Positions 1-64,000 of a stretch of DNA of 64,000 nucleotides are shown here, one piece after another. The notes beneath the pieces were generated by a model. It was not told the DNA's origin, did not search any database, and worked only from the letters and a program-made list of their open reading frames with translations. Position numbers and translations under genes: made by a program. The first letter of the stretch is position 1; each line of letters starts with the position of its first letter. Source of the DNA: Acetivibrio thermocellus ATCC 27405 (GTDB lineage: Bacteria > Bacillota > Clostridia > Acetivibrionales > Acetivibrionaceae); contig NC_009012.1 of the NCBI RefSeq assembly GCF_000015865.1, positions 2,349,081 through 2,413,080 of the forward strand, in the 5' to 3' direction.

Positions 1-2187
1 TATTGTCTCTGATTTTCCCGAACCTGTCATCCCGGCAACAAGCATGTGCGGTCCGTCAGCTTTTTCATGCAAATCAAGATATATCGGTCCATGCTCGTTT
101 TTACCAATCGGTACGCCAAGGCTTCGGGTAACATCATTTTTTTCTATGTCTTTCCAGTTGTCCAGTATAATTTTCTTTATTTCCCCTTTTTGTACTTTTT
201 CCGAATCGAAACCATAAAGTTCAAACAAAGTAACCATTGACGGCACTTTACCGTTTTCAGCAATTCTTGTGTAATAAATTGCGCTTAACTGTTTGAATGC
301 AAGAGCAAATTTTTCTCTATATTTTTCCGCATTGAATATATAGTTGTTCTGAAAATGCTTATATTCAATCAACTTGTCTGTATCACTGGCTTTGGATGTA
401 TCATCATCCCCTTCACTTAAAACGTTAAGGGTTTCTCTGCTTAAAATATTATAACGCAAGCTGCATCTTCTGGCATTCGGATTGTCCTTGTGAATTTCAA
501 CAATATTGCCGCAATATTTGGGTAGCTTGTCTTTCACCGGCTGTATGAAAATAAAAGTGAGCCCGTTGGAATTAACATAGGGTTCCCCCTCCTTGGGCAC
601 CTCCGGTAAAAATTTTGAAAAACCGGTTTCTTTAATGTTGTAGTCATAAAAGACAATGCAAACAATTTGAGTCAGCTTTTGATTTTGATTCACACCCTCA
701 TTTTTGTCACCGCTTGATTTGACACGCTCATTCATTATGCCAAGAAGCTGACCGAAAACAATACCGGCACTTTCCTTGTCAAACACAAACTGGGAAACCC
801 CATCAAAAAGTTCGTTTGCATGAGGCAAATATTTGTAATTTTGCAAAATTTCATTTTGTTTTGCAGGATCATCTTCCGGTTCGAAGAAAAACACAAACTG
901 TAAATCCTCCGGTGAATGGTAATATGCAAGTTCAAACACCACATGCTGAATAAAATTCCTTGAAGTTTGAATATCTTCAGAAATTACCCCCAAAGTACCG
1001 CAAGATTTCAAATCCAGCAGTAAAGGCGGTTTACTTCCGTCATCACTCCTTAAATATTTAAACCCAATATCACCGTCCTTATTGGCAAAATTATATGCCA
1101 AATCCGTAAGCAAAAATCTGTTTTTGTCTTCTTCCGCCCTTTCCGCGGGTGACAACTTTTTACGTCTTTTCTCCTTTTTTGATGGAAGGATTATTTCTAT
1201 TCTGTCTCCAATTTTTTTGTAGTATATATCATAAAAGATATGATCTTTTTTCTCGCTCTTTATCTCAAACAAAGGTTTAACTTCATCCGACATTCCAAGA
1301 GAGATAACCATAAAATCTTTATCATTCTGCGAACGCGAAAAAATGCTGCTGTGAATCTCAGCAGTATTCTTAAACAAAGTATCCATGTTTGGATATACAC
1401 TGTTCAGATATTTTATGTCACTTTTTTGCCATTCTTTTATTCTTTTAATTATTCTATGAATGTAATTTTCATAATTTTCCTTCCACACTTGTACATCCTT
1501 TTTATAATTGTTTCTTTGCTTCATAAAGTTATATGTGGAAGTTACAAGAGCGACCACTCCCATGGCCCCGGACATCAAAAGCATAGTATTTCCCAAGCTT
1601 GCAGCTTTCGGTGCAAACAAAATAATAAGATAGCGGGCCATTAACATTCCACCGGTAGATAAAACTGTGGGGATAATTATATCGAGATAAGAAGACTTAT
1701 CTTTCTTCGGCATTTCACCCGGTGGAATAATCTCAATCACCGATGGCTCAATGACATTTAAACGTCTTGTACTTATATTGTATTCCAGGGAATTTCCGGA
1801 TTTTAATATATAACTTCTTTCATTTTTCTGGAATAATGGTTTTGGTGCAACTTTCGTATCAGTTGTAAATAAAATACAGCTTGATGTTACAAAGCCTAAT
1901 TCATCCAATTTTTTATTAAATATTTTAGTTCCGTCAACCTCTTCCGTAAAATCAATAACGTTAAAATCTCCTTTTGCATTGTACAATACTTGCAATTCTT
2001 TACGGGTTTTTAAATATTTGTCAACCAGATTAAAATGTTTCTCATAACCCTTTGCTTTTTTTAATCCATAATATATTGCTTCAATAAGCGCTTTAAGAGA
2101 AATATCTTTTATAACAAGGAAAGACAACTCATCGGAAAAATCGTCACTCTCAAACTTTACAGAAATCATAATCTCATTGTTTTTCAT
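1..2187 (-). CDS. essC: EssC-type FtsK/SpoIIIE ATPase of a type VII secretion system (partial, 3' end outside window)
   Basis: Motor ATPase of the type VII (ESX/Ess) system that would export WXG100 and LXG-type proteins across the membrane. My translation gives 729 residues in the window. An N-terminal soluble part (about 1-160) is followed by two closely spaced membrane segments (about 165-215), then a charged region and the start of the FtsK/SpoIIIE domain. The Walker A motif (GMTGSGKSE, preceded by HMLVA) is encoded at about positions 6-40, so the protein runs off the left edge just after it. The start is ATG at 2187, with AAAGGA upstream. It follows the repeat-protein gene by 23 bp, consistent with one operon. 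Domain order and the WXG100 neighbours support EssC; membership of a particular ESS subtype was not established. Confidence 0.88.
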   Translation of the reverse strand, partial: MKNNEIMISVKFESDDFSDELSFLVIKDISLKALIEAIYYGLKKAKGYEKHFNLVDKYLKTRKELQVLYNAKGDFNVIDFTEEVDGTKIFNKKLDELGFVTSSCILFTTDTKVAPKPLFQKNERSYILKSGNSLEYNISTRRLNVIEPSVIEIIPPGEMPKKDKSSYLDIIIPTVLSTGGMLMARYLIILFAPKAASLGNTMLLMSGAMGVVALVTSTYNFMKQRNNYKKDVQVWKENYENYIHRIIKRIKEWQKSDIKYLNSVYPNMDTLFKNTAEIHSSIFSRSQNDKDFMVISLGMSDEVKPLFEIKSEKKDHIFYDIYYKKIGDRIEIILPSKKEKRRKKLSPAERAEEDKNRFLLTDLAYNFANKDGDIGFKYLRSDDGSKPPLLLDLKSCGTLGVISEDIQTSRNFIQHVVFELAYYHSPEDLQFVFFFEPEDDPAKQNEILQNYKYLPHANELFDGVSQFVFDKESAGIVFGQLLGIMNERVKSSGDKNEGVNQNQKLTQIVCIVFYDYNIKETGFSKFLPEVPKEGEPYVNSNGLTFIFIQPVKDKLPKYCGNIVEIHKDNPNARRCSLRYNILSRETLNVLSEGDDDTSKASDTDKLIEYKHFQNNYIFNAEKYREKFALAFKQLSAIYYTRIAENGKVPSMVTLFELYGFDSEKVQKGEIKKIILDNWKDIEKNDVTRSLGVPIGKNEHGPIYLDLHEKADGPHMLVAGMTGSGKSETI

Positions 2188-2210
2188 AGGTCTATTCCTT
2201 TCAGAGCTCC

Positions 2211-3590
2211 TTACTTATCATTCTTTTTTGACTGCAACAATTGTTCCAATTCCTCTGACACGTCAGGAATATTTACGGTAATTCCCTCGGGCAGACCGAC
2301 AGCCTTGTTTTCAACTTTTTCAAACGGTTTGAGTTTAATACTTGGTGACACCACAGTATCTGGGCCAAGAGCAACATGTGGCTGCGTTACCTTCACTTGC
2401 TTGAAATTCTCTGTTACAATACTTATTTTTGGAATCACAGGCAAAACAAAATTCTTATACTCTGGTTTTTTGAAGGTTCTTATGTCACTGCCAACTTTTG
2501 AAACCGGCGATAAAACCGGAACCTGAAGTTCCGCTCTTTTAAAGCTTTGTACTTTGTATTCCAATTTTGCAACCTGAGGTAAAGCTGAAAACTGAATTTC
2601 AGGTTTTGAAAATACTGTCCTTTTGATATCAATTCTGTATTTCTCAGGCAAATCCACCCTGTTTAATTCTGTTTTTCTGAATGCGGCAATTCTGACTTTC
2701 GGCTTTACAAACGATGGTATTCCTGCTTCTGATTTTTCAGGTTTTTTAAATACCATACTGACTTTTGATATATTGCGCAGTTCAGGCAAACTCAGCCGAA
2801 CAGACTTTTCATTTTTAACATAATTAACATCAATATAGGGTCTGGTTACCTGCGGCAACACAGTACCGGTCTGTTCGGGATTTCTGAAAGCCTTTACCTG
2901 TGCATGACAAACCTTTACCTGCGGCAAATCAGACAAAGATTTTTCCGGCGTAACAAAAGGCTTTAAACTTACACCAGACACAGAAATCTCCGGTATGCTT
3001 GCTTTTATGCCAGAAGAATCAAAACCTGGTGTTTTAAACGAAAAACCTGCCTGAATTTCCGGTTTGACAACTTCCGGTAAATTCACCTTGACTTCCCGTG
3101 TACCTTTATAGGATTTGTTCACCACGTTTATCTTCGGAATCACAGGCAAATCAGGATATTCCCCTTCCAACTTTTCAAACCGTAACTTGGGAATAACCGG
3201 TTTATCAACAGTCTGTAGTTCAGTTTCAACATTCTCCACTTTTTTTACAGGGCTGATATCGGTACTCACCGGCTTTGAAATCTCAGGCAACACAGGGTTT
3301 CCCGTTTCTGCCGGTTTAAACGGCTTAATTGGCAATTCCGGCTTTTCTACTGGCTTATATTCTGCTACTGTATATTCTGGTCTTGTATAAGGTTTAACTT
3401 CAAATTTTTTCATCACTGTAATTGGTTTTAAGTCAGGTTCATATGGCGGGATACGGACCTTTTCATAAGCCTCGATTTGCTCAACAAAAGCAGCTCTTTG
3501 TCGGTATATTCTAAGTTCTTTTTCATACTGTTTTCTCTGCTCCTCGTCAAGCAAGGATACTTCCTCTTCGCTAAGTATTCTGAACGCCAT
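2211..3590 (-). CDS. 459-residue Pro/Val/Lys-rich repeat protein of the type VII locus, function unknown
   Basis: Not recognised as a known family. After a charged helical N-terminus (about 1-50), the rest is built of about a dozen degenerate repeats of roughly 26-30 residues, each with a core like F+KPE followed by LP-x-V/I-x-KP (+ is a basic residue). No membrane segment, signal peptide or cysteine cluster is visible. Such regular Pro/Val alternation suggests an extended, beta-rich or filament-like protein, but this is inference. The gene sits between the WXG100-like genes and essC on the same strand, with GGGAG upstream of the ATG. A structural or substrate-handling part in this secretion system is plausible; no reaction can be named. 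Confidence 0.75.
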   Translation of the reverse strand: MAFRILSEEEVSLLDEEQRKQYEKELRIYRQRAAFVEQIEAYEKVRIPPYEPDLKPITVMKKFEVKPYTRPEYTVAEYKPVEKPELPIKPFKPAETGNPVLPEISKPVSTDISPVKKVENVETELQTVDKPVIPKLRFEKLEGEYPDLPVIPKINVVNKSYKGTREVKVNLPEVVKPEIQAGFSFKTPGFDSSGIKASIPEISVSGVSLKPFVTPEKSLSDLPQVKVCHAQVKAFRNPEQTGTVLPQVTRPYIDVNYVKNEKSVRLSLPELRNISKVSMVFKKPEKSEAGIPSFVKPKVRIAAFRKTELNRVDLPEKYRIDIKRTVFSKPEIQFSALPQVAKLEYKVQSFKRAELQVPVLSPVSKVGSDIRTFKKPEYKNFVLPVIPKISIVTENFKQVKVTQPHVALGPDTVVSPSIKLKPFEKVENKAVGLPEGITVNIPDVSEELEQLLQSKKNDK

Positions 3591-3629
3591 AACGAACCGT
3601 CTCCCTTCATATAAAAAAATCCCATTATA

Positions 3630-3661
3630 GCCCTAACCACACTCTCAGTGATGGTTAGGGC
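3630..3661 (-). terminator. hairpin between WXG100-like gene and repeat-protein gene
   Basis: An inverted repeat (GCCCTAACC ... GGTTAGGGC, stem at least 9 bp, loop about 14) lies in the 115-bp gap after the WXG100-like gene. In the minus direction a run of seven T follows about 12 bases downstream. It could be a partial terminator that lowers expression of the repeat protein and essC relative to the small secreted proteins. The offset T run makes full termination uncertain. Confidence 0.5.
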
Positions 3662-3705
3662 CAATCCAATTTCCACGCTGTACAATCAAATTTAACTGCG
3701 CATAA

Positions 3706-4011
3706 TCAGCCCTCGCTGCTGCTTATGCTTCCCGCCAATTGTTTATCAGTGTTTTCAAAGTTTTGTCTGTTGGCTTCAAGCAACTCGGCCATACCTCTGA
3801 GCGCAGCCGGTAAATCCTGATATACAAATGTTTTTACCTTCGAATTAATTAATTCATAAAGTGCGTCTTTTGTTTCACCTTCCATCTCGCTAATGGCATT
3901 ATTTAAACTTGAAATAAACTCATCAGCCACCGTTTCGTATTCACCCGCAATTCTTTGAATTTCACTTATCGCATCAAGCATGCCTTGGTTTACTATCCTG
4001 CAACCGGCCAT
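3706..4011 (-). CDS. WXG100-like small helical protein (101 aa)
   Basis: A 101-residue, all-helical protein of ESAT-6/WXG100 length. Two helices flank a central turn, where the usual W-x-G is replaced by a MEGET sequence (about residues 45-49). The family forms helical-hairpin dimers secreted by EssC. It is third in a run of three such genes (4383-4703, 4029-4358, 3706-4011) just upstream of the repeat protein and essC. No tryptophan is present, so membership rests on size, helicity and context. It could be a secreted substrate or a heterodimer partner. Confidence 0.7.
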   Translation of the reverse strand: MAGCRIVNQGMLDAISEIQRIAGEYETVADEFISSLNNAISEMEGETKDALYELINSKVKTFVYQDLPAALRGMAELLEANRQNFENTDKQLAGSISSSEG

Positions 4012-4028
4012 TATTCATTCCTCCTTTT

Positions 4029-4358
4029 TTATCCTTGTTGTCTGTTTTGCTCTCCAAGTTGATCGTCCAAACCGTTTTCACCGGGTATTGCTTTTAATAT
4101 TCCATCCATAATATCATTCAACGTAGTCAGCAAACTGCTCAATCCTTCTTCAATAGCAGGTCTGATGGTATTATCATAGAAAAATTTGAAACCTTCCGCC
4201 GCATTACCGCTGAAACTTGAGGAAAGCAACGTGTTAATTGTATTATCCAACTGTGTCTTAAGGTTGTCTGTGGTAGCTTTGTAATCTTCAATAGCCTGCA
4301 TGGCATTTTGCAACATTTCCGGTGTCATATGTATAGTACCTGTACTTCCCATTGCCAT
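4029..4358 (-). CDS. WXG100-family protein (109 aa)
   Basis: A 109-residue helical-hairpin protein. The central turn reads S-F-S-G-N-A-A-E-G-F (about residues 48-57), matching the WXG position with F-S-G in place of W-x-G. The C-terminal tail is Gln/Gly-rich and probably flexible. This is the best WXG100 candidate of the three tandem genes and would be a substrate or structural partner of the EssC machine. The ATG at 4358 is preceded by AAGGAGGGG. It lies 17 bp upstream of the next WXG100-like gene. Confidence 0.8.
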   Translation of the reverse strand: MAMGSTGTIHMTPEMLQNAMQAIEDYKATTDNLKTQLDNTINTLLSSSFSGNAAEGFKFFYDNTIRPAIEEGLSSLLTTLNDIMDGILKAIPGENGLDDQLGEQNRQQG

Positions 4359-4382
4359 AAAATACCCCTCCTTAAATTAAAA

Positions 4383-4703
4383 TTAATCAAATTTTATGCT
4401 TTCATTAAGCTGTTCAAACTTGATAAAAATATCTTTATAATAGCCTGTTCCGATTATCTCAGCGAGAGTATCGGAAACATGCTGAATTACAAGCAAAAAA
4501 TCATCAATTGGTTTGAGCAAAACTTCTTCCGCCGTTATTTTAACTTGCCTGCCGGCGGGAGTGTCCAATGCTGTCGTCAGATCTTTGTACATCTCCTCAA
4601 GCTTAGTTCTGAGTGCCTCAGTCCTTTCTTTTAGAGCTTTCATCTCAGCTGATGCAGTATGGAAAGCCATATCATCAAGGACTATATCTTGCTTTAACTT
4701 CAA
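4383..4703 (-). CDS. WXG100-like / ESAT-6-like protein (106 aa)
   Basis: A 106-residue helical protein with two predicted helices joined by an L-D-T-P-A-G-R turn (about residues 46-52). The turn sits where WXG100 proteins carry W-x-G, but here there is no tryptophan. The second helix is amphipathic and acidic. The start codon overlaps the stop of the TPR gene by 4 bp (ATGA), which shows translational coupling. It is the first of three tandem ESAT-6-sized genes. Assignment rests on length, fold and position. Confidence 0.68.
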   Translation of the reverse strand: MKLKQDIVLDDMAFHTASAEMKALKERTEALRTKLEEMYKDLTTALDTPAGRQVKITAEEVLLKPIDDFLLVIQHVSDTLAEIIGTGYYKDIFIKFEQLNESIKFD

Positions 4704-6223
4704 TGCTGCTCACCTCCGGACTTCGCTTTTTTAATCTTTTCCATAAATGAATTTCTCACTTCCTTCGTCAAAAGGCTGCAAAGCTGTTCGGCCTCATCAT
4801 ACTGCCCAATGTCAATGTAGCACTGGACTCTGAAAGTAACAGCAGTCAGATCCGTAGGGTCTTTAATCATAGCATTTCTGAAAAATTTGATTATTTCTTC
4901 ATATTTTGCCGCAAAGTCCGGTAAACCAAGTTCCTTCATAGCATTCGCTTCAGTATATTTGCCCAGGTAAACACTATATGTGTTTTCACTTGCTTGTAAT
5001 TTTCTGGAATATTCAATAACTTTTTCAAAATCTTTCTTTACTGTGTACGCTCCTACATAAAGCCTGTTTATCTGATCTATATTATCAGAAGAATATTCAA
5101 CCTTTTCGGACTCATCAAGTTTATATACTTCTGAGTCTTCCTTTGCATCACTTTTCACTTCATCTTCGATTACAGTTAAATAATCCCTGTTGCCTTCCTC
5201 ATCAGGTTCGATACTCTCAACCATTTCCTCAAATCCATAATCTCCAAACTGTTCCTCTATCTTTTTCCTGTCAGCCTCAATCATATCTTCGATGTCATAT
5301 TCCGTCAAAGTAACAGGCTCATAGTTCCTTACAACCACGTCAAACCCGTTGTTATAAGCCCAGATGGGATTTTGGGCAGCATTAAGGCACTCAATGGCTC
5401 TGTCGGCGTCTTCAAGCTGAAGATATATCTCAGCTGCGTTTATGTAACTTTCAACCACTTCTTTCACCGTAGGTTTCACCGTTTTTAAAGCCTTTTCAAT
5501 CATTCCAAGGGCAGTTTTAAAATGTTCTTTGTCATTGTCTGTCTTATACTTTTCAAGCTCAAGAGTCATGTAGTCAAAATAGAAATCCATCGTCGGTGAT
5601 GCATATTTTCTGGCTCTTTCCAACTCTTTCTCAGCTTCATCCAGACGCTTTGCCTGAACCAACAACTTAAATGCAATCTGATAGCCGGTATATTCAGATG
5701 GAGTAACCAGTTTGATTTGATTTGCCGTCATCAGTCCATTCTTAATATCGTTTTTGATACCGTATATAACAGCTTTGCGCTTAAGAATGTCAACATCGAT
5801 ACCGATAAGCTTTTCCGCTTTGTTTAAATTTACAAGAGCATCATCGTACCTTCCAATATCAAAGCAAAGGATTCCAAGCAAGTTGTAAAGCTGAACAAGA
5901 TTTTCCGGAGTACATCCTAACTCTTCTGCCTTCGCAAGATTTTTCAGGGCATCGGAAAATCTTTCAGCGGAAGCTAACGCAAATCCAAGGTCATAATACC
6001 TGTTGCCGTTGTCAGGATCATATTTGACAGCTGTCCTGTAATACTCAATGGCCTCATCATAACGGTCCAATGACATGCAAGCGTTTCCGGCGCATCTGTA
6101 TGCGTCAGGATTGTCCGGCGCCAGGGATATTGCCTGTCTGGCCAGCCTTAAAGCCGTTTCGTTTTCCTGGTTTAGAAAAGCCAGATGCGAATCAGCTATT
6201 ATATCTTTTACATTTATATTCAT
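4700..6223 (-). CDS. tetratricopeptide-repeat protein (507 aa) in the type VII operon
   Basis: A cytoplasmic TPR protein. Classical 34-residue TPR units are seen in the first half (for example around residues 20-55, with the G-N-x-x-x-x-L-x-x-Y-D-E-A pattern), and again near residues 440-490. An acidic linker (about 310-395) separates the two. No enzyme motif is seen. TPR proteins usually act as scaffolds or chaperones, so a chaperone for the three coupled ESAT-6-like proteins is a reasonable inference. Its stop overlaps the start of the next gene by 4 bp. The ATG at 6223 follows GGAGGTAAC. Confidence 0.82.
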   Translation of the reverse strand: MNINVKDIIADSHLAFLNQENETALRLARQAISLAPDNPDAYRCAGNACMSLDRYDEAIEYYRTAVKYDPDNGNRYYDLGFALASAERFSDALKNLAKAEELGCTPENLVQLYNLLGILCFDIGRYDDALVNLNKAEKLIGIDVDILKRKAVIYGIKNDIKNGLMTANQIKLVTPSEYTGYQIAFKLLVQAKRLDEAEKELERARKYASPTMDFYFDYMTLELEKYKTDNDKEHFKTALGMIEKALKTVKPTVKEVVESYINAAEIYLQLEDADRAIECLNAAQNPIWAYNNGFDVVVRNYEPVTLTEYDIEDMIEADRKKIEEQFGDYGFEEMVESIEPDEEGNRDYLTVIEDEVKSDAKEDSEVYKLDESEKVEYSSDNIDQINRLYVGAYTVKKDFEKVIEYSRKLQASENTYSVYLGKYTEANAMKELGLPDFAAKYEEIIKFFRNAMIKDPTDLTAVTFRVQCYIDIGQYDEAEQLCSLLTKEVRNSFMEKIKKAKSGGEQH

Positions 6224-6384
6224 AAGTTACCTCCATAAGGTTCTTCCCTTGCACGTTTAAACTCATTAAATGAATTGTGATGGTTTTTTTACAGATTTTT
6301 TAATATTTTTTTAACCACCAGATATTCAATCAATTTTGTCCTCTATAATGCTACGGCTGCCATCTTGGCATATTTTTTTATGAG

Positions 6385-6948
6385 TTAAACTGCCTGATTC
6401 ATTTTCCGTCTGTAATATTCCATATCATATGAAGCTTGCGTTTTAGCCCTCTTCCAATCCTGCAGACGGTTTTCTGTTAAAGTTATATTCCTTTTTATCT
6501 CGTCCAAATCGTTTTCAGCTTGCTGCAATTGCCTTTTCAAATCTGCAATTTTAGTTTCCAACTCATTTTTTCTTGTTTTAAAATTTGTAAATATGTCATT
6601 TATTGTCTTCTTTGTATTTCTCATTTCATCGCCGTAAACTTCATTTAAATTTTTGTTCACTACATTACTGCAACTAACCATACTGCTGTAATTAATTGCC
6701 GCCTCATTGGTTTTGTTGGAAATATCTGAAATTTTATTCTCAAAATTGCCTTCGCTTTTAATTATCTCCTTTACTTTATCAAGCGCTTCCTCATGGTTTT
6801 TAATATCAGTTTTCAACTGATTGATAAGATTGATTTTTTGCTGTTGTTGCTTTTTTAAATCATCTATTTTATTCTGACAACTGGTAATTTCCGCACAAGC
6901 CTCGTAATATCTGCTTTTCGCTCTCTGATAAAGATAGCTGTAGTCCAC
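6385..6948 (-). CDS. small coiled-coil protein (187 aa), possible LXG-associated partner
   Basis: A 187-residue, almost wholly alpha-helical, highly charged protein. Long coiled coils span about residues 15-65 and 100-185, with Gln- and Lys-rich heptads. There is no signal peptide or membrane segment. In type VII loci, small helical proteins next to LXG toxins pair with the toxin N-terminus (Lap/DUF5082-type proteins). The position between the toxin array and the WXG100/EssC genes suits that role, but no family motif is decisive. The ATG follows an AGGGAGGG site and 500 bp of AT-rich DNA that probably holds the promoter for the secretion operon. Confidence 0.6.
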   Translation of the reverse strand: MDYSYLYQRAKSRYYEACAEITSCQNKIDDLKKQQQQKINLINQLKTDIKNHEEALDKVKEIIKSEGNFENKISDISNKTNEAAINYSSMVSCSNVVNKNLNEVYGDEMRNTKKTINDIFTNFKTRKNELETKIADLKRQLQQAENDLDEIKRNITLTENRLQDWKRAKTQASYDMEYYRRKMNQAV

Positions 6949-7453
6949 CGCTATCCCTCCCTAAAACATAAAAAATCTTTCTCCATTCAACAAACAATTC
7001 ATAAAAACAAAATATTATAAAGCAATTCATTAAAATCTTACTTTGCCTATACTTACCAATATTATATTATATTTTATGACAACAAATCAAGAACTTTCCC
7101 TCCTAAAAATAGTAAACTCCATTCCAAAAAAATATTTTTATTTAAAAATTTCCTGAAATGTTTAAATTATTTAATACACCATTTATATCAGGCAGGGTAT
7201 AATTTAGGGTATAATAAATAAAAAATGATAAGCAGATTAATTTTCAACATTTTCAAAATATAAAAATCGTATTTCTATTTGTCTTTTAAATTTTACTGGC
7301 ATAATATTAAAAGTTTTATAATATTTTCCTTCGCACATACCAAATATATTTTTATTTACTGTATTTTAGAAGTTTTCCGTTTATCCCTATTCTGATGAAG
7401 TCGGTGTACTCGGCAAACCGTCGTCCAAAGAAAACAAAAGCATCACATATGTT
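6949..7453. other. AT-rich intergenic region upstream of the secretion operon
   Basis: About 500 bases of very AT-rich DNA with no credible open frame. It lies between the stop of the reconstructed immunity gene (7454) and the start of the coiled-coil gene. It probably contains the promoter for the leftward secretion operon, but I could not fix a single convincing -35/-10 pair among many TATAAT-like strings. Confidence 0.5.
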
Positions 7454-7560
7454 TCAACTTTGTTCATTTTCGTATATTGCATAGTCCACTCTTTCGGCTG
7501 TATATAATGATACCAAAAATTAAGACAGACAAAACAGCCCAAATAAGTTAGAATGGAACT

Positions 7561-7854
7561 ATGGAAAAGAGAAAACATTTTACACCTGAACAAAAAGCAA
7601 AAATAGTGATTGAGGTCATCAAGGGAGAAAGAACGCTGAATGAGATTGCTGCAGAATATGGAATTCATCCAAACCTGTTAAGTCGCTGGAAGACTGAATT
7701 CATAAGCAATGCGGGCAGAGTATTCAGCAAGGAAACTGATGAAGTAGAGAAGGTCAAACAGTCGTATGAAAAGGAGAAGGACGAACTGCTTAAGCAAATT
7801 GGTCAACTATCATATGAGGTTGCCTGGCTTAAAAAAAAATCTGGCCTCCTCTAA
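7561..7854 (+). CDS. IS3-family OrfA, copy 1
   Basis: 97-residue helix-turn-helix protein (transposase_8 type) that recognises the IS ends. The N-terminus K-R-K-H-F-T-P-E-Q-K-A-K-I is followed by the HTH (I-A-A-E-Y-G-I-H-P-N-L-L-S-R-W), then a leucine-zipper tail. A run of nine A at the end of the frame (near 7831) is a likely slippage site for making an OrfAB fusion. OrfB lies in the +1 frame relative to OrfA, so transcript slippage or a separate OrfB start is needed. Confidence 0.93.
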   Translation: MEKRKHFTPEQKAKIVIEVIKGERTLNEIAAEYGIHPNLLSRWKTEFISNAGRVFSKETDEVEKVKQSYEKEKDELLKQIGQLSYEVAWLKKKSGLL

Positions 7855-7870
7855 ATCCCGAGAAGACCGC

Positions 7871-8713
7871 ATGAAAATGATTGATAGAAATGAGAAGAAA
7901 CTCAGCATAACAAGGCAAGCAGAATTATTGAGCTTAAACCGTACGAGCGTTTACTACAAGCCTGCTCCGGTAAATGAGGAGGAATACCTGATTAAGCGTA
8001 TCATTGATGAAATTTACGCGTCTTATCCGGAATATGGCTATCGCAGGATGACAAGTATATTGAACAAGGATTATCACATTCATATCAATCGAAAACGGAC
8101 CCGGCGTTATATGAGGGAAATGGGCATACATGGATTCTGTCCTGGCCCCAACCTCAGCAAACGAATACATGGTAAGAATTTGTATCCATATCTGTTGAGA
8201 AACTTGAAAATTGATCATCCTAATCAGGTATGGTCCATAGATGTGACCTATTGCCGAATGAAACGCGGTTTCATGTATATGGTTGCAATAATAGACTGGT
8301 ATTCTCGGTATATTGTTGGGTTTGAACTATCAAACACTCTTGATAAGACATTCGTCATAGAAGCAATCCAAAAGGCCATAAAGCGATATGGCAAGCCTGA
8401 AATCATGAACAGTGATCAAGGCTCACAGTTTACCAGTGATGATTACATAAATCTATTAAAAAATAACGGTATCAAAATATCTATGGATGGAAAAGGAAGA
8501 GCATTAGACAACCAAAGGATAGAACGATTTTTCCGTTCCTACAAGTGGGAGAAACTTTATCTTGAAGAGTGCGAAACGGTACAACAACTTAGACAAATCA
8601 CAAAGGAATATGTGGAGCACTATAACCATAGGAGACCGCACCAGTCATTGGATTACAAAACACCGGCAGAGTATTACTTTGGAGGATATGACCAGCTACT
8701 GGCAGTTGTATAG
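7871..8713 (+). CDS. IS3-family OrfB transposase, copy 1
   Basis: DDE integrase-fold transposase (rve). Visible catalytic motifs are W-S-I-D-V-T-Y (first Asp), N-S-D-Q-G-S-Q-F (second Asp) and the E in N-Q-R-I-E-R-F-F-R-S. The C-terminus carries the usual Y-N-x-x-R-P-H-Q-S-L-x-Y-K-T-P motif. I chose the ATG at 7871 (M-K-M-I-D-R-N-E-K) because OrfB proteins normally begin here; the open frame extends back to 7766 and would be used in a frameshifted fusion. Confidence 0.92.
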   Translation: MKMIDRNEKKLSITRQAELLSLNRTSVYYKPAPVNEEEYLIKRIIDEIYASYPEYGYRRMTSILNKDYHIHINRKRTRRYMREMGIHGFCPGPNLSKRIHGKNLYPYLLRNLKIDHPNQVWSIDVTYCRMKRGFMYMVAIIDWYSRYIVGFELSNTLDKTFVIEAIQKAIKRYGKPEIMNSDQGSQFTSDDYINLLKNNGIKISMDGKGRALDNQRIERFFRSYKWEKLYLEECETVQQLRQITKEYVEHYNHRRPHQSLDYKTPAEYYFGGYDQLLAVV

Positions 8714-9241
8714 AATTATGGGGCTCCGCCCCAAACCCCGTCCTCACCGGAAGGCAGCCGGTCTGTCATAACAGACCGGAAAGCAAAAGGATATATGTCC
8801 AAAGGATGTCAAGGGTCAAGATGAACTCGCTTACGCTCGCCCTTGACATCCTCCAACAGAGTGCACAGTTGTAAAGATTATACAAAATTAAGAAAGGAGA
8901 GCTAACTTAGAAAAGCTAAAAAACTGTCTTGACAATGGGGAGCATTATAGTAACGATAATTGTTTTAACATCATTTTCCGTTAAAAAAATAATTTTTACA
9001 GTCCGATCATCTAATTCAATAACGTCAAGAATTTCATTACTGTTAAACACATAGTTTTCAGTACTCATTTCGAATTTTTCAACCCCATCAAATATCATGT
9101 GCATAGTAAGCATTTCTGGATCGGAATCTTTATAATCACTTTGCATCCAGTTGCACAATTTAATTTTTATTTCCAATTTGGCTTCATTAGGTATATAATT
9201 CACATCTTCAATCAAACTATCGTGAAAATTATATTTTAACA

Positions 9242-10879
9242 TTATTTCCACCCTTCCTGTGGTAATATATGAGACGCTTTAGAACCTTTTGGAACCGGAT
9301 TCACGTCAATGTCAAGGTAATAATCATGTTTACCAGAGTAAAATCGGGATTATAAATATGATAATGATCCTTTCCATTGTATCCGGGGACCTCTTCTGCT
9401 TTCAGATCAAATCTTACTTTTGTCCCTGTTTTCGGATCATAATATAATATTCTTGAATTTGTATTTTTTCTTATGCATTCAGGAGTCACATCTTCCCATC
9501 CATTCTCTAACAACTTATTTGGATCTTTAAGATAAATTATTTGCATTATGCACCAATATTCCATTATTGCCAACATGATAAGTATGAAAATCATCTACCT
9601 TGAAGTTATAAACCTTGACAGGCTCATCTGTAATCTCAAGCTTTTTATCCTCCACCACCAAAACATTGCCTTTTGAATCAAGCAGCTTATCTCCTACCTG
9701 CAGTTTTCCCGCTTCAACAAAGTCCACATCTTTTACATAAAACGGATGCTCAAAGGTTGTCTTGATTACCTCTCCATTGATTGCCAAATGCAAAAGCTCC
9801 GTCGTATCTCTCACATATGTCTCAAGCACTGTCTTTTCCGCTACTTCAAAAGTCTCCGGATTCGTCGCAATTACCTTGTCCCCTGCCTTGATATTCTCTA
9901 TCGCAACCAAGCCTGCCACAGTCAATATCATTGTACCTGCAACAAAGCACTTCATTGTAGATGCCGCCCCGGCAGTGAAAACAGCCAGCGCGTTTACAGC
10001 AATCTGGAATCCGTTATAAAATGCATTGGAATGCAGCTTCCGGTTAAATTCAACCAATGCATTGGATGGATCAAACAATGATACTCCCATTGCCAGCATG
10101 TCAAATCCATCCATACCAAACGAGAGTGCTGCCGTAACCTTTGATGTAACATTTATCGCTTTTCCCACTGTGCTCATGCATTGGATACTTTTCCCTGCTA
10201 GAGCTCCCAAAGCACCAAGCCCGGCACATGCCGCTCCTGTCACAGCCCCGGAAATTGCTCCGCTTAATGCCCCGTCCGCAAATCCTTCCAGAAACGATCC
10301 TCCATTTATCGCAGCGGCTATTCCTCCAACCGCTCCCCCTATCAATCCTCCGGCCAATGCTCCCCAGAATGCTCCTGCCAGTACGACTCCCAATATCCCG
10401 CCTGTCAAAGCCGCCGCTATCCCCAATCCTGCAATAACTACCGCCGCAACTACTATTTTAGCAATGGATTTCCAATTCTCTTTACACCACTCCGCAACCG
10501 ACTTTAAGCCGTCCTTGATTTTTTCCCAGCCGCTTTTCTCGCTTTCCGGTTTTAAATAATAATATTCTTTGTAAAAATTTTCTTTCCGTTTATTGATAAG
10601 CTCAGCAACTTCTTCATCAATACGTATTACTTCCGATATAAACTTCTCACTTTCACTGCAGAATTTCTCAAGTGAATCAATTTTTCTATCCTGAGTCTGG
10701 GAAGATGCCTGTATGGAACTTATTACTTCATCCAAATTGCATACACTTCTGTTGATGTTCAAAGTTTTCTTTCTCAATGCGGATAATTCTGACTTGTAAT
10801 CCACCACAGATTTCTTGACTTCATTTATCAATCCGGGCATTTGGTTGATTTTCCCGGCATATAACGTTATAGTTGCCAT
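9242..10879 (-). pseudogene. toxin module 1: LXG-like/Hint polymorphic toxin with two frameshifts in the toxin domain
   Basis: Residues 1-446 follow the template of this array: LXG-like helical N-terminus (1-125), Gly/Ala-rich hydrophobic stretch (about 140-230), pretoxin-Hint (Cys 311 in K-C-F-V-A-G-T, T-T-F-E-H-P-F, ending V-H-N-A). Just after V-H-N-A-N-N-L-S the frame stops (TAA near 9527). Reading on in the next frame gives K-D-P-N-K-L-L-E-N-G-W..., as if one T had been inserted near 9535. Near 9340 a second shift, as if one base were lost after N-P-D-F-T, restores S-G-K-H-D-Y-Y-L-D-I-D. The tail then reaches a TAA overlapping the immunity ATG at 9242. The toxin domain has a G-K-D-H-Y-H-I-Y-N-P motif; its activity is unassigned (nuclease-like by composition). 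Confidence 0.82.
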
Positions 10880-10931
10880 TTTATTAACTCAAAATTATCA
10901 TCCCAATGCTTGCAATCCGTGGTTGCATTAT

Positions 10932-10972
10932 AATAATGCCAGGAAACTTTTCTGCCTTTTCCTGGCATTATT
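10932..10972 (-). terminator. terminator hairpin upstream of toxin module 1
   Basis: Inverted repeat AATAATGCCAGG ... CCTGGCATTATT, the same hairpin that follows the large Ig-like gene at 60159-60199. It marks the end of a duplicated Ig-like gene tail and separates it from the toxin leader. Confidence 0.7.
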
Positions 10973-11021
10973 ATATTATTTCTATTCTGAAAAAGCAAGT
11001 AGAACGTACCTATTTTACAAA

Positions 11022-11172
11022 TCAAGCGGCCGCCAGCTCGTTTTCCTTCTCTTCTTTTCTCCTTTTTCTTATATTATAATCATAGCAACAACTATTGCCG
11101 CAATTAATACTGCAGACACCGCTGCAATAACCCACAGCCAGAAAAATCCAACATGTATATTCCTTATCTCCT
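11022..11172 (-). pseudogene. 3'-tail fragment of the Ig-like surface protein gene
   Basis: About 150 bp closely matching the C-terminal coding end of the gene at 60249-64000: the H-V-G-F-F-W-L-W-V-I-A-A membrane anchor, basic R-K-R-R-K-E-E-E tail and ELAA-type end. A small indel within it disturbs the frame. Upstream it joins an IS630-family scar. It is a recombination remnant carried with the toxin leader. Confidence 0.75.
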
Positions 11173-11181
11173 GAAAGCTGA

Positions 11182-11304
11182 ATTGTTCAGGCAATACGTA
11201 AATACTTTATGACTGTACAAAGCTCCTTTGCAAAAATCAAGCGGCTTTGTGCGTATATCGTATATATTAATTCTTTACAAGCTACTAACTCTTTGAAAAC
11301 CTAA
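11182..11304 (+). pseudogene. C-terminal scar of an IS630-family transposase
   Basis: The plus strand encodes I-V-Q-A-I-R-K-Y-F-M-T-V-Q-S-S-F-A-K-I-K-R-L, then a stop near 11304. The larger relic at 22945-23211 has the same ending after an S-S-E-L-N-S-I-D-H-L motif typical of IS630/Tc1-like C-termini. The scar runs directly into the truncated primase frame and also occurs at 50849-50971, so both copies descend from one event. Confidence 0.65.
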
Positions 11305-12081
11305 ACTATATATTTTCTTAATTTCCGCTTCATCAAGCGGAGGATTGCACCTTGCGTTGTTTTCTGCAAGTAATGCCGTATAGATGCCTTCCTCCGTCAT
11401 TCCTCTTGCTCTCATGGTTCCTGCAAGGCTTGTCAGGGTGCTGTTTCGGCTGCCTTCCTTAATCCCTGCTACAATACTTCTACCTTCAAAGGGTGTAAGC
11501 AATACTTCCTCCCTTTCCATGAGCTTTAATAACCATGCTGGAGCTTCTGCCGGGGTTCTGTCAAAGGGAGAATGATCCTTTATCCATTCATACCGATTAC
11601 CACTTACATGAATGCTTGGAGCCACGACAATCAGACCACCTGTTGAACGCGTATCAAGACCCAATGCAAACTTGGTCTTATTTGGAATACTCCTGCCTTG
11701 TGAGTATTTGAAGATATAGTGCAGACCGCCACCTCCGGTAACAGCGGTAACCGTATCAGGAAGTTTTCCATGTGTTGCTTCAAGAGCCGATAGAGTTTCA
11801 TCACCGCCATCGTCCACATCAAGCACCAGCCAGCCGGATTTCGCACCTGTAGGAATGCCTATATTGGCATTGGGTGTTTTCGTCCACCATTTCTTTATTT
11901 GCTCAACATCAGTAGTGGAATTATTGTACCAGCCGGTATATAACGGATGCTTTCCCTTGCTGTCGCAATTTTTCCCTGCCTTGCAGGAGCAGGAGCCATC
12001 CTCACAAATCCAGTGCAGAGGTATAACCGGGATATTGGCTTCTGCGTATTTTATTGCTGCGTCCATCATTGTCATTTTCAA
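11275..12081 (-). pseudogene. truncated primase-polymerase (N-terminal domain only), copy 1
   Basis: About 268 residues equal to the N-terminal PrimPol part of the 720-residue protein at 17340-19499. It has the cysteine-containing H-W-I-C-E-D-G-S-C-S-C insert, V-L-D-V-D-D catalytic acidic motif and the R-S-T-G-G-L-I motif. After N-P-P-L-D-E-A-E-I-K-K the true sequence is lost and an unrelated tail (I-Y-S-L-G-F) is read from the IS630 scar. The SF3 helicase half is absent, so replication activity is unlikely. TTG at 12081 is chosen as start because AGGAGGTGAGAAG precedes it at good spacing in all three copies; ATG at 12075 is the alternative. Confidence 0.8.
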
Positions 12082-12205
12082 ACTTCTCACCTCCTGTCGT
12101 GCTGAAAATAAACAGAGCCTGACAAATAGTTTTTAGACTATCTGCCAGGCTCTATAGGTGAGTCATTCGCTCCCTTTTTGGCTCTGTGCCAGATTTATTC
12201 ACTTT

Positions 12206-12343
12206 TTACCCCGCCTTTTTCTCCAGCTTCACTTCAAAAACCTTTCTGCACACCGGGCATTTGATTTCAACATCAGCATAATCGGCATCAAATACTCTGT
12301 GATTGCAATGAGGACAGCGGACAATGTACTTTTTCTTACTCAC
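12206..12343 (-). CDS. 45-residue zinc-ribbon protein, copy 1
   Basis: GTG start at 12343, overlapping the end of the ribbon-helix-helix gene by 8 bp (GTGAGTAA). Two C-x-x-C knuckles are seen (R-C-P-H-C and K-C-P-V-C) about 20 residues apart, followed by a basic tail, so the whole protein is one zinc ribbon resembling Com-like phage regulators. Copies at 19620-19757 and 51873-52010 keep all four cysteines, the GTG start and the overlap. That conservation is good evidence that it is a real gene. Confidence 0.78.
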   Translation of the reverse strand: MSKKKYIVRCPHCNHRVFDADYADVEIKCPVCRKVFEVKLEKKAG

Positions 12344-12725
12344 CTGCCTTCACCTCCGGCTTCTTTAGCTTCATGAGTCTTGCCATCTTCATCATCACTG
12401 GCTCTAATATCTCTCCAACCATGTAATGAACCGTTGGTGAGTAATTCTCCTTTGTTTCGTCAAACAGCTTCGAGAGAAGGTCGTAGAGATTCTTTATGTC
12501 CTCTTCTGTGGCATCTGCTGTACTAATTTCAATGAAAATCTTGGTACCGTCACGCTTGGCGATATGGTCGCTCACATACTTCTCCAGAGCGTATCTTGCT
12601 ATGCTTGATGTGGTAACACTTGCTTCCGGCATTTGTGCTTGAAGTTCATCGATGATAGCGTCCAATTCATCCGACTGCCTTTGTGTAAGCCTTACCCGAA
12701 GCATACTATCCTTTTCTGTAGACAT
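12336..12725 (-). CDS. ribbon-helix-helix-like protein of the phage/satellite module, copy 1 (129 aa)
   Basis: The N-terminus (M-S-T-E-K-D-S-M-L-R-V-R-L-T) has the beta-strand plus two-helix pattern of RHH DNA-binding proteins (residues 8-55, S-S-I-A-R-Y-A-L-E-K-Y). An acidic helical C-terminus follows. It is probably a regulator of its own small operon (RHH, zinc ribbon, PrimPol). The start has AGGAGG upstream, and a sigma-A type promoter lies 35 bp further up. Near-identical copies occur at 19750-20139, 52003-52392 and (truncated) 56483-56729. Confidence 0.8.
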   Translation of the reverse strand: MSTEKDSMLRVRLTQRQSDELDAIIDELQAQMPEASVTTSSIARYALEKYVSDHIAKRDGTKIFIEISTADATEEDIKNLYDLLSKLFDETKENYSPTVHYMVGEILEPVMMKMARLMKLKKPEVKAGE

Positions 12726-12756
12726 TATTACACCTCCTGTATTTCTTGTTGGTTTT

Positions 12757-12786
12757 ATTGTATTACAATGTATTACGATATGTCAA
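12757..12786 (-). promoter_or_regulatory. sigma-A type promoter of module copy 1
   Basis: On the minus strand TTGACA and TACAAT are separated by 18 bp, about 32 bp before the RHH start codon. The same pair and spacing are kept in copies 2 and 3. The spacer contains the short repeat GTAATACA/TGTAATAC, a possible operator for the RHH protein. Confidence 0.72.
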
Positions 12787-12944
12787 GCATAGATAAGAAA
12801 AAACCCAGCTTACCGTTTTATTGGCTTGCCGGGTTTATTCATAATTCTATATTCTATTATTTTGTAAATTTATCCGTAACATATAATTTTTAGAAATAAT
12901 AATACTTTTTGAATATTCCGCTTTATTCGAGTACTTATATTTTT

Positions 12945-13187
12945 TTATTCATCTTGTATAATCAACTTTTTTATCCTTTCATCAAATTCTTCAATATTAT
13001 TTTCATCATATAAAGAAATTGTTAATTCATGCTCATATTCTAAATCATTAATATGGCTATGATCATTAAGTGCTTTCTTGGATAATAATCTTTCTAAGTC
13101 ATCTTTTAATTCAGCCGCTTCTTCCATTGTAAGCATTAAAAGAACATTTCTTACTGCTATATTATTATCTTGGTTAAGTATTCTCAT
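12945..13187 (-). CDS. putative immunity protein of orphan toxin module 2 (80 aa)
   Basis: Small acidic protein (E/D-rich) starting M-R-I-L-N-Q-D-N-N-I. AAAGGAGG precedes the ATG at good spacing. It starts 16 bp downstream of the orphan toxin domain at 13203-13462, the usual toxin-immunity arrangement. No family motif was recognised; the immunity role is inferred from position, size and charge. Confidence 0.62.
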   Translation of the reverse strand: MRILNQDNNIAVRNVLLMLTMEEAAELKDDLERLLSKKALNDHSHINDLEYEHELTISLYDENNIEEFDERIKKLIIQDE

Positions 13188-13202
13188 CTATGTAAACCTC
13201 CT

Positions 13203-13462
13203 TTAATTATGTGGGACATCTACTGGATAAAGTGGTCCCGATTTAACCCATTTACCATTTATAAATTCTTCTACATGTCCATGTGGATTATTGTGTGGAG
13301 AAGTATTGTTTATATCAAATCTTATTCTTCTTGTTCCGTCACTTGATATAAATACCTTGTCTCCACTTTTATTAGTTATTACTTTAGCATCCTTACCTAG
13401 CCAGTCTTTTATATTCTTTGCCAAATCATCTACTTTATTAGGAACAGTACTACGCGTTCCCT
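13203..13462 (-). pseudogene. orphan toxin domain (module 2), cut at the linker by IS110-1
   Basis: Encodes the linker remnant G-T-R-S-T-V-P-N-K-V-D-D-L followed by a compact domain with N-N-P-H-G-H-V-E and a W-V-K-S-G-P-L-Y-P end. There is no start codon or Hint domain: the frame begins at the right end of the IS110 element, which abuts the AGGGAACG of the linker. It is therefore a displaced CT cassette, silent unless recombined onto a Hint-bearing N-terminus. The His-containing core suggests a nuclease-type toxin, but the family was not identified. Confidence 0.72.
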
Positions 13463-13555
13463 CACTACAAGGACTATAACTATTATATAATTCCTGCTAC
13501 CATATCTCAATCAAAAAAGAATTATCTTCCATTGCTTTGCTTCCAGAATATGAAA

Positions 13556-14779
13556 TCAGTTCTTGTCGTCAACCTTTTCATATGGCCTGTATTCCGTCCT
13601 GGTTTTCATCATGCCGTAAATAATCCTCACAAGCCGCCTTGCCACGCACACAAGCGCCTGTGGCTTGTTCTTGCCCTCTTTGACCTTCTGCTCAAAATAC
13701 TCCCTGAATACCGGGTGTCTTGGCTTTCCTGAGGCCGATACTGCTACCATCTGGATTGCAAGAAAGTGAAATATCGCATTTAGTGCCCTGTTGCCATTCC
13801 TGCATCTTTGGTCTTTACCCTTTCCGGCAGAGCTGAATTGCACCGGTGCCAAGCCCATAAACCGAGCCAGCTTGTCTGAGTCTGGGAAGCGGTTAATATC
13901 TCCGATTTCAGATATTATCTGTGCTTCTGTAACAAGGTCGATTCCCGGCATTGTATGTAGCTTATAGCCTGTCAAAGGTATCAGCTTTCTTAGTTCATCG
14001 TCAATTTCGGCAATCAACTCCTTGTTGTGCCTGATATCCTTTACAATGTTTCTGACAATAAAATCCCTTTCGGGCTGATAGTCCTTTCTTGTGTCTCCAT
14101 CCCTTTCAATCATGGATATAATCTCATGGATGCGCTGTATTTTAAGCGCCTGATGCACAGGCTTTATCGTCTGATATATTTCTTCCGGTATTGTGTTCCA
14201 TATATACTCTGGTGACGGGTAGTTCTCCCAGAAGCATAAGGCACTCTTGGAATCAATCATGGCAAAGAATTTCCTGTAGGATGGGTAGCTATAAGCAAGC
14301 TGGCTGTGGAGCTGGTTCTTGTTCATCACATTGCTCTTTACAATCAAATCCCGTCTTTTCACCATTTGCCGGATTGTCCAGAATATATCCTCATGCTTGG
14401 CATCCTTCAGAGTGTCTACCATATCCCGGAGAACCCTTGCCACACAATAGGCATCATAGGAGTCATCCTTGTAAATAATGGGGTTTGCCAGTCTTACAGC
14501 GCTTGTATAGGCAGGGTTAACGTGCTTGACTTCAAACTTCCTGCCCACCAGATAGGCAGCAAGGTTTCTGCCAAAGCCTCTGGTATCTTCAAGTCCAAAT
14601 ACGATTTCCTTTGTCCCGCAAATCTTCCTAACATCCTCAACGAATGCAGGGTATCTGGATGGTCTATTCTCAAAGTTAACCTCACCCAGTTTATTCATCC
14701 AACAATCTATAACAACTGCACAGTGGGTATCCTTGTGCATATCAATTCCAACAAAGCAGGTGTTTCGTTTATGATAAAT
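13556..14779 (-). CDS. IS110-family DEDD transposase 1
   Basis: Serine-assisted DEDD recombinase of the IS110 group: an N-terminal RuvC-like domain (G-L-E-D-T, D-D-S-Y-D-A-Y) and a C-terminal transposase_20 domain (T-M-P-G-I-D, G-L-A-P-V-Q-F-S-S-A-G-K). Starting at the only ATG (14740, M-H-K-D-T) would omit the first catalytic Asp in F-V-G-I-D. The frame upstream is open and conserved with element 2 back to an ATT (14779) preceded by AAGGAG, so an AUU start is proposed. About 407 residues. The product would insert the element using the leader RNA as guide. Confidence 0.85.
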   Translation of the reverse strand: MYHKRNTCFVGIDMHKDTHCAVVIDCWMNKLGEVNFENRPSRYPAFVEDVRKICGTKEIVFGLEDTRGFGRNLAAYLVGRKFEVKHVNPAYTSAVRLANPIIYKDDSYDAYCVARVLRDMVDTLKDAKHEDIFWTIRQMVKRRDLIVKSNVMNKNQLHSQLAYSYPSYRKFFAMIDSKSALCFWENYPSPEYIWNTIPEEIYQTIKPVHQALKIQRIHEIISMIERDGDTRKDYQPERDFIVRNIVKDIRHNKELIAEIDDELRKLIPLTGYKLHTMPGIDLVTEAQIISEIGDINRFPDSDKLARFMGLAPVQFSSAGKGKDQRCRNGNRALNAIFHFLAIQMVAVSASGKPRHPVFREYFEQKVKEGKNKPQALVCVARRLVRIIYGMMKTRTEYRPYEKVDDKN

Positions 14780-14963
14780 GTCTATCCTCTCCTTTTTCCA
14801 ATGTCTCCACCACTCATACCGGCAACCTCAATTTAAGAGCGTTAGATTCGATTAGGGACATTTCTTGTAAAGAAGTGTCCCTTAACCTTAATCCTCGCAA
14901 GGGAACGCCAACCTATCTATTCCTGGTGTGACAAATTACGTGATTTCAGGCATCACGAGCCTT
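14780..14963 (-). ncRNA. candidate IS110 bridge (guide) RNA 1
   Basis: Non-coding leader between the element's left end and its transposase. Blocks conserved with element 2 include the hairpin CGTGAT/ATCACG near the left end, AGATAGG and GGCAACCTCAATTTAAGA. At 14899-14907 the leader carries AAGGGAACG followed by C, so the RNA has GCGTTCCCTT, complementary to the target AGGGAACGC found at this element's right junction. A 35-bp hairpin (TTAGGGACA ... TGTCCCTTAA, 14852-14886) is extra to this copy. IS110-group elements encode such RNAs upstream of the transposase; the assignment here is by position and target match. Confidence 0.5.
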
Positions 14964-15165
14964 AGTTCAAATTTATTAATGTTCTTTTACTGCTTCGCTT
15001 GGACACTAATTTCTTAATGCTTCTGACCAATAAATTTCTGTATGATAACTGCTGCAACCTTTACAAAATTCTCTTTACTTGCCCCTTTTGTTTCAAACAA
15101 AGCTTACGGCTGCAACCTACGCTTTTACGTTTCAGGGAGCAATACAGAGGCCTTTTCCCCGGCTG

Positions 15166-15468
15166 CTAAACCTTCTTCCAGCCTTTTGCTTTTAGGCTTT
15201 CAGGTGTGTAATCATCCGGCCTGCAGTTCTCCATGGTTTTTCTGCACTTGATGTTTTCGTACAGAATAGAATCCCTTTTGAGAACCAGCTTCTTTATCCA
15301 GCCGCTGGACAACGATTTTTCCCATACTTCACTTTGAATACTGGTAAAATACAGCTCCAGCGCCCTTTCAATAATTGCATTGGCACCAGACAAGCCCTCC
15401 TGTTTAGCAAGTGCCTTAGCTTTGTTCAATAAGGCTTCCTCTATGGTTGTGGTAATCTTTGCTCTCAC
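15166..15468 (-). CDS. ribbon-helix-helix CopG-like protein (100 aa), phage remnant
   Basis: Starts with V-R-A-K-I-T-T-T-I-E-E-A-L-L, a beta-strand and helix pattern of RHH regulators, with a second helix I-E-R-A-L-E-L-Y-F. The C-terminal half is basic and ends K-A-K-G-W-K-K-V. The GTG at 15468 is preferred because GGAAGGGGTG lies just upstream. It follows the small frame at 15473-15643 by 4 bp, so the two are coupled. It probably belongs to the same prophage remnant as the capsid gene. Confidence 0.62.
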   Translation of the reverse strand: MRAKITTTIEEALLNKAKALAKQEGLSGANAIIERALELYFTSIQSEVWEKSLSSGWIKKLVLKRDSILYENIKCRKTMENCRPDDYTPESLKAKGWKKV

Positions 15469-15472
15469 ACTT

Positions 15473-15643
15473 TCACCCCTTCCTACGGTTAATGCCTTTA
15501 TTCCGTAGTACATTCATCACTCTGAACCGCTGGTATAGCAAGTCAATTATGCTTAAGAAAGCAGTATTTCTATCAGTTTTAGAATTGAGCTCCGCCCCTG
15601 CCAAAGCTTCTTGTAGGAGGAGCAGCACTTCCATTTTGCTCAT
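15473..15643 (-). CDS. 56-residue small phage-like protein
   Basis: An ATG at 15643 with AGGGTG upstream opens a 57-codon frame starting M-S-K-M-E-V-L-L-L-L-Q-E-A-L and ending with a basic tail. It is helical and Leu-rich. It ends 4 bp before the RHH gene on the same strand. No family recognised; the coupling and ribosome site support translation. Confidence 0.45.
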   Translation of the reverse strand: MSKMEVLLLLQEALAGAELNSKTDRNTAFLSIIDLLYQRFRVMNVLRNKGINRRKG

Positions 15644-15756
15644 TTCACCCTAAGTATTGCTTAGCCTCAATTTTGTTTCTATGGCAATGAAATAAGCATT
15701 TACTCATTTACCCTAAAACTGGATTCAATGGTTGCTTTGTCTCAAATTTGGGTAGA

Positions 15757-17069
15757 CTATCTTGCCTCCAAAGCCACTGCCCATGAGAGCGTTGCTCCGT
15801 TTTTCGGTGTTATAGGTTTATCCCAGGTTCCCTGACCATCTACACGCACTATCACCCTGTAGTCGGTCATATCCTCCATCCAGCCTGGGACATTGGAGCG
15901 GTCAAGAGCGATCTCTTTCCTCATGCCTATGGCATACTGGCTAAGGTCTGCGAGGATTAAATCTCCCTTAGCACCCAATGCGGGGCATTTCTCAGTGAAT
16001 AAGACCTCCTTACCCAGAAGCGTGAATTTCCCGCTCTCTTCCCTGAACACCGGTATCTGAGCGCCACCGGTACCAATGGTGATAGTCATGGTAAGCAATT
16101 GTGGTATTACCGATGGATTGGCAAGCCATACCGCATTGGTAAAACAGGACGGAGCAAGCCTTGAAAACATATTGACCACGTTTTGATAGGTAATTGTGGC
16201 TGCTGCTTGAGAGTCCTCTTTATCTACAGTAATCAGCGCCGGGTCATTTATAATACCAAGAGGCTGACCTTCACCGGTTCCATTGATAAAGGCATAGTCC
16301 ATGTACCAGCCCAAGCCTTTAATAAGCGCTCCGGCAAGCATTTCTTCAAAGGACATACCATCTGCAATGAGTTCATTGGATGCCTGTGAGAAGCAGGCAA
16401 GCTTCTTGGCCTTTAATTGGATCAGTCTTAGCTTGGCGGTCTTTCGTGTGCCTGTCTGACCTTCCTCCAGCCATTCTCCTGAAATACCACCGAATAGGTG
16501 ATTGGTTCTGTCTGCTCCATCGAAGGCTGGTACTTTCTTTGTTTCGCTTCCCATTGCCCATACTGTTGCTCTGGGACGGATGATTTCATTCTCCAGGGAT
16601 TTATCCATCAGGAAGGCTCCGTATTCCTCCGGTACGGAATATCCGCCGAATTCGGGTATTCCTTCCACCATACTGGCATTTATTAGCCTGTTGTCGGCTC
16701 TGCCTGAGTGAAGTGTTCTCAGGAATTCATCCATGGAATGAAATCCATTGTTGCTGAGTTTTACTGTTTCATTGCCATAGAACATCCCTCTGAATGATTT
16801 GGATACGGCTTTTGTTACAGGAGTTTTTGATTCTTCAATAGGAAATACAGCTTTTTGTGGCATATTCAGTATTGGCTCAGAGGTTCTGATATTTAATAAT
16901 TCCTCGTCAATGCTTTCATTAATGCTCTTTATTTTGTCTGTGTAGCGATTAAACTGTCGCTCCTGTTCCTTTGTCAAACTTCCACCCGCTTTTTCCGCTT
17001 CGTTTAAAATAGCTTCTGCTTTCTCCACCAATTGCTTTTTTCATGTACCAAATCTGCTATAAATCTCAT
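15757..17069 (-). pseudogene. HK97-type phage major capsid protein with an N-terminal frameshift
   Basis: About 435 residues, a normal length for HK97 capsids with a delta domain. It has a coiled N-terminal region, then the fold with P-E-F-G-G-Y-S-V-P-E-E-Y, R-A-T-V-W, G-E-W-L-E-E-G-Q, Q-A-S-N-E-L-I-A-D and G-T-G-E-G-Q-P-L-G-I motifs. The natural start (M-R-F-I-A-D-L-V-H-E-K-S-N, ATG 17069, GGAGG upstream) is one base out of frame with the rest at about 17040. Restoring one T in A-A-T-T-G-G would join it to L-V-E-K-A-E-A-I-L. No portal, protease or terminase lies beside it, so it is a remnant. The 270 bp upstream carry short TGACTC and CGTCAG repeats but no clear gene. Confidence 0.8.
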
Positions 17070-17339
17070 GCTTAAATCCTCCATTTTCTTAATATTTTTT
17101 TGTAAATATGGTCTGGGGTTAATACCCCGTTTGAATCTGCATTTTTTCATGCGGCGCTGCCAGCCCGTTGTCTTTATGCTTTGCTGTAGAGATTTGACCT
17201 CCCCCTCCCTCTAAATCAGGATACTGAGAGTTTACTGACGAACTGACTCTTACTGACTCTTTTTTCACAAATTTCACATAAGAAAAAATATATATAAAAA
17301 TTTACGGAATTGACGTCAGAAGCCGTCAGTCGTCAGTAA

Positions 17340-19499
17340 TCACAAAAGTATCCCCTCATCCGCAAGACCAATGCCATGCCAGTCCCTGCTGCCATTGGCT
17401 CCGCTGCGTTTGACAGCAAAGCCGCGCTCCGTCATTTTTGCATTGAATAGCTTTTGTCCAAGAGGGTAGTCTCCATTTTCCCGGCACCATGTTTCGTAAG
17501 CATACCTGATGCTTCTATTGGAGACTTTCCTGCCCTCCTCCACAATGCAGCATTCCTCTATAAAACTTGAGAAGGTATCCATTTCCTCCCGGTAACCTTC
17601 TGTAGCTTCTTTGACTTCATCAGGCATTTCAAGTCCTTCCTTCTGCCAAAGAAGGCAACCCTCTACTGCCCATGACAATATGCCAGGCAGCTCTTCTCTC
17701 AGCTTTGCCGGTAGCTGCTTATCCTTTTTATCCTCGGGTATGGTAACGGTGAAAGGAATCAGCTTAATGCGCCTCCAAATGCTGTGGCTGGTATCTCTTA
17801 TGACTGGTCTGTGGTTTACTACGAGAAACGGGGTGAACTGTGGCTGGAAATCAAAGTATTCTCCATAAAGGAACCTTGCTGTGATTCTGTCTCCGCCTGT
17901 AAAGCTCTTAATCAATGCCTCAGAGAGCCTTTGTCCCTCATTTATTTCTATGGCAGTTACAAGCCTTGCTCCCTGTAATCTCGCAATATCATTTCCTATC
18001 GCTTCTATCCTTTTTGCCATAAAGGTTTCGGATGGAGTGTTTCTTGCATAATCTCCCAACAGGTCGGAGATGGTGTTTAGAAATGTGCTCTTGCCATTTG
18101 CTCCTGTTCCATAGAGGACGAATAAGGCCTGCTCTGAAATATCCCCGCTTAAAGATGAGCCCACAGCCTTTTGAAGGTATCTTACAAGCTCGTTGCTTCC
18201 TCCCGTAATGGTATTCAGAAACTCAATCCATCTGGGAGCCTTGCTTTCTGGGCTATATTCAACAGGACAGATTTTGCTCATATAGTACTCACGCTTATGG
18301 GGTAGAAGTTCCCCTGTCTTTAAATCTACAACACCATTTTTACAGTTCAGCTTCCATATATCAGAATCAAGCTCATCTGGCATGATTATCAGGCCTTCAA
18401 GGTTTGAAGCCACATCGATCATGGCTTTAAGCCTGCCTGCGTTCTCAGACTGCATGGCATGGTGCACCAGTTCTTTTCTTGTAGCTTCATCCTCTATCTG
18501 GCTTGCTTCTGCGAGCATGTCTCTTGCTGTTTTTATAGCAAACTGCATAAGTTCTCCGGTTTCTTTCCTCCAGCAACAGCCGTCATATACCAACCAGTAT
18601 TTAAAAGCCGGACAATACCTTATGATTGAACCAAACCGGTCACGCAGCCTTTCTGCATTACCGCTGTCTGTCCTGTGGTAATGTTTCTTCATCGGAGGAT
18701 TTGGCTGGTATCGGCTGACACTGTGCACTATATTTCTAACTTCCGCTTCATCAAGCGGAGGATTGCACCTTGCGTTGTTTTCGGCAAGCAGCGCTGCATA
18801 GATGCCCTCTTCTGTCATTCCTCTTGCCCTCATGGTTCCTGCAAGGCTTGTCAGGGTACTGTTCCGACTGCCTTCCATAATCTCGGCTGTAATACTGCTA
18901 CCTTCAAAGGGTGTAAGCAATACTTCCTCCCTTTCCATAAGCTTTAACAGCCACTCCGGAGCTTCTGCCGGGGTTCTGTCAAAGGGAGAATGATCCTTTA
19001 TCCATTCATACCGATTACCGCTTACATGAATGCTTGGAGCTGCGACAATCAGACCACCTGTTGAACGGGTATCAAGTCCCGGTACAAACTTGGTCTTATT
19101 AGGAATGCTCCTGCCTTGTGGGTATTTGAAGACATAGTGCCGACCGCCACTTCCTGTAACAGCAGTAACCGTATCCGGAAGTTTTCCATGTGTTGCTTCA
19201 AGAGCCGATAGAGTTTCATTGCCGCCATCGTCCACATCAAGCACCAGCCAGCCGGATTTCTCACCTGTAGGAATACCGATATTGGCATTGGGTGTTTTCG
19301 TCCACCATTTCTTTATTTGCTCAATATCAGCAGTAGAATTCTTGTACCAGCCGGTATATAACGGATGCTTTCCCTTGCTGTCGCAATTACTCCCTACCTT
19401 GCAGGAGCATGAGCCATCCTCACAAATCCAATGCAGAGGTATAACCGGGATATTGGCTTCTGCATATTTTAATGCTGCGTCCATCATTGTCACTTTCAA
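17340..19499 (-). CDS. full-length primase-polymerase / SF3 helicase (phage or plasmid type)
   Basis: About 719 residues. The N-terminal bifunctional primase-polymerase domain (about 1-210) has V-L-D-V-D-D and R-S-T-G-G-L-I. A linker follows, then D5-N and the superfamily 3 helicase with Walker A G-T-G-A-N-G-K-S-T-F (about residue 450), a Walker B-like acidic run and a C-terminal winged region. Such proteins start and unwind at origins of P4-like phages, satellites and plasmids. TTG at 19499 is chosen because AGGAGGTGAGAAT precedes it and the site is the same in copies 1 and 3. This is the only copy with the helicase half. It is third in the RHH / zinc-ribbon / primase operon. Confidence 0.88.
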   Translation of the reverse strand: MKVTMMDAALKYAEANIPVIPLHWICEDGSCSCKVGSNCDSKGKHPLYTGWYKNSTADIEQIKKWWTKTPNANIGIPTGEKSGWLVLDVDDGGNETLSALEATHGKLPDTVTAVTGSGGRHYVFKYPQGRSIPNKTKFVPGLDTRSTGGLIVAAPSIHVSGNRYEWIKDHSPFDRTPAEAPEWLLKLMEREEVLLTPFEGSSITAEIMEGSRNSTLTSLAGTMRARGMTEEGIYAALLAENNARCNPPLDEAEVRNIVHSVSRYQPNPPMKKHYHRTDSGNAERLRDRFGSIIRYCPAFKYWLVYDGCCWRKETGELMQFAIKTARDMLAEASQIEDEATRKELVHHAMQSENAGRLKAMIDVASNLEGLIIMPDELDSDIWKLNCKNGVVDLKTGELLPHKREYYMSKICPVEYSPESKAPRWIEFLNTITGGSNELVRYLQKAVGSSLSGDISEQALFVLYGTGANGKSTFLNTISDLLGDYARNTPSETFMAKRIEAIGNDIARLQGARLVTAIEINEGQRLSEALIKSFTGGDRITARFLYGEYFDFQPQFTPFLVVNHRPVIRDTSHSIWRRIKLIPFTVTIPEDKKDKQLPAKLREELPGILSWAVEGCLLWQKEGLEMPDEVKEATEGYREEMDTFSSFIEECCIVEEGRKVSNRSIRYAYETWCRENGDYPLGQKLFNAKMTERGFAVKRSGANGSRDWHGIGLADEGILL

Positions 19500-19619
19500 A
19501 TTCTCACCTCCTCCGAGAAAATAAATAGAGCCCGACAAATAGTTTTTTAGACTATCTGCCAGGCTCTATAGGTGAGTCATTCGCTCCCTTTGTGGCTCTG
19601 TGCCAGATTTATTCACTTT

Positions 19620-19757
19620 TTACCCCGCCTTTTTCTCCAGCTTCACTTCAAAAACCTTTTTGCATACCGGGCATTTGATTTCAGCATCAGCATAATCGGC
19701 ATCAAATACTCTGTGATTGCAATGAGGACAGCGGACAATGTACTTTTTCTTACTCAC
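19620..19757 (-). CDS. 45-residue zinc-ribbon protein, copy 2
   Basis: Same gene as at 12206-12343: GTG start overlapping the RHH stop by 8 bp and two C-x-x-C knuckles (R-C-P-H-C, K-C-P-V-C). It ends about 120 bp before the full primase. Differences from copy 1 are few and none touches a cysteine. Confidence 0.78.
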   Translation of the reverse strand: MSKKKYIVRCPHCNHRVFDADYADAEIKCPVCKKVFEVKLEKKAG

Positions 19758-20139
19758 CTGCCTTCATCTCCGGCTTCTTTAGCTTCATGAGTCTTGCCAT
19801 CTTCATCATCACTGGCTCTAATATCTCTCCAACCATGTAATGAACCGTTGGTGAGTAATTCTCCTTTGTTTCGTCAAACAGCTTCGAGAGAAGGTCGTAG
19901 AGATTCTTTATGTCCTCTTCTGTGGCATCTGCGGTACTGATTTCAATAAAAATCTTGGTTCCGTCACGCTTAGCAATATGGCCGCTCACATACTTCTCCA
20001 GAGCGTATCTTGCTATGCTTGATGTGGTAACGCTTGCCTCCGGCATTTGTGCTTGAAGCTCACCAACAATCGCATCCAATTCATCCGACTGCCTTTGTGT
20101 AAGCCTTACCCGTAACATACTATCCTTTTCTGTAGACAT
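19750..20139 (-). CDS. ribbon-helix-helix-like protein, copy 2 (129 aa)
   Basis: Near-identical to 12336-12725. AGGAGG lies before two adjacent ATG codons (20142, 20139); 20139 matches the start in copy 1. First gene of the intact module with zinc ribbon and full primase, placed 190 bp downstream of the toxin-3 immunity gene. Confidence 0.8.
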   Translation of the reverse strand: MSTEKDSMLRVRLTQRQSDELDAIVGELQAQMPEASVTTSSIARYALEKYVSGHIAKRDGTKIFIEISTADATEEDIKNLYDLLSKLFDETKENYSPTVHYMVGEILEPVMMKMARLMKLKKPEMKAGE

Positions 20140-20170
20140 CATTGCGCCTCCTGTATTTCTCATTGGTTTT

Positions 20171-20200
20171 ATTGTATCACTTTGTATTACTTGTTGTCAA
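20171..20200 (-). promoter_or_regulatory. sigma-A type promoter of module copy 2
   Basis: Minus-strand TTGACA, 18-bp spacer, TACAAT, located 32 bp before the RHH start. It is a perfect -35 with a one-mismatch -10. It shows the module is transcribed apart from the toxin-immunity pair just upstream. Confidence 0.75.
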
Positions 20201-20333
20201 GTATAGATAAAAAGAAACCCAGCTTACCGTTTTAGTGGTTTGCTAGGTATTAAGTATTAATTGTGCTTTACGATTCAGGTAAGTGAAGCTACTTCATGTT
20301 AAATCTGTCTAAACATAAACAATGATCAACCTT

Positions 20334-20612
20334 TTAACAATAATATTTTATTAAATCAGCTCTAAGTTTCTCAACAAAATCCTTCTCATCCACATCTATT
20401 GAAAACAGGTCACCATCTTCAAATAGATTATTTTTAGCCTCTTCATAGTTACTAGCAGATTCAATAACATAAGCTCTAAAAGCCTCTATAAAAGTAAATC
20501 TATAATAGCTTCCTTTGTTTTTATTATGATACAATTTATTACCGTTAATCTCCACAACCTCGAATCCTAGATCATGTAAAACATTATCAATTTGTTTCAA
20601 AATATCATTCAT
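20334..20612 (-). CDS. immunity protein of toxin module 3 (92 aa), Imm59-like
   Basis: Acidic alpha/beta protein beginning M-N-D-I-L-K-Q-I-D-N-V, with F-R-A-Y-V-I-E-S-A and E-E-A-K-N-N-L-F-E-D-G-D motifs that recall the Imm59 family (from memory, not searched). ATG at 20612 is favoured over the longer frame because GGTGGGG precedes it and it starts 13 bp after the toxin stop. An identical copy follows the orphan CT at 52587-52865. Confidence 0.7.
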   Translation of the reverse strand: MNDILKQIDNVLHDLGFEVVEINGNKLYHNKNKGSYYRFTFIEAFRAYVIESASNYEEAKNNLFEDGDLFSIDVDEKDFVEKLRADLIKYYC

Positions 20613-20625
20613 AACCCCACCTTCT

Positions 20626-22300
20626 TTACTTAAGTATGTTGCCATTCATATCATAACGTATTGTCCCTGTTGAACCTGATGATAATTTCCAATATGCATT
20701 TCCACCATGGTGACCTGAACCTGCTGGATGATACTGCAGGAGTTTGTCTCCACCCCAATTGACCTTAAATCCTCCACCATCTTCAAAAAGTATTCCTTTT
20801 AAAGAGCCATCACTTAGCGGCTGAGGGTTATATCCGTTGTTTTTTAAATAATTATATAACTCGTCAGGAGTTAAATTCTTTAGTTTACTCGGGTCATTAA
20901 TAAAATCATCTAAGCTATCAAGGTTTTTTAGAGTACTACTCGTTCCCTTAACATACTTATTCGCATTATGAACCAATACCCTATTTTCGCCAACATGATA
21001 CGTATGAAAATTATCGACCTTAAAATTGTAAACCTTTACAGGCTTATCTGTTATTTCAAGCTTTTTCTCTTCCACCACCAAAAGATTGCCTCTTGAATCA
21101 ACCAACTTATCTCCTACTTGCAGTTTTCCCGCTTCAACAAAACCCACATCTTTAACATAAAACGGATGCTCAAAGGTTGTCTTGATTACCTCTCCATTGA
21201 TTGTCAAATGCAAAAGCTCCGTTGTTTCTCTCACATATGTCTCAAGCACTGTCTTCTCGGCTACTTCAAAAGTCTCCGGATTCGTCGCAATTACCTTGTC
21301 CCCTGCCTTGATATTCTCTATCGCAACCAAGCCTGCCACAGTCAATATCATTGTACCTGCAACAAAGCACTTCATTGTCGATGCCGCCCCGGCACTGAAA
21401 ACAGCCAGCGCGTTTACAGCAATCTGGAATCCGTTGTAAAGTGCATTGGAATGCAGCTTCCGGTTGAATTCAACCAATGCATTGGATGGATCAAACAATG
21501 ATATTCCCATTGCCAGCATGTCAAATCCATCCATACCAAAAGAAAGTGCTGCCGTAACCTTTGACGTAACATTTATCGCTTTTCCCACTGTGCTCATACA
21601 TTGGATGCTTTTCCCTGCTAGAGCTCCTAAAGCACCAAGCCCGGCACATGCCGCTCCTGTCACCGCTCCGGAAATTGCTCCGCTTAAAGCGCCGTCCGCA
21701 AATCCTTCCAGAAACGATCCTCCATTTATCGCAGCGGCTATTCCTCCAACCGCTCCCCCCTATCAATCCTCCGGCCAATGCTCCCCAGAATGCTCCTGCC
21801 AGTATGACTCCCAATATACCGCCTGTCAATGCCGCCGCTATCCCTAACCCGGTAATAACTACTGCGGCAGCCACTATCTTGGCAATGGATTTCCAATTCT
21901 CTTTACACCACTCCGCAACCGACTTTAAGCCGTCCTTGATTTTTTCCCAGCCGCTTTTCTCGCTTTCCGGTTTTAAATAATAATATTCTTTGTAAAAATT
22001 TTCTTTCCGTTTATTGATAAGCTCAGCAACTTCTTCATCGATACGTATTACTTCCGATATAAACTTCTCGCTTTCACTGCAGAATTTCTCAAGTGAATCA
22101 ATTTTTCTATCCTGAGTCTGGGAAGATGCCTGTATGGAACTTATTACTTCATCCAAATTGCATACACTTCTGTTGATGTTCAAAGTTTTCTTTCTCAATG
22201 CGGATAATTCTGACTTGTAATCCACCACAGATTTCTTGACTTCATTTATCAATCCGGGCATTTGGTTGATTTTCCCGGCATATAACGTTATAGTTGCCAT
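20626..22300 (-). pseudogene. toxin module 3: LXG-like/Hint toxin with a C-run frameshift
   Basis: Full-template toxin: LXG-like N-terminus, Gly/Ala-rich region, Hint (K-C-F-V-A-G-T to V-H-N-A), linker K-Y-V-K-G-T-S-S-T, then a CT domain ending G-S-G-H-H-G-G-N-A-Y-W-K. The frame breaks in the Gly/Ala region at about 21757-21762, where this copy has six C while the homologous copies have five. Both halves are otherwise open. The change is in a homopolymer, so it may be a recent mutation, phase variation or a sequencing error. The CT type is not identified; the His pair suggests metal-dependent catalysis. Confidence 0.82.
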
Positions 22301-22352
22301 TTTATTAACTCAAAATTATCATCCCAATGCTTGCAATCCGTGGTTGCCTTAT

Positions 22353-22393
22353 AATAATGCCAGGAAACTTTTCTGCCTTTTCCTGGCATTATT
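22353..22393 (-). terminator. terminator hairpin upstream of toxin module 3
   Basis: AATAATGCCAGG ... CCTGGCATTATT, the same hairpin as after the large Ig-like gene, here at the 3' end of an Ig-tail fragment. Confidence 0.7.
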
Positions 22394-22442
22394 ATATTAT
22401 TTCTATTCTGAAAAAGCAAGTAGAACGTACCTATTTTACAAA

Positions 22443-22790
22443 TCAAGCCGCCGCCAGCTCGTTTTCCTCCTCTTCTTTTCTCCTTTTTCTTATATTATGA
22501 ATCACAGCAGCAACTATTGCCGCAATTAATACTGCAGACACCGCTGCAATAACCCACAGCCAGAAAAATCCAACATGTATATTCCTTATCTCCTGAATAT
22601 TGTTTACATTTCCCGCCATATCCACAAGGACAATTCCAACGTTGTGCCAACCCTTTCCGAGGGTAAAAGTTAATGTATTGTTATCACTGTAATATTTGAA
22701 ATCTATTTCCCTGCCGTTATCATATACCTTGCACCGGTTTTCGTCAACCAATTCGTTGATAATTGAGCGAAAAAGGGCAAAACACTCCAT
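22443..22790 (-). pseudogene. C-terminal fragment of the Ig-like surface protein (about 100 matching residues)
   Basis: Nearly identical to the end of the protein at 60249-64000: N-E-L-V-D-E-N-R-C-K-V-Y-D-N-G, the last beta-rich repeat, the W-L-W-V-I-A-A membrane segment and a charged K-R-R-K-E-E-E tail. The first dozen residues are unrelated and mark the truncation point near 22755. Without signal peptide or repeats it should not reach the surface. Confidence 0.8.
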
Positions 22791-22944
22791 TATAAATAAT
22801 TATAGACGAATTAAATCAAATTTATGTGTAAAACTTAGCAAAACCGGCAATAATATATAATATTGAAGTGATTTAGGATTTACATTCTGTAAACTTTGAA
22901 AACTTAAAATTTCTTGCCAGGAAGAACTGAAAAATTTTTAATAC

Positions 22945-23211
22945 ATGAAATTATTTATACTCCCATTGGATTCAATAAAGAACATTACCCTTAAGTATTT
23001 GCCTCCTTATAGCTCCGAGTTGAACTCAATCGATCACCTTTTGAAAGACATCCGAATGAATGTAACGCATAACAACTTGTTTGAATCTATAGCTGAAATT
23101 GTGCAGGCAATATCTAAATACTTTATGATTATACAAAGATCTTTTGCAAAAATTAAGCGACTTTGTACATATATATTATATTATAATTCTTTACAAGCTA
23201 AGAGACTGTAA
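22945..23211 (+). pseudogene. IS630-family transposase relic
   Basis: 88 codons with L-P-P-Y-S-S-E-L-N-S-I-D-H-L-L-K-D-I-R, the typical C-terminal motif with the third catalytic-region acidic residues, then the ending also seen in the scars at 11182 and 50849. The N-terminal catalytic part is missing. Confidence 0.7.
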
Positions 23212-23275
23212 AATATTTATGTAAACTAATTGACTCCTTCTATGATAGAATACTAAAGTATAGGAGGAGTTTTTT

Positions 23276-24344
23276 ATGGCAAGAAAAAGAATAATAACAC
23301 CAGAAAAGAAAGAGCTTATCAGAAATCTCATTTCTGAGTACAACATCACTTGAGCAAAGAATTTGCAGGAAGCATTGAAGGATCTGCTCGGAGATACGAT
23401 ACAAAATATGTTGGAAGCAGAGCTGGATGAACATCTCGGATATGAAAAGTACGAATCAACTGAAGAAGCGAAATCAAATTACCGTAACGGGTACACATCA
23501 AAAACATTAAAGTCAAGTGTAGGGCAAGTAGAAATAGATATCCCGCGGGACCGGAATGCAGAATTCGAGCCGAAAATTGTTCCCAAGTATAAAAGGGACA
23601 TTTCAGAAATTGAAAATAAAATAATAGCAATGTATGCGCGGGGGATGTCTACCAGAGAAATCAATGAGCAGATACAGGAAATCTACGGATTTGAAGTATC
23701 TGCCGAGATGGTAAGTAAGATCACTGATAAAATACTACCTCAGATAGAAGAGTGGCAGAAAAGGCCTCTGGGAGAGGTTTATCCGATAGTATTTATTGAC
23801 GCAATTCATTTTTCAGTAAAAAATGACGGCATTGTTGGGAAGAAGGCCGTATATATTGTGCTGGCAATTGATATAGAAGGGCAGAAAGATGTTATCGGTA
23901 TTTATGTAGGAGAAAATGAGAGCTCAAAATTCTGGCTGAGTGTCTTAAAAGACCTTAAAAACAGAGGAGTTAAAGACATCCTGATTCTCTGTGCTGATGC
24001 ACTTTCAGGGATAAAGGATGCAATCAATGCGGCTTTTCCGAATACTGAATATCAGAGGTGTATAGTACACCAGATAAGAAACACGCTAAAGTATGTGTCA
24101 GATAAAGGCCGAAAGGAATTTGCCAGGGACTTGAAACGGATATATACGGCTCCGAATGAGAAGGCAGGGTACGACCAGATGCTTGAGGTTTCAGAGAAAT
24201 GGGAGAAGAAATACCCGGCAGCTATGAAGAGCTGGAAGAGCAATTGGGATGTTATTTGTCCATTTTTTAAGTATTCGGAGGAACTACGTAAAATCATGTA
24301 TACGACCAATACTATTGAGAGCCTGAATAGCAGTTATAGAAGGA
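23276..24344 (+). pseudogene. IS256-family (Mutator) transposase, nonsense and truncated
   Basis: ATG at 23276, with AGGAGGAG upstream, begins M-A-R-K-R-I-I-T-P-E-K-K. After E-Y-N-I-T there is a TGA (about 23351), then the frame runs on through typical Mutator-type sequence (L-G-D-T-I-Q-N-M-L-E-A-E-L-D-E-H-L-G, F-I-D-A-I-H first Asp region, L-C-A-D-A-L-S-G second, C-I-V-H-Q-I-R). It is cut at T-N-T-I-E-S-L-N-S-S by IS3 copy 2, which removes the end of the C-terminal domain. Left end of the element about 23203. Confidence 0.85.
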
Positions 24345-24402
24345 TATAATGATACCAAAAATTAAGACAGACAAAACAGCCCAAATAAGTTAGAATGGAA
24401 CT

Positions 24403-24696
24403 ATGGAAAAGAGAAAACATTTTACACCTGAACAAAAAGCAAAAATAGTGATTGAGGTCATCAAGGGAGAAAGAACGCTGAATGAGATTGCTGCAGAATA
24501 TGGAATTCATCCAAACCTGTTAAGTCGCTGGAAGACTGAATTCATAAGCAATGCGGGCAGAGTATTCAGCAAGGAAACTGATGAAGTAGAGAAGGTCAAA
24601 CAGTCGTATGAAAAGGAGAAGGACGAACTGCTTAAGCAAATTGGTCAACTATCATATGAGGTTGCCTGGCTTAAAAAAAAATCTGGCCTCCTCTAA
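24403..24696 (+). CDS. IS3-family OrfA, copy 2
   Basis: Identical to OrfA of copy 1: HTH DNA-binding N-terminus, leucine-zipper tail and A9 slippage run at the end. Confidence 0.92.
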   Translation: MEKRKHFTPEQKAKIVIEVIKGERTLNEIAAEYGIHPNLLSRWKTEFISNAGRVFSKETDEVEKVKQSYEKEKDELLKQIGQLSYEVAWLKKKSGLL

Positions 24697-24712
24697 ATCC
24701 CGAGAAGACCGC

Positions 24713-25555
24713 ATGAAAATGATTGATAGAAATGAGAAGAAACTCAGCATAACAAGGCAAGCAGAATTATTGAGCTTAAACCGTACGAGCGTTTACTACA
24801 AGCCTGCTCCGGTAAATGAGGAGGAATACCTGATTAAGCGTATCATTGATGAAATTTACGCGTCTTATCCGGAATATGGCTATCGCAGGATGACAAGTAT
24901 ATTGAACAAGGATTATCACATTCATATCAATCGAAAACGGACCCGGCGTTATATGAGGGAAATGGGCATACATGGATTCTGTCCTGGCCCCAACCTCAGC
25001 AAACGAATACATGGTAAGAATTTGTATCCATATCTGTTGAGAAACTTGAAAATTGATCATCCTAATCAGGTATGGTCCATAGATGTGACCTATTGCCGAA
25101 TGAAACGCGGTTTCATGTATATGGTTGCAATAATAGACTGGTATTCTCGGTATATTGTTGGGTTTGAACTATCAAACACTCTTGATAAGACATTCGTCAT
25201 AGAAGCAATCCAAAAGGCCATAAAGCGATATGGCAAGCCTGAAATCATGAACAGTGATCAAGGCTCACAGTTTACCAGTGATGATTACATAAATCTATTA
25301 AAAAATAACGGTATCAAAATATCTATGGATGGAAAAGGAAGAGCATTAGACAACCAAAGGATAGAACGATTTTTCCGTTCCTACAAGTGGGAGAAACTTT
25401 ATCTTGAAGAGTGCGAAACGGTACAACAACTTAGACAAATCACAAAGGAATATGTGGAGCACTATAACCATAGGAGACCGCACCAGTCATTGGATTACAA
25501 AACACCGGCAGAGTATTACTTTGGAGGATATGACCAGCTACTGGCAGTTGTATAG
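24713..25555 (+). CDS. IS3-family OrfB transposase, copy 2
   Basis: Identical to OrfB of copy 1 with the complete D-D-E set and the H-R-R-P-H-Q-S-L C-terminal motif. Confidence 0.92.
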   Translation: MKMIDRNEKKLSITRQAELLSLNRTSVYYKPAPVNEEEYLIKRIIDEIYASYPEYGYRRMTSILNKDYHIHINRKRTRRYMREMGIHGFCPGPNLSKRIHGKNLYPYLLRNLKIDHPNQVWSIDVTYCRMKRGFMYMVAIIDWYSRYIVGFELSNTLDKTFVIEAIQKAIKRYGKPEIMNSDQGSQFTSDDYINLLKNNGIKISMDGKGRALDNQRIERFFRSYKWEKLYLEECETVQQLRQITKEYVEHYNHRRPHQSLDYKTPAEYYFGGYDQLLAVV

Positions 25556-26194
25556 AATTATGGGGCTCCGCCCCAAACCCCGTCCTCACCGGAAGGCAGC
25601 CGGTCTGTCATAACAGACCGGAAAGCAAAAGGATATATGTCCAAAGGATGTCAAGGGTCAAGATGAACTCGCTTACGCTCGCCCTTGACATCCTCCAACA
25701 GAGTGCACAGTTGTAAAGATTATACAAAATTAAGAAAGGAGAGCTAACTTAGAAAAGCTAAAAAACTGTCTTGACAATGGGGAGCATTATATATAATGGT
25801 CTTTAAGCCTAAATAAATCGATATCTTTAATCACACTTCCCTTTATAGCATATTTTTGAACAGAAATCATTTTTTCATTTTCATCAATTTCATGAACACT
25901 ATATTTCGAATTTTCTAAATCAAGTGCATCAACAATATTGCATATATTGACCAAATACAAATCTAATACTTCTGACTCATCTTTACTTCTTGCCCTTATA
26001 GGTAAATACTGAACTTTATTATTTTTCATGCTTTCAATATTTATTGCAAAATAGAAACGGACAAAGTTGCAAAAAAAATTCCCCAGTTTTGCAACTATGA
26101 ATTCCCCACTATTGCAAAAGGCCATTGAAGGCACCACACCAAAATAATATCCTTGTGATTGATCGACCAAATCAGTTACAAGGAGGATTGGAGG

Positions 26195-27718
26195 ATGCTA
26201 TCAATGACCCAAATCAAGGATATCAGAAAAATGTATTTTGAGGAAGGGAAAAATATCAGCCAGATAGCCAGAGAAACCGGCCATGATCGCAAAACGGTGA
26301 GAGCATATCTTGACAAAGTGGACTGGAACCAGAAGCCACCGAAAGTGAAGAAGGAAACAGCCTTTCCGAAACTTAATCCATACAAGGATGACATTGACAC
26401 ATGGCTAAACGAGGATAAAAAGGCCAGGCGCAAGCAAAGACATACAGCAAAACGAATATACAACCGGCTGGTGGAAAAGTACGGAGAACGCTTCAACTGT
26501 TCCTACAGGACCGTAGCAGGATATGTAGCTGTGAAGAAAAAAGAGATATTCAACGCAAGGGAAGGATTCCTGCCTTTAGAGCACGTACCAGGTGAAGCCC
26601 AGGCAGACTTTGGCGATGCTGACTTTTATGAAAATGGCAGGCACTACAGGGGTAAAAGTCTGACTTTATCATTTCCCCACAGCAACAAAGGATATACCCA
26701 GCTATTCAAGGGAGAGAACCAGGAATGCCTGTTCGAGGGCTTGAAGGCGATATTTGAGCACATAGGTGGAGTGCCGCCAAGGATATGGTTTGATAATGCC
26801 AGCACCATAGTAGCTAAGGTAATAAAGGGCGGAGGCAGGAACCTGACAGATGATTTCATGCGTTTCATGGAGCATTACCGTTTCAAAGCAGTATTCTGCA
26901 ATGTAGATGCCGGGCATGAAAAAGGCAATGTGGAGAACAAGGTCGGCTATCACAGGAGAAACATGCTGGTGCCGGTACCACGTTTTGAAGACATTAGTGA
27001 ATTCAACAAAGAACTCCTGATTAGGTGTGAAGAAGATGCCAAAAGGCAGCATTACCGAAAGAACGGTACGATCGAAGAACTATACAGGGATGATAAGGCA
27101 GCCCTGCTGGAGCTGCCCAAGACAACTTTTGATACAAGCAAATACATAACAGTGAAGACAAACGGATATGGCAAATTTCTGCTCAACAAAGGCCTGCACG
27201 AATATTCCTCAGCGCCAAAATTCGCAAACAAATATGTACTGGTCAGGCTGACTGCCTTTCATGTAACAGTGCTTGACGAAAGCCATCGGGAGATAGTGCG
27301 TCATGAGAGACTCTACGGCGACTACAAGCAGCAAAGCATGCAATGGCTGCCATATCTGACTCAGCTGGCACGGCGACCGGGGGCATTGAAATACACAGGT
27401 ATATATCAGATGCTGCCACAGCCTGTGAAAGAATACATGGAAGAGCTAAGCAAGCAAGACAGAGGGAAAGTATTAAGAGTAATTGCTGATCTGACACAGA
27501 AGAGCAGCTTCGAAAAGGCCATTAAGACTGTCAGTACTGCCCTGTCCTATGGTGCTGCCGATGTGGACAGCCTGATAAATCTGCACAGATATTTGTATGA
27601 AAAAGTGCTGCAGCTGGAGCCGATACATTTGCCCGAGCATATACCTCACTTAAACAGATATGTGCCTGATTTTATGGCATATGACAGAAGTCTCAAGGCA
27701 GGTGAAGAAAAATGCTGA
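26195..27718 (+). CDS. istA: IS21-family transposase IstA, element 1
   Basis: About 507 residues. N-terminal HTH (I-S-Q-I-A-R-E-T-G-H-D-R-K-T-V-R), then the DDE core: Q-A-D-F-G-D-A-D-F, W-F-D-N-A-S-T and the E of E-K-G-N-V-E-N-K-V. ATG at 26195 is preferred, 8 bp after AGGAGG. It overlaps istB by 7 bp. Confidence 0.92.
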   Translation: MLSMTQIKDIRKMYFEEGKNISQIARETGHDRKTVRAYLDKVDWNQKPPKVKKETAFPKLNPYKDDIDTWLNEDKKARRKQRHTAKRIYNRLVEKYGERFNCSYRTVAGYVAVKKKEIFNAREGFLPLEHVPGEAQADFGDADFYENGRHYRGKSLTLSFPHSNKGYTQLFKGENQECLFEGLKAIFEHIGGVPPRIWFDNASTIVAKVIKGGGRNLTDDFMRFMEHYRFKAVFCNVDAGHEKGNVENKVGYHRRNMLVPVPRFEDISEFNKELLIRCEEDAKRQHYRKNGTIEELYRDDKAALLELPKTTFDTSKYITVKTNGYGKFLLNKGLHEYSSAPKFANKYVLVRLTAFHVTVLDESHREIVRHERLYGDYKQQSMQWLPYLTQLARRPGALKYTGIYQMLPQPVKEYMEELSKQDRGKVLRVIADLTQKSSFEKAIKTVSTALSYGAADVDSLINLHRYLYEKVLQLEPIHLPEHIPHLNRYVPDFMAYDRSLKAGEEKC

Positions 27719-28437
27719 CATCTGATATTGCAGCATGTTGCAGAAGGCTTCGCCTCAGCCGGAACATAGTGGAGATGTCAGGTAAAATACAGGCAGTCAG
27801 CCACCAGGAATACCTGCTTAAACTTCTTCAATCAGAGATCCGGCATCGTGAAGAACTGAAGAAAGACAAACTGCTGAAAAAAGCAGGTTTCTATACCATA
27901 AAGACATTTGAAAGCTTCCGGTTTGATGAAGTAAAGCTGCCCAGTGGCGTTACTCCGGAATATCTTAAAGAGTGCGAGTTTATCGAAAACAAACACAATA
28001 TCGTCATGTACGGCAATGTGGGCACAGGAAAGACGCATCTTTCAATTGCTTTAGGTGTAGAGGCCTGCAAGAAGGGATTGGAGGTGAGATTTTTCAGGAC
28101 ATCAGCGCTCGTGAACAGGCTGGCGGAACAAAAGAAAGCCGGAACATTGTCAGGCTTCTTGAAGGACCTGAATAAAGCAGATCTTTTGATCTGTGACGAA
28201 TGGGGCTACGTCCCCCTCGACCGTATAGGAGCGCAGTTATTGTTTGAGGTCATATCCGAGTGTTATGAACGCAAATCGGTGATCATCAATACCAACATAG
28301 AATTTTCAAGGTGGGTGAACGTGTTCTATGACGAGCAGATGACAGGCGCCATTATCGACCGGCTACTTCATCACTGTCACTTGCTACTGTTTCCCGGCCA
28401 GAGCAACAGGATGCGCGAAGCTGTACTAAACACATAA
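27712..28437 (+). CDS. istB: IS21-family helper ATPase IstB, element 1
   Basis: 241 residues, AAA+ ATPase of the DnaC/IstB family that loads the IstA transposase on target DNA. Walker A G-N-V-G-T-G-K-T-H and Walker B L-L-I-C-D-E-W-G-Y are intact. The start overlaps the end of istA, so translation is coupled. Confidence 0.92.
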   Translation: MLTSDIAACCRRLRLSRNIVEMSGKIQAVSHQEYLLKLLQSEIRHREELKKDKLLKKAGFYTIKTFESFRFDEVKLPSGVTPEYLKECEFIENKHNIVMYGNVGTGKTHLSIALGVEACKKGLEVRFFRTSALVNRLAEQKKAGTLSGFLKDLNKADLLICDEWGYVPLDRIGAQLLFEVISECYERKSVIINTNIEFSRWVNVFYDEQMTGAIIDRLLHHCHLLLFPGQSNRMREAVLNT

Positions 28438-28789
28438 AAAACTTACGGGAAAGTCACTGGGTTTACATAAAAATTCCCCACCGGTGCCTGGGGAAAAAAT
28501 TTTGCAAAAGTGGGGAGATCTCACTTGCAAAAAACATTTCAATAATACTTTTTAATTTATCAGTAACAATAAACCAACTTAAATCATTTGGAACATAGTC
28601 AGTAATTACTCTCTTATTACCATTATCATAATTCACTTTAATATCAACATTCCAATCACAGAATTCGATTCCTTTTTCAGCTTCATACCTATCAAATGAA
28701 AGGGTTTTTTCGTCAATTTCTAAAAAAATCGAATTATCTTCATGTTCATAATCATATAGCAACTTATAATATTTCATGATAACCTCCTA

Positions 28790-29548
28790 TTATTCCCAGA
28801 AGCTTTTTGTAAGCATATCTGGATTTTTTAATACTTCATTCTTTACACTTTCAAAAAGTTTCAAGAATATGTTAGTATCACCTTTCGCAATAGAATCAAT
28901 GCGTTTAATTTCATTAAGCATATAATCATGATATGCATTTGGATGTCTCCCTTGGTGTTGCACTGCAGCTTTCTTCCAACTGCCATCAAGATCTAATCCA
29001 TACTTTTTGGTTATTTTTTCAATCTGTGCTGTATATGTACTACTCTTATTTGTCAGGAAGTGATGAGTCTGTGTTGGCTTAGCAGTACTACTCGTTCCCT
29101 TAACATACTTATTCGCATTATGAACCAATACCCTATTTTCGCCAACATGATACGTATGAAAATTATCGACCTTAAAATTGTAAACCTTTACAGGCTTATC
29201 TGTTATTTCAAGCTTTTTACCTTCCAATACTAAAACACTACCTCTTGAATCAACCAACTTATCTCCTACTTGCAGTTTTCCCGCTTCAACAAAACCCACA
29301 TCTTTAACATAAAACGGATGCTCAAAGGTCGTCTTGATTTCCTCTCCATTAATTGTCAAATGTAAAAGCTCCGTTGTCTCTCTCACATATGTCTCAAGCA
29401 CCGTCTTCTCCGCTACTTCAAAAGTCTCCGGATTCGTCGCAATTACCTTGTCTCCTGCCTTGATATTCTCTATCGCAACCAAGCCTGCCGCTGTCAATAC
29501 CATCGTACCCGCAACAAAGCATTTGAAATCTATTGTAAATTGCAATAT
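28790..29548 (-). pseudogene. toxin module 4: N-terminally truncated Hint toxin with AHH nuclease domain
   Basis: Complete Hint domain (C-F-V-A-G-T to V-H-N-A), linker K-G-T-S-S-T, then an AHH-type HNH nuclease: T-H-H-F-L-T-N-K, K-K-Y-G-L-D-L-D-G-S-W and H-Q-G-R-H-P-N-A-Y-H. The LXG-like N-terminus is missing. In place of T-M-K, the Cys is preceded by I-D-F-K, which matches the C-terminal Ig-like repeat (R-E-I-D-F-K), so the Hint appears to have been fused to an Ig-like gene tail. IS30 then separated the two. It stops 13 bp before the Imm11-like gene. Secretion by the type VII route is unlikely without the N-terminus. Confidence 0.82.
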
Positions 29549-30904
<1,356 letters not shown>

Positions 30905-31000
30905 ATTTTACAACGAACCATTTGAAATCTATTTTCTTGCCGTTATCATACACCTTGTACCGGTTTTCGTCGACTAATTTGTTGATTTTTGAAACAGTAA
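30905..31000 (-). pseudogene. fragment of the Ig-like protein's last repeat
   Basis: Encodes I-N-K-L-V-D-E-N-R-Y-K-V-Y-D-N-G-K-K-I-D-F-K, matching residues near the end of the protein at 60249-64000 with several substitutions. It abuts the right end of IS30 and is the upstream half of the Ig-Hint fusion described for toxin module 4. Confidence 0.65.
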
Positions 31001-31018
31001 TTGGTATGATACTTCAAT

Positions 31019-31141
31019 TTAGCTTAAAGAAATTCTTGAATAATGTCTAAAAATATCTTTTAGGTATGTCACATTTACAATACTTTTGAAATTATTTCTC
31101 TTGATCATGTTATTCATTTCTTCTTTTGATAATGTTAACAT
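31019..31141 (-). pseudogene. possible N-terminal relic of an IS256-family transposase
   Basis: A 40-codon frame starting M-L-T-L-S-K-E-E-M-N-N-M-I, with a composition like Mutator-type transposase N-termini. No ribosome site is clear and the rest of the gene is absent. Confidence 0.3.
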
Positions 31142-31502
31142 AAGAAAATCTCTTCCTTGGATACTATTTGTAATTCTTGCCAAGAAAGAAACTTTTCAAT
31201 CTTTTTGTAGGTAAAGTGAGACAGATATGCTTAAGGTCTACTCATGCGGATTTCCACCTGTTCTCCTCCATTATCTTGCCCAACCGCACCACAGAATTAT
31301 TTATATTCCCTAAGAAGTATCATAATTTTATTATAAAGTCAACAGTTTATAGTACAAGCAGGAAGCCCAAGCCAGTCTAGCTTACAAACTCTTGCTGCAC
31401 CAACAAAAATACCACTGTCTTCTTCACCGTTATAACTTAAATATATCATGCTATTACCAGTTTTCATTAATTTGGTAATGCAATTGTGTTTAACTTACTT
31501 TT
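31142..31502. other. unassigned intergenic DNA
   Basis: 360 bases with no credible gene on either strand. Short strings (GGTCTACTCATGC) recur at 44203, suggesting an old repeated element, but nothing can be named. Confidence 0.4.
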
Positions 31503-31538
31503 CTGTTTTGTCAGTCTTAATTTTTTAGTATTATTATA
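31503..31538 (-). repeat. degenerate IS3 end next to IS3 copy 3
   Basis: CTGTTTTGTCAGTCTTAATT followed by TTTTAGTATTATTATA matches the left end of the 1447-bp IS3 in reverse orientation with a few changes. It lies 8 bp from the present copy 3, so a related, older element once sat here. Confidence 0.6.
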
Positions 31539-31782
31539 CTATGATTTATAATGCTCCCCATTGTCAAGACAGTTTTTTAGCTTTTCTAAGTTAGCTCTCC
31601 TTTCTTAATTTTGTATAATCTTTACAACTGTGCACTCTGTTGGAGGATGTCAAGGGCGAGCGTAAGCGAGTTCATCTTGACCCTTGACATCCTTTGGACA
31701 TATATCCTTTTGCTTTCCGGTCTGTTATGACAGACCGGCTGCCTTCCGGTGAGGACGGGGTTTGGGGCGGAGCCCCATAATT

Positions 31783-32625
31783 CTATACAACTGCCAGTAG
31801 CTGGTCATATCCTCCAAAGTAATACTCTGCCGGTGTTTTGTAATCCAATGACTGGTGCGGTCTCCTATGGTTATAGTGCTCCACATATTCCTTTGTGATT
31901 TGTCTAAGTTGTTGTACCGTTTCGCACTCTTCAAGATAAAGTTTCTCCCACTTGTAGGAACGGAAAAATCGTTCTATCCTTTGGTTGTCTAATGCTCTTC
32001 CTTTTCCATCCATAGATATTTTGATACCGTTATTTTTTAATAGATTTATGTAATCATCACTGGTAAACTGTGAGCCTTGATCACTGTTCATGATTTCAGG
32101 CTTGCCATATCGCTTTATGGCCTTTTGGATTGCTTCTATGACGAATGTCTTATCAAGAGTGTTTGATAGTTCAAACCCAACAATATACCGAGAATACCAG
32201 TCTATTATTGCAACCATATACATGAAACCGCGTTTCATTCGGCAATAGGTCACATCTATGGACCATACCTGATTAGGATGATCAATTTTCAAGTTTCTCA
32301 ACAGATATGGATACAAATTCTTACCATGTATTCGTTTGCTGAGGTTGGGGCCAGGACAGAATCCATGTATGCCCATTTCCCTCATATAACGCCGGGTCCG
32401 TTTTCGATTGATATGAATGTGATAATCCTTGTTCAATATACTTGTCATCCTGCGATAGCCATATTCCGGATAAGACGCGTAAATTTCATCAATGATACGC
32501 TTAATCAGGTATTCCTCCTCATTTACCGGAGCAGGCTTGTAGTAAACGCTCGTACGGTTTAAGCTCAATAATTCTGCTTGCCTTGTTATGCTGAGTTTCT
32601 TCTCATTTCTATCAATCATTTTCAT
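31783..32625 (-). CDS. IS3-family OrfB transposase, copy 3
   Basis: Identical to OrfB of copy 1; catalytic D-D-E intact; start chosen at the equivalent ATG. Confidence 0.92.
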   Translation of the reverse strand: MKMIDRNEKKLSITRQAELLSLNRTSVYYKPAPVNEEEYLIKRIIDEIYASYPEYGYRRMTSILNKDYHIHINRKRTRRYMREMGIHGFCPGPNLSKRIHGKNLYPYLLRNLKIDHPNQVWSIDVTYCRMKRGFMYMVAIIDWYSRYIVGFELSNTLDKTFVIEAIQKAIKRYGKPEIMNSDQGSQFTSDDYINLLKNNGIKISMDGKGRALDNQRIERFFRSYKWEKLYLEECETVQQLRQITKEYVEHYNHRRPHQSLDYKTPAEYYFGGYDQLLAVV

Positions 32626-32641
32626 GCGGTCTTCTCGGGAT

Positions 32642-32935
32642 TTAGAGGAGGCCAGATTTTTTTTTAAGCCAGGCAACCTCATATGATAGTTGACCAATTT
32701 GCTTAAGCAGTTCGTCCTTCTCCTTTTCATACGACTGTTTGACCTTCTCTACTTCATCAGTTTCCTTGCTGAATACTCTGCCCGCATTGCTTATGAATTC
32801 AGTCTTCCAGCGACTTAACAGGTTTGGATGAATTCCATATTCTGCAGCAATCTCATTCAGCGTTCTTTCTCCCTTGATGACCTCAATCACTATTTTTGCT
32901 TTTTGTTCAGGTGTAAAATGTTTTCTCTTTTCCAT
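32642..32935 (-). CDS. IS3-family OrfA, copy 3
   Basis: Identical to OrfA of copy 1, with HTH and leucine zipper. Confidence 0.92.
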   Translation of the reverse strand: MEKRKHFTPEQKAKIVIEVIKGERTLNEIAAEYGIHPNLLSRWKTEFISNAGRVFSKETDEVEKVKQSYEKEKDELLKQIGQLSYEVAWLKKKSGLL

Positions 32936-33025
32936 AGTTCCATTCTAACTTATTTGGGCTGTTTTGTCTGTCTTAATTTTTGGTATCATTATAATTTCAA
33001 ATTTCCCACGACAGATTCTTCTTTT

Positions 33026-33502
33026 TCAAAGTTCCATCATACGTTTATATTGCCTTTTTAATTCACTTGTAAATTCGATAAATGTATCTAATTTTACCAC
33101 AAACCTAAACCCTTTGTCATAACCACTTAATTCACCGTCAGTAATTGTGCCTATATTTAACCAAATTTCCATGTATATTTCTCCATCTTCCAATGGGTCA
33201 TCCACTATAATGTCAAAATAGGATTCAGAACTTGAAAATTCAAATTTCTCAAAGCTTTTTTTAGATAGTTTATTTTCTGCTATTTGCTCAAATTTTTCAA
33301 TCAAACTTTTAATCTCATATACACTAAAAGTTGCTCCCATATCAGGCGTATAAACATATTTTTCCCGTGGAACATTTAAGACAAATTCAAATGGAATCCA
33401 ATTCTCACTATCTTGTCTTTCCTCATCAACATCAAGAAAATCATTATTAAGCAAGTTAATTTCTAACAAAATATTACCCTCTATATTGTTTAATTTAGGC
33501 AT
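33026..33502 (-). CDS. putative immunity protein (158 aa)
   Basis: Acidic alpha/beta protein starting M-P-K-L-N-N-I-E-G-N, with a strong AAGGGGGAG ribosome site. It contains a Y-M-E-I-W-L-N-I-G-T sheet, G-Y-D-K-G-F-R-F-V-V, and a C-terminal helix L-K-R-Q-Y-K-R-M. Size, charge and place behind toxin module 5 point to immunity. I could not name the family. Another small gene (33548-33742) lies between it and the toxin, so which one neutralises the module-5 toxin is open. Confidence 0.62.
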   Translation of the reverse strand: MPKLNNIEGNILLEINLLNNDFLDVDEERQDSENWIPFEFVLNVPREKYVYTPDMGATFSVYEIKSLIEKFEQIAENKLSKKSFEKFEFSSSESYFDIIVDDPLEDGEIYMEIWLNIGTITDGELSGYDKGFRFVVKLDTFIEFTSELKRQYKRMMEL

Positions 33503-33547
33503 ATAACTCCCCCTTAATTATTCTTGAAATATTTTTCTTTTCTGCTT

Positions 33548-33742
33548 TTATAGCTCCCAATTATTTTTAAAATGAGAAATTCTAGTTTTCTTTTTTACTA
33601 CTTGATTAATTTTTCTCATTACAAAGTGCGTCACGTTCCCTATTTTCTCCTTTTGAGCTTCAAACATTAAAAATCTTTTTATGTTATTATAGAAATATTG
33701 TAAATCATTAGTCGATATTTCAGAAACTGAATACCCAATCAA
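33548..33742 (-). CDS. 64-residue basic protein, possible immunity or relic
   Basis: TTG start preceded by GAGGAG at 6-bp spacing; sequence starts M-I-G-Y-S-V-S-E-I and is Lys/Asn-rich. Most toxin partners here are acidic, so the basic charge is unusual. The 200 bp between it and the toxin stop contain no gene. No family recognised; it may be the tail of a decayed gene. Confidence 0.4.
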   Translation of the reverse strand: MIGYSVSEISTNDLQYFYNNIKRFLMFEAQKEKIGNVTHFVMRKINQVVKKKTRISHFKNNWEL

Positions 33743-34601
33743 AGTACACTCCTCTTTTTATATCAACTCTAACAATCAGAGTTCTTTCTATGATTTACAT
33801 TATCCCTTTATTCTAAGTATACTTTATACTAAATGTTCTTTCGCTTTCTCTAATCTATTCACTGTCCATGCAACTCTCGTCTTAAATTCTACAATATGGC
33901 ATCCTTTTTTCAAAGTTTATTTCATTTTAGTACAAGAATACTCTTTCTTAATCTATTGGCAGTGAACTAATCTCTCCATTGTTTTTTAACATTTTTAAAA
34001 CATCTTTCCAAGTTTTTAATGATTTAGTTTTTCCTCCTACTGTCGTTATTACAACACCTTCCTTATTAACTATAACTACATCATAATAATTGCCATTCTT
34101 TTTTGCAAATACAGTTCTACCCCCTGATTGATAGACTTTTTGTGAATAATTATTCTTAATATCATTTATTTTTTCATCACTAAAGCCTCGCTCTTTAGCT
34201 CTCTTCTCTCCGTGTTTAGTTTTTTTAATTTCGGGCATTCCATTACTATAGTTTGAACTTGCATTATGCACCAATACACCAATATGTGCAACATGATAAG
34301 TATGAAAATCATCCACTTTGAAGTTGTAAACCTTTACAGGCTTATCTGTTATTTCAAGCTTTTTACCTTCCAATACCAAAGCATTGCCTCTTGAATCAAC
34401 CAATCTGTCTCCTACCTGCAGTTTTCCCGCTTCAACAAAGCCCACATCTTTAACATAAAACGGATGTTCAAAGGTTGTCTTGATTACCTCTGTTAATGCT
34501 ACTCTAAAAATGTACCATATACCGGCAAAAAAATAGGCCACCTTAATCAAATTTCCTGTATGATTTTGTTGAACAGACACTATCGTACAGGAGGAAAGGA
34601 T

Positions 34602-36086
34602 ATGATTAAGATGGCTCAATTAGAGGATATCAGAAAAATGTACTTCATGGAAGGCTTAAGTATCAGGGAAATTAACAGGAGGACTGGGATACATAGGGAT
34701 ACAATCTCAAAATATATTTCGCTGGAGGAACCAAAACCACCTAAGTACAAGTTGACAAAGGAAAGAACGCATCCGGTATTAGGGCCGTACATACCAATGA
34801 TCAAACAGATAATAGAAGATGATAAAACCAGACACCGCAAACAACGCCATACAGGGACAAAAATATTTGAGACACTTAAAAAAGAAGGCTTTTCAGGCGG
34901 CTACAACACTGTAATGGATTACCTGAGAAAGGAATACCGAAAACAAAGGGAAGCTTTCCTGCCACTGGAGTTCGAGTTGGGAGCATATGCAGAAGTAGAT
35001 TGGACAGAAGCATATTTTTATCTAAAAGGCAAAGAAACCAAGGCACATTTGTTTGTAATGAAGTTGAGAGGATCAGGCGGATTCTACGTAAGAGCATACC
35101 CTTTTGAGAAACAGGAGGCGTTCTTTGATGGCCATATCAAATGCTTTGAGTTCATGAACGGTGTACCATACAAGATAGCATACGACAATCTGAAAACGGC
35201 AGTGAAGAAGATACTCGAAGGCAGCAACAGAGAAGAGCAGGAGCAGTTTATCGCTTTACGAACCCATTACCTTTATGAATCTTCATTCTGCCGGCCGGCA
35301 AAAGGGAGCGATAAAGGTGGTGTAGAGAATGCGGGCAAAGAGGCTGTGCGAAGGTTCTTCGTTCCCTACCCCGAGGTTGATTCATTTGAGGAGTTGAATG
35401 AATATCTGCACAACGAATGCATAAAGCTTTTGGAAAGCAATCCGAAATGGGAAGCGGAAAGGGCAGCTTTGAGGCCATTACCGGCGGTAAGGTTTGATGG
35501 TGCGAGGTATAAAGAGGCAAAGGTCAACCGCTATTCTATGGTACAGTTTGAAACTAACCGATACTCTGTTCCCACGATATATGTGGGAGAGAAAGTCACT
35601 GTTAAAGCTACTGCGGATGAAGTAAAAATACTAAACAAAGGAACAATGATAGCAAGCCATCCAAGGATATACGGACGCTACCAGGAGCAGATAAAGCTTG
35701 ATCACTATCTGGAATTGCTGCTGCAAAAATCACGCGCCCTGGGCAACACAAAAGTATATAAACCTCAGATGCTGGCACCCGTTTATGAGCAGTATCGTCG
35801 AAGCTTAAATGCCAGAAGTCCGAGAGGCAACAGGGAATTCGTAAAAATACTCATGCTGCACAGGGATTACCCTACGGCACTGGTGACAGAAGCTATTGAA
35901 ATAGCTATGGCATACAATGTATACAGTTATGACGGTGTATTTAACATATTAGGACAGCTACTGGTCTCAGGCAGTCCTAAGACGGCTCCTGTCAGCAAAG
36001 ACAAGCTTCAGGGCATCCCCGAGGTTGTTGTAATACCTCCTGATCTCAGCAAATACAGCGCTCTCATGTCAGGAGGTGGACAATAA
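34602..36086 (+). CDS. istA: IS21-family transposase IstA, element 2
   Basis: 494 residues from ATG 34602, which follows AGGAGGAAAGG; the frame is open further upstream but without a ribosome site. HTH (S-I-R-E-I-N-R-R-T-G-I-H-R-D-T-I) and DDE core (E-V-D-W-T-E-A, A-Y-D-N-L-K-T, G-G-V-E-N-A-G-K). Ends one base into istB. Confidence 0.92.
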   Translation: MIKMAQLEDIRKMYFMEGLSIREINRRTGIHRDTISKYISLEEPKPPKYKLTKERTHPVLGPYIPMIKQIIEDDKTRHRKQRHTGTKIFETLKKEGFSGGYNTVMDYLRKEYRKQREAFLPLEFELGAYAEVDWTEAYFYLKGKETKAHLFVMKLRGSGGFYVRAYPFEKQEAFFDGHIKCFEFMNGVPYKIAYDNLKTAVKKILEGSNREEQEQFIALRTHYLYESSFCRPAKGSDKGGVENAGKEAVRRFFVPYPEVDSFEELNEYLHNECIKLLESNPKWEAERAALRPLPAVRFDGARYKEAKVNRYSMVQFETNRYSVPTIYVGEKVTVKATADEVKILNKGTMIASHPRIYGRYQEQIKLDHYLELLLQKSRALGNTKVYKPQMLAPVYEQYRRSLNARSPRGNREFVKILMLHRDYPTALVTEAIEIAMAYNVYSYDGVFNILGQLLVSGSPKTAPVSKDKLQGIPEVVVIPPDLSKYSALMSGGGQ

Positions 36087-36844
36087 TGCCGGTCAATAAA
36101 ATGCTTATCGAAACTTACATGAAGAAGCTAAAGATGCCACAGGTGGCAAAAACCTATGAATCCCTGGCAAGAGAAGCCGCAGACAATAATCTGGATTATG
36201 AAGAATACCTGCTGTGTGTGCTGGAACAGGAAGTACATCAGCGGGAGAATAACCGGATCCAGAGAGGGATCCGGCAAGCAGGCTTTCCTGTTATCAAAAC
36301 GATTGAAAGCTTTGACTTCCTTGCCATACCTTCTTTGAACAAACCGCGGGTATTGAAACTCATGCAGGGAGAATATATCCGAAGAAGAGAAAATGTCATT
36401 TTGATAGGCAACTCCGGAGTAGGGAAAACCCATATTGCAACTGCGCTCGGTTACGAGGCTTGTCGGCAGGGTATGAAGGTCAAATTCTATACGGCAGCTG
36501 GTTTGATAAATGAATTGCTTGCAGCACAGCAGGAATATCGTCTTAATAAGCTTGAAAAGCAATGGCTGGCGCCGCATTTAGTGATCCTTGATGAATTAGG
36601 CTATGTGCCTTTCAGTAAAATCGGAGCAGAATTGTTGTTCCAGTTCTGCTCTTCCCGATATGAGAGGGGCAGCCTGATCATAACTACAAACTTAGAATTT
36701 CCAAGATGGACGGAGGTGTTAGGCGATGAGCAAATGACAGCCGCCCTGCTTGACCGCTTGACCCATAATGCGCACATTCTGAACATCAATGGTGAAAGCT
36801 ACAGGTTTAAGCAGGCTCTTTCCAAGCAGGCAAATAATGACTGA
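36086..36844 (+). CDS. istB: IS21-family helper ATPase IstB, element 2
   Basis: 252 residues; AAA+ ATPase with Walker A G-N-S-G-V-G-K-T-H and Walker B L-V-I-L-D-E-L-G-Y. Start overlaps istA stop (TAATG), so the two are coupled. Confidence 0.92.
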   Translation: MPVNKMLIETYMKKLKMPQVAKTYESLAREAADNNLDYEEYLLCVLEQEVHQRENNRIQRGIRQAGFPVIKTIESFDFLAIPSLNKPRVLKLMQGEYIRRRENVILIGNSGVGKTHIATALGYEACRQGMKVKFYTAAGLINELLAAQQEYRLNKLEKQWLAPHLVILDELGYVPFSKIGAELLFQFCSSRYERGSLIITTNLEFPRWTEVLGDEQMTAALLDRLTHNAHILNINGESYRFKQALSKQANND

Positions 36845-38157
36845 TTTTTTATGAAATGGTGGCCTAATTTTACCCCGGTAAGTGGCCTAAATTTTGATTG
36901 ACATTAACATACCTCTCCATTGATTGTCAAATGCAAAAGCTCCATCGTCTCTCTTACATATGTCTCAAGCACTGTCTTCTCGGCCACTTCAAAAGTCTCC
37001 GGATTCGTCGCAATTACCTTGTCCCCTGCCTTGATATTCTCTATCGCAACAAAGCCTGCCGCTGTCAATACCATCGTACCCGCAACAAAGCACTTCATTG
37101 TAAATGCCGCCCCGGCACTGAAAACAGCCAGCGCGTTTACAGCAATCTGGAATCCGTTATAAAGTGCATTGGAATGCAGCTTCTGGTTAAATTCAACCAA
37201 TGCGTTGGATGGATCAAACAACGATATTCCCATAGCCAATATGTCAAATCCGTCCATACCAAACGAGAGTGCTGCCGTAACCTTTGATGTAACATTTATC
37301 GCTTTTCCCACTGTGCTCATACATTGGATGCTTTTCCCTGCAGCTGCTCCCAAAGCACCAAGCCCGGCACATGCCGCTCCTGTCACAGCCCCGGAAATTG
37401 CTCCGCTTAATGCCCCGTCCGCAAATCCTTCCAGAAACGATCCTCCATTTATCGCAGCGGCTATTCCTCCGACCGCTCCTCCTATCAATCCTCCGGCCAA
37501 TGCTCCCCAGAATGCTCCCGCCAGTATAACTCCCAATATACCGCCTGTCAACGCTGCCGCTATCCCCAATCCTGCAATAACTACCGCCGCAACTACTATT
37601 TTAGCAATGGATTTCCAATTATCTTTACACCACTCGGCGACTGCTTTGCAGCCATCTTTGAATTTTTCCCAACCGCTTTTCTCGCACTCAGGTTCTAAGT
37701 AATAGTACTGTTTGTAGAAATCTTCTTTTCGCTTATTGATAAGCTCAGCAACTTCACCGTCGATACGGACTACTTCGGATATGAATTCCTCGCTTTCACT
37801 GTAAAATTTCTCAAGCGAATCAATTTTTCTTTCCTGAGTTTGGGAAGATGCCTAGATGGAACTTATTACATCATCTAAATTGCACACACTTCTGTTGATA
37901 TTGAGCGTTTTCCTTTTTAATGCTGATAACTCCGACTTGTAATCCACCACAGATTTCTTGACTTCATTTATCAATCCGGGCATTTGGTTGATTTTTCCGG
38001 CATATAACGTTATAGTTGCCATTTTATTAACTCAAAATTATCATCCCAATGCTTGCAATCCGTGGTTGCCTTTCTAAAAATAATTAAAATTAAAAATAAT
38101 TACAATTAAATTCTACTGCACAAACTTTGAATATAATGCAAAACTACCTCAGTAAAA

Positions 38158-38197
38158 AATAATGCCAAGAAACTTTCTACCTTTTCTTGGCATTATT
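38158..38197 (-). terminator. terminator hairpin upstream of toxin module 5
   Basis: AATAATGCCAAGA ... TCTTGGCATTATT, a diverged but base-paired version of the Ig-gene terminator. The compensating G-to-A change in both arms argues it is under selection. On the minus strand it is followed by six T. Confidence 0.72.
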
Positions 38198-38246
38198 TTA
38201 TTACTTCTATTTTGAAAAAGCAAGTAAAACGTAGCTATATTTCAAA

Positions 38247-38288
38247 TCAAGCCACCGCCGGCTCGTTTTCTTCTTCTTTTACTTTAAA
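38247..38288 (-). pseudogene. short Ig-gene tail remnant
   Basis: About 40 bp encoding K-E-E-E-N-E-P-A-V-A then stop, corresponding to the last codons of the Ig-like protein gene. It keeps the same distance to the terminator as in the other copies. Confidence 0.5.
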
Positions 38289-38333
38289 ACTATAGATTTG
38301 AATATATCGGCTCTAAACTTGAAATACTCAAAG

Positions 38334-38852
38334 TTACCTAATACCCATAATCTCATCCTTCAATATTGCAATACCAACCTCATTCATATTTGTCGTTCTG
38401 TATTTTTCAAGTAAATAATTCTCTAATAACTTAATCCAATGCTCATCATAATTTGCACATTTTTTAGCATATTCAATTAATATATCAATAGTTCCTTCAT
38501 CAACTTGCTCAATTGACTCAGGAAGATATTTTTCATTTTCAATTTGATATGCCTGCCATATAGTATACATTAATGCAGTGATAATTGTAATCCATATTGG
38601 TTCTTTTACAGGGTCCCCTTGTACAAAACTGCTGTATACCATTAGACCTGTATCTCTTTCATTTTCAAGATACTCGCACAATTCATCTCCTGATATATTT
38701 TTCCCTTTAAGCCAATTCCAGCACTGCTTTAATGCTTCATCTGCTTGCAAATATCCTTGATCATTTTCTGACAACCCTTCAAAAGCTTTCTGCGCAACAG
38801 CTAAATAAAAAGCCACCCTTGCTCTAATGGTGATATTGTTTATAAATTCCAT
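38334..38852 (-). CDS. Imm6-like immunity protein of the deaminase module (172 aa)
   Basis: Helical, acidic protein: M-E-F-I-N-N-I-T-I-R-A-R-V-A-F-Y-L-A, then a tryptophan motif C-W-N-W-L-K-G and I-L-I-E-Y-A-K-K-C. This pattern recalls the Imm6 family. ATG at 38852 is favoured, 6 bp after AAGAGGTG. It follows the deaminase toxin by about 25 bp. Imm6 as a partner of deaminase-type toxins fits what I know, but no search was done. Confidence 0.66.
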   Translation of the reverse strand: MEFINNITIRARVAFYLAVAQKAFEGLSENDQGYLQADEALKQCWNWLKGKNISGDELCEYLENERDTGLMVYSSFVQGDPVKEPIWITIITALMYTIWQAYQIENEKYLPESIEQVDEGTIDILIEYAKKCANYDEHWIKLLENYLLEKYRTTNMNEVGIAILKDEIMGIR

Positions 38853-38876
38853 ATATTTCACCTCTTGTATTTTTTA

Positions 38877-39624
38877 TTAAATATATCTACCGTTTAATAA
38901 AGTAAAATTCTGTCTACCGAAAGGCTTTACCCCTTCAGCTCCAGGAGTAGTAACCTTTATTTTTAAATTAGGAAACTTTTCACTTAGTTGCCTAAATACA
39001 CCCCGGAGATACGTTAGGGTCACTCAGCTCTTGTAAACACGTAGGACATACTCCTCTAGGGTTAGATTGGATAATATTCAATGTCCCCCGGACCTCATCC
39101 GGTTTTAATCCTGCTTTTTTAACTGCTTCCACAAATTCATGCATTAGTTCTTCTTCTGCATGGTTTCTATTTAGTGGAACATTTGTAGGAGCTTTTATTT
39201 CACGATTGGGTGCTATTTTATCCAGGCTAGGAAGTCCTGCTTCTTGTCTAACCTTCGGTGAAGCTCCACAAAAAGTCTGTCCCTCAAGTCCTGGTACATC
39301 TGTTTTTCCAACCGCTACCGTATGAGTTTCAGATACTCCCAGTCTTTGCCTATATTGATCCAAATCAGACTTACTAACTTCTATATCAATTTTGCCAGTT
39401 TCTGTTTTATAGTTTGCATTATGTACCAGTATTCCATCATTACCAACATGATATGTGTGAAAATCATTCACCTTGAAGTTATAAACCTTGACAAATTCAT
39501 CTGTAATTTCAAGCTTTTTCTCTTCTACCACCAAAACATTGCCTTTTGAATCAACCAACCTGTTTCCTGGTTGCAGCTTCATCTCTTTAACGAAACCTGT
39601 ATCTTTTATATATAACATCATCAA
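38877..39624 (-). pseudogene. toxin module 6: deaminase-type toxin with partial Hint and a late frameshift
   Basis: Only the last 75 or so residues of Hint remain (Q-P-G-N-R-L-V-D to V-H-N-A). The toxin domain has the zinc-dependent cytidine-deaminase signature: H-A-E-E-E-L (His plus catalytic Glu) and S-N-P-R-G-V-C-P-T-C (two zinc Cys), preceded by T-F-C-G-A-S-P. It would modify nucleic acid or nucleotides. The frame stops at V-S-P-G-C-I. Removing one G from GGGG near 39002 gives V-S-P-G-V-F-R-Q-L-S-E and runs to a natural end L-N-G-R-Y-I at 38877. The core catalytic residues lie before the shift. Confidence 0.82.
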
Positions 39625-39707
39625 ATTAAGTTGCCTCTCTTTTTATAGGACACAAGCACAGTTATTTCCGTAATTCAGAAATCTTCAATAAATCAGTTTA
39701 AATTAAA

Positions 39708-39734
39708 ACGGGCAGAATTACCATTATCGCCCGT
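39708..39734 (-). terminator. weak terminator after PoNi-1
   Basis: ACGGGC ... GCCCGT stem of 6 bp with a 15-base loop, followed on the minus strand by TTTTAATTT. Located about 100 bp after the PoNi-1 stop. Confidence 0.5.
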
Positions 39735-39830
39735 ATTATATAAAATTCAATTAACGTTTTTTACATCGTTCACTGAAACAATATCAAAATTCATCCCCAT
39801 TTTAATAATCTCAAATTCCTCACTATAACA

Positions 39831-41069
39831 CTAAACTTCCTCTATCTTCTCCACTTCTGTCAATTTTACCTCGTACAATGAATCTATTGCTGCGGTTTTC
39901 GGTACGTATGCATAATACTGCTGGTCATTGTCCACTTCAAAGCTTATCAACTTTACTTCCTCTTTGCCCCAATAATTATCTATATCTTCTATGTAATCTA
40001 CCAAATCTTCCTTATAATCCAACTGCAAAATATACTCCTTCTCTACAAGCAAAAACACTATAATCGTTCCCAACATATTTTTGGCTTTATTATCTTCTTT
40101 GTACTCCTTAACATCAAACCAGATTTCTCTCAAATTATACTTCTTCCAAAACTCTTCATCAGTCAATGTATTGTAGTCTCCTATCACTTCATTCACAAAA
40201 CTGTGGAATTTTGCAGGTATTATTTGCTCCAACTCAGGTTTGTTCGGTATTCCATACACTATTGACTCTTCTTCCTTGGCTTCCTCTTCAACTGGCACAC
40301 CATACCAGCTTAAATCAAAACTCATTCCATTTTTATAATGTGCCAAATCATAAGGGTAATGGTTGTTATCTTTCAGTGCGCTGTCGTCCAATCCCAGTAT
40401 CTTTGCCAATGCTGCAGCCTCAAAACTCCACAAGCCAACGTAGCCGGGTTCTTTATGCGCATTTTTGAAGTCCAGATCATTATGTCCCTTAATCCATTCT
40501 TTCTCTACATATTGTTGTAGCCTTTTCGAAGCTTTTTCTCTGTCTTTATCATGTAATGCTATTTGTATAATTTCAGCCGTCTTTGCATATGGATTTTTTC
40601 TTTCATATTCACTTGTATTATGATACCATCCTATATCACAAGCTTTTAAAAGAAAATCTATCAGTGCATCTTCTATTTTTTGCTTCTCTATCACACAAGC
40701 AAGCCTTTTTAAATTTTCATTATCTACTTCTAAAAGTATACCTAACGATAACATCCACAAAAGGCTAATATACCCCGCTCTTTCATTACCAATATTTTCT
40801 AAATATATTATACCATCTAAATAATCCTCCAACATTGTATCTGGATGGTTTCCTAAAGAATATTCAGCCATAAGTATATCTAAATTAGACATAAACATTC
40901 CTCTATACGTAGCATAGATTATGCTTTGATTGTCTCTAGGATATCTTTGTATACCTTTTTCCATATCATTTTTCAACATAATAATCTTTTCTTTCTTTTC
41001 ATAAATTTCATCCTTGTTAAATTCTATTGTTTCTAATAAATAACTTTCATCACATAATAAATCTCTCAT
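39831..41069 (-). CDS. PoNi-type immunity protein 1 (DUF1910/DUF1911)
   Basis: 412-residue helical protein starting M-R-D-L-L-C-D-E-S-Y. The DUF1911-like centre has G-L-W-S-F-E-A-A-A-L-A-K-I-L-G-L-D-D and Y-P-Y-D-L-A-H-Y-K-N-G-M. PoNi proteins bind and block PoNe DNase toxins in the cytoplasm. It follows PoNe toxin 1 by 23 bp. About 75-80 percent alike by eye to the copy at 47379-48614, so the two pairs duplicated some time ago. The C-terminal extension (about 290-412, E-I-W-F-D-V-K-E-Y) is common to both. Confidence 0.82.
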   Translation of the reverse strand: MRDLLCDESYLLETIEFNKDEIYEKKEKIIMLKNDMEKGIQRYPRDNQSIIYATYRGMFMSNLDILMAEYSLGNHPDTMLEDYLDGIIYLENIGNERAGYISLLWMLSLGILLEVDNENLKRLACVIEKQKIEDALIDFLLKACDIGWYHNTSEYERKNPYAKTAEIIQIALHDKDREKASKRLQQYVEKEWIKGHNDLDFKNAHKEPGYVGLWSFEAAALAKILGLDDSALKDNNHYPYDLAHYKNGMSFDLSWYGVPVEEEAKEEESIVYGIPNKPELEQIIPAKFHSFVNEVIGDYNTLTDEEFWKKYNLREIWFDVKEYKEDNKAKNMLGTIIVFLLVEKEYILQLDYKEDLVDYIEDIDNYWGKEEVKLISFEVDNDQQYYAYVPKTAAIDSLYEVKLTEVEKIEEV

Positions 41070-42238
41070 ATTATCATACCCCTTTCAATTGTTTACGGCC
41101 AAAGACCAATTATCTTGCCACTATAATCTAGTTTATATGTTACTACTTTTCCATCCTTGCCAACTCGTGACAAAACTAATTCCACTTGACCATTTTGTAG
41201 TGCTTCCATTATTTCCTTTTTTAGCTTTCTGTCACCATTAACTGCCTTTAAAATTCTTCTACCATCCAATTCAACTAGCCAGTCATATGACATTTGTTTT
41301 ATGCCTTTTTTCGTTTTTCCCAATTGTGCACTATTAAACTTTGACTCATTAATTACATATTTAATATTTGAGTTTGGATCTTCGTTTACATATATTCCAT
41401 CTATCCCCTTTACAATTTTATCATCCGGAGATGTCGGTGCACTTCTCCCCTTTCGTTTTAAATTATATCTTTCTTCTTTCAGACTTTGATTGTTAATTAA
41501 ATTATCGTTCGCACGATATTCTCCATAATTACCCTTTTGCTTGTTACTGGCGGTTTCCAGATCCAGATTTTCAAAGGTAGTTTTAGGGTTGTAGTTTGCA
41601 TTATGTACCAATATCCCTTTATTCCCAACATGATAAGTATGAAAGTCATCAACTTTAAAGTTGTAAACTTTCACAGGTTTACCAGTTATTTTGAGCTTTT
41701 TCTCTTCTACCACCAAAACATTGCCTTTTGAATCAACCAACTTGTCTCCGACTTGCAGATTCACCGCTTCAACAAAACCTACATCTTTAACATAAAATGG
41801 ATGGTCGACGGTTGTTTTGATTACTTCTCCTCCGATTCTCAAATGCAAAAGCTCCGTTGTCTCTCTCACATATGTCTCAAGCACTGTCTTTTCCGCTACT
41901 TCAAAAGTTTCAGGATTCGTCGCAATTACCTTGTCTCCTGCCTTGATATTCTCTATTGCAACCAAGCCTGCCGCAGTCAATATCAGCGTGCCTGCAACGA
42001 AGTATAATGCTCCCCATTGTCAAGACAGTTTTTTAGCTTTTCTAAGTTAGCTCTCCTTTCTTAATTTTGTATAATCTTTACAACTGTGCACTCTGTTGGA
42101 GGATGTCAAGGGCGAGCGTAAGCGAGTTCATCTTGACCCTTGACATCCTTTGGACATATATCCTTTTGCTTTCCGGTCTGTTATGACAGACCGGCTGCCT
42201 TCCGGTGAGGACGGGGTTTGGGGCGGAGCCCCATAATT

Positions 42239-43081
42239 CTATACAACTGCCAGTAGCTGGTCATATCCTCCAAAGTAATACTCTGCCGGTGTTTTGTAAT
42301 CCAATGACTGGTGCGGTCTCCTATGGTTATAGTGCTCCACATATTCCTTTGTGATTTGTCTAAGTTGTTGTACCGTTTCGCACTCTTCAAGATAAAGTTT
42401 CTCCCACTTGTAGGAACGGAAAAATCGTTCTATCCTTTGGTTGTCTAATGCTCTTCCTTTTCCATCCATAGATATTTTGATACCGTTATTTTTTAATAGA
42501 TTTATGTAATCATCACTGGTAAACTGTGAGCCTTGATCACTGTTCATGATTTCAGGCTTGCCATATCGCTTTATGGCCTTTTGGATTGCTTCTATGACGA
42601 ATGTCTTATCAAGAGTGTTTGATAGTTCAAACCCAACAATATACCGAGAATACCAGTCTATTATTGCAACCATATACATGAAACCGCGTTTCATTCGGCA
42701 ATAGGTCACATCTATGGACCATACCTGATTAGGATGATCAATTTTCAAGTTTCTCAACAGATATGGATACAAATTCTTACCATGTATTCGTTTGCTGAGG
42801 TTGGGGCCAGGACAGAATCCATGTATGCCCATTTCCCTCATATAACGCCGGGTCCGTTTTCGATTGATATGAATGTGATAATCCTTGTTCAATATACTTG
42901 TCATCCTGCGATAGCCATATTCCGGATAAGACGCGTAAATTTCATCAATGATACGCTTAATCAGGTATTCCTCCTCATTTACCGGAGCAGGCTTGTAGTA
43001 AACGCTCGTACGGTTTAAGCTCAATAATTCTGCTTGCCTTGTTATGCTGAGTTTCTTCTCATTTCTATCAATCATTTTCAT
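42239..43081 (-). CDS. IS3-family OrfB transposase, copy 4
   Basis: Identical to OrfB of copy 1; complete D-D-E motif. Confidence 0.92.
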   Translation of the reverse strand: MKMIDRNEKKLSITRQAELLSLNRTSVYYKPAPVNEEEYLIKRIIDEIYASYPEYGYRRMTSILNKDYHIHINRKRTRRYMREMGIHGFCPGPNLSKRIHGKNLYPYLLRNLKIDHPNQVWSIDVTYCRMKRGFMYMVAIIDWYSRYIVGFELSNTLDKTFVIEAIQKAIKRYGKPEIMNSDQGSQFTSDDYINLLKNNGIKISMDGKGRALDNQRIERFFRSYKWEKLYLEECETVQQLRQITKEYVEHYNHRRPHQSLDYKTPAEYYFGGYDQLLAVV

Positions 43082-43097
43082 GCGGTCTTCTCGGGAT

Positions 43098-43391
43098 TTA
43101 GAGGAGGCCAGATTTTTTTTTAAGCCAGGCAACCTCATATGATAGTTGACCAATTTGCTTAAGCAGTTCGTCCTTCTCCTTTTCATACGACTGTTTGACC
43201 TTCTCTACTTCATCAGTTTCCTTGCTGAATACTCTGCCCGCATTGCTTATGAATTCAGTCTTCCAGCGACTTAACAGGTTTGGATGAATTCCATATTCTG
43301 CAGCAATCTCATTCAGCGTTCTTTCTCCCTTGATGACCTCAATCACTATTTTTGCTTTTTGTTCAGGTGTAAAATGTTTTCTCTTTTCCAT
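43098..43391 (-). CDS. IS3-family OrfA, copy 4
   Basis: Identical to OrfA of copy 1. Confidence 0.92.
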   Translation of the reverse strand: MEKRKHFTPEQKAKIVIEVIKGERTLNEIAAEYGIHPNLLSRWKTEFISNAGRVFSKETDEVEKVKQSYEKEKDELLKQIGQLSYEVAWLKKKSGLL

Positions 43392-43839
43392 AGTTCCATT
43401 CTAACTTATTTGGGCTGTTTTGTCTGTCTTAATTTTTGGTATCATTATAAAGCACTTCATTGTGGATGCCGCTCCGGCAGTAAACACAGCCAGCGCGTTT
43501 ACTGCAATCTGGAATCCATTGTAAAGTGCATTGGAATGCAGCTTCTGGTTAAATTCAACCAATGCGTTGGATGGATCAAACAACGATATTCCCATTGCCA
43601 GCATGTCAAATCCATCCATACCAAAAGAAAGTGCTGCCGTAACCTTTGATATAACATTTATCGCTTTTCCCACTGTGCTCATACATTGGATGCTTTTCCC
43701 TGCTAGAGCTCCCAAAGCACCAAGCCCGGCACATGCCGCTCCTGTTACCGCTCCGGAAACCACTCCGCTCAATGCGCCGTCCGCAAATCCTTCCAGAAAC
43801 GAACCTCCATTTATCGCCGCGGCTATTCCTCCAACCGCT

Positions 43840-43949
43840 GTGAGAATGATAATACTCGACGTCCTCGATTTTTTCAGTAGAATTATCTCTTTACTTAAAA
43901 AGTCATCCACTATGAGAAAACCTGCAATTTCCGCAGAATACATTCTCAC
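43840..43949. repeat. 110-bp MITE-like element
   Basis: Bounded by the perfect inverted repeat GTGAGAATG ... CATTCTCAC. It carries no gene. It begins exactly where homology of toxin module 7 to the other toxins stops, so it either inserted there or marks a recombination joint. Only one copy seen in the window. Confidence 0.5.
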
Positions 43950-44300
43950 AAACAGTTTTAAGAGAATGACGTAAGCCTTGAATAGGCATTTAGAAATATT
44001 TTTGTTTCCTTTTCTGGTGGTTAGTATGCCTGACACCATTATTAGTCATATGGTTCTTCAAGGTTCTAGAAACTAGCAACTTTAGCATATTTATATAATT
44101 GATTACCTCCTGGCTTTGTTCTATTCTTCTATTATTATATCAGGCATAAGTTTGACCTCCGTGGAAATAGTTTTTTATCTGTAAATTTAAAACTAGCACA
44201 TTTGGTCTACTCATGCTTTAAGTTTGCCATTTGTTGGTAGTACAATTTGTTACTTTTCAGTTCACAAGACTAATTATTACATGGTCTTTTAAATCACTTG
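43950..44300. other. intergenic DNA without recognised genes
   Basis: 350 AT-rich bases. A short string shared with 31232 (GGTCTACTCATGC) suggests an old repeat. No open frame with a ribosome site. Confidence 0.4.
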
Positions 44301-44684
44301 CTATTTAATGTATAACGCTTTGTTAATATCTTTCAATTGAAAAAATATACCTTCTTCATTATACAAAGCTAAAGTGCCAAATTGCTGCGATATTTTTTCA
44401 CAGAAATCCTTAGCCAAGAGAGAACTTCCGTCTTCACTGCTAATTTCTATAGCTATTTCTGTTTTGGCATCCTGAATTATATTATTTAGTTCAAATAATT
44501 CTTCATTATCAAGATTAAAACTTTCCCCGCGGTAATATAACCATATTGTAGAATCACCTGATTCTAAAACGCCTTGTTCTAAATTCCCTATGCTCTGTTT
44601 ATATCCTCCCATATGTATTAAAAAATCGAAAAAATTTTCTTTTGATATTTTTTCTTTTAGAAATATTGAGATAATCGAAGACAT
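44301..44684 (-). CDS. putative immunity protein of toxin module 8 (127 aa)
   Basis: Acidic protein starting M-S-S-I-I-S-I-F-L, with AGGGGG upstream. It has an alternating sheet-helix pattern (S-T-I-W-L-Y-Y-R-G-E, T-E-I-A-I-E-I-S-S-E-D-G) and ends D-I-N-K-A-L-Y-I-K. It lies 24 bp downstream of the nuclease toxin. Family not recognised; role inferred from position and charge. Confidence 0.66.
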   Translation of the reverse strand: MSSIISIFLKEKISKENFFDFLIHMGGYKQSIGNLEQGVLESGDSTIWLYYRGESFNLDNEELFELNNIIQDAKTEIAIEISSEDGSSLLAKDFCEKISQQFGTLALYNEEGIFFQLKDINKALYIK

Positions 44685-44708
44685 TAATGGATACCCCCTG
44701 TTAATTGG

Positions 44709-45391
44709 TTAATTATTTCTTATAAATTTCAATAACTCATCCAAACTTTGAATAACTTTCACTCCAACAGCCTCAATACCCGGAATTTTTGTAGGTTTTA
44801 AATTAGGTGCAAACAAAATGACACCTTTATTATTTGGATTCATAGCAGAATCAAAATATTTTGCAAACTCACCAGGAACCTTAGAAGACTTTCCAGTAGT
44901 AACTTCGATTATGTACTTTGAGGTTTCAACATCAATTTCACCATATCTGCCGGAGGGTAAGTCAATCCTCTTTTGAAAACTCACAACATCATTTCCCAAC
45001 TCTTTAACAACTTCGCCTTCTAGTCTCTTTCCAAGTTCAGGCGATTTTAATGCTTTTTCAATCTTTTTCTCTATTTGGGGCTCCAGCGCTTTATTTGTTC
45101 CCTTACCATAGTTGCTTGCATTTGCATTATGAACCAATATACCGTTATTACCAACATGATAAGTATAAAAATCATCTACGTGAAAGTTATAAACCTTAAC
45201 AGGTTCATCTGTTGTCTCAAGCTTTTTCTCTTCTACCACCAAAACATTGCCTCTTGAATCAACTAACTTATCCCCTATCTGCAGTTTTCCCGCTTCAACA
45301 AAACCCACATCTTTTACATAAAACGGATGCTCAAAGGTTGTCTTGATTACCTCTCCATTGATTGTCAAATGCAAAAGCTCCGTCGTCTCTC
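44709..45391 (-). pseudogene. toxin module 8: 5'-truncated Hint toxin with PD-(D/E)XK-like nuclease domain
   Basis: The Hint starts midway (L-H-L-T-I-N-G-E-V-I-K-T-T-F-E-H-P-F) and runs to V-H-N-A. The toxin domain has G-K-R-L-E-G-E-V-V-K-E-L, then G-R-Y-G-E-I-D-V-E-T and Y-I-I-E-V-T-T-G-K: the E...D...E-x-T/K pattern of restriction-endonuclease folds. Homology with the Hint template ends at 45391. The Cys, hydrophobic and LXG-like parts are absent, so it is an orphan cassette. Its immunity gene is intact, as expected if cassettes are kept as protection. Confidence 0.78.
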
Positions 45392-45832
45392 AAATCCAGG
45401 CTTGATGCTGTCAGCATTCCGTTAATAAAATACAAGTTCACCACTTCACTGTCAATCCAAACCATTCCCAACATAAACTATTCCATTCTTTTGCAAGTTA
45501 TATTAATGCAAAAATATTTTTTTCATGTTCTCAGTTTGGCAAGATATCTATAAATAAAGTTATACACCATCCAAATCCTACACTCTTCATGTTGATATCT
45601 TTAGCTTTTTTATGCTGTTAACTCAGACTTAAAATCAATTACTGATTTTTTAAGCCGGCATTCAATTATTTTGCCACTATAACAATGTTATTGTTTCCAT
45701 TCAACCGCTTCCTCTTTTTTATCATATTAACATTGATTATATTAACATTGACAACCATAAAAACTTCTTATAAAACCTTTTTCTTTATTATTCTCAATAC
45801 AATATTGGTTATAGTCTCAAGTAGTGGTGTAA
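45392..45832 (-). other. decayed DNA including a relic toxin N-terminus (about 45604-45697)
   Basis: On the minus strand near 45697 a sequence like M-E-T-I-T-L followed, in a shifted frame, by L-K-K-S-V-I-D-F-K-S-E-L-T-A resembles the toxin start (M-A-T-I-T-L-Y ... V-K-K-S-V-V-D-Y-K-S-E-L-S-A), but with stops and indels. This is probably the worn-out original N-terminus of module 8 or an older toxin. The rest (45392-45600) is unassigned. Confidence 0.5.
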
Positions 45833-47187
45833 ATTTCGTGGAGGCTAATTGACAAAAGTAACCACGATATGATTTCTACTTTATTAGGGAAACAAAACAA
45901 AACAAATAAAGTAGAGGAGGTCATACCGTGGCTACTAATAATAGAATGGCACTTTTAGAACAACTTAGCAAGTATGTTGTTGAAAAAGATAAAGATTTTT
46001 TAAAAGAAGCATTAACATTACTCATTAATGCCCTAATGGATGCGGAAGTTACATCAATAATAGGTGCTGAAAAGTATGAAAGAAATAATAATAGAAACAA
46101 CTATCGCAATGGATATCGTCTAAGAGAATGGGATACTCGAGTAGGAACATTACAGTTAAGCATTCCCAAGTTACGTCACGGAAGTTATTTTCCAAGTCTT
46201 TTAGAACCGAGGAAAATGTCAGAGAAAGCATTATTGAATGTAGTTCAGGAAGCCTATGTTCATGGAGTAAGTACCAGGAAGGTGGATGAACTTGTAGAAG
46301 CTCTTGGAATGAAAGGGATTGATAAAAGCGAAGTATCAAGAATCAGTAAGCAACTGGATGAATTTGTAGAAGAATTTAAAAACCGTAGACTGGAAGGAGA
46401 ATATCCTTACCTTTGGCTTGATGCCACTTTCCCCAAGGTTCGGGAAGGAGGCAGGGTATGCAGTATGGCACTAGTTATAGCAGTAGGAGTTAATCAACAA
46501 GGTGAACGGGAAATATTAGGTTTTGATGTAGGGATGAGTGAAGACGGGGCTTTTTGGGAGGAGTTTTTAAGAAGGCTGGTAGCAAGGGGTCTAAAAGGTG
46601 TAAGGCTTGTAATCAGTGATGCACATGAAGGGCTGAAGGCTGCAATAAAGAAGATTTTAACGGGAAGTGCATGGCAAAGATGCCGTGTACATTTTATGAG
46701 AAACGTATTAAGCCAGGTACCAAAGCATTATCAGGGAATGGTATCATCGATAATACGGACAATATTTGCCCAGAATGATCAGGAATCTGCGAGGGAACAG
46801 TTAAGGCATGTAGTAGATGAGCTTAAAAATCGTTTTCCAAAAGCAATGAAAATTCTTGAAGAAGCAGAAGAAGAAATCCTGGCATATATGGCTTTTCCCC
46901 GTGAGCATTGGGCACAGATACACTCCACCAATCCTCTTGAGAGACTTAACCGGGAAATTCGCCGTCGAACGGATGTTGTTTGCATATTTCCAAATCGTGA
47001 GGCGGTAATCCGATTGGTAGGAGCAATGCTCATGGAACAAAATGATGAATGGAAAGTAGGGCGGCGCTATTTCAGTCTGGAATCAATGTCAAAGATTACA
47101 TCGATAAATGAATTTACATTGACACCAGTAGCTTTATTACATAAATGAGGTGAAAAAATGATAAAGTAGAAATCATTTTACACCACT
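45833..47187 (+). mobile_element. IS256-family element 2
   Basis: Ends AGTGGTGTAAA ... TTTACACCACT. One intact transposase gene. I see no clear 8- or 9-bp target duplication, so flanks may have changed after insertion. Confidence 0.8.
45928..47148 (+). CDS. IS256-family (Mutator) transposase 2
   Basis: 406 residues, GTG start preceded by GAGGAGG. DDE-type with L-W-L-D-A-T-F-P-K (first Asp), V-I-S-D-A-H-E-G-L (second Asp), C-R-V-H-F-M-R-N and T-N-P-L-E-R-L-N-R-E (Glu region). All expected motifs are present. Different in sequence from the broken IS256 transposase at 23276. Confidence 0.94.
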   Translation: MATNNRMALLEQLSKYVVEKDKDFLKEALTLLINALMDAEVTSIIGAEKYERNNNRNNYRNGYRLREWDTRVGTLQLSIPKLRHGSYFPSLLEPRKMSEKALLNVVQEAYVHGVSTRKVDELVEALGMKGIDKSEVSRISKQLDEFVEEFKNRRLEGEYPYLWLDATFPKVREGGRVCSMALVIAVGVNQQGEREILGFDVGMSEDGAFWEEFLRRLVARGLKGVRLVISDAHEGLKAAIKKILTGSAWQRCRVHFMRNVLSQVPKHYQGMVSSIIRTIFAQNDQESAREQLRHVVDELKNRFPKAMKILEEAEEEILAYMAFPREHWAQIHSTNPLERLNREIRRRTDVVCIFPNREAVIRLVGAMLMEQNDEWKVGRRYFSLESMSKITSINEFTLTPVALLHK

Positions 47188-47378
47188 TGACAAGACACTA
47201 TCCAATATTGTCTTTCCAAAAAAATTAACACAAAAATACTCCTTCCCAAATACTGCCCTATAATTTTTATTTTGCCAGGAAGGAGATTCCCAAAATCAAA
47301 CTATATACATCATACATCCGATTATACAGCAGATTTTCATAACCAACTTCTCTTCTTCACACTATTACACAATAAACA
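47188..47378. other. spacer after PoNi-2
   Basis: 190 bp between IS256-2 and the PoNi-2 stop. No gene seen. Confidence 0.4.
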
Positions 47379-48614
47379 CTAAACCTCCTCTATTTTCTCC
47401 ACTTCTGTCACTTTTACCTCATACAACGAACCAGCCTCCGCATCCTTCGGTACATACGCATAGTACTGTTGGTCATTGTCTAATTCAAAGCTTATAAGCT
47501 TAACTTCTTCCTTGGGCCAGTAATTATGTATATTCTCTATATAGTCTATTAACTCTTCTTTATAATCCAACTGCAAAATATAATCTTTGTCCACAAGCAT
47601 GAACACTATAATCGTACCCAACAAATTCTTATCTTTATTATCCTCCTTATACTCCTCTACATCAAACCATATTTCTTTCAAATTATACTTCTTCCAAAAC
47701 TCTTCGTCCGGCAGTGTTTTATAATCATTTATTATCTCATTTACAAAACTGTGGAATCTCCCAGGTATTATCCTCTCCAACAAAGGATTACCCGGTATAC
47801 CATATACCACCGTTTCTTCCCGGACTTCCTCTTCCCTTGGTTCACTATACCAACTTAAATCAAAGGTCATTCCATTCTTATAGTGTGCCAAATCATAAGG
47901 ATAATGGTTGTTGTCTTTTAACGCACTGTCGTCCAGCCCCAGTATCTTGGCCAGTGCCGCTGTATCAAAACTCCAAAAACCATAATAGCCAGGTTCCTTA
48001 TGGGCATTCCTCCACCCAAAGTCGTAATGTCCCTTGAACCATTCTTTTTCCATATATTTTTCAAGCCTTTTAGATGCCGCTTCCTTGTCTTTGTCGTGTA
48101 ATGCTATTTTTATAATCTCTACTGTCTTTTCATACGGGTTCTTTTTTTCATATTTCGTTGTACTGTGGTTCCAACCTATATCACAAGCTTTCAATAAAAA
48201 ATCCATAAGTGCGTCTTCTATTCTTTGCCTTTCTATAACTCTTGCCAGTCTTTTTAACACTTCTTTATCCATTTCCAAAAGGATACCCAGTCCAACCATC
48301 CATAAAAGGTTAATGTAGCCGGCCTCTTCTTCACCGCAATTCTCTAAATATGTTATGTTGTCTAAATAGTCATCTATCATTGTATCAGGGTGATTGCCCA
48401 AGGAATATTTTGCTAAAAGCATATTCATGCCATACATAAACATTTGAGAAAACGTAATATAAATTATACTTTGGTTATCTCTTGGATATCTTTGTATACC
48501 ATTCTCTATATCAGCTTTTAATCCAATAATCTTTTCTTTCCTTTTAGAAATGAACTTTCGGTTAGACTCTATTGTTTTCAACAAATAACTTTCATCACAC
48601 AACGGATCTCTCAT
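47379..48614 (-). CDS. PoNi-type immunity protein 2 (DUF1910/DUF1911)
   Basis: 411 residues, closely similar to PoNi-1 along its whole length (M-R-D-P-L-C-D-E-S-Y start, F-W-S-F-D-T-A-A-L-A-K-I-L-G-L-D-D centre, V-T-E-V-E-K-I-E-E-V end). It starts 32 bp after the stop of the intact PoNe toxin and should protect the producer from it. Differences from PoNi-1 cluster around residues 15-60 and 270-290, possibly the toxin-specific surface. Confidence 0.85.
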   Translation of the reverse strand: MRDPLCDESYLLKTIESNRKFISKRKEKIIGLKADIENGIQRYPRDNQSIIYITFSQMFMYGMNMLLAKYSLGNHPDTMIDDYLDNITYLENCGEEEAGYINLLWMVGLGILLEMDKEVLKRLARVIERQRIEDALMDFLLKACDIGWNHSTTKYEKKNPYEKTVEIIKIALHDKDKEAASKRLEKYMEKEWFKGHYDFGWRNAHKEPGYYGFWSFDTAALAKILGLDDSALKDNNHYPYDLAHYKNGMTFDLSWYSEPREEEVREETVVYGIPGNPLLERIIPGRFHSFVNEIINDYKTLPDEEFWKKYNLKEIWFDVEEYKEDNKDKNLLGTIIVFMLVDKDYILQLDYKEELIDYIENIHNYWPKEEVKLISFELDNDQQYYAYVPKDAEAGSLYEVKVTEVEKIEEV

Positions 48615-48646
48615 ATTATTACCCCCTATTTTAATTATTTACTTAT

Positions 48647-50494
48647 TTACGGCCAAAGTCCAATTATATTACCCTCACTATCCAGCCTGTATGTTGTTAC
48701 TTCTCCATTTATATCTACTTTTGACAATATTCTTTCTACTTGATTATTTGCCAATGCCTCCAATATATCATCTGCTAACTCTTCATTATTATTCAATGCT
48801 TTTAAAATTCTGTTATCTCTTGAGCGAGAACCCATTAACCAAGAATCTGACATTTGTTTTCCATCTCTTGTCTTTGCACTCAGTCCCGCTTTTCCAAATT
48901 TTGCTTCATCAATCACATATTTAATATTTGAATTAGGATTCTTGTTTATATATATACCGTCTATCCCTTTTGTAATTTTATCATCCGGTGAAGTCGGAAC
49001 CTTACCTCCTATCCGCTCCAAATCATACCCTGCTTCTTTCAATTTTGGATTATTAATAAGATTATCATCTGCCAGATACTCTCCATAATTGCCTTTTTGT
49101 TTGTTCGTAGCTTTCTCAAGGTCCAAATCATCAAATCCCATTTTGGGGTTATAGTCTGCATTATGTACCAATATCCCTTTTTTCCCAACATGATAAGTAT
49201 GAAAATCATCCACTTTGAAGTTATAAACCTTAACAGGTTCATCTGTTATCTCAAGCTTTTTCTCTTCCACCACCAAAAGATTGCCTTTTGAATCAACCAA
49301 CTTATCTCCTACTTGCAGTTTTCCCGCTTCAACAAAACCCACATCTTTTACATAAAACGGATGCTCAAAGGTTGTCTTGATTACCTCTCCATTGATTGCC
49401 AAATGCAAAAGCTCCGTCGTATCTCTCACATATGTCTCAAGCACTGTCTTTTCCGCTACTTCAAAAGTCTCCGGATTCGTCGCAATTACCTTGTCCCCTG
49501 CCTTGATATTCTCTATCGCAACCAAGCCTGCCACAGTCAATATCATTGTACCTGCAACAAAGCACTTCATTGTAGATGCCGCCCCGGCAGTGAAAACAGC
49601 CAGCGCGTTTACAGCAATCTGGAATCCGTTATAAAATGCATTGGAATGCAGCTTCCGGTTAAATTCAACCAATGCATTGGATGGATCAAACAATGATACT
49701 CCCATTGCCAGCATGTCAAATCCATCCATACCAAACGAGAGTGCTGCCGTAACCTTTGATGTAACATTTATCGCTTTTCCCACTGTGCTCATACATTGGA
49801 TACTTTTCCCTGCTAGAGCTCCCAAAGCACCAAGCCCGGCACATGCCGCTCCTGTCACAGCCCCGGAAATTGCTCCGCTTAATGCCCCGTCCGCAAATCC
49901 TTCCAGAAACGATCCTCCATTTATCGCAGCGGCTATTCCTCCAACCGCTCCCCCTATCAATCCTCCGGCCAATGCTCCCCAGAATGCTCCTGCCAGTACG
50001 ACTCCCAATATCCCGCCTGTCAAAGCCGCCGCTATCCCCAATCCTGCAATAACTACCGCCGCAACTACTATTTTAGCAATGGATTTCCAATTCTCTTTAC
50101 ACCACTCCGCAACCGACTTTAAGCCGTCCTTGATTTTTTCCCAGCCGCTTTTCTCGCTTTCCGGTTTTAAATAATAATATTCTTTGTAAAAATTTTCTTT
50201 CCGTTTATTGATAAGCTCAGCAACTTCTTCATCGATACGTACTACTTCCGATATAAACTTCTCGCTTTCACTGCAGAATTTCTCAAGTGAATCAATTTTT
50301 CTATCCTGAGTCTGGGAAGATGCCTGTATGGAACTTATTACTTCATCCAAATTGCATACACTTCTGTTGATATTGAGCGTTTTCCTTTTTAATGCTGATA
50401 ACTCCGACTTGTAATCCACCACAGATTTCTTGACTTCATTTATCAATCCGGGCATTTGGTTGATTTTCCCGGCATATAACGTTAGAGTTGCCAT
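48647..50494 (-). CDS. toxin module 9: intact LXG-like/Hint/PoNe DNase toxin (615 aa)
   Basis: Full-length representative of the array. Residues 1-125: LXG-like helical domain (M-A-T-L-T-L-Y-A-G-K start) probably recognised by the type VII machine. About 140-230: Gly/Ala-rich hydrophobic stretch. Cys 311 to V-H-N-A 446: pretoxin-Hint autoprotease with T-T-F-E-H-P-F and H-T-Y-H-V. 447-615: PoNe DNase with G-N-Y-G-E-Y, G-I-D-G-I-Y-I, Y-V-I-D-E-A-K-F-G-K-A, Q-M-S-D-S-W-L. The Hint likely releases the DNase after export. No good ribosome site precedes the ATG (only GAG at -11), so expression may be low. PoNi-2 follows. Confidence 0.9.
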   Translation of the reverse strand: MATLTLYAGKINQMPGLINEVKKSVVDYKSELSALKRKTLNINRSVCNLDEVISSIQASSQTQDRKIDSLEKFCSESEKFISEVVRIDEEVAELINKRKENFYKEYYYLKPESEKSGWEKIKDGLKSVAEWCKENWKSIAKIVVAAVVIAGLGIAAALTGGILGVVLAGAFWGALAGGLIGGAVGGIAAAINGGSFLEGFADGALSGAISGAVTGAACAGLGALGALAGKSIQCMSTVGKAINVTSKVTAALSFGMDGFDMLAMGVSLFDPSNALVEFNRKLHSNAFYNGFQIAVNALAVFTAGAASTMKCFVAGTMILTVAGLVAIENIKAGDKVIATNPETFEVAEKTVLETYVRDTTELLHLAINGEVIKTTFEHPFYVKDVGFVEAGKLQVGDKLVDSKGNLLVVEEKKLEITDEPVKVYNFKVDDFHTYHVGKKGILVHNADYNPKMGFDDLDLEKATNKQKGNYGEYLADDNLINNPKLKEAGYDLERIGGKVPTSPDDKITKGIDGIYINKNPNSNIKYVIDEAKFGKAGLSAKTRDGKQMSDSWLMGSRSRDNRILKALNNNEELADDILEALANNQVERILSKVDINGEVTTYRLDSEGNIIGLWP

Positions 50495-50598
50495 TTTATT
50501 AACTCAAAATTATCATCCCAATGCTTGCAATCCGTGGTTGCCTTATAATAAATTGCAATTAAACTAAATTGGAACATAATCCAAAACCCTCAGTAAAA

Positions 50599-50639
50599 AA
50601 TAATGCCAGGAAACTTTTCTGCCTTTTCCTGGCATTATT
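50599..50639 (-). terminator. terminator hairpin upstream of toxin module 9
   Basis: AATAATGCCAGG ... CCTGGCATTATT followed on the minus strand by TTTTTT, a complete intrinsic terminator. It isolates the toxin from upstream transcription, so the 100-bp conserved leader should hold the toxin's own promoter. Confidence 0.75.
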
Positions 50640-50688
50640 ATATTATTTCTATTCTGAAAAAGCAAGTAAAACGTACCTATTTTACAAA

Positions 50689-50842
50689 TCAAGCCGCCGC
50701 CAGCTCGTTTTCCTCCTCTTCTTTTCTCCTTTTTCTTATATTATAATCATAGCAACAACTATTGACGTGATTAATACTGCAGACACCGCTGCAATAACCC
50801 ACAGCCAGAAAAATCCAACATGTATATTCCTTATCTCCTGAA
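50689..50842 (-). pseudogene. Ig-gene tail fragment upstream of toxin module 9
   Basis: Same tail as at 11022-11172: W-L-W-V-I-A-A membrane anchor and basic C-terminus, joined to the IS630 scar at the same place. Shows that 9.7-12.7 kb and 49.3-52.4 kb are segmental duplicates. Confidence 0.75.
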
Positions 50843-50848
50843 AGCTGA

Positions 50849-50971
50849 ATTGTTCAGGCAATACGTAAATACTTTATGACTGTACAAAGCTCCTTTGCAA
50901 AAATCAAGCGGCTTTGTGCGTATATCGTATATATTAATTCTTTACAAGCTACTAACTCTTTGAAAACCTAA
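50849..50971 (+). pseudogene. C-terminal scar of an IS630-family transposase, second copy
   Basis: Identical reading to 11182-11304 (I-V-Q-A-I-R-K-Y-F-M) and the same fusion to a truncated primase. Confidence 0.65.
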
Positions 50972-51748
50972 ACTATATATTTTCTTAATTTCCGCTTCAT
51001 CAAGCGGAGGATTGCACCTTGCGTTGTTTTCTGCAAGTAATGCCGTATAGATGCCTTCCTCCGTCATTCCTCTTGCTCTCATACTCCCGGCAAGGCTCGT
51101 CAGGGTGCTATTGCGGCTGCCTTCCTTAATCTCTGCTATAATACTGCTACCTTCAAAGGGTGTAAGCAATACTTCCTCCCTTTCCATGAGCTTTAATAAC
51201 CATGCTGGAGCTTCTGCCGGGGTTCTGTCAAAGGGAGAATGTCCTTCTAACCATTGGTACTGATTACCGCTTACATGAATGCTTGGAGCCACGACAATCA
51301 GTCCACCTGTTGAACGCGTATCAAGACCCGATGCAAACTTGGTCTTATTTGGGATACTCCGGCCTTTAGGGTATTTAAAGACATAGTGCCAACCTCCACT
51401 TCCTGTAACAGCAGTAACCGTATCCGGGAGTTTTCCATGTGTTGCTTCAAGTGCAGATATGGTTTCATCACCGCCATCATCCACATCAAGTACCAGCCAG
51501 TCAGACTTCTCGCCTGTAGGAATGCCTATATTGGCATTGGGGGTTTTCGTCCACCATTTCCTTATTTGCTCAACATAAGCAGTGGAATTCTTGTACCAGC
51601 CGGTATATAACGGATGCTTTCCTTTGCTGTCACAATTACTCCCTTCCTTGCAGGAGCAGGAGCCATCCTCACAAATCCAATGCAATGGTATGACTGGGAT
51701 ATTTGCTTCTGCGTATTTTAATGCTGCGTCCATCATTGTCACTTTCAA
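50942..51748 (-). pseudogene. truncated primase-polymerase, copy 3
   Basis: N-terminal PrimPol domain only, cut at the same residue (E-A-E-I-K-K) and with the same foreign tail as copy 1. TTG 51748 is chosen for the same reason as in the full protein. Point differences to copy 1 (for example Y-Q-W-L-E-G-H instead of Y-E-W-I-K-D-H) show the duplication is not brand new. Confidence 0.8.
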
Positions 51749-51872
51749 ATTCTCACCTCCTGTCGTGCTGAAATAAATTGAGCCCGACAAATAGTTTTTT
51801 AAGACTATCTGCCAGGCTCTATAGGTGAGTCATTCGCTCCCTTTGCGGCTCTGTGCCAGATTTATTCACTTT

Positions 51873-52010
51873 TTACCCCGCCTTTTTCTCCAGCTTTACT
51901 TCAAAAACCTTCCTGCATACCGGGCATTTGATTTCAACATCAGCGTAATCGGCATCAAATACCCTGTGATTGCAGTGAGGGCAGCGGACTGTGTACTGTT
52001 TCTTACTCAC
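51873..52010 (-). CDS. 45-residue zinc-ribbon protein, copy 3
   Basis: GTG start overlapping the RHH stop by 8 bp; both C-x-x-C pairs kept. Slightly diverged from copies 1 and 2 (V-R-C-P-H-C-N-H-R-V end conserved). Confidence 0.76.
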   Translation of the reverse strand: MSKKQYTVRCPHCNHRVFDADYADVEIKCPVCRKVFEVKLEKKAG

Positions 52011-52392
52011 CATCCCTCACCTCCGGTTTCTTAGGCTTCATGTGGCTTGCCATCTTCATCATCACAGGCTCTAAAATCTCTCCAACCATGTAATGAACCA
52101 TTGGTGAGTAATTCTCCTTTGTTTCGTCAAACAGCTTCGAAAGAAGGTCATAGAGATTCTTTATGTCCTCTTCTGTGGCATCTGCGGTAGACACTTCAAT
52201 AAAAATCTTGGCACCGTCACGCTTGGCGATATGGTCGCTCACATACTTCTCCAGAGCGTATCTTGCTATGCTTGATGTGGTAACACTTGCTTCCGGCATT
52301 TGTGCTTGAAGCTCACCAACAATAGCGTCCAATTCATCCGACTGCCTTTGTGTAAGCCTTACCCGTAACATACTATCCTTTTCTGTAGACAT
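52003..52392 (-). CDS. ribbon-helix-helix-like protein, copy 3 (129 aa)
   Basis: Same as copies 1 and 2, with changes confined to the C-terminal tail (S-H-M-K-P-K-K-P-E-V-R-D-G-E). AGGAGG before the start; promoter at 52424-52453. Confidence 0.8.
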   Translation of the reverse strand: MSTEKDSMLRVRLTQRQSDELDAIVGELQAQMPEASVTTSSIARYALEKYVSDHIAKRDGAKIFIEVSTADATEEDIKNLYDLLSKLFDETKENYSPMVHYMVGEILEPVMMKMASHMKPKKPEVRDGE

Positions 52393-52423
52393 CATTGCGC
52401 CTCCTGTATTTCTCATTGGTTTT

Positions 52424-52453
52424 ATTGTATCACTTTGTATTACTTGTTGTCAA
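52424..52453 (-). promoter_or_regulatory. sigma-A type promoter of module copy 3
   Basis: TTGACA, 18 bp, TACAAT on the minus strand, identical to copy 2. Confidence 0.75.
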
Positions 52454-52586
52454 GTATAGATAAAAAGAAACCCAGCTTACCGTTTTAGTGGTTTGCTAGG
52501 TATTAAGTATTAATTGTGCTTTACGATTCAGGTAAGTGAAGCTACTTCATGTTAAATCTGTCTAAACATAAACAATGATCAACCTT

Positions 52587-52865
52587 TTAACAATAATATT
52601 TTATTAAATCAGCTCTAAGTTTCTCAACAAAATCCTTCTCATCCACATCTATTGAAAACAGGTCACCATCTTCAAATAGATTATTTTTAGCCTCTTCATA
52701 GTTACTAGCAGATTCAATAACATAAGCTCTAAAAGCCTCTATAAAAGTAAATCTATAATAGCTTCCTTTGTTTTTATTATGATACAATTTATTACCGTTA
52801 ATCTCCACAACCTCGAATCCTAGATCATGTAAAACATTATCAATTTGTTTCAAAATATCATTCAT
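52587..52865 (-). CDS. immunity protein of orphan module 10, identical to that of module 3
   Basis: Same 92-residue Imm59-like protein as 20334-20612, 13 bp downstream of the matching CT. The whole block from the RHH promoter to the toxin linker is duplicated without visible change. Confidence 0.7.
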   Translation of the reverse strand: MNDILKQIDNVLHDLGFEVVEINGNKLYHNKNKGSYYRFTFIEAFRAYVIESASNYEEAKNNLFEDGDLFSIDVDEKDFVEKLRADLIKYYC

Positions 52866-52878
52866 AACCCCACCTTCT

Positions 52879-53201
52879 TTACTTAAGTATGTTGCCATTC
52901 ATATCATAACGTATTGTCCCTGTTGAACCTGATGATAATTTCCAATATGCATTTCCACCATGGTGACCTGAACCTGCTGGATGATACTGCAGGAGTTTGT
53001 CTCCACCCCAATTGACCTTAAATCCTCCACCATCTTCAAAAAGTATTCCTTTTAAAGAGCCATCACTTAGCGGCTGAGGGTTATATCCGTTGTTTTTTAA
53101 ATAATTATATAACTCGTCAGGAGTTAAATTCTTTAGTTTACTCGGGTCATTAATAAAATCATCTAAGCTATCAAGGTTTTTTAGAGTACTACTCGTTCCC
53201 T
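52879..53201 (-). pseudogene. orphan toxin domain (module 10), cut at the linker by IS110-2
   Basis: Same CT as module 3 (L-D-D-F-I-N-D-P-S-K-L ... G-H-H-G-G-N-A-Y-W), but the linker stops at G-T-S-S-T: immediately upstream of AGGGAACGAG the IS110-2 right end begins. In module 3 the same base is followed by the normal K-Y-V and Hint. This comparison fixes the IS110 insertion point to the base. Confidence 0.8.
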
Positions 53202-53268
53202 CACTACAGGGATTATATATAGTATATAATCCCTGTTACTATTTATCAATTTAAATTTACAAATATTC

Positions 53269-54498
53269 CTAATTATTTCCTTCTTCTTCTTTCTTCTCAT
53301 ACGGTCTATACTCTGTCTTTGTCTTCATCATACCGTAGATTAATCTTACAAGCGTTCTTGATATACATATAAGAGCCTGTGGCTTGTTTTTACCCTCTTT
53401 GACCTTCTGTTCAAAATACTCTCTGAATACTGGATGCCTTGGCTTTCCTGAAGGTGATACAGCTACCATTTGTATAGCCAAAAAATGAAATATAGCATTT
53501 AACTCTCTGTTTCCATTTCTACACCTTTCTTCCTTACCTTTACCTGCTGAACTAAAATGTACAGGCGCTAACCCCATAAAACGAGCTAACTTATCTGAAT
53601 TTGGAAATCTGTTAATATCACCAATTTCAGACACAATCTTTGCTTCTGTGATAAGGTCTATCCCTGGCATAGTTTGCAGCTTATACCCTGTCTGTGGCAA
53701 TAATTTTCTTAACTGCTTTTCTATGTCTTTTAATAGCTCTTGATTGTTCTTAATATCTTTTACGATGTTTCTTACTATTGTATCTCTTTCTTCCTGATAC
53801 CCCTTCTGTGTATTTCCATCCTTTTTAATCATATCAATAATTGCATGAACACGCTCTATCTTGAATGCCTGATGTACTGCTTTTATTGTTTCATAAATTT
53901 GTTCTGGTGTAGTACACCAAATATGCTCTGGTGAAGGATAGTTCTCCCAGAAACACAATGCACTTTTTCCATCAATTTGTGAAAAGAACTTCTTATAGGA
54001 TGGGTAACCATAAGACAACTGACTATGTAATTGATTTTTGTTCATAACATTATATTTGACTATTATTTCTCTTCTTTTTACCAACTGTCTGATTGCCCAA
54101 TATATATCCTCATGTTTTGCATCCTGTAATGTATCCACCATATCCCTTAATACCCTTGCAACACAATAGGCATCATAAGAATCATCCTTGTATATAATAG
54201 GATTTGAAAGTCTTATTGCACTGGTATATACTGGATTCACATGTTTGACTTCAAACTTTCTTCCTGTAAGATATGAAGCCAGATTACGGCCAAAACCTCT
54301 GGTATCCTCAAGCCCAAATACAAAGTCCTTTGTACCGCATATTTTCCTAATCTCCTCAACAAATGCTGGAAACTTGGATGGTTTGTTTTCAAAGTTGACT
54401 TCTCCGATTTTTTCCATCCAGCAATCAATCACAACTGCACAATGCTTTTCCTTGTGCATATCTACCCCTACAAAGCATATATTTCTTTTATTATAAAT
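53269..54498 (-). CDS. IS110-family DEDD transposase 2
   Basis: About 409 residues from the proposed AUU start (54498) or 396 from ATG 54459. Same motifs as element 1 (F-V-G-V-D first Asp upstream of the ATG, G-L-E-D-T, D-D-S-Y-D-A-Y; T-M-P-G-I-D; G-L-A-P-V-H-F-S-S-A-G-K), with roughly 80 percent identity by eye. The conserved upstream stretch I-Y-N-K-R-N-x-C-F-V-G supports the longer start. Confidence 0.85.
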   Translation of the reverse strand: MYNKRNICFVGVDMHKEKHCAVVIDCWMEKIGEVNFENKPSKFPAFVEEIRKICGTKDFVFGLEDTRGFGRNLASYLTGRKFEVKHVNPVYTSAIRLSNPIIYKDDSYDAYCVARVLRDMVDTLQDAKHEDIYWAIRQLVKRREIIVKYNVMNKNQLHSQLSYGYPSYKKFFSQIDGKSALCFWENYPSPEHIWCTTPEQIYETIKAVHQAFKIERVHAIIDMIKKDGNTQKGYQEERDTIVRNIVKDIKNNQELLKDIEKQLRKLLPQTGYKLQTMPGIDLITEAKIVSEIGDINRFPNSDKLARFMGLAPVHFSSAGKGKEERCRNGNRELNAIFHFLAIQMVAVSPSGKPRHPVFREYFEQKVKEGKNKPQALICISRTLVRLIYGMMKTKTEYRPYEKKEEEGNN

Positions 54499-54641
54499 AT
54501 GTATCCTCTCCTTTTCTTATCTCCACTAAGCACATCGGCAACCTCAATTTAAGAACGTTAGCTTTTTACAGCCCGCAAGGGAACGACAGCCTATCTGTTC
54601 TTCGTGTGACAAATTACGTGATTAAAGCATCACGAGCCTTT
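54499..54641 (-). ncRNA. candidate IS110 bridge (guide) RNA 2
   Basis: Leader with the same conserved blocks as element 1 but without its extra hairpin. The plus strand carries AAGGGAACGA at about 54579-54588, identical to the target AGGGAACGA at this element's right junction; the RNA would pair with it. The base after AACG is A here and C in element 1, as in their respective targets. Confidence 0.5.
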
Positions 54642-54944
54642 ATTGACTACACTTTTTTGATGATGATACCGTCACCATTCACTAAAGTCCAGTCTTTTTA
54701 ATTTTTTACTTGCTTATATACCTTAATCTGTCACTATTTTTGTTCACATAAAAACCATAACTGTTAGTGATTATCTGATTTATGCCCTACTCTTAATTTA
54801 TAACTGCCCTTTTTTCCTTGTCGCTCAATGCTTTTCTGACTTATATAAATTTGAGGTTAATGCTTAAAAAAATTTTTAACTACAAAAAGAGACCGAACAT
54901 AATCGTCCAATCTCTTCCCGTTAATCCATCTTTATATGTTTATA
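54642..54944. other. intergenic DNA left of IS110-2
   Basis: 300 AT-rich bases between the IS110 left end and the recombinase-like gene; no gene or clear structure recognised. No sign of the Hint sequence expected if the insertion site were intact. Confidence 0.4.
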
Positions 54945-55502
54945 CTATTCATAAATACGAAACAACTGCCCCTGCTCCTTTAATGCTCTGTAAAGGGTGC
55001 TACTGCTTACCCCAGATAACTTTGCAATTTCCTCTGTGGTAAATAACTTGCTTGCATACAGCTTTAATGCTGTTTCTATCTGTTCCTGAGGTATCTTTGG
55101 TCTTCCTACTACCCCTTGCTTTCTTGCCTCTTCAAAGGCTAATCTTCTTTTCTTCTCAGCATAATATTTACTGATTTCTATTGAACCTTGAAGTCTGTCG
55201 AAATACTCTAAACCATTTAGAAATGGCTCCATTATACTATGTATCAAGATACCAAAGTCTTGCAGTTCCTTTAGTAGATGTAATAGTTCACTTCGCTTTT
55301 CTGCTAAATCTGTTACTGTTCTTAATACTATTGCATCCCCTGGCTCAATATTCTCTAAAAGCGCATCTAATTCATCTTTATTATCTGCTGTATCAATGTA
55401 TATGTTATCTTCTGATATATTCTGTTCTTTTATATATCTAAACAAGCAACTGTTATCTTTGAACTCACCGCCTGTATTTTCAATAAAATATGCGTATACC
55501 AT
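54945..55502 (-). CDS. serine-recombinase-like protein lacking the catalytic serine (185 aa)
   Basis: N-terminal resolvase fold (about 1-130: Y-A-Y, A-I-V-L-R-T-V-T-D-L-A, L-L-K-E-L-Q-D-F-G-I) and a C-terminal resolvase HTH (F-T-T-E-E-I-A-K-L-S-G-V-S-S-S-T-L-Y-R-A-L), with a V-G-R-P-K linker. Where active enzymes have R-V-S-T near residue 10, this protein has F-I-E-N-T, so strand cleavage is unlikely. It may act as DNA-binding regulator or partner of an active recombinase. The ATG follows GGGGGGAGAGG. A second small gene lies upstream on the same strand. Confidence 0.7.
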   Translation of the reverse strand: MVYAYFIENTGGEFKDNSCLFRYIKEQNISEDNIYIDTADNKDELDALLENIEPGDAIVLRTVTDLAEKRSELLHLLKELQDFGILIHSIMEPFLNGLEYFDRLQGSIEISKYYAEKKRRLAFEEARKQGVVGRPKIPQEQIETALKLYASKLFTTEEIAKLSGVSSSTLYRALKEQGQLFRIYE

Positions 55503-55768
55503 TATTCCTCTCCCCCCTTTGTCAAAACCTCTTACAATTTAGGAATATATATACCCTTTGAGATTAAATCAATTTCTTATAATTCTTATCTACTTATTGC
55601 CAAAATTACTCCTTATTCTTTTTTCTTCATAAACTATCTCTATATCAACCGTTTTGAGTAATAGATAAACTTGAAGTATTTTGGGAATGAACTTGTTTTA
55701 TACCCAAAACATATATTTATGTATTCCTTAAACCACCTGAGATATTTTCTTTCCCAAAACCTCAACTA

Positions 55769-56119
55769 TCACCTGTAACAAACAACCTTTAAGTAATACC
55801 AATCCTGCATATCTCTCTTGAAATTCACGTATTCACTTTCATTTTCTGCAATCTGCTTACCACTGTATATGATAAGATAGCTTATATCCTTTTGCTCTGT
55901 GAGCTGTTTTACTCTTTTTGTAATATCTTTTATACCCCCAAAAGTTATAATGATACTGTCTACTTGGATATTCTCCTGACAACATGCTGTTGTTAATTGC
56001 GCTACCTGTGCTGCCATTACTTCAAGGTCTGCTTTTGCCGTACTCGCTGGTCTTACTGCTATTATTGCTTTAGGCAACAACTGCACAGGTGGTCTTACTG
56101 TTCTTATATCTTTACTCAT
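55769..56119 (-). CDS. 116-residue protein upstream of the recombinase-like gene
   Basis: Starts M-S-K-D-I-R-T-V-R-P-P with GAGGGGAG upstream. It has a basic Pro-rich N-terminus, then an alpha/beta stretch (S-I-I-I-T-F-G-G-I, Y-L-I-I-Y-S-G-K-Q-I) and an aromatic end. No family recognised. It could be the N-terminal half of a split recombinase-like system with 54945-55502, 266 bp downstream. Directly upstream lies a truncated IS21 fragment. Confidence 0.5.
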   Translation of the reverse strand: MSKDIRTVRPPVQLLPKAIIAVRPASTAKADLEVMAAQVAQLTTACCQENIQVDSIIITFGGIKDITKRVKQLTEQKDISYLIIYSGKQIAENESEYVNFKRDMQDWYYLKVVCYR

Positions 56120-56133
56120 TATTACTCCCCTCT

Positions 56134-56482
56134 CTTGTATGGATTAAGTTTCGGAAAGGCTGTTTCCTTCTTCACTTTCGGTGGCTTCTGGTTCCAGTCC
56201 ACTTTGTCAAGATATGCTCTCACCGTTTTGCGATCATGGCCGGTTTCTCTGGCTATCTGGCTGATATTTTTCCCTTCCTCAAAATACATTTTTCTGATAT
56301 CCTTGATTTGGGTCATTGATAGCATCCTCCAATCCTCCTTGTAACTGATTTGGTCGATCAATCACAAGGATATTATTTTGGTGTGGTGCCTTCAATGGCC
56401 TTTTGCAATAGTGGGGAATTCATAGTTGCAAAACTGGGGAATTTTTTTTGCAACTTTGTCCGTTTCTATTTTGCAATAAATA
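56134..56482 (-). mobile_element. istA: IS21 left-end fragment (same element as IS21-1)
   Basis: 349 bp matching the first part of IS21-1 in reverse: terminal TATTTATTGCAA, the TTGCAAAA/TTCCCCA repeats, and the first 62 or so codons of istA (M-L-S-M-T-Q-I-K-D-I-R-K to L-N-P-Y-K). It is cut at 56134. Its outer end sits inside the RHH gene copy 4. Confidence 0.85.
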
Positions 56483-56729
56483 GGTCGTAGAGATTTTTTA
56501 TGTCCTCGTCTGTGGCATCTGCGGTAGACATTTCAATGAAAATCTTGGTACCATCACGCTTGGCGATATGGTCGCTCACATACTTCTCCAGAGCGTATCT
56601 TGCTATGCTTGATGTGGTAACACTCGCCTCCGGCATTTGTGCTTGAAGCTCACCAATAATCGCATCCAATTCATCCGACTGCCTTTGTGTAAGCCTTACC
56701 CGTAGCATACTATCCTTTTCTGTAGACAT
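56483..56729 (-). pseudogene. ribbon-helix-helix-like gene, copy 4, truncated by the IS21 fragment
   Basis: First 82 codons of the RHH protein, intact through the DNA-binding part, then replaced after N-L-Y-D-L by IS21 end sequence. Zinc ribbon and primase are absent here. AGGAGG before the start is kept. The DNA-binding domain could still be made. Confidence 0.78.
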
Positions 56730-56760
56730 TATTGCACCTCCTGTATTTCTTGTTGGTTTT

Positions 56761-56790
56761 ATAGTATTACAATGTATTACATACTTTCAA
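56761..56790 (-). promoter_or_regulatory. degraded promoter of module copy 4
   Basis: TTGAAA, 18 bp, TACTAT at the position of the TTGACA/TACAAT promoter in the other copies; both boxes have lost one match. Confidence 0.5.
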
Positions 56791-56867
56791 GCATGGATAA
56801 AGAAAAAGGCCACATCAGCCGTAACTGTGTGACCAATAATTTTTGTTTGAAAAAGTGTTGGAATTTT

Positions 56868-57671
56868 TTATTTTGTTTTATACATAATACGATTTTCATT
56901 ACTAAATATTTTTCTTAATTCTTGTTTGCCCTTTTCGAATTTATCATTTTCCGAAATATAAGAATGAATATCATTACATAATGATATTATGTAGAAATCA
57001 TTTTCTTCGAACAAAATGTTATTGCTAATTTTATTGATATTTTCTATCATTTCACTCGAAACTATATCCTTTTTTATAATATTGTACGCAAATACATCCC
57101 ATATTTTAGTTTTGTACTCTCTTATATTTAATGCTAATGCATCTACAATATCTCTTTCTTCTTCATTTAGCTTAGGAGTTTTTAGCCCAGTAAGAAATAA
57201 ATCAGGCATTTTCTCTTCATCTAAAATCATTCCCATTCCATATTCAAGTTCTAATCCCAACGTTTTAATGAAATTTATAAAATCACTTAGCTTACTAAAT
57301 GAAAAGTCTTTCTGGAAATTGGGGTCTACCAATAAAATCATACGTGTTGGAAAATCATCTTTACGTGATAATAAAATTTCTAATGAAATATCTGTATCCG
57401 AAAAATAATTCTTCCTTTTCAATTTCTCGAAAAATATAGCAGTAATATCGGAGTATTTGTACTTACGCATTTTCTCTAATGCTTTAGCAGAATGTACATA
57501 TGAATATGTTTTACTTTTATTTCCTTCATTAACACAATAACCAATGTTTGTATATACTGTTTGTAGATAATTTGATACAAAATTTGATACCTCAATTATT
57601 TTTTCAATAATAGTACTATCATGAAACGTCGGATTAAAGAAAAATTGTATTGCATACTTATTGTTATCCAT
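56868..57671 (-). CDS. putative immunity protein of toxin module 11 (267 aa)
   Basis: Starts M-D-N-N-K-Y-A-I-Q-F-F-F-N with AGAGGTGA upstream (ATG 57671; the longer frame has no better site). Alpha/beta, Asn/Lys-rich, with G-M-G-M-I-L-D-E-E-K-M-P-D-L-F and I-V-D-A-L-A-L-N-I-R. Long for an immunity protein; Imm52-like is possible but not established. It lies 26 bp after the intact toxin, so it should be its antidote. Confidence 0.66.
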   Translation of the reverse strand: MDNNKYAIQFFFNPTFHDSTIIEKIIEVSNFVSNYLQTVYTNIGYCVNEGNKSKTYSYVHSAKALEKMRKYKYSDITAIFFEKLKRKNYFSDTDISLEILLSRKDDFPTRMILLVDPNFQKDFSFSKLSDFINFIKTLGLELEYGMGMILDEEKMPDLFLTGLKTPKLNEEERDIVDALALNIREYKTKIWDVFAYNIIKKDIVSSEMIENINKISNNILFEENDFYIISLCNDIHSYISENDKFEKGKQELRKIFSNENRIMYKTK

Positions 57672-57697
57672 ATTTTCACCTCTAAACAATAAATTGC

Positions 57698-59374
57698 TTA
57701 ATATTCAGGGAATATCAAATCACCAGTCATTCCAGGGTTATTTTGTAACATAGTATTGAATTTGTTCTTTAGAGCATACTTAGGTTTACCTGATAACTGA
57801 CTAGGACCGGCAATCTCAACAATATGTCCATTTCCGTTTTTCCCTACTGCAATTATATCAGGTTTTTGTGTTCCATTAAAACCTGCAGTTTTTAAAGACT
57901 TATTTATGTATATTTTTGAGAATTCACCTGTTGAAGATAACTTATTTACTTCGTCCATAGTAAAAGCTTGATGTTGAGCTGAAGCATGTGGCTTACCAAT
58001 TATCTCAGTCTTACTCGTTCCCTTAACATACTTATTCGCATTATGAACCAATACCCTATTTTCGCCAACATGATACGTATGAAAATTATCGACCTTAAAA
58101 TTGTAAACCTTTACAGGCTTATCTGTTATTTCAAGCTTTTTACCTTCCAATACTAAAACATTACCTCTTGAATCAACCAACTTATCTCCTACTTGCAGTT
58201 TTCCCGCTTCAACAAAACCCACATCTTTAACATAAAACGGATGCTCAAAGGTTGTCTTGATTACCTCTCCATTGATTGTCAAATTCAAAAGCTCCGTCGT
58301 CTCTCTCACATATGTCTCAAGCACTGTCTTCTCGGCTACTTCAAAAGTCTCCGGATTCGTCGCAATTACCTTGTCCCCTGCCTTGATATTCTCTATCGCA
58401 ACCAAGCCTGTCGCAGTTAATATCAGCGTACCTGCAACAAAGCACTTCATTGTCGATGCCGCCCCGGCAGTGAAAACAGCCAGCGCGTTTACAGCAATCT
58501 GGAATCCGTTATAAAATGCATTGGAATGCAGCTTCCGGTTAAATTCAACCAATGCATTGGATGGTTCAAACAATGATACTCCCATTGCCAGCATGTCAAA
58601 TCCATCCATACCAAACGAGAGTGCTGCCGTAACCTTTGATGTAACATTTATCGCTTTTCCCACTGTGCTCATGCATTGGATACTTTTCCCTGCTAGAGCT
58701 CCCAAAGCACCAAGCCCGGCACATGCCGCTCCTGTCACAGCCCCGGAAATTGCTCCGCTTAAAGCGCCGTCCGCAAATCCTTCCAGAAACGATCCTCCAT
58801 TTATCGCAGCGGCTATTCCTCCAACCGCTCCCCCTATCAATCCTCCGGCCAATGCTCCCCAGAATGCTCCTGCCAGTACGACTCCCAATATCCCGCCTGT
58901 CAAAGCCGCCGCTATCCCCAATCCTGCAATAACTACCGCCGCAACTACTATTTTAGCAATGGATTTCCAATTCTCTTTACACCACTCCGCAACCGACTTT
59001 AAGCCGTCCTTGATTTTTTCCCAGCCGCTTTTCTCGCTTTCCGGTTTTAAATAATAATATTCTTTGTAAAAATTTTCTTTCCGTTTATTGATAAGCTCAG
59101 CAACTTCTTCATCAATACGTACTACTTCCGATATGAACTTCTCACTTTCACTGCAGAATTTCTCAAGTGAATCAATTTTTCTATCCTGAGTCTGGGAAGA
59201 TGCCTGTATGGAACTTATTACTTCATCCAAATTGCATACACTTCTGTTGATGTTCAAAGTTTTCTTTCTCAATGCGGATAATTCTGACTTGTAATCCACC
59301 ACAGATTTCTTGACTTCTTTTATCAATCCGGGCATTTGGTTGATTTTTCCGGCATATAACGTTATAGTTGCCAT
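57698..59374 (-). CDS. toxin module 11: intact LXG-like/Hint toxin with PD-(D/E)XK-like nuclease domain (558 aa)
   Basis: The array's first module in the direction of transcription and probably its main expressed effector. Residues 1-125 LXG-like helical domain; about 140-230 Gly/Ala-rich hydrophobic; Hint Cys 311 to V-H-N-A 446; linker K-Y-V-K-G-T-S-K-T; CT 455-558. The CT has H-A-S-A-Q-H-Q-A-F-T, then G-F-N-G-T-Q-K-P-D-I-I-A-V-G and H-I-V-E-I-A-G-P-S-Q, the D...E-x-I pattern of restriction-endonuclease folds. Export by the type VII machine and Hint-driven release of the nuclease are inferred. The leader is separated from the Ig-like gene by an IS200 insertion. Confidence 0.88.
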   Translation of the reverse strand: MATITLYAGKINQMPGLIKEVKKSVVDYKSELSALRKKTLNINRSVCNLDEVISSIQASSQTQDRKIDSLEKFCSESEKFISEVVRIDEEVAELINKRKENFYKEYYYLKPESEKSGWEKIKDGLKSVAEWCKENWKSIAKIVVAAVVIAGLGIAAALTGGILGVVLAGAFWGALAGGLIGGAVGGIAAAINGGSFLEGFADGALSGAISGAVTGAACAGLGALGALAGKSIQCMSTVGKAINVTSKVTAALSFGMDGFDMLAMGVSLFEPSNALVEFNRKLHSNAFYNGFQIAVNALAVFTAGAASTMKCFVAGTLILTATGLVAIENIKAGDKVIATNPETFEVAEKTVLETYVRETTELLNLTINGEVIKTTFEHPFYVKDVGFVEAGKLQVGDKLVDSRGNVLVLEGKKLEITDKPVKVYNFKVDNFHTYHVGENRVLVHNANKYVKGTSKTEIIGKPHASAQHQAFTMDEVNKLSSTGEFSKIYINKSLKTAGFNGTQKPDIIAVGKNGNGHIVEIAGPSQLSGKPKYALKNKFNTMLQNNPGMTGDLIFPEY

Positions 59375-59428
59375 TTTATTAACTCAAAATTATCATTCCA
59401 ATGCTTGCAATCCGTGGTTGCTTTATAA

Positions 59429-60158
59429 TCATAACCACCGGCTCATCCGGTGGTTTGCTCTAGCCCTATAAGGGCATGGTCCTTGCAGAGTCTTAAGACG
59501 CGTTGAATGGTTCGCCAACCGCATATTCTTCTCAAGCCACCACTAAAGTGGTTTTATTTTTTGCTTTTATTTACTCGCTCACCCGTAAACGGGTCTATAT
59601 ACTCATTTAAACTTATCTGGTCGCTTGCTATATCTTCTTGTAATTGTCTCCTTATATATTGCTCAATTGCTTTTCTGTTCCTTCCTACTGTGTCTACATA
59701 GTATCCCCTGCACCAAAAATGTCTGTTCCCATATTTATACTTTAAATTTGCATGCCTATCAAAAATCATTAACGAGCTTTTTCCTTTCAAATATCCCATA
59801 AAACTTGATACACTTATTTTTGGTGGTATACTAACTAACATATGTATATGATCGGGACAAAGGCTTGCTTCTATTATTTCTACTCCTTTCATTTCGCATA
59901 GCTTTCTTAATATTTGCCCTATGTCTTTCTTTATTTTACCGTATATTACTTGTCTCCTATATTTTGGTACAAATACTATATGGTATTTACAATTCCATTG
60001 CGTATGTGCTAAACTAGCATTATCACGCATCGTGATACCTCCTTTGTTTTTAATGTAGTTGGCGAACCTACATTATTGTAACAAAGGAGGTTACTTTTTT
60101 CTACTCATAGACACTGTCTCTTTAGAACCACTGGCATAGCCAGTGGTTTTCTTTAAAC
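59429..60158 (-). mobile_element. IS200-type element
   Basis: Inserted between the Ig-gene terminator and the toxin-11 leader; comparison with the uninterrupted copies (for example 22340-22360) shows where it sits. It has end hairpins CCACCGG/CCGGTGG (59435-59454) and CCACTGG/CCAGTGG (60127-60147), and no inverted terminal repeats, as expected for single-strand transposition. Exact ends are within 2-3 bases. Confidence 0.8.
59554..60030 (-). CDS. tnpA: IS200/IS605-family Y1 transposase TnpA
   Basis: 158 residues. HUH motif in D-H-I-H-M-L-V, catalytic Tyr in I-E-Q-Y-I-R-R-Q, and the F-W-C-R-G-Y-Y-V-D-T-V-G motif typical of the family. Acts on single-stranded DNA at the hairpin ends. No TnpB accompanies it. 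Confidence 0.93.
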   Translation of the reverse strand: MRDNASLAHTQWNCKYHIVFVPKYRRQVIYGKIKKDIGQILRKLCEMKGVEIIEASLCPDHIHMLVSIPPKISVSSFMGYLKGKSSLMIFDRHANLKYKYGNRHFWCRGYYVDTVGRNRKAIEQYIRRQLQEDIASDQISLNEYIDPFTGERVNKSKK

Positions 60159-60199
60159 AATAATGCCAGGAAACTTTTCTGCCTTTTCCTGGCATTATT
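60159..60199 (-). terminator. terminator of the large Ig-like gene
   Basis: AATAATGCCAGG ... CCTGGCATTATT about 50 bp after the stop codon; the parent copy of the hairpins seen upstream of toxins 1, 3, 5 and 9. The IS200 insertion begins right after it. Confidence 0.75.
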
Positions 60200-60248
60200 A
60201 TATTATTTCTATTCTGAAAAAGCAAGTAGAACGTACCTATTTTACAAA

Positions 60249-63200
60249 TCAAGCCGCCAGCTCGTTTTCCTCCTCTTCTTTTCTCCTTTTTCTTATATTA
60301 TGAATCACAGCAGCAACTATTGCCGCAATTAATACTGCAGATCCCGCTGCAATAACCCACAGCCAGAAAAATCCAACATGTATATTCCTTATCTCTTGAA
60401 TATTGTTCACATTTCCCGCCATATCCACAAGGACAATTCCAACGTTGTGCCAACCCTTTCCGAGGGTAAAAGTTAATGTATTGTTATCACTGTAATATTT
60501 GAAATCTATTTCCCTGCCGTTATCATATACCTTGCACCGGTTTTCGTCAACCAATTCGTTGATATTCGAAACAGTAATTGTACGTTCCTCTTCTCCAAAG
60601 TACCAATGCCACGACCTGAATTCTTCAGGCAATTCGCACGTCGGAGCTATATTATCAATATGCATTGTACCCAAGTCCACTCTCCTGCCGTCATTCTTTA
60701 CTGACAAATGCAGTTCAATATCTGTATCATCCTGGAAAGTCTCCTTGAAAAAGCGGGATTCCAAAACAAGGTTGTGAATATTAAACCCATATATGCTGTC
60801 ATCTATCGTTCCCGTAGCATCAGTTTTTATTTCATCACCGTTATTGTCTCTTAAAACAACCTCAACATCAGTATCGTCTTTTGCAAAAGCACATATTTTT
60901 ATATCGCTGAAGTTATCAGGCCTTTTGCTGATAGGCTCGCCGTTTTCGTATTGGAAAGAATACAACCCCGTTTTTGCTTCCGGGTTGCTGTCCATGATAT
61001 ACGCCAGCACATCCTGCTCAACCATTCTCGCATATGTATTCAGGTTAAGCAGGCTCTCATTTCCGGCCACATCCACAGCAGTCAATTCCAATGCATAAAC
61101 ACCGTCCCGTGTGAAATCGGGCAAAGTGAAAATACTTCCCTTGATTCTGCCGGATTTGTCCGTATCCTCATCCAGATACACCCTTACCGGTTTAATGACG
61201 GTTTCAGCTTCTTTGCTCGTATGGTCCGGAATATAAACCGTCAGGTTATATCTGATATGATCAATATTTAAATCACTAAACTCAACAGTAGGAGCTGGAT
61301 CGTCTTTTCTTGAATAAGGATATACGTCTACAAACGCAGTATCATTTTCATCGGCCAAAACACCGTTCCTTGCCTTAACAACCGGTGGTGTTTTGTCAAT
61401 TTCAAAGACAACCGTACGTCTTGGCTCAGCACTGTTTCCGGCCAAATCTTCGGGATTAATTTCAATCTTGTAGACAGCATCTCTGCTAAACGTAAAGGAA
61501 ATTGTATGAACATCACCTTCCGACACCCAACGGGATGTACTCAATATTTCAGATGTTATGTCAACAAAACCTTCTTCGTTATGTTCTTCTCCCGGATCCT
61601 TTCTGAAAACTTTCAAACCAGCCAGTTGAGGGTCAAAATTATGCTCAGTTATTTTTATAACAGCAGTTTTATCTGTATTAAAACTATTATTTGTAGCCTC
61701 GTTCGTAAATGTTGCAAAATTCTCCTCAATACTGGGTTTAGTTTTATCCACATAGAACAGTTTCTCATTTTCTCCGCTGAAATTCACAACCGCAGTATGA
61801 TTGCCCAAATCAGTACCGCTGATATCAAATACATAGTCGCCCTCGTCAAACTCAATCACCGCAACATGCTCAGTATTTGACTTTTGAGAAAAGGAAACAG
61901 TCGGCACTCTTCCAATTTTATTTTCAATAGAAGTTTTTATCAAACCGGCATCAAAATTCCTCTCGACAACCGTTATCTGCGCAGCCCTGTTTCCGCTGTA
62001 GTAATAATTGTTTTTGCTTTCATCAGGACGGAACTCTACATTAATCACCGGTGCCGTTTTATCAATTGTAACTTTTTCGGTTCGGATATTTTCTTTTTTG
62101 TTCCCTGAACGGTCGCTTGCATCAAAAGTCAGGAAAATATCATTATTGTCTGAACTGAAAGTAAATACTTTTGTAACCTTTCTAACAAGGTTCTGATCCA
62201 TTTCCGAAACTATCCATCCGTTTTCAAGAACATCACCTACTTTATAGCCTTTGTTGGCAATCAAAGTGCTCTTTCTCTCAAAGGATTCTTTTTCCGAACT
62301 CAGTGAAAATCCTATTTCCTTTATACCCGAGTCATAATCCGAGATTGTGACAGTAAAGCTCATGTCGGTGACATACAATTTGTTCCCCTCGGCATCACTG
62401 TAGTTTGTAGTCGTATTGTTTGTAATGCTGATCTCCGGAGCAACATCATCACTTACAAATCCTCCCGGAGTCACTTCCCGTGATTTGTTGCCGGCATTGT
62501 CAAATGCCTCTACAAATATCTGTCCTTTAAAACCTTTTGGAACAGATATAACCGCTGTACCGTCCGCAATAATTTGAGTTCCTTTTTTCTCTTCAGATTT
62601 TTTCCCGTTATCGTACGATACAAGACGGTAGTTTATCTTGTCAAGCCCTGAAGAAGGTTTGTTATCCGACACACTGACAACAACGTTGAATTCAGTTTTG
62701 AAATAGAAGCCATATTCCAGAAAATCGATGAATTGAGATGTACTTTTAACACCGTCAGATGCTGACGGAACAAAACTGAAGTCTGTAACAACAGGGATAT
62801 CTGTATCCTTATATACAACATCGCTTAAAAAGTAACTGTTTCCTGCATTATCCACTGCAGTAACTTCAATCAAATAAGAGCCGTCATCCGCCCTGACTGC
62901 CTGCCCGGTACTTACCAGAAAAACTTCTTCATGTGTTTCTTTGTTATAAAATTCAGCATCTATAATTTTCCCCTCTATATCTTTTGTAATATCAGTACCA
63001 TTAATTTTAATCCTGACAGAACGAATACCTGCATCCAAATCTTTAACGGATACTTTGAACACAACATCGTCCAAATACCATTTCTTACCGTCATTTGCTG
63101 TAAAATCAGGTTCCGGGCAAAAAATGCTTACTGCCGGATTAACCGTTTCAATAATCAGTTTGCTGCTCTTAAAATCGGAATTTACTTTATCAGGCGTTAC

Positions 63201-64000
63201 CGGAACACCATTGGGATGTTCTTTGTCTTTGCCCGTGATATTTCCGACATTGTCAACAGCTACGGCTGACAAAACTGCATTGAGAGAAACGTCATTGGAA
63301 AGCAGTCGTTCCGGTAAAACAAACTCTGCTTTATATGTTCCGTCACTAAGCAAGGTTGCAGTTTTGGGCGAACCGTTTACAGGATTACCGTTCATATACA
63401 AAATAATTGTATTGATACCCGAAGTAGCTCCATATCTGTCATCAGCAATAACCGTTACTCTTACTCTTTCGTTAAAGAAATTTCCAAATGACAGGAAATT
63501 TAATATTTTACTTAAAATTCCGTTATTTTCTGCAGTAATATTAAATCCTATAATTCTGGGATTTGTCTTGTCAATAAACACCTTTACCCTGGCAGTTTCC
63601 ATGTTTCCATAGTTGTTGGTAACAATCGCTTCTATGTTGTTCTCCCCATCCATGGCATTGAAGTCCGTATCAACTGTAAATGTTTCTTTCAACGTCTGAG
63701 ATTCGAAAAAGTCGGCATTCACGGCTTTTCCGGTTTTGTCAGTTGCAACGGTCTTTCCGTTGACTTTGATCTCAACCGAATAAATTCCGGCACTGTCAGT
63801 GGCGGCATATACTGAAAATGCCACACTGTCGTTGTGCCATTCTTTTTCGCCTTCTCTATACACCGACCTGTTCATAGGTGTAATAACAACAGTCGGTTTT
63901 TCATTTCTAAGCCCTACAAAATTGCTGAATGCATTTGTCTTCACATCTGTAGGCTTTGTAAGTCCGTCCCTTGCCGAATCATTACCTGCCACGTCCTTTA
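60249..64000 (-). CDS. very large Ig-like-repeat membrane-anchored surface protein (C-terminal 1250 residues, 5' end outside window)
   Basis: The frame is open through the right edge. About ten to twelve beta-rich repeats of 80-110 residues are visible, each with V-D-N-A-G-N or D-x-A-G-N motifs and often D-K-T-x-P linkers, like bacterial Ig-like or cadherin-like domains of adhesins. The C-terminus has one membrane helix (G-F-F-W-L-W-V-I-A-A ... I-V-A-A-V-I) and a basic tail (R-K-R-R-K-E-E-E), so the repeats face outward. It could form the contact or docking part of the export system, but its role is not proven. Its last segment is duplicated at least five times in the toxin array. Confidence 0.85.
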   Translation of the reverse strand, partial: KDVAGNDSARDGLTKPTDVKTNAFSNFVGLRNEKPTVVITPMNRSVYREGEKEWHNDSVAFSVYAATDSAGIYSVEIKVNGKTVATDKTGKAVNADFFESQTLKETFTVDTDFNAMDGENNIEAIVTNNYGNMETARVKVFIDKTNPRIIGFNITAENNGILSKILNFLSFGNFFNERVRVTVIADDRYGATSGINTIILYMNGNPVNGSPKTATLLSDGTYKAEFVLPERLLSNDVSLNAVLSAVAVDNVGNITGKDKEHPNGVPVTPDKVNSDFKSSKLIIETVNPAVSIFCPEPDFTANDGKKWYLDDVVFKVSVKDLDAGIRSVRIKINGTDITKDIEGKIIDAEFYNKETHEEVFLVSTGQAVRADDGSYLIEVTAVDNAGNSYFLSDVVYKDTDIPVVTDFSFVPSASDGVKSTSQFIDFLEYGFYFKTEFNVVVSVSDNKPSSGLDKINYRLVSYDNGKKSEEKKGTQIIADGTAVISVPKGFKGQIFVEAFDNAGNKSREVTPGGFVSDDVAPEISITNNTTTNYSDAEGNKLYVTDMSFTVTISDYDSGIKEIGFSLSSEKESFERKSTLIANKGYKVGDVLENGWIVSEMDQNLVRKVTKVFTFSSDNNDIFLTFDASDRSGNKKENIRTEKVTIDKTAPVINVEFRPDESKNNYYYSGNRAAQITVVERNFDAGLIKTSIENKIGRVPTVSFSQKSNTEHVAVIEFDEGDYVFDISGTDLGNHTAVVNFSGENEKLFYVDKTKPSIEENFATFTNEATNNSFNTDKTAVIKITEHNFDPQLAGLKVFRKDPGEEHNEEGFVDITSEILSTSRWVSEGDVHTISFTFSRDAVYKIEINPEDLAGNSAEPRRTVVFEIDKTPPVVKARNGVLADENDTAFVDVYPYSRKDDPAPTVEFSDLNIDHIRYNLTVYIPDHTSKEAETVIKPVRVYLDEDTDKSGRIKGSIFTLPDFTRDGVYALELTAVDVAGNESLLNLNTYARMVEQDVLAYIMDSNPEAKTGLYSFQYENGEPISKRPDNFSDIKICAFAKDDTDVEVVLRDNNGDEIKTDATGTIDDSIYGFNIHNLVLESRFFKETFQDDTDIELHLSVKNDGRRVDLGTMHIDNIAPTCELPEEFRSWHWYFGEEERTITVSNINELVDENRCKVYDNGREIDFKYYSDNNTLTFTLGKGWHNVGIVLVDMAGNVNNIQEIRNIHVGFFWLWVIAAGSAVLIAAIVAAVIHNIRKRRKEEEENELAA

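What the first reader, a model, noticed from the sequence alone, without database searches (positions are those of the whole stretch)
2211..3590. Unknown repeat protein inside the type VII core
A dozen 26-30-residue F-K-K-P-E / L-P-x-V-x-K-P repeats between the WXG100 genes and essC are not a component I know from Ess systems. The regular Pro-rich period suggests an extended spoke or filament, possibly adapted to thick cell envelopes.
Basis: partly seen in the sequence, partly recalled or inferred. Interest (0 to 1): 0.6.

Follow-up and report, generated by a model that had tools for sequence, protein, structure and literature searches.

The report
Repeat-fibre subunit of clostridial secretion machine
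A protein built from a 23-residue proline-rich repeat sits beside the motor gene of a little-known bacterial toxin-secretion system in nearly every bacterium found here to carry that system, so it is probably an undescribed working part of the machine.

Summary
Window 2211-3590(-) is an intact 459-aa gene with about 14 repeats between the WXG100 genes and essC, but the period is exactly 23 residues, not 26-30. It has no Pfam, NCBIfam or significant PDB-sequence match. Scanning genomes for the neighbouring essC found 31 assemblies: in 27 the repeat gene is complete and directly upstream, in 2 it is cut by contig ends, in 1 it lies 15 kb away, in 1 it was not found. No homologue turned up elsewhere. 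A conserved ~66-aa helical head precedes fast-evolving repeats in which close relatives differ mainly by substitutions and whole-unit gaps. No signal peptide or membrane segment is apparent. The system has a split ATPase with an N-terminal ubiquitin-like domain, a TPR protein, a kinase, a giant Ig-like protein and toxin-like cargo; it matches none of T7SSa-j in the main text of Garrett 2024. I read the protein as a cytoplasmic adaptor arm tying the WXG/TPR module to the ATPase. That mechanism is inferred; an exported filament is not excluded.

The parts
2211..3590 (-). REP: the 459-aa repeat protein
   Evidence: one orthologue per locus in 27 of 33 related loci
3390..3590 (-). REP conserved head (residues 1-67): AF2 helices 8-12 and 16-43, block-mean pLDDT 77-92 over residues 1-50
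   Evidence: 33-71% identity to homologues versus 19-54% for the repeats where blastp aligned them
2256..3389 (-). Repeat region (residues 68-445) with 14 units of 23 residues, no predicted secondary structure apart from the start of the C-terminal helix, low pLDDT
2223..2261 (-). REP C-terminal helix (residues 444-456), pLDDT about 60; sequence poorly conserved outside close relatives
1..2187 (-). EssC1: N-terminal 729 of 1066 aa of the T7SS ATPase; one FtsK domain; continues left of the window, followed by EssC2 (583 aa)
1858..2187 (-). Predicted ubiquitin-like (beta-grasp) domain, EssC1 residues 1-110, where T7SSb EssC has FHA domains
3706..4011 (-). WXG100 protein (101 aa)
   Evidence: PF06013 29.9 bits
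4029..4358 (-). WXG100 protein (109 aa)
   Evidence: PF06013 28.5 bits
4383..4703 (-). 106-aa small conserved protein of the cluster (perhaps WXG100-like by size and sequence character, an inference; no family over its cut-off)
4700..6223 (-). TPR protein (507 aa) at the head of the conserved run of genes
   Evidence: PF14559 82 bits
60921..64000 (-). Part of the giant Ig-like protein of the same system; the TM protein and kinase genes lie just right of the window

Best explanation
REP is a dedicated, non-enzymatic core subunit of a distinct clostridial type VII secretion system. Its conserved N-terminal helical head docks on one partner. The 23-residue repeat array forms a long, register-locked extended arm offering about 14 similar binding sites, inside the cytoplasm, next to the EssC ring. 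It would gather the WXG100/TPR/effector complexes and hold them at the ATPase. Shown: the gene, the repeats, the co-occurrence with this T7SS, the conserved head, the scarcity of non-unit gaps between close relatives, and purifying selection. Inferred: cytoplasmic location, the partners (EssC, TPR, WXG proteins), the multivalent-arm mechanism.
For: Co-occurrence: in the order, 4 of 58 genomes have REP and the same 4 of 58 have this EssC1 at E 1e-60 or better. Of 31 assemblies with this EssC1 from the GTDB scan (33 loci, less one generic FtsK and one duplicate assembly), 30 have REP: 27 complete and directly upstream; 2 with a repeat tail at the contig start and a head match on another contig of the same assembly (L050, L051); 1 on the same contig 15.4 kb away beside TPR-106aa-WXG-WXG (L055/L069). 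In 15 of the 27 adjacent cases REP overlaps the essC1 start, 12 of them by 4 nt, suggesting translational coupling. REP is tied to both modules: in L055 it stays with TPR/WXG away from essC1, in L037 with essC1 without the upstream TPR/WXG genes. Single hit per genome, unlike the effectors. Purifying selection with fast change: dN/dS 0.33 against 0.08 for TPR, window vs L042. No gap in 459 residues at 57% identity (window vs L042); in several close pairs the only large gap is exactly 23. Low Gly, high Val/Ile/Leu/Phe.
Against: One assembly with this EssC1 (G431, holding L060 and by title L040) shows no REP by the head profile, so it may be dispensable there, or missed in a fragmented MAG. AF2 gives no confident fold for the repeats (mean pLDDT 52, pTM 0.18, 9 sequences), so an ordered arm is not demonstrated. 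Lag 23 is the top period in 19 of 29 homologues, 17 of them with z above 5; the other ten peak at 46 (L032), 45 (L052), 47 (L038), 30 (L029), 5 (L048) or weakly, z 3.2 or less, at 69, 22, 26, 8 and 5 (L044, L045, L046, L057, L039). In the divergent Ruminococcus group (L044-L047, L057) gaps are mostly not unit-sized, and some R. flavefaciens-group pairs also have 24, 22, 13 or 9-residue gaps. No interaction evidence exists. A cysteine-content test of location was inconclusive: REP 0.61%; kinase, TPR and EssC2 2.05, 1.69 and 1.39%; EssC1 0.88%; the three WXG-type proteins and the 106-aa protein 0.13-1.17%; Ig-like protein 0.41%; effector heads 2.44%.
Confidence: 0.45

Rival explanations
1. REP is itself exported by the T7SS and forms an extended wall-spanning or surface filament.
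For: Encoded immediately after the WXG100 pair; fast side-chain evolution is common in surface-exposed proteins; K/P/E-rich repeats are typical of Gram-positive wall-spanning stalks (both recalled, no call); cysteine content is lowish.
Against: No Sec signal or TM apparent. The head is one long helix plus a short one in the model, not the two-helix hairpin of known T7 cargo (recalled). Single copy, often overlapping essC1, whereas the candidate cargo comes in several copies. The system already has a giant Ig-like protein with, by eye, signal and TM segments.
Confidence: 0.22
2. REP is a soluble targeting factor or chaperone for the effectors (working like EspG or Lap proteins), the repeats binding the conserved effector N-terminal domain.
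For: The same effector N-terminal domain recurs many times at these loci (45 matches over 40 partly overlapping loci; 5 in the window), so many cargo proteins share one head that a multivalent binder could hold.
Against: REP travels with core genes, not with individual effectors; the repeats diverge quickly (19-54% identity where aligned) while effector heads are 26-66% identical to the window's in the 40 of 45 matches listed; no resemblance to known families.
Confidence: 0.15
3. REP is a length ruler that sets the size of an assembled structure, as rulers do in type III secretion.
For: Homologue lengths vary (345-527 aa), in several close pairs by one whole unit.
Against: No needle-like structure is known in any T7SS (recalled); no structural or sequence evidence.
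Confidence: 0.05
4. The repeats are low-complexity drift with no function.
For: Repeats of L049 and L056 are near-identical expansions with different unit sequences.
Against: dN/dS 0.33 for the window pair and 0.17-0.44 in four other pairs; between window and L042, unit positions 1, 5, 11 and 12 (F, E, L, P) are 78-92% identical and 7 and 16 are 71%, the rest 21-64%; retained in 30 of 31 assemblies.
Confidence: 0.03

Closest known systems
T7SSd/T7SSe/T7SSj (Garrett, Higginson and Palmer 2024, PMC11217815; abstract, methods, results and discussion read; introduction, table contents, figures and supplements not seen)
   Same: FtsK-type ATPase, WXG100 proteins, Ser/Thr kinase, small TM protein, very large Sec-signal/Ig-like/C-terminal-TM protein, toxin cargo nearby.
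   Different: Here the ATPase is split in two genes and starts with a predicted ubiquitin-like domain instead of FHA domains; there is a separate TPR protein and REP. The paper's text gives the TsxC ATPases four NTPase domains and describes no repeat protein (TsjD has a TPR domain on its kinase). Sequence homology of the kinase, TM and Ig-like proteins to TsdD/H/I was not tested.
T7SSg (same paper, Acetivibrio and Paenibacillus)
   Same: Genus Acetivibrio; two WXG100 proteins; ATPase without FHA.
   Different: T7SSg has a separate ubiquitin-like TsgB, a beta-propeller TsgL and adjacent Tad pilus genes in the paper's description; none was recognised by eye in the ORF list, and no search for them was run.
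T7SSb (Ess/Yuk)
   Same: EssC homology (TIGR03928, 415 bits for EssC1 and 130 for EssC2, both below the 778-bit cut-off).
   Different: No YukC/EssB in the genome; split EssC; no FHA match.
ESX/T7SSa Pro-rich accessory proteins such as EspI/EspK (recalled, no call)
   Same: Pro-rich proteins encoded in ESX loci.
   Different: No sequence match reported in any family search; no 23-residue period known to me.

Membership tests
T7SS (any) | EccC/EssC FtsK-type membrane ATPase | tested here: met
   TIGR03928 415 bits and PF01580 85 bits for EssC1, TIGR03928 130 bits for EssC2
T7SS (any) | WXG100-family protein(s) | tested here: met
   Two above the PF06013 cut-off; a third, after EssC2, at 21.8 bits, below the cut-off
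T7SSb (Ess/Yuk) | EssB/YukC | tested here: not met
   PF10140: 0 matches at E 0.01 in the whole genome; control rings in 3 of 14 genomes, over the cut-off in 1; Bacillus subtilis is among the 3
T7SSb (Ess/Yuk) | N-terminal FHA domains on EssC | tested here: not met
   0 of 21 EssC1 N-termini match an FHA family in Pfam; residues 1-110 model as a beta-grasp with Ub-like matches
T7SSb (Ess/Yuk) | EsaA and EssA | not tested
   No search run for these families
T7SSd/e/j | Kinase, small TM protein and giant Ig-like envelope protein in the cluster | tested here: met
   By architecture only. Kinase profile: 4 of 4 genomes searched. In 40 partly overlapping, often truncated loci: kinase at 23 loci (24 matches), TM protein 14 matches, giant protein 18 matches of which two are one gene
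T7SSd/e/j | N-terminal FHA domains on the ATPase | tested here: not met
T7SSd/e/j | Orthology of ATPase to TsdC/TseC/TsjC | not tested
   Their sequences were not fetched
T7SSg | Beta-propeller TsgL and Tad pilus genes next to the ATPase | tested here: inconclusive
   In the 8 kb beyond the last T7SS gene the long ORFs look, by eye, like thioredoxin-reductase/AhpF, AhpC and xylanase/esterase proteins; no propeller or Tad search was run
Known protein family for REP | Match in Pfam, NCBIfam, PHROGs or PDB sequences | tested here: not met
   None over a curated cut-off; PHROGs and PDB matches E 0.005 or worse. Best sub-threshold: DUF5972 in L056 (20.2 of 22.6 bits), KIP1 in one head (E 8e-4)

The most novel reading that the evidence does not exclude
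REP is an ordered fibre with an undescribed 23-residue rung, the first repeat-fibre subunit known in any type VII system, acting as a fixed-register arm on the split EssC ring. The operon would define an undescribed T7SS subtype in which the ubiquitin-like subunit is fused to the ATPase.
Probability: 0.25. Interest if true: 0.8.

Novelty: new variant of a known kind. Interest (0 to 1): 0.58.

Why it matters
Known T7SS subtypes are defined by their accessory subunits, and how cargo reaches the ATPase is open. Here is an unannotated subunit with a strict repeat, tied by linkage and, often, overlapping reading frames to the ATPase, in gut, rumen and cellulose-degrading bacteria including a genetically workable non-pathogen (recalled). 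It makes the question of what a T7SS adaptor does directly testable, and with the predicted Ub-ATPase fusion and split ATPase it suggests a further subtype beyond the ten in the paper text I read.

Tried and rejected
Single-protein scan of genome contigs with REP found nothing, probably because short peptide patterns fail on fast-evolving repeats; replaced by a scan with its neighbour EssC1. tblastn in plasmids found no REP and only distant EssC (14 records, none covering 80%). PHROGs, PDB and Pfam matches are weak and scattered, and were rejected as chance. AF2 of the full protein gave no usable fold for the repeats, so no fold search was run with it. AF2/VIA for the EssC1 N-terminus: the 50 shown rows, Z 7.4-8.5, are mostly PI3K, FERM/kindlin, plexin and ubiquitin-like entries, which I take as beta-grasps (fold names partly recalled); the tool warns that Z under 8 may mean a common arrangement. 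A 79-residue chain of the B. subtilis type VIIb core unit (9qks_A) is among them at Z 7.7, rmsd 2.5, 78 aligned. Foldseek rows also include staphylococcal superantigen-like and Eap proteins. FHA does not appear among the shown rows, which by itself proves nothing. Cysteine content as a test of location was inconclusive. Hydrophobic moment: z above 2 at extended angles (160-180 degrees) in 5 of 9 proteins, at 120 degrees in 4 of 9, at the helix angle in 1 of 9 (L049); weak support only. C-terminal helix: conserved only in close relatives. Literature: searches for T7SS in C. thermocellum, Ruminococcus+EssC, T7SS subtypes, T7SSc/g/k, Lachnospiraceae+WXG100, proline-rich repeat+EssC, and WXG100+cellulolytics (listings with abstract starts only, 10 of 136 papers listed and 10 of 42) showed no description of this protein or arrangement; beyond listings I read sections of PMC11217815 and two passages of PMC3935865. 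A locus-tag search by remembered tags found nothing; the tags were a guess. Class- and phylum-wide searches added no new genomes (3 of 391; 1 of 398).

Rows dropped before counts: L059 (Shewanella, 29% identity, generic FtsK) left out of the 33 loci; L040 and L060 counted as one assembly from their record titles. In one search I gave 27 of 29 family members (without L049 and G009), (structure alignment) 9 of 29, the closest ones; (head profile) 24 rows, 28 EssC1 N-termini.

Full report
What is there. The window is in a single-contig 3,843,301-base genome; that size is the one I remember for Acetivibrio (Clostridium) thermocellus ATCC 27405, and the closest named relative found is A. straminisolvens. 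At its left end, on the minus strand, runs a gene series: TPR protein (507 aa), 106-aa protein, two WXG100 proteins, the 459-aa repeat protein (REP), EssC1 (1066 aa, one FtsK domain), EssC2 (583 aa, two P-loop regions), and a third WXG100-like protein. REP is an ordinary intact gene. Its repeat period is exactly 23 residues: autocorrelation z 8.1 at lag 23 with harmonics, against a maximum of 4.8 in 300 shuffles. A profile trained on four orthologues marks 14 units from residue 68 to 445, one of them weak. The consensus is F-K-K-P-E-x5-L-P-x-V-x-K-P-x-I-x-V-K-x.

Anatomy. Residues 1-66 are not repetitive. The first 70 residues align without gaps in 29 homologues and 24 of the 29 start MAF(K/R) (one initial M stands for a GTG start). 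AF2 gives helices 8-12 and 16-43 with good confidence there, no secondary structure and low confidence over the repeats, and a short C-terminal helix. Low confidence is not proof of disorder, since the alignment had 9 rows. Against plain disorder: window and L042 differ at 43% of positions without a single gap, and in several close pairs the only large gap is exactly 23 residues. dN/dS of REP is 0.33 for that pair against 0.08 for TPR and 0.05 for the EssC1 N-terminus; in four other pairs REP is 0.17-0.44 and TPR 0.08-0.13. So the protein changes fast in side chains, largely keeps its register between close relatives, and is under purifying selection. Near-identical 23-mers of quite different sequence have been amplified in L049 and L056, so the unit length outlives the unit sequence. 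Counter-evidence: lag 23 is the top period in only 19 of 29 homologues, 17 of them with z above 5, and the divergent Ruminococcus group shows many gaps that are not unit-sized.

Distribution. In the 58 genomes of the order, 4 carry REP and the same 4 carry this EssC1. In 391 genomes drawn from the class, 3 and the same 3, all among those 4. In 398 from the phylum, the head profile finds only the window's genome. A GTDB contig scan with EssC1 returned 33 loci: one is a generic FtsK in Shewanella, two belong to one assembly by title, leaving 31 assemblies, mainly Ruminococcus and Lachnospiraceae, with Ruminiclostridium, A. straminisolvens and two Coriobacteriia MAG contigs of 10 kb, whose binning I did not check. 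REP is complete and directly upstream of essC1 in 27; a profile from four sequences, two of them in these loci, picks exactly these 27 among 2878 ORFs of the loci, E from 2e-251 to 2.5e-4. In two more (L050, L051) the contig starts inside the repeats and the head profile matches on another contig of the assembly. In L055 REP sits 15.4 kb from essC1 on the same contig with TPR-106aa-WXG-WXG. In one assembly (L040/L060) none was found. In L037 REP is next to essC1 although the TPR and WXG genes are not upstream on that contig. REP therefore sticks to either half of the system. In 15 of the 27 adjacent cases the two frames overlap.

The host system. EssC1 matches the EssC model well below its full-length cut-off and lacks FHA matches. 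Its first 110 residues model as a beta-grasp (block-mean pLDDT 67-93); the structural rows are mostly PI3K, FERM/kindlin and ubiquitin-like beta-grasps at Z 7.4-8.5, one of them a short chain of a B. subtilis type VIIb core unit. That it is a fused YukD/EsaB is inference. No YukC/EssB was found in the genome. A kinase, a small TM protein and a giant Ig-like protein are present at many related loci. In R. hungatei and G009 the kinase lies about 17 and 26 kb from REP, and in the window's genome about 63 kb away, just beyond the window's right end, with the giant protein reaching back into the window at 60921. Between them and REP lie effector-like genes, five matches to one N-terminal domain and ten HINT-domain matches in the window. 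The main text of Garrett 2024 describes T7SSa-j. The kinase/TM/Ig set resembles T7SSd/e/j, but those ATPases carry FHA domains, and neither REP, a stand-alone TPR subunit nor a split ATPase is described in what I read. I did not see that paper's supplements, so the arrangement may be in its neighbourhood data.

How it most likely works. REP has no apparent signal peptide or TM segment, is single-copy and tied to the ATPase gene. The simplest reading is a cytoplasmic adaptor: a conserved head fixed to one partner, and a long arm with about 14 similar sites facing many copies of another, perhaps WXG100/effector complexes or the TPR protein. The cytoplasmic location and every partner are inference. 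The rival that it is exported and spans the wall remains open because T7 cargo needs no Sec signal.

Verdict. A real, conserved, unannotated subunit of an apparently undescribed T7SS variant; the mechanism is open.

Noticed in passing
window 1858-2187 (-): EssC1 begins with a predicted ubiquitin-like domain, as if the YukD/EsaB subunit were fused to the ATPase; the rest of the ATPase is a separate overlapping gene.
   Followed up: partly
window 9527-59383 (-): Toxin-like genes sharing an N-terminal domain (5 matches) and a PT-HINT domain (10 matches), several apparently truncated; likely T7SS cargo.
   Followed up: partly
L078 2-7647 (G000:C1:2410001-2417646): Kinase, small TM protein and giant Ig-like protein of the same T7SS, about 59-66 kb from the ATPase genes.
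   Followed up: yes
window 6385-6948 (-): 187-aa coiled-coil-like protein with relatives at 15 other related loci.
   Followed up: partly
window 7561-8713 (+) and 13556-14740 (-): Transposases within the T7SS island: rve-type with HTH_21, and IS110-type.
   Followed up: partly
window 11275-12090 (-): Prim-Pol/PriCT_1 primase-like protein, perhaps from a mobile element inside the island.
   Followed up: no
L042/L015 ATPase gene; G009:C1:958280-960144 kinase: Reading frames broken in these two genes; draft-assembly error or decay not distinguished.
   Followed up: no
L015 1453-2712; L017 11463-12920; L048 3700-5376: Effector-like genes with different toxin ends: TNT, Colicin-DNase/WHH and NucA/NucB-type DNase matches.
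   Followed up: no
L037 4229-7663: EssC1 of a Coriobacteriaceae MAG has a Pro/Thr/Ala-rich stretch within its N-terminal region.
   Followed up: no
L029 10558-15975: The small TM protein and the giant Ig-like protein match within one open frame here.
   Followed up: no
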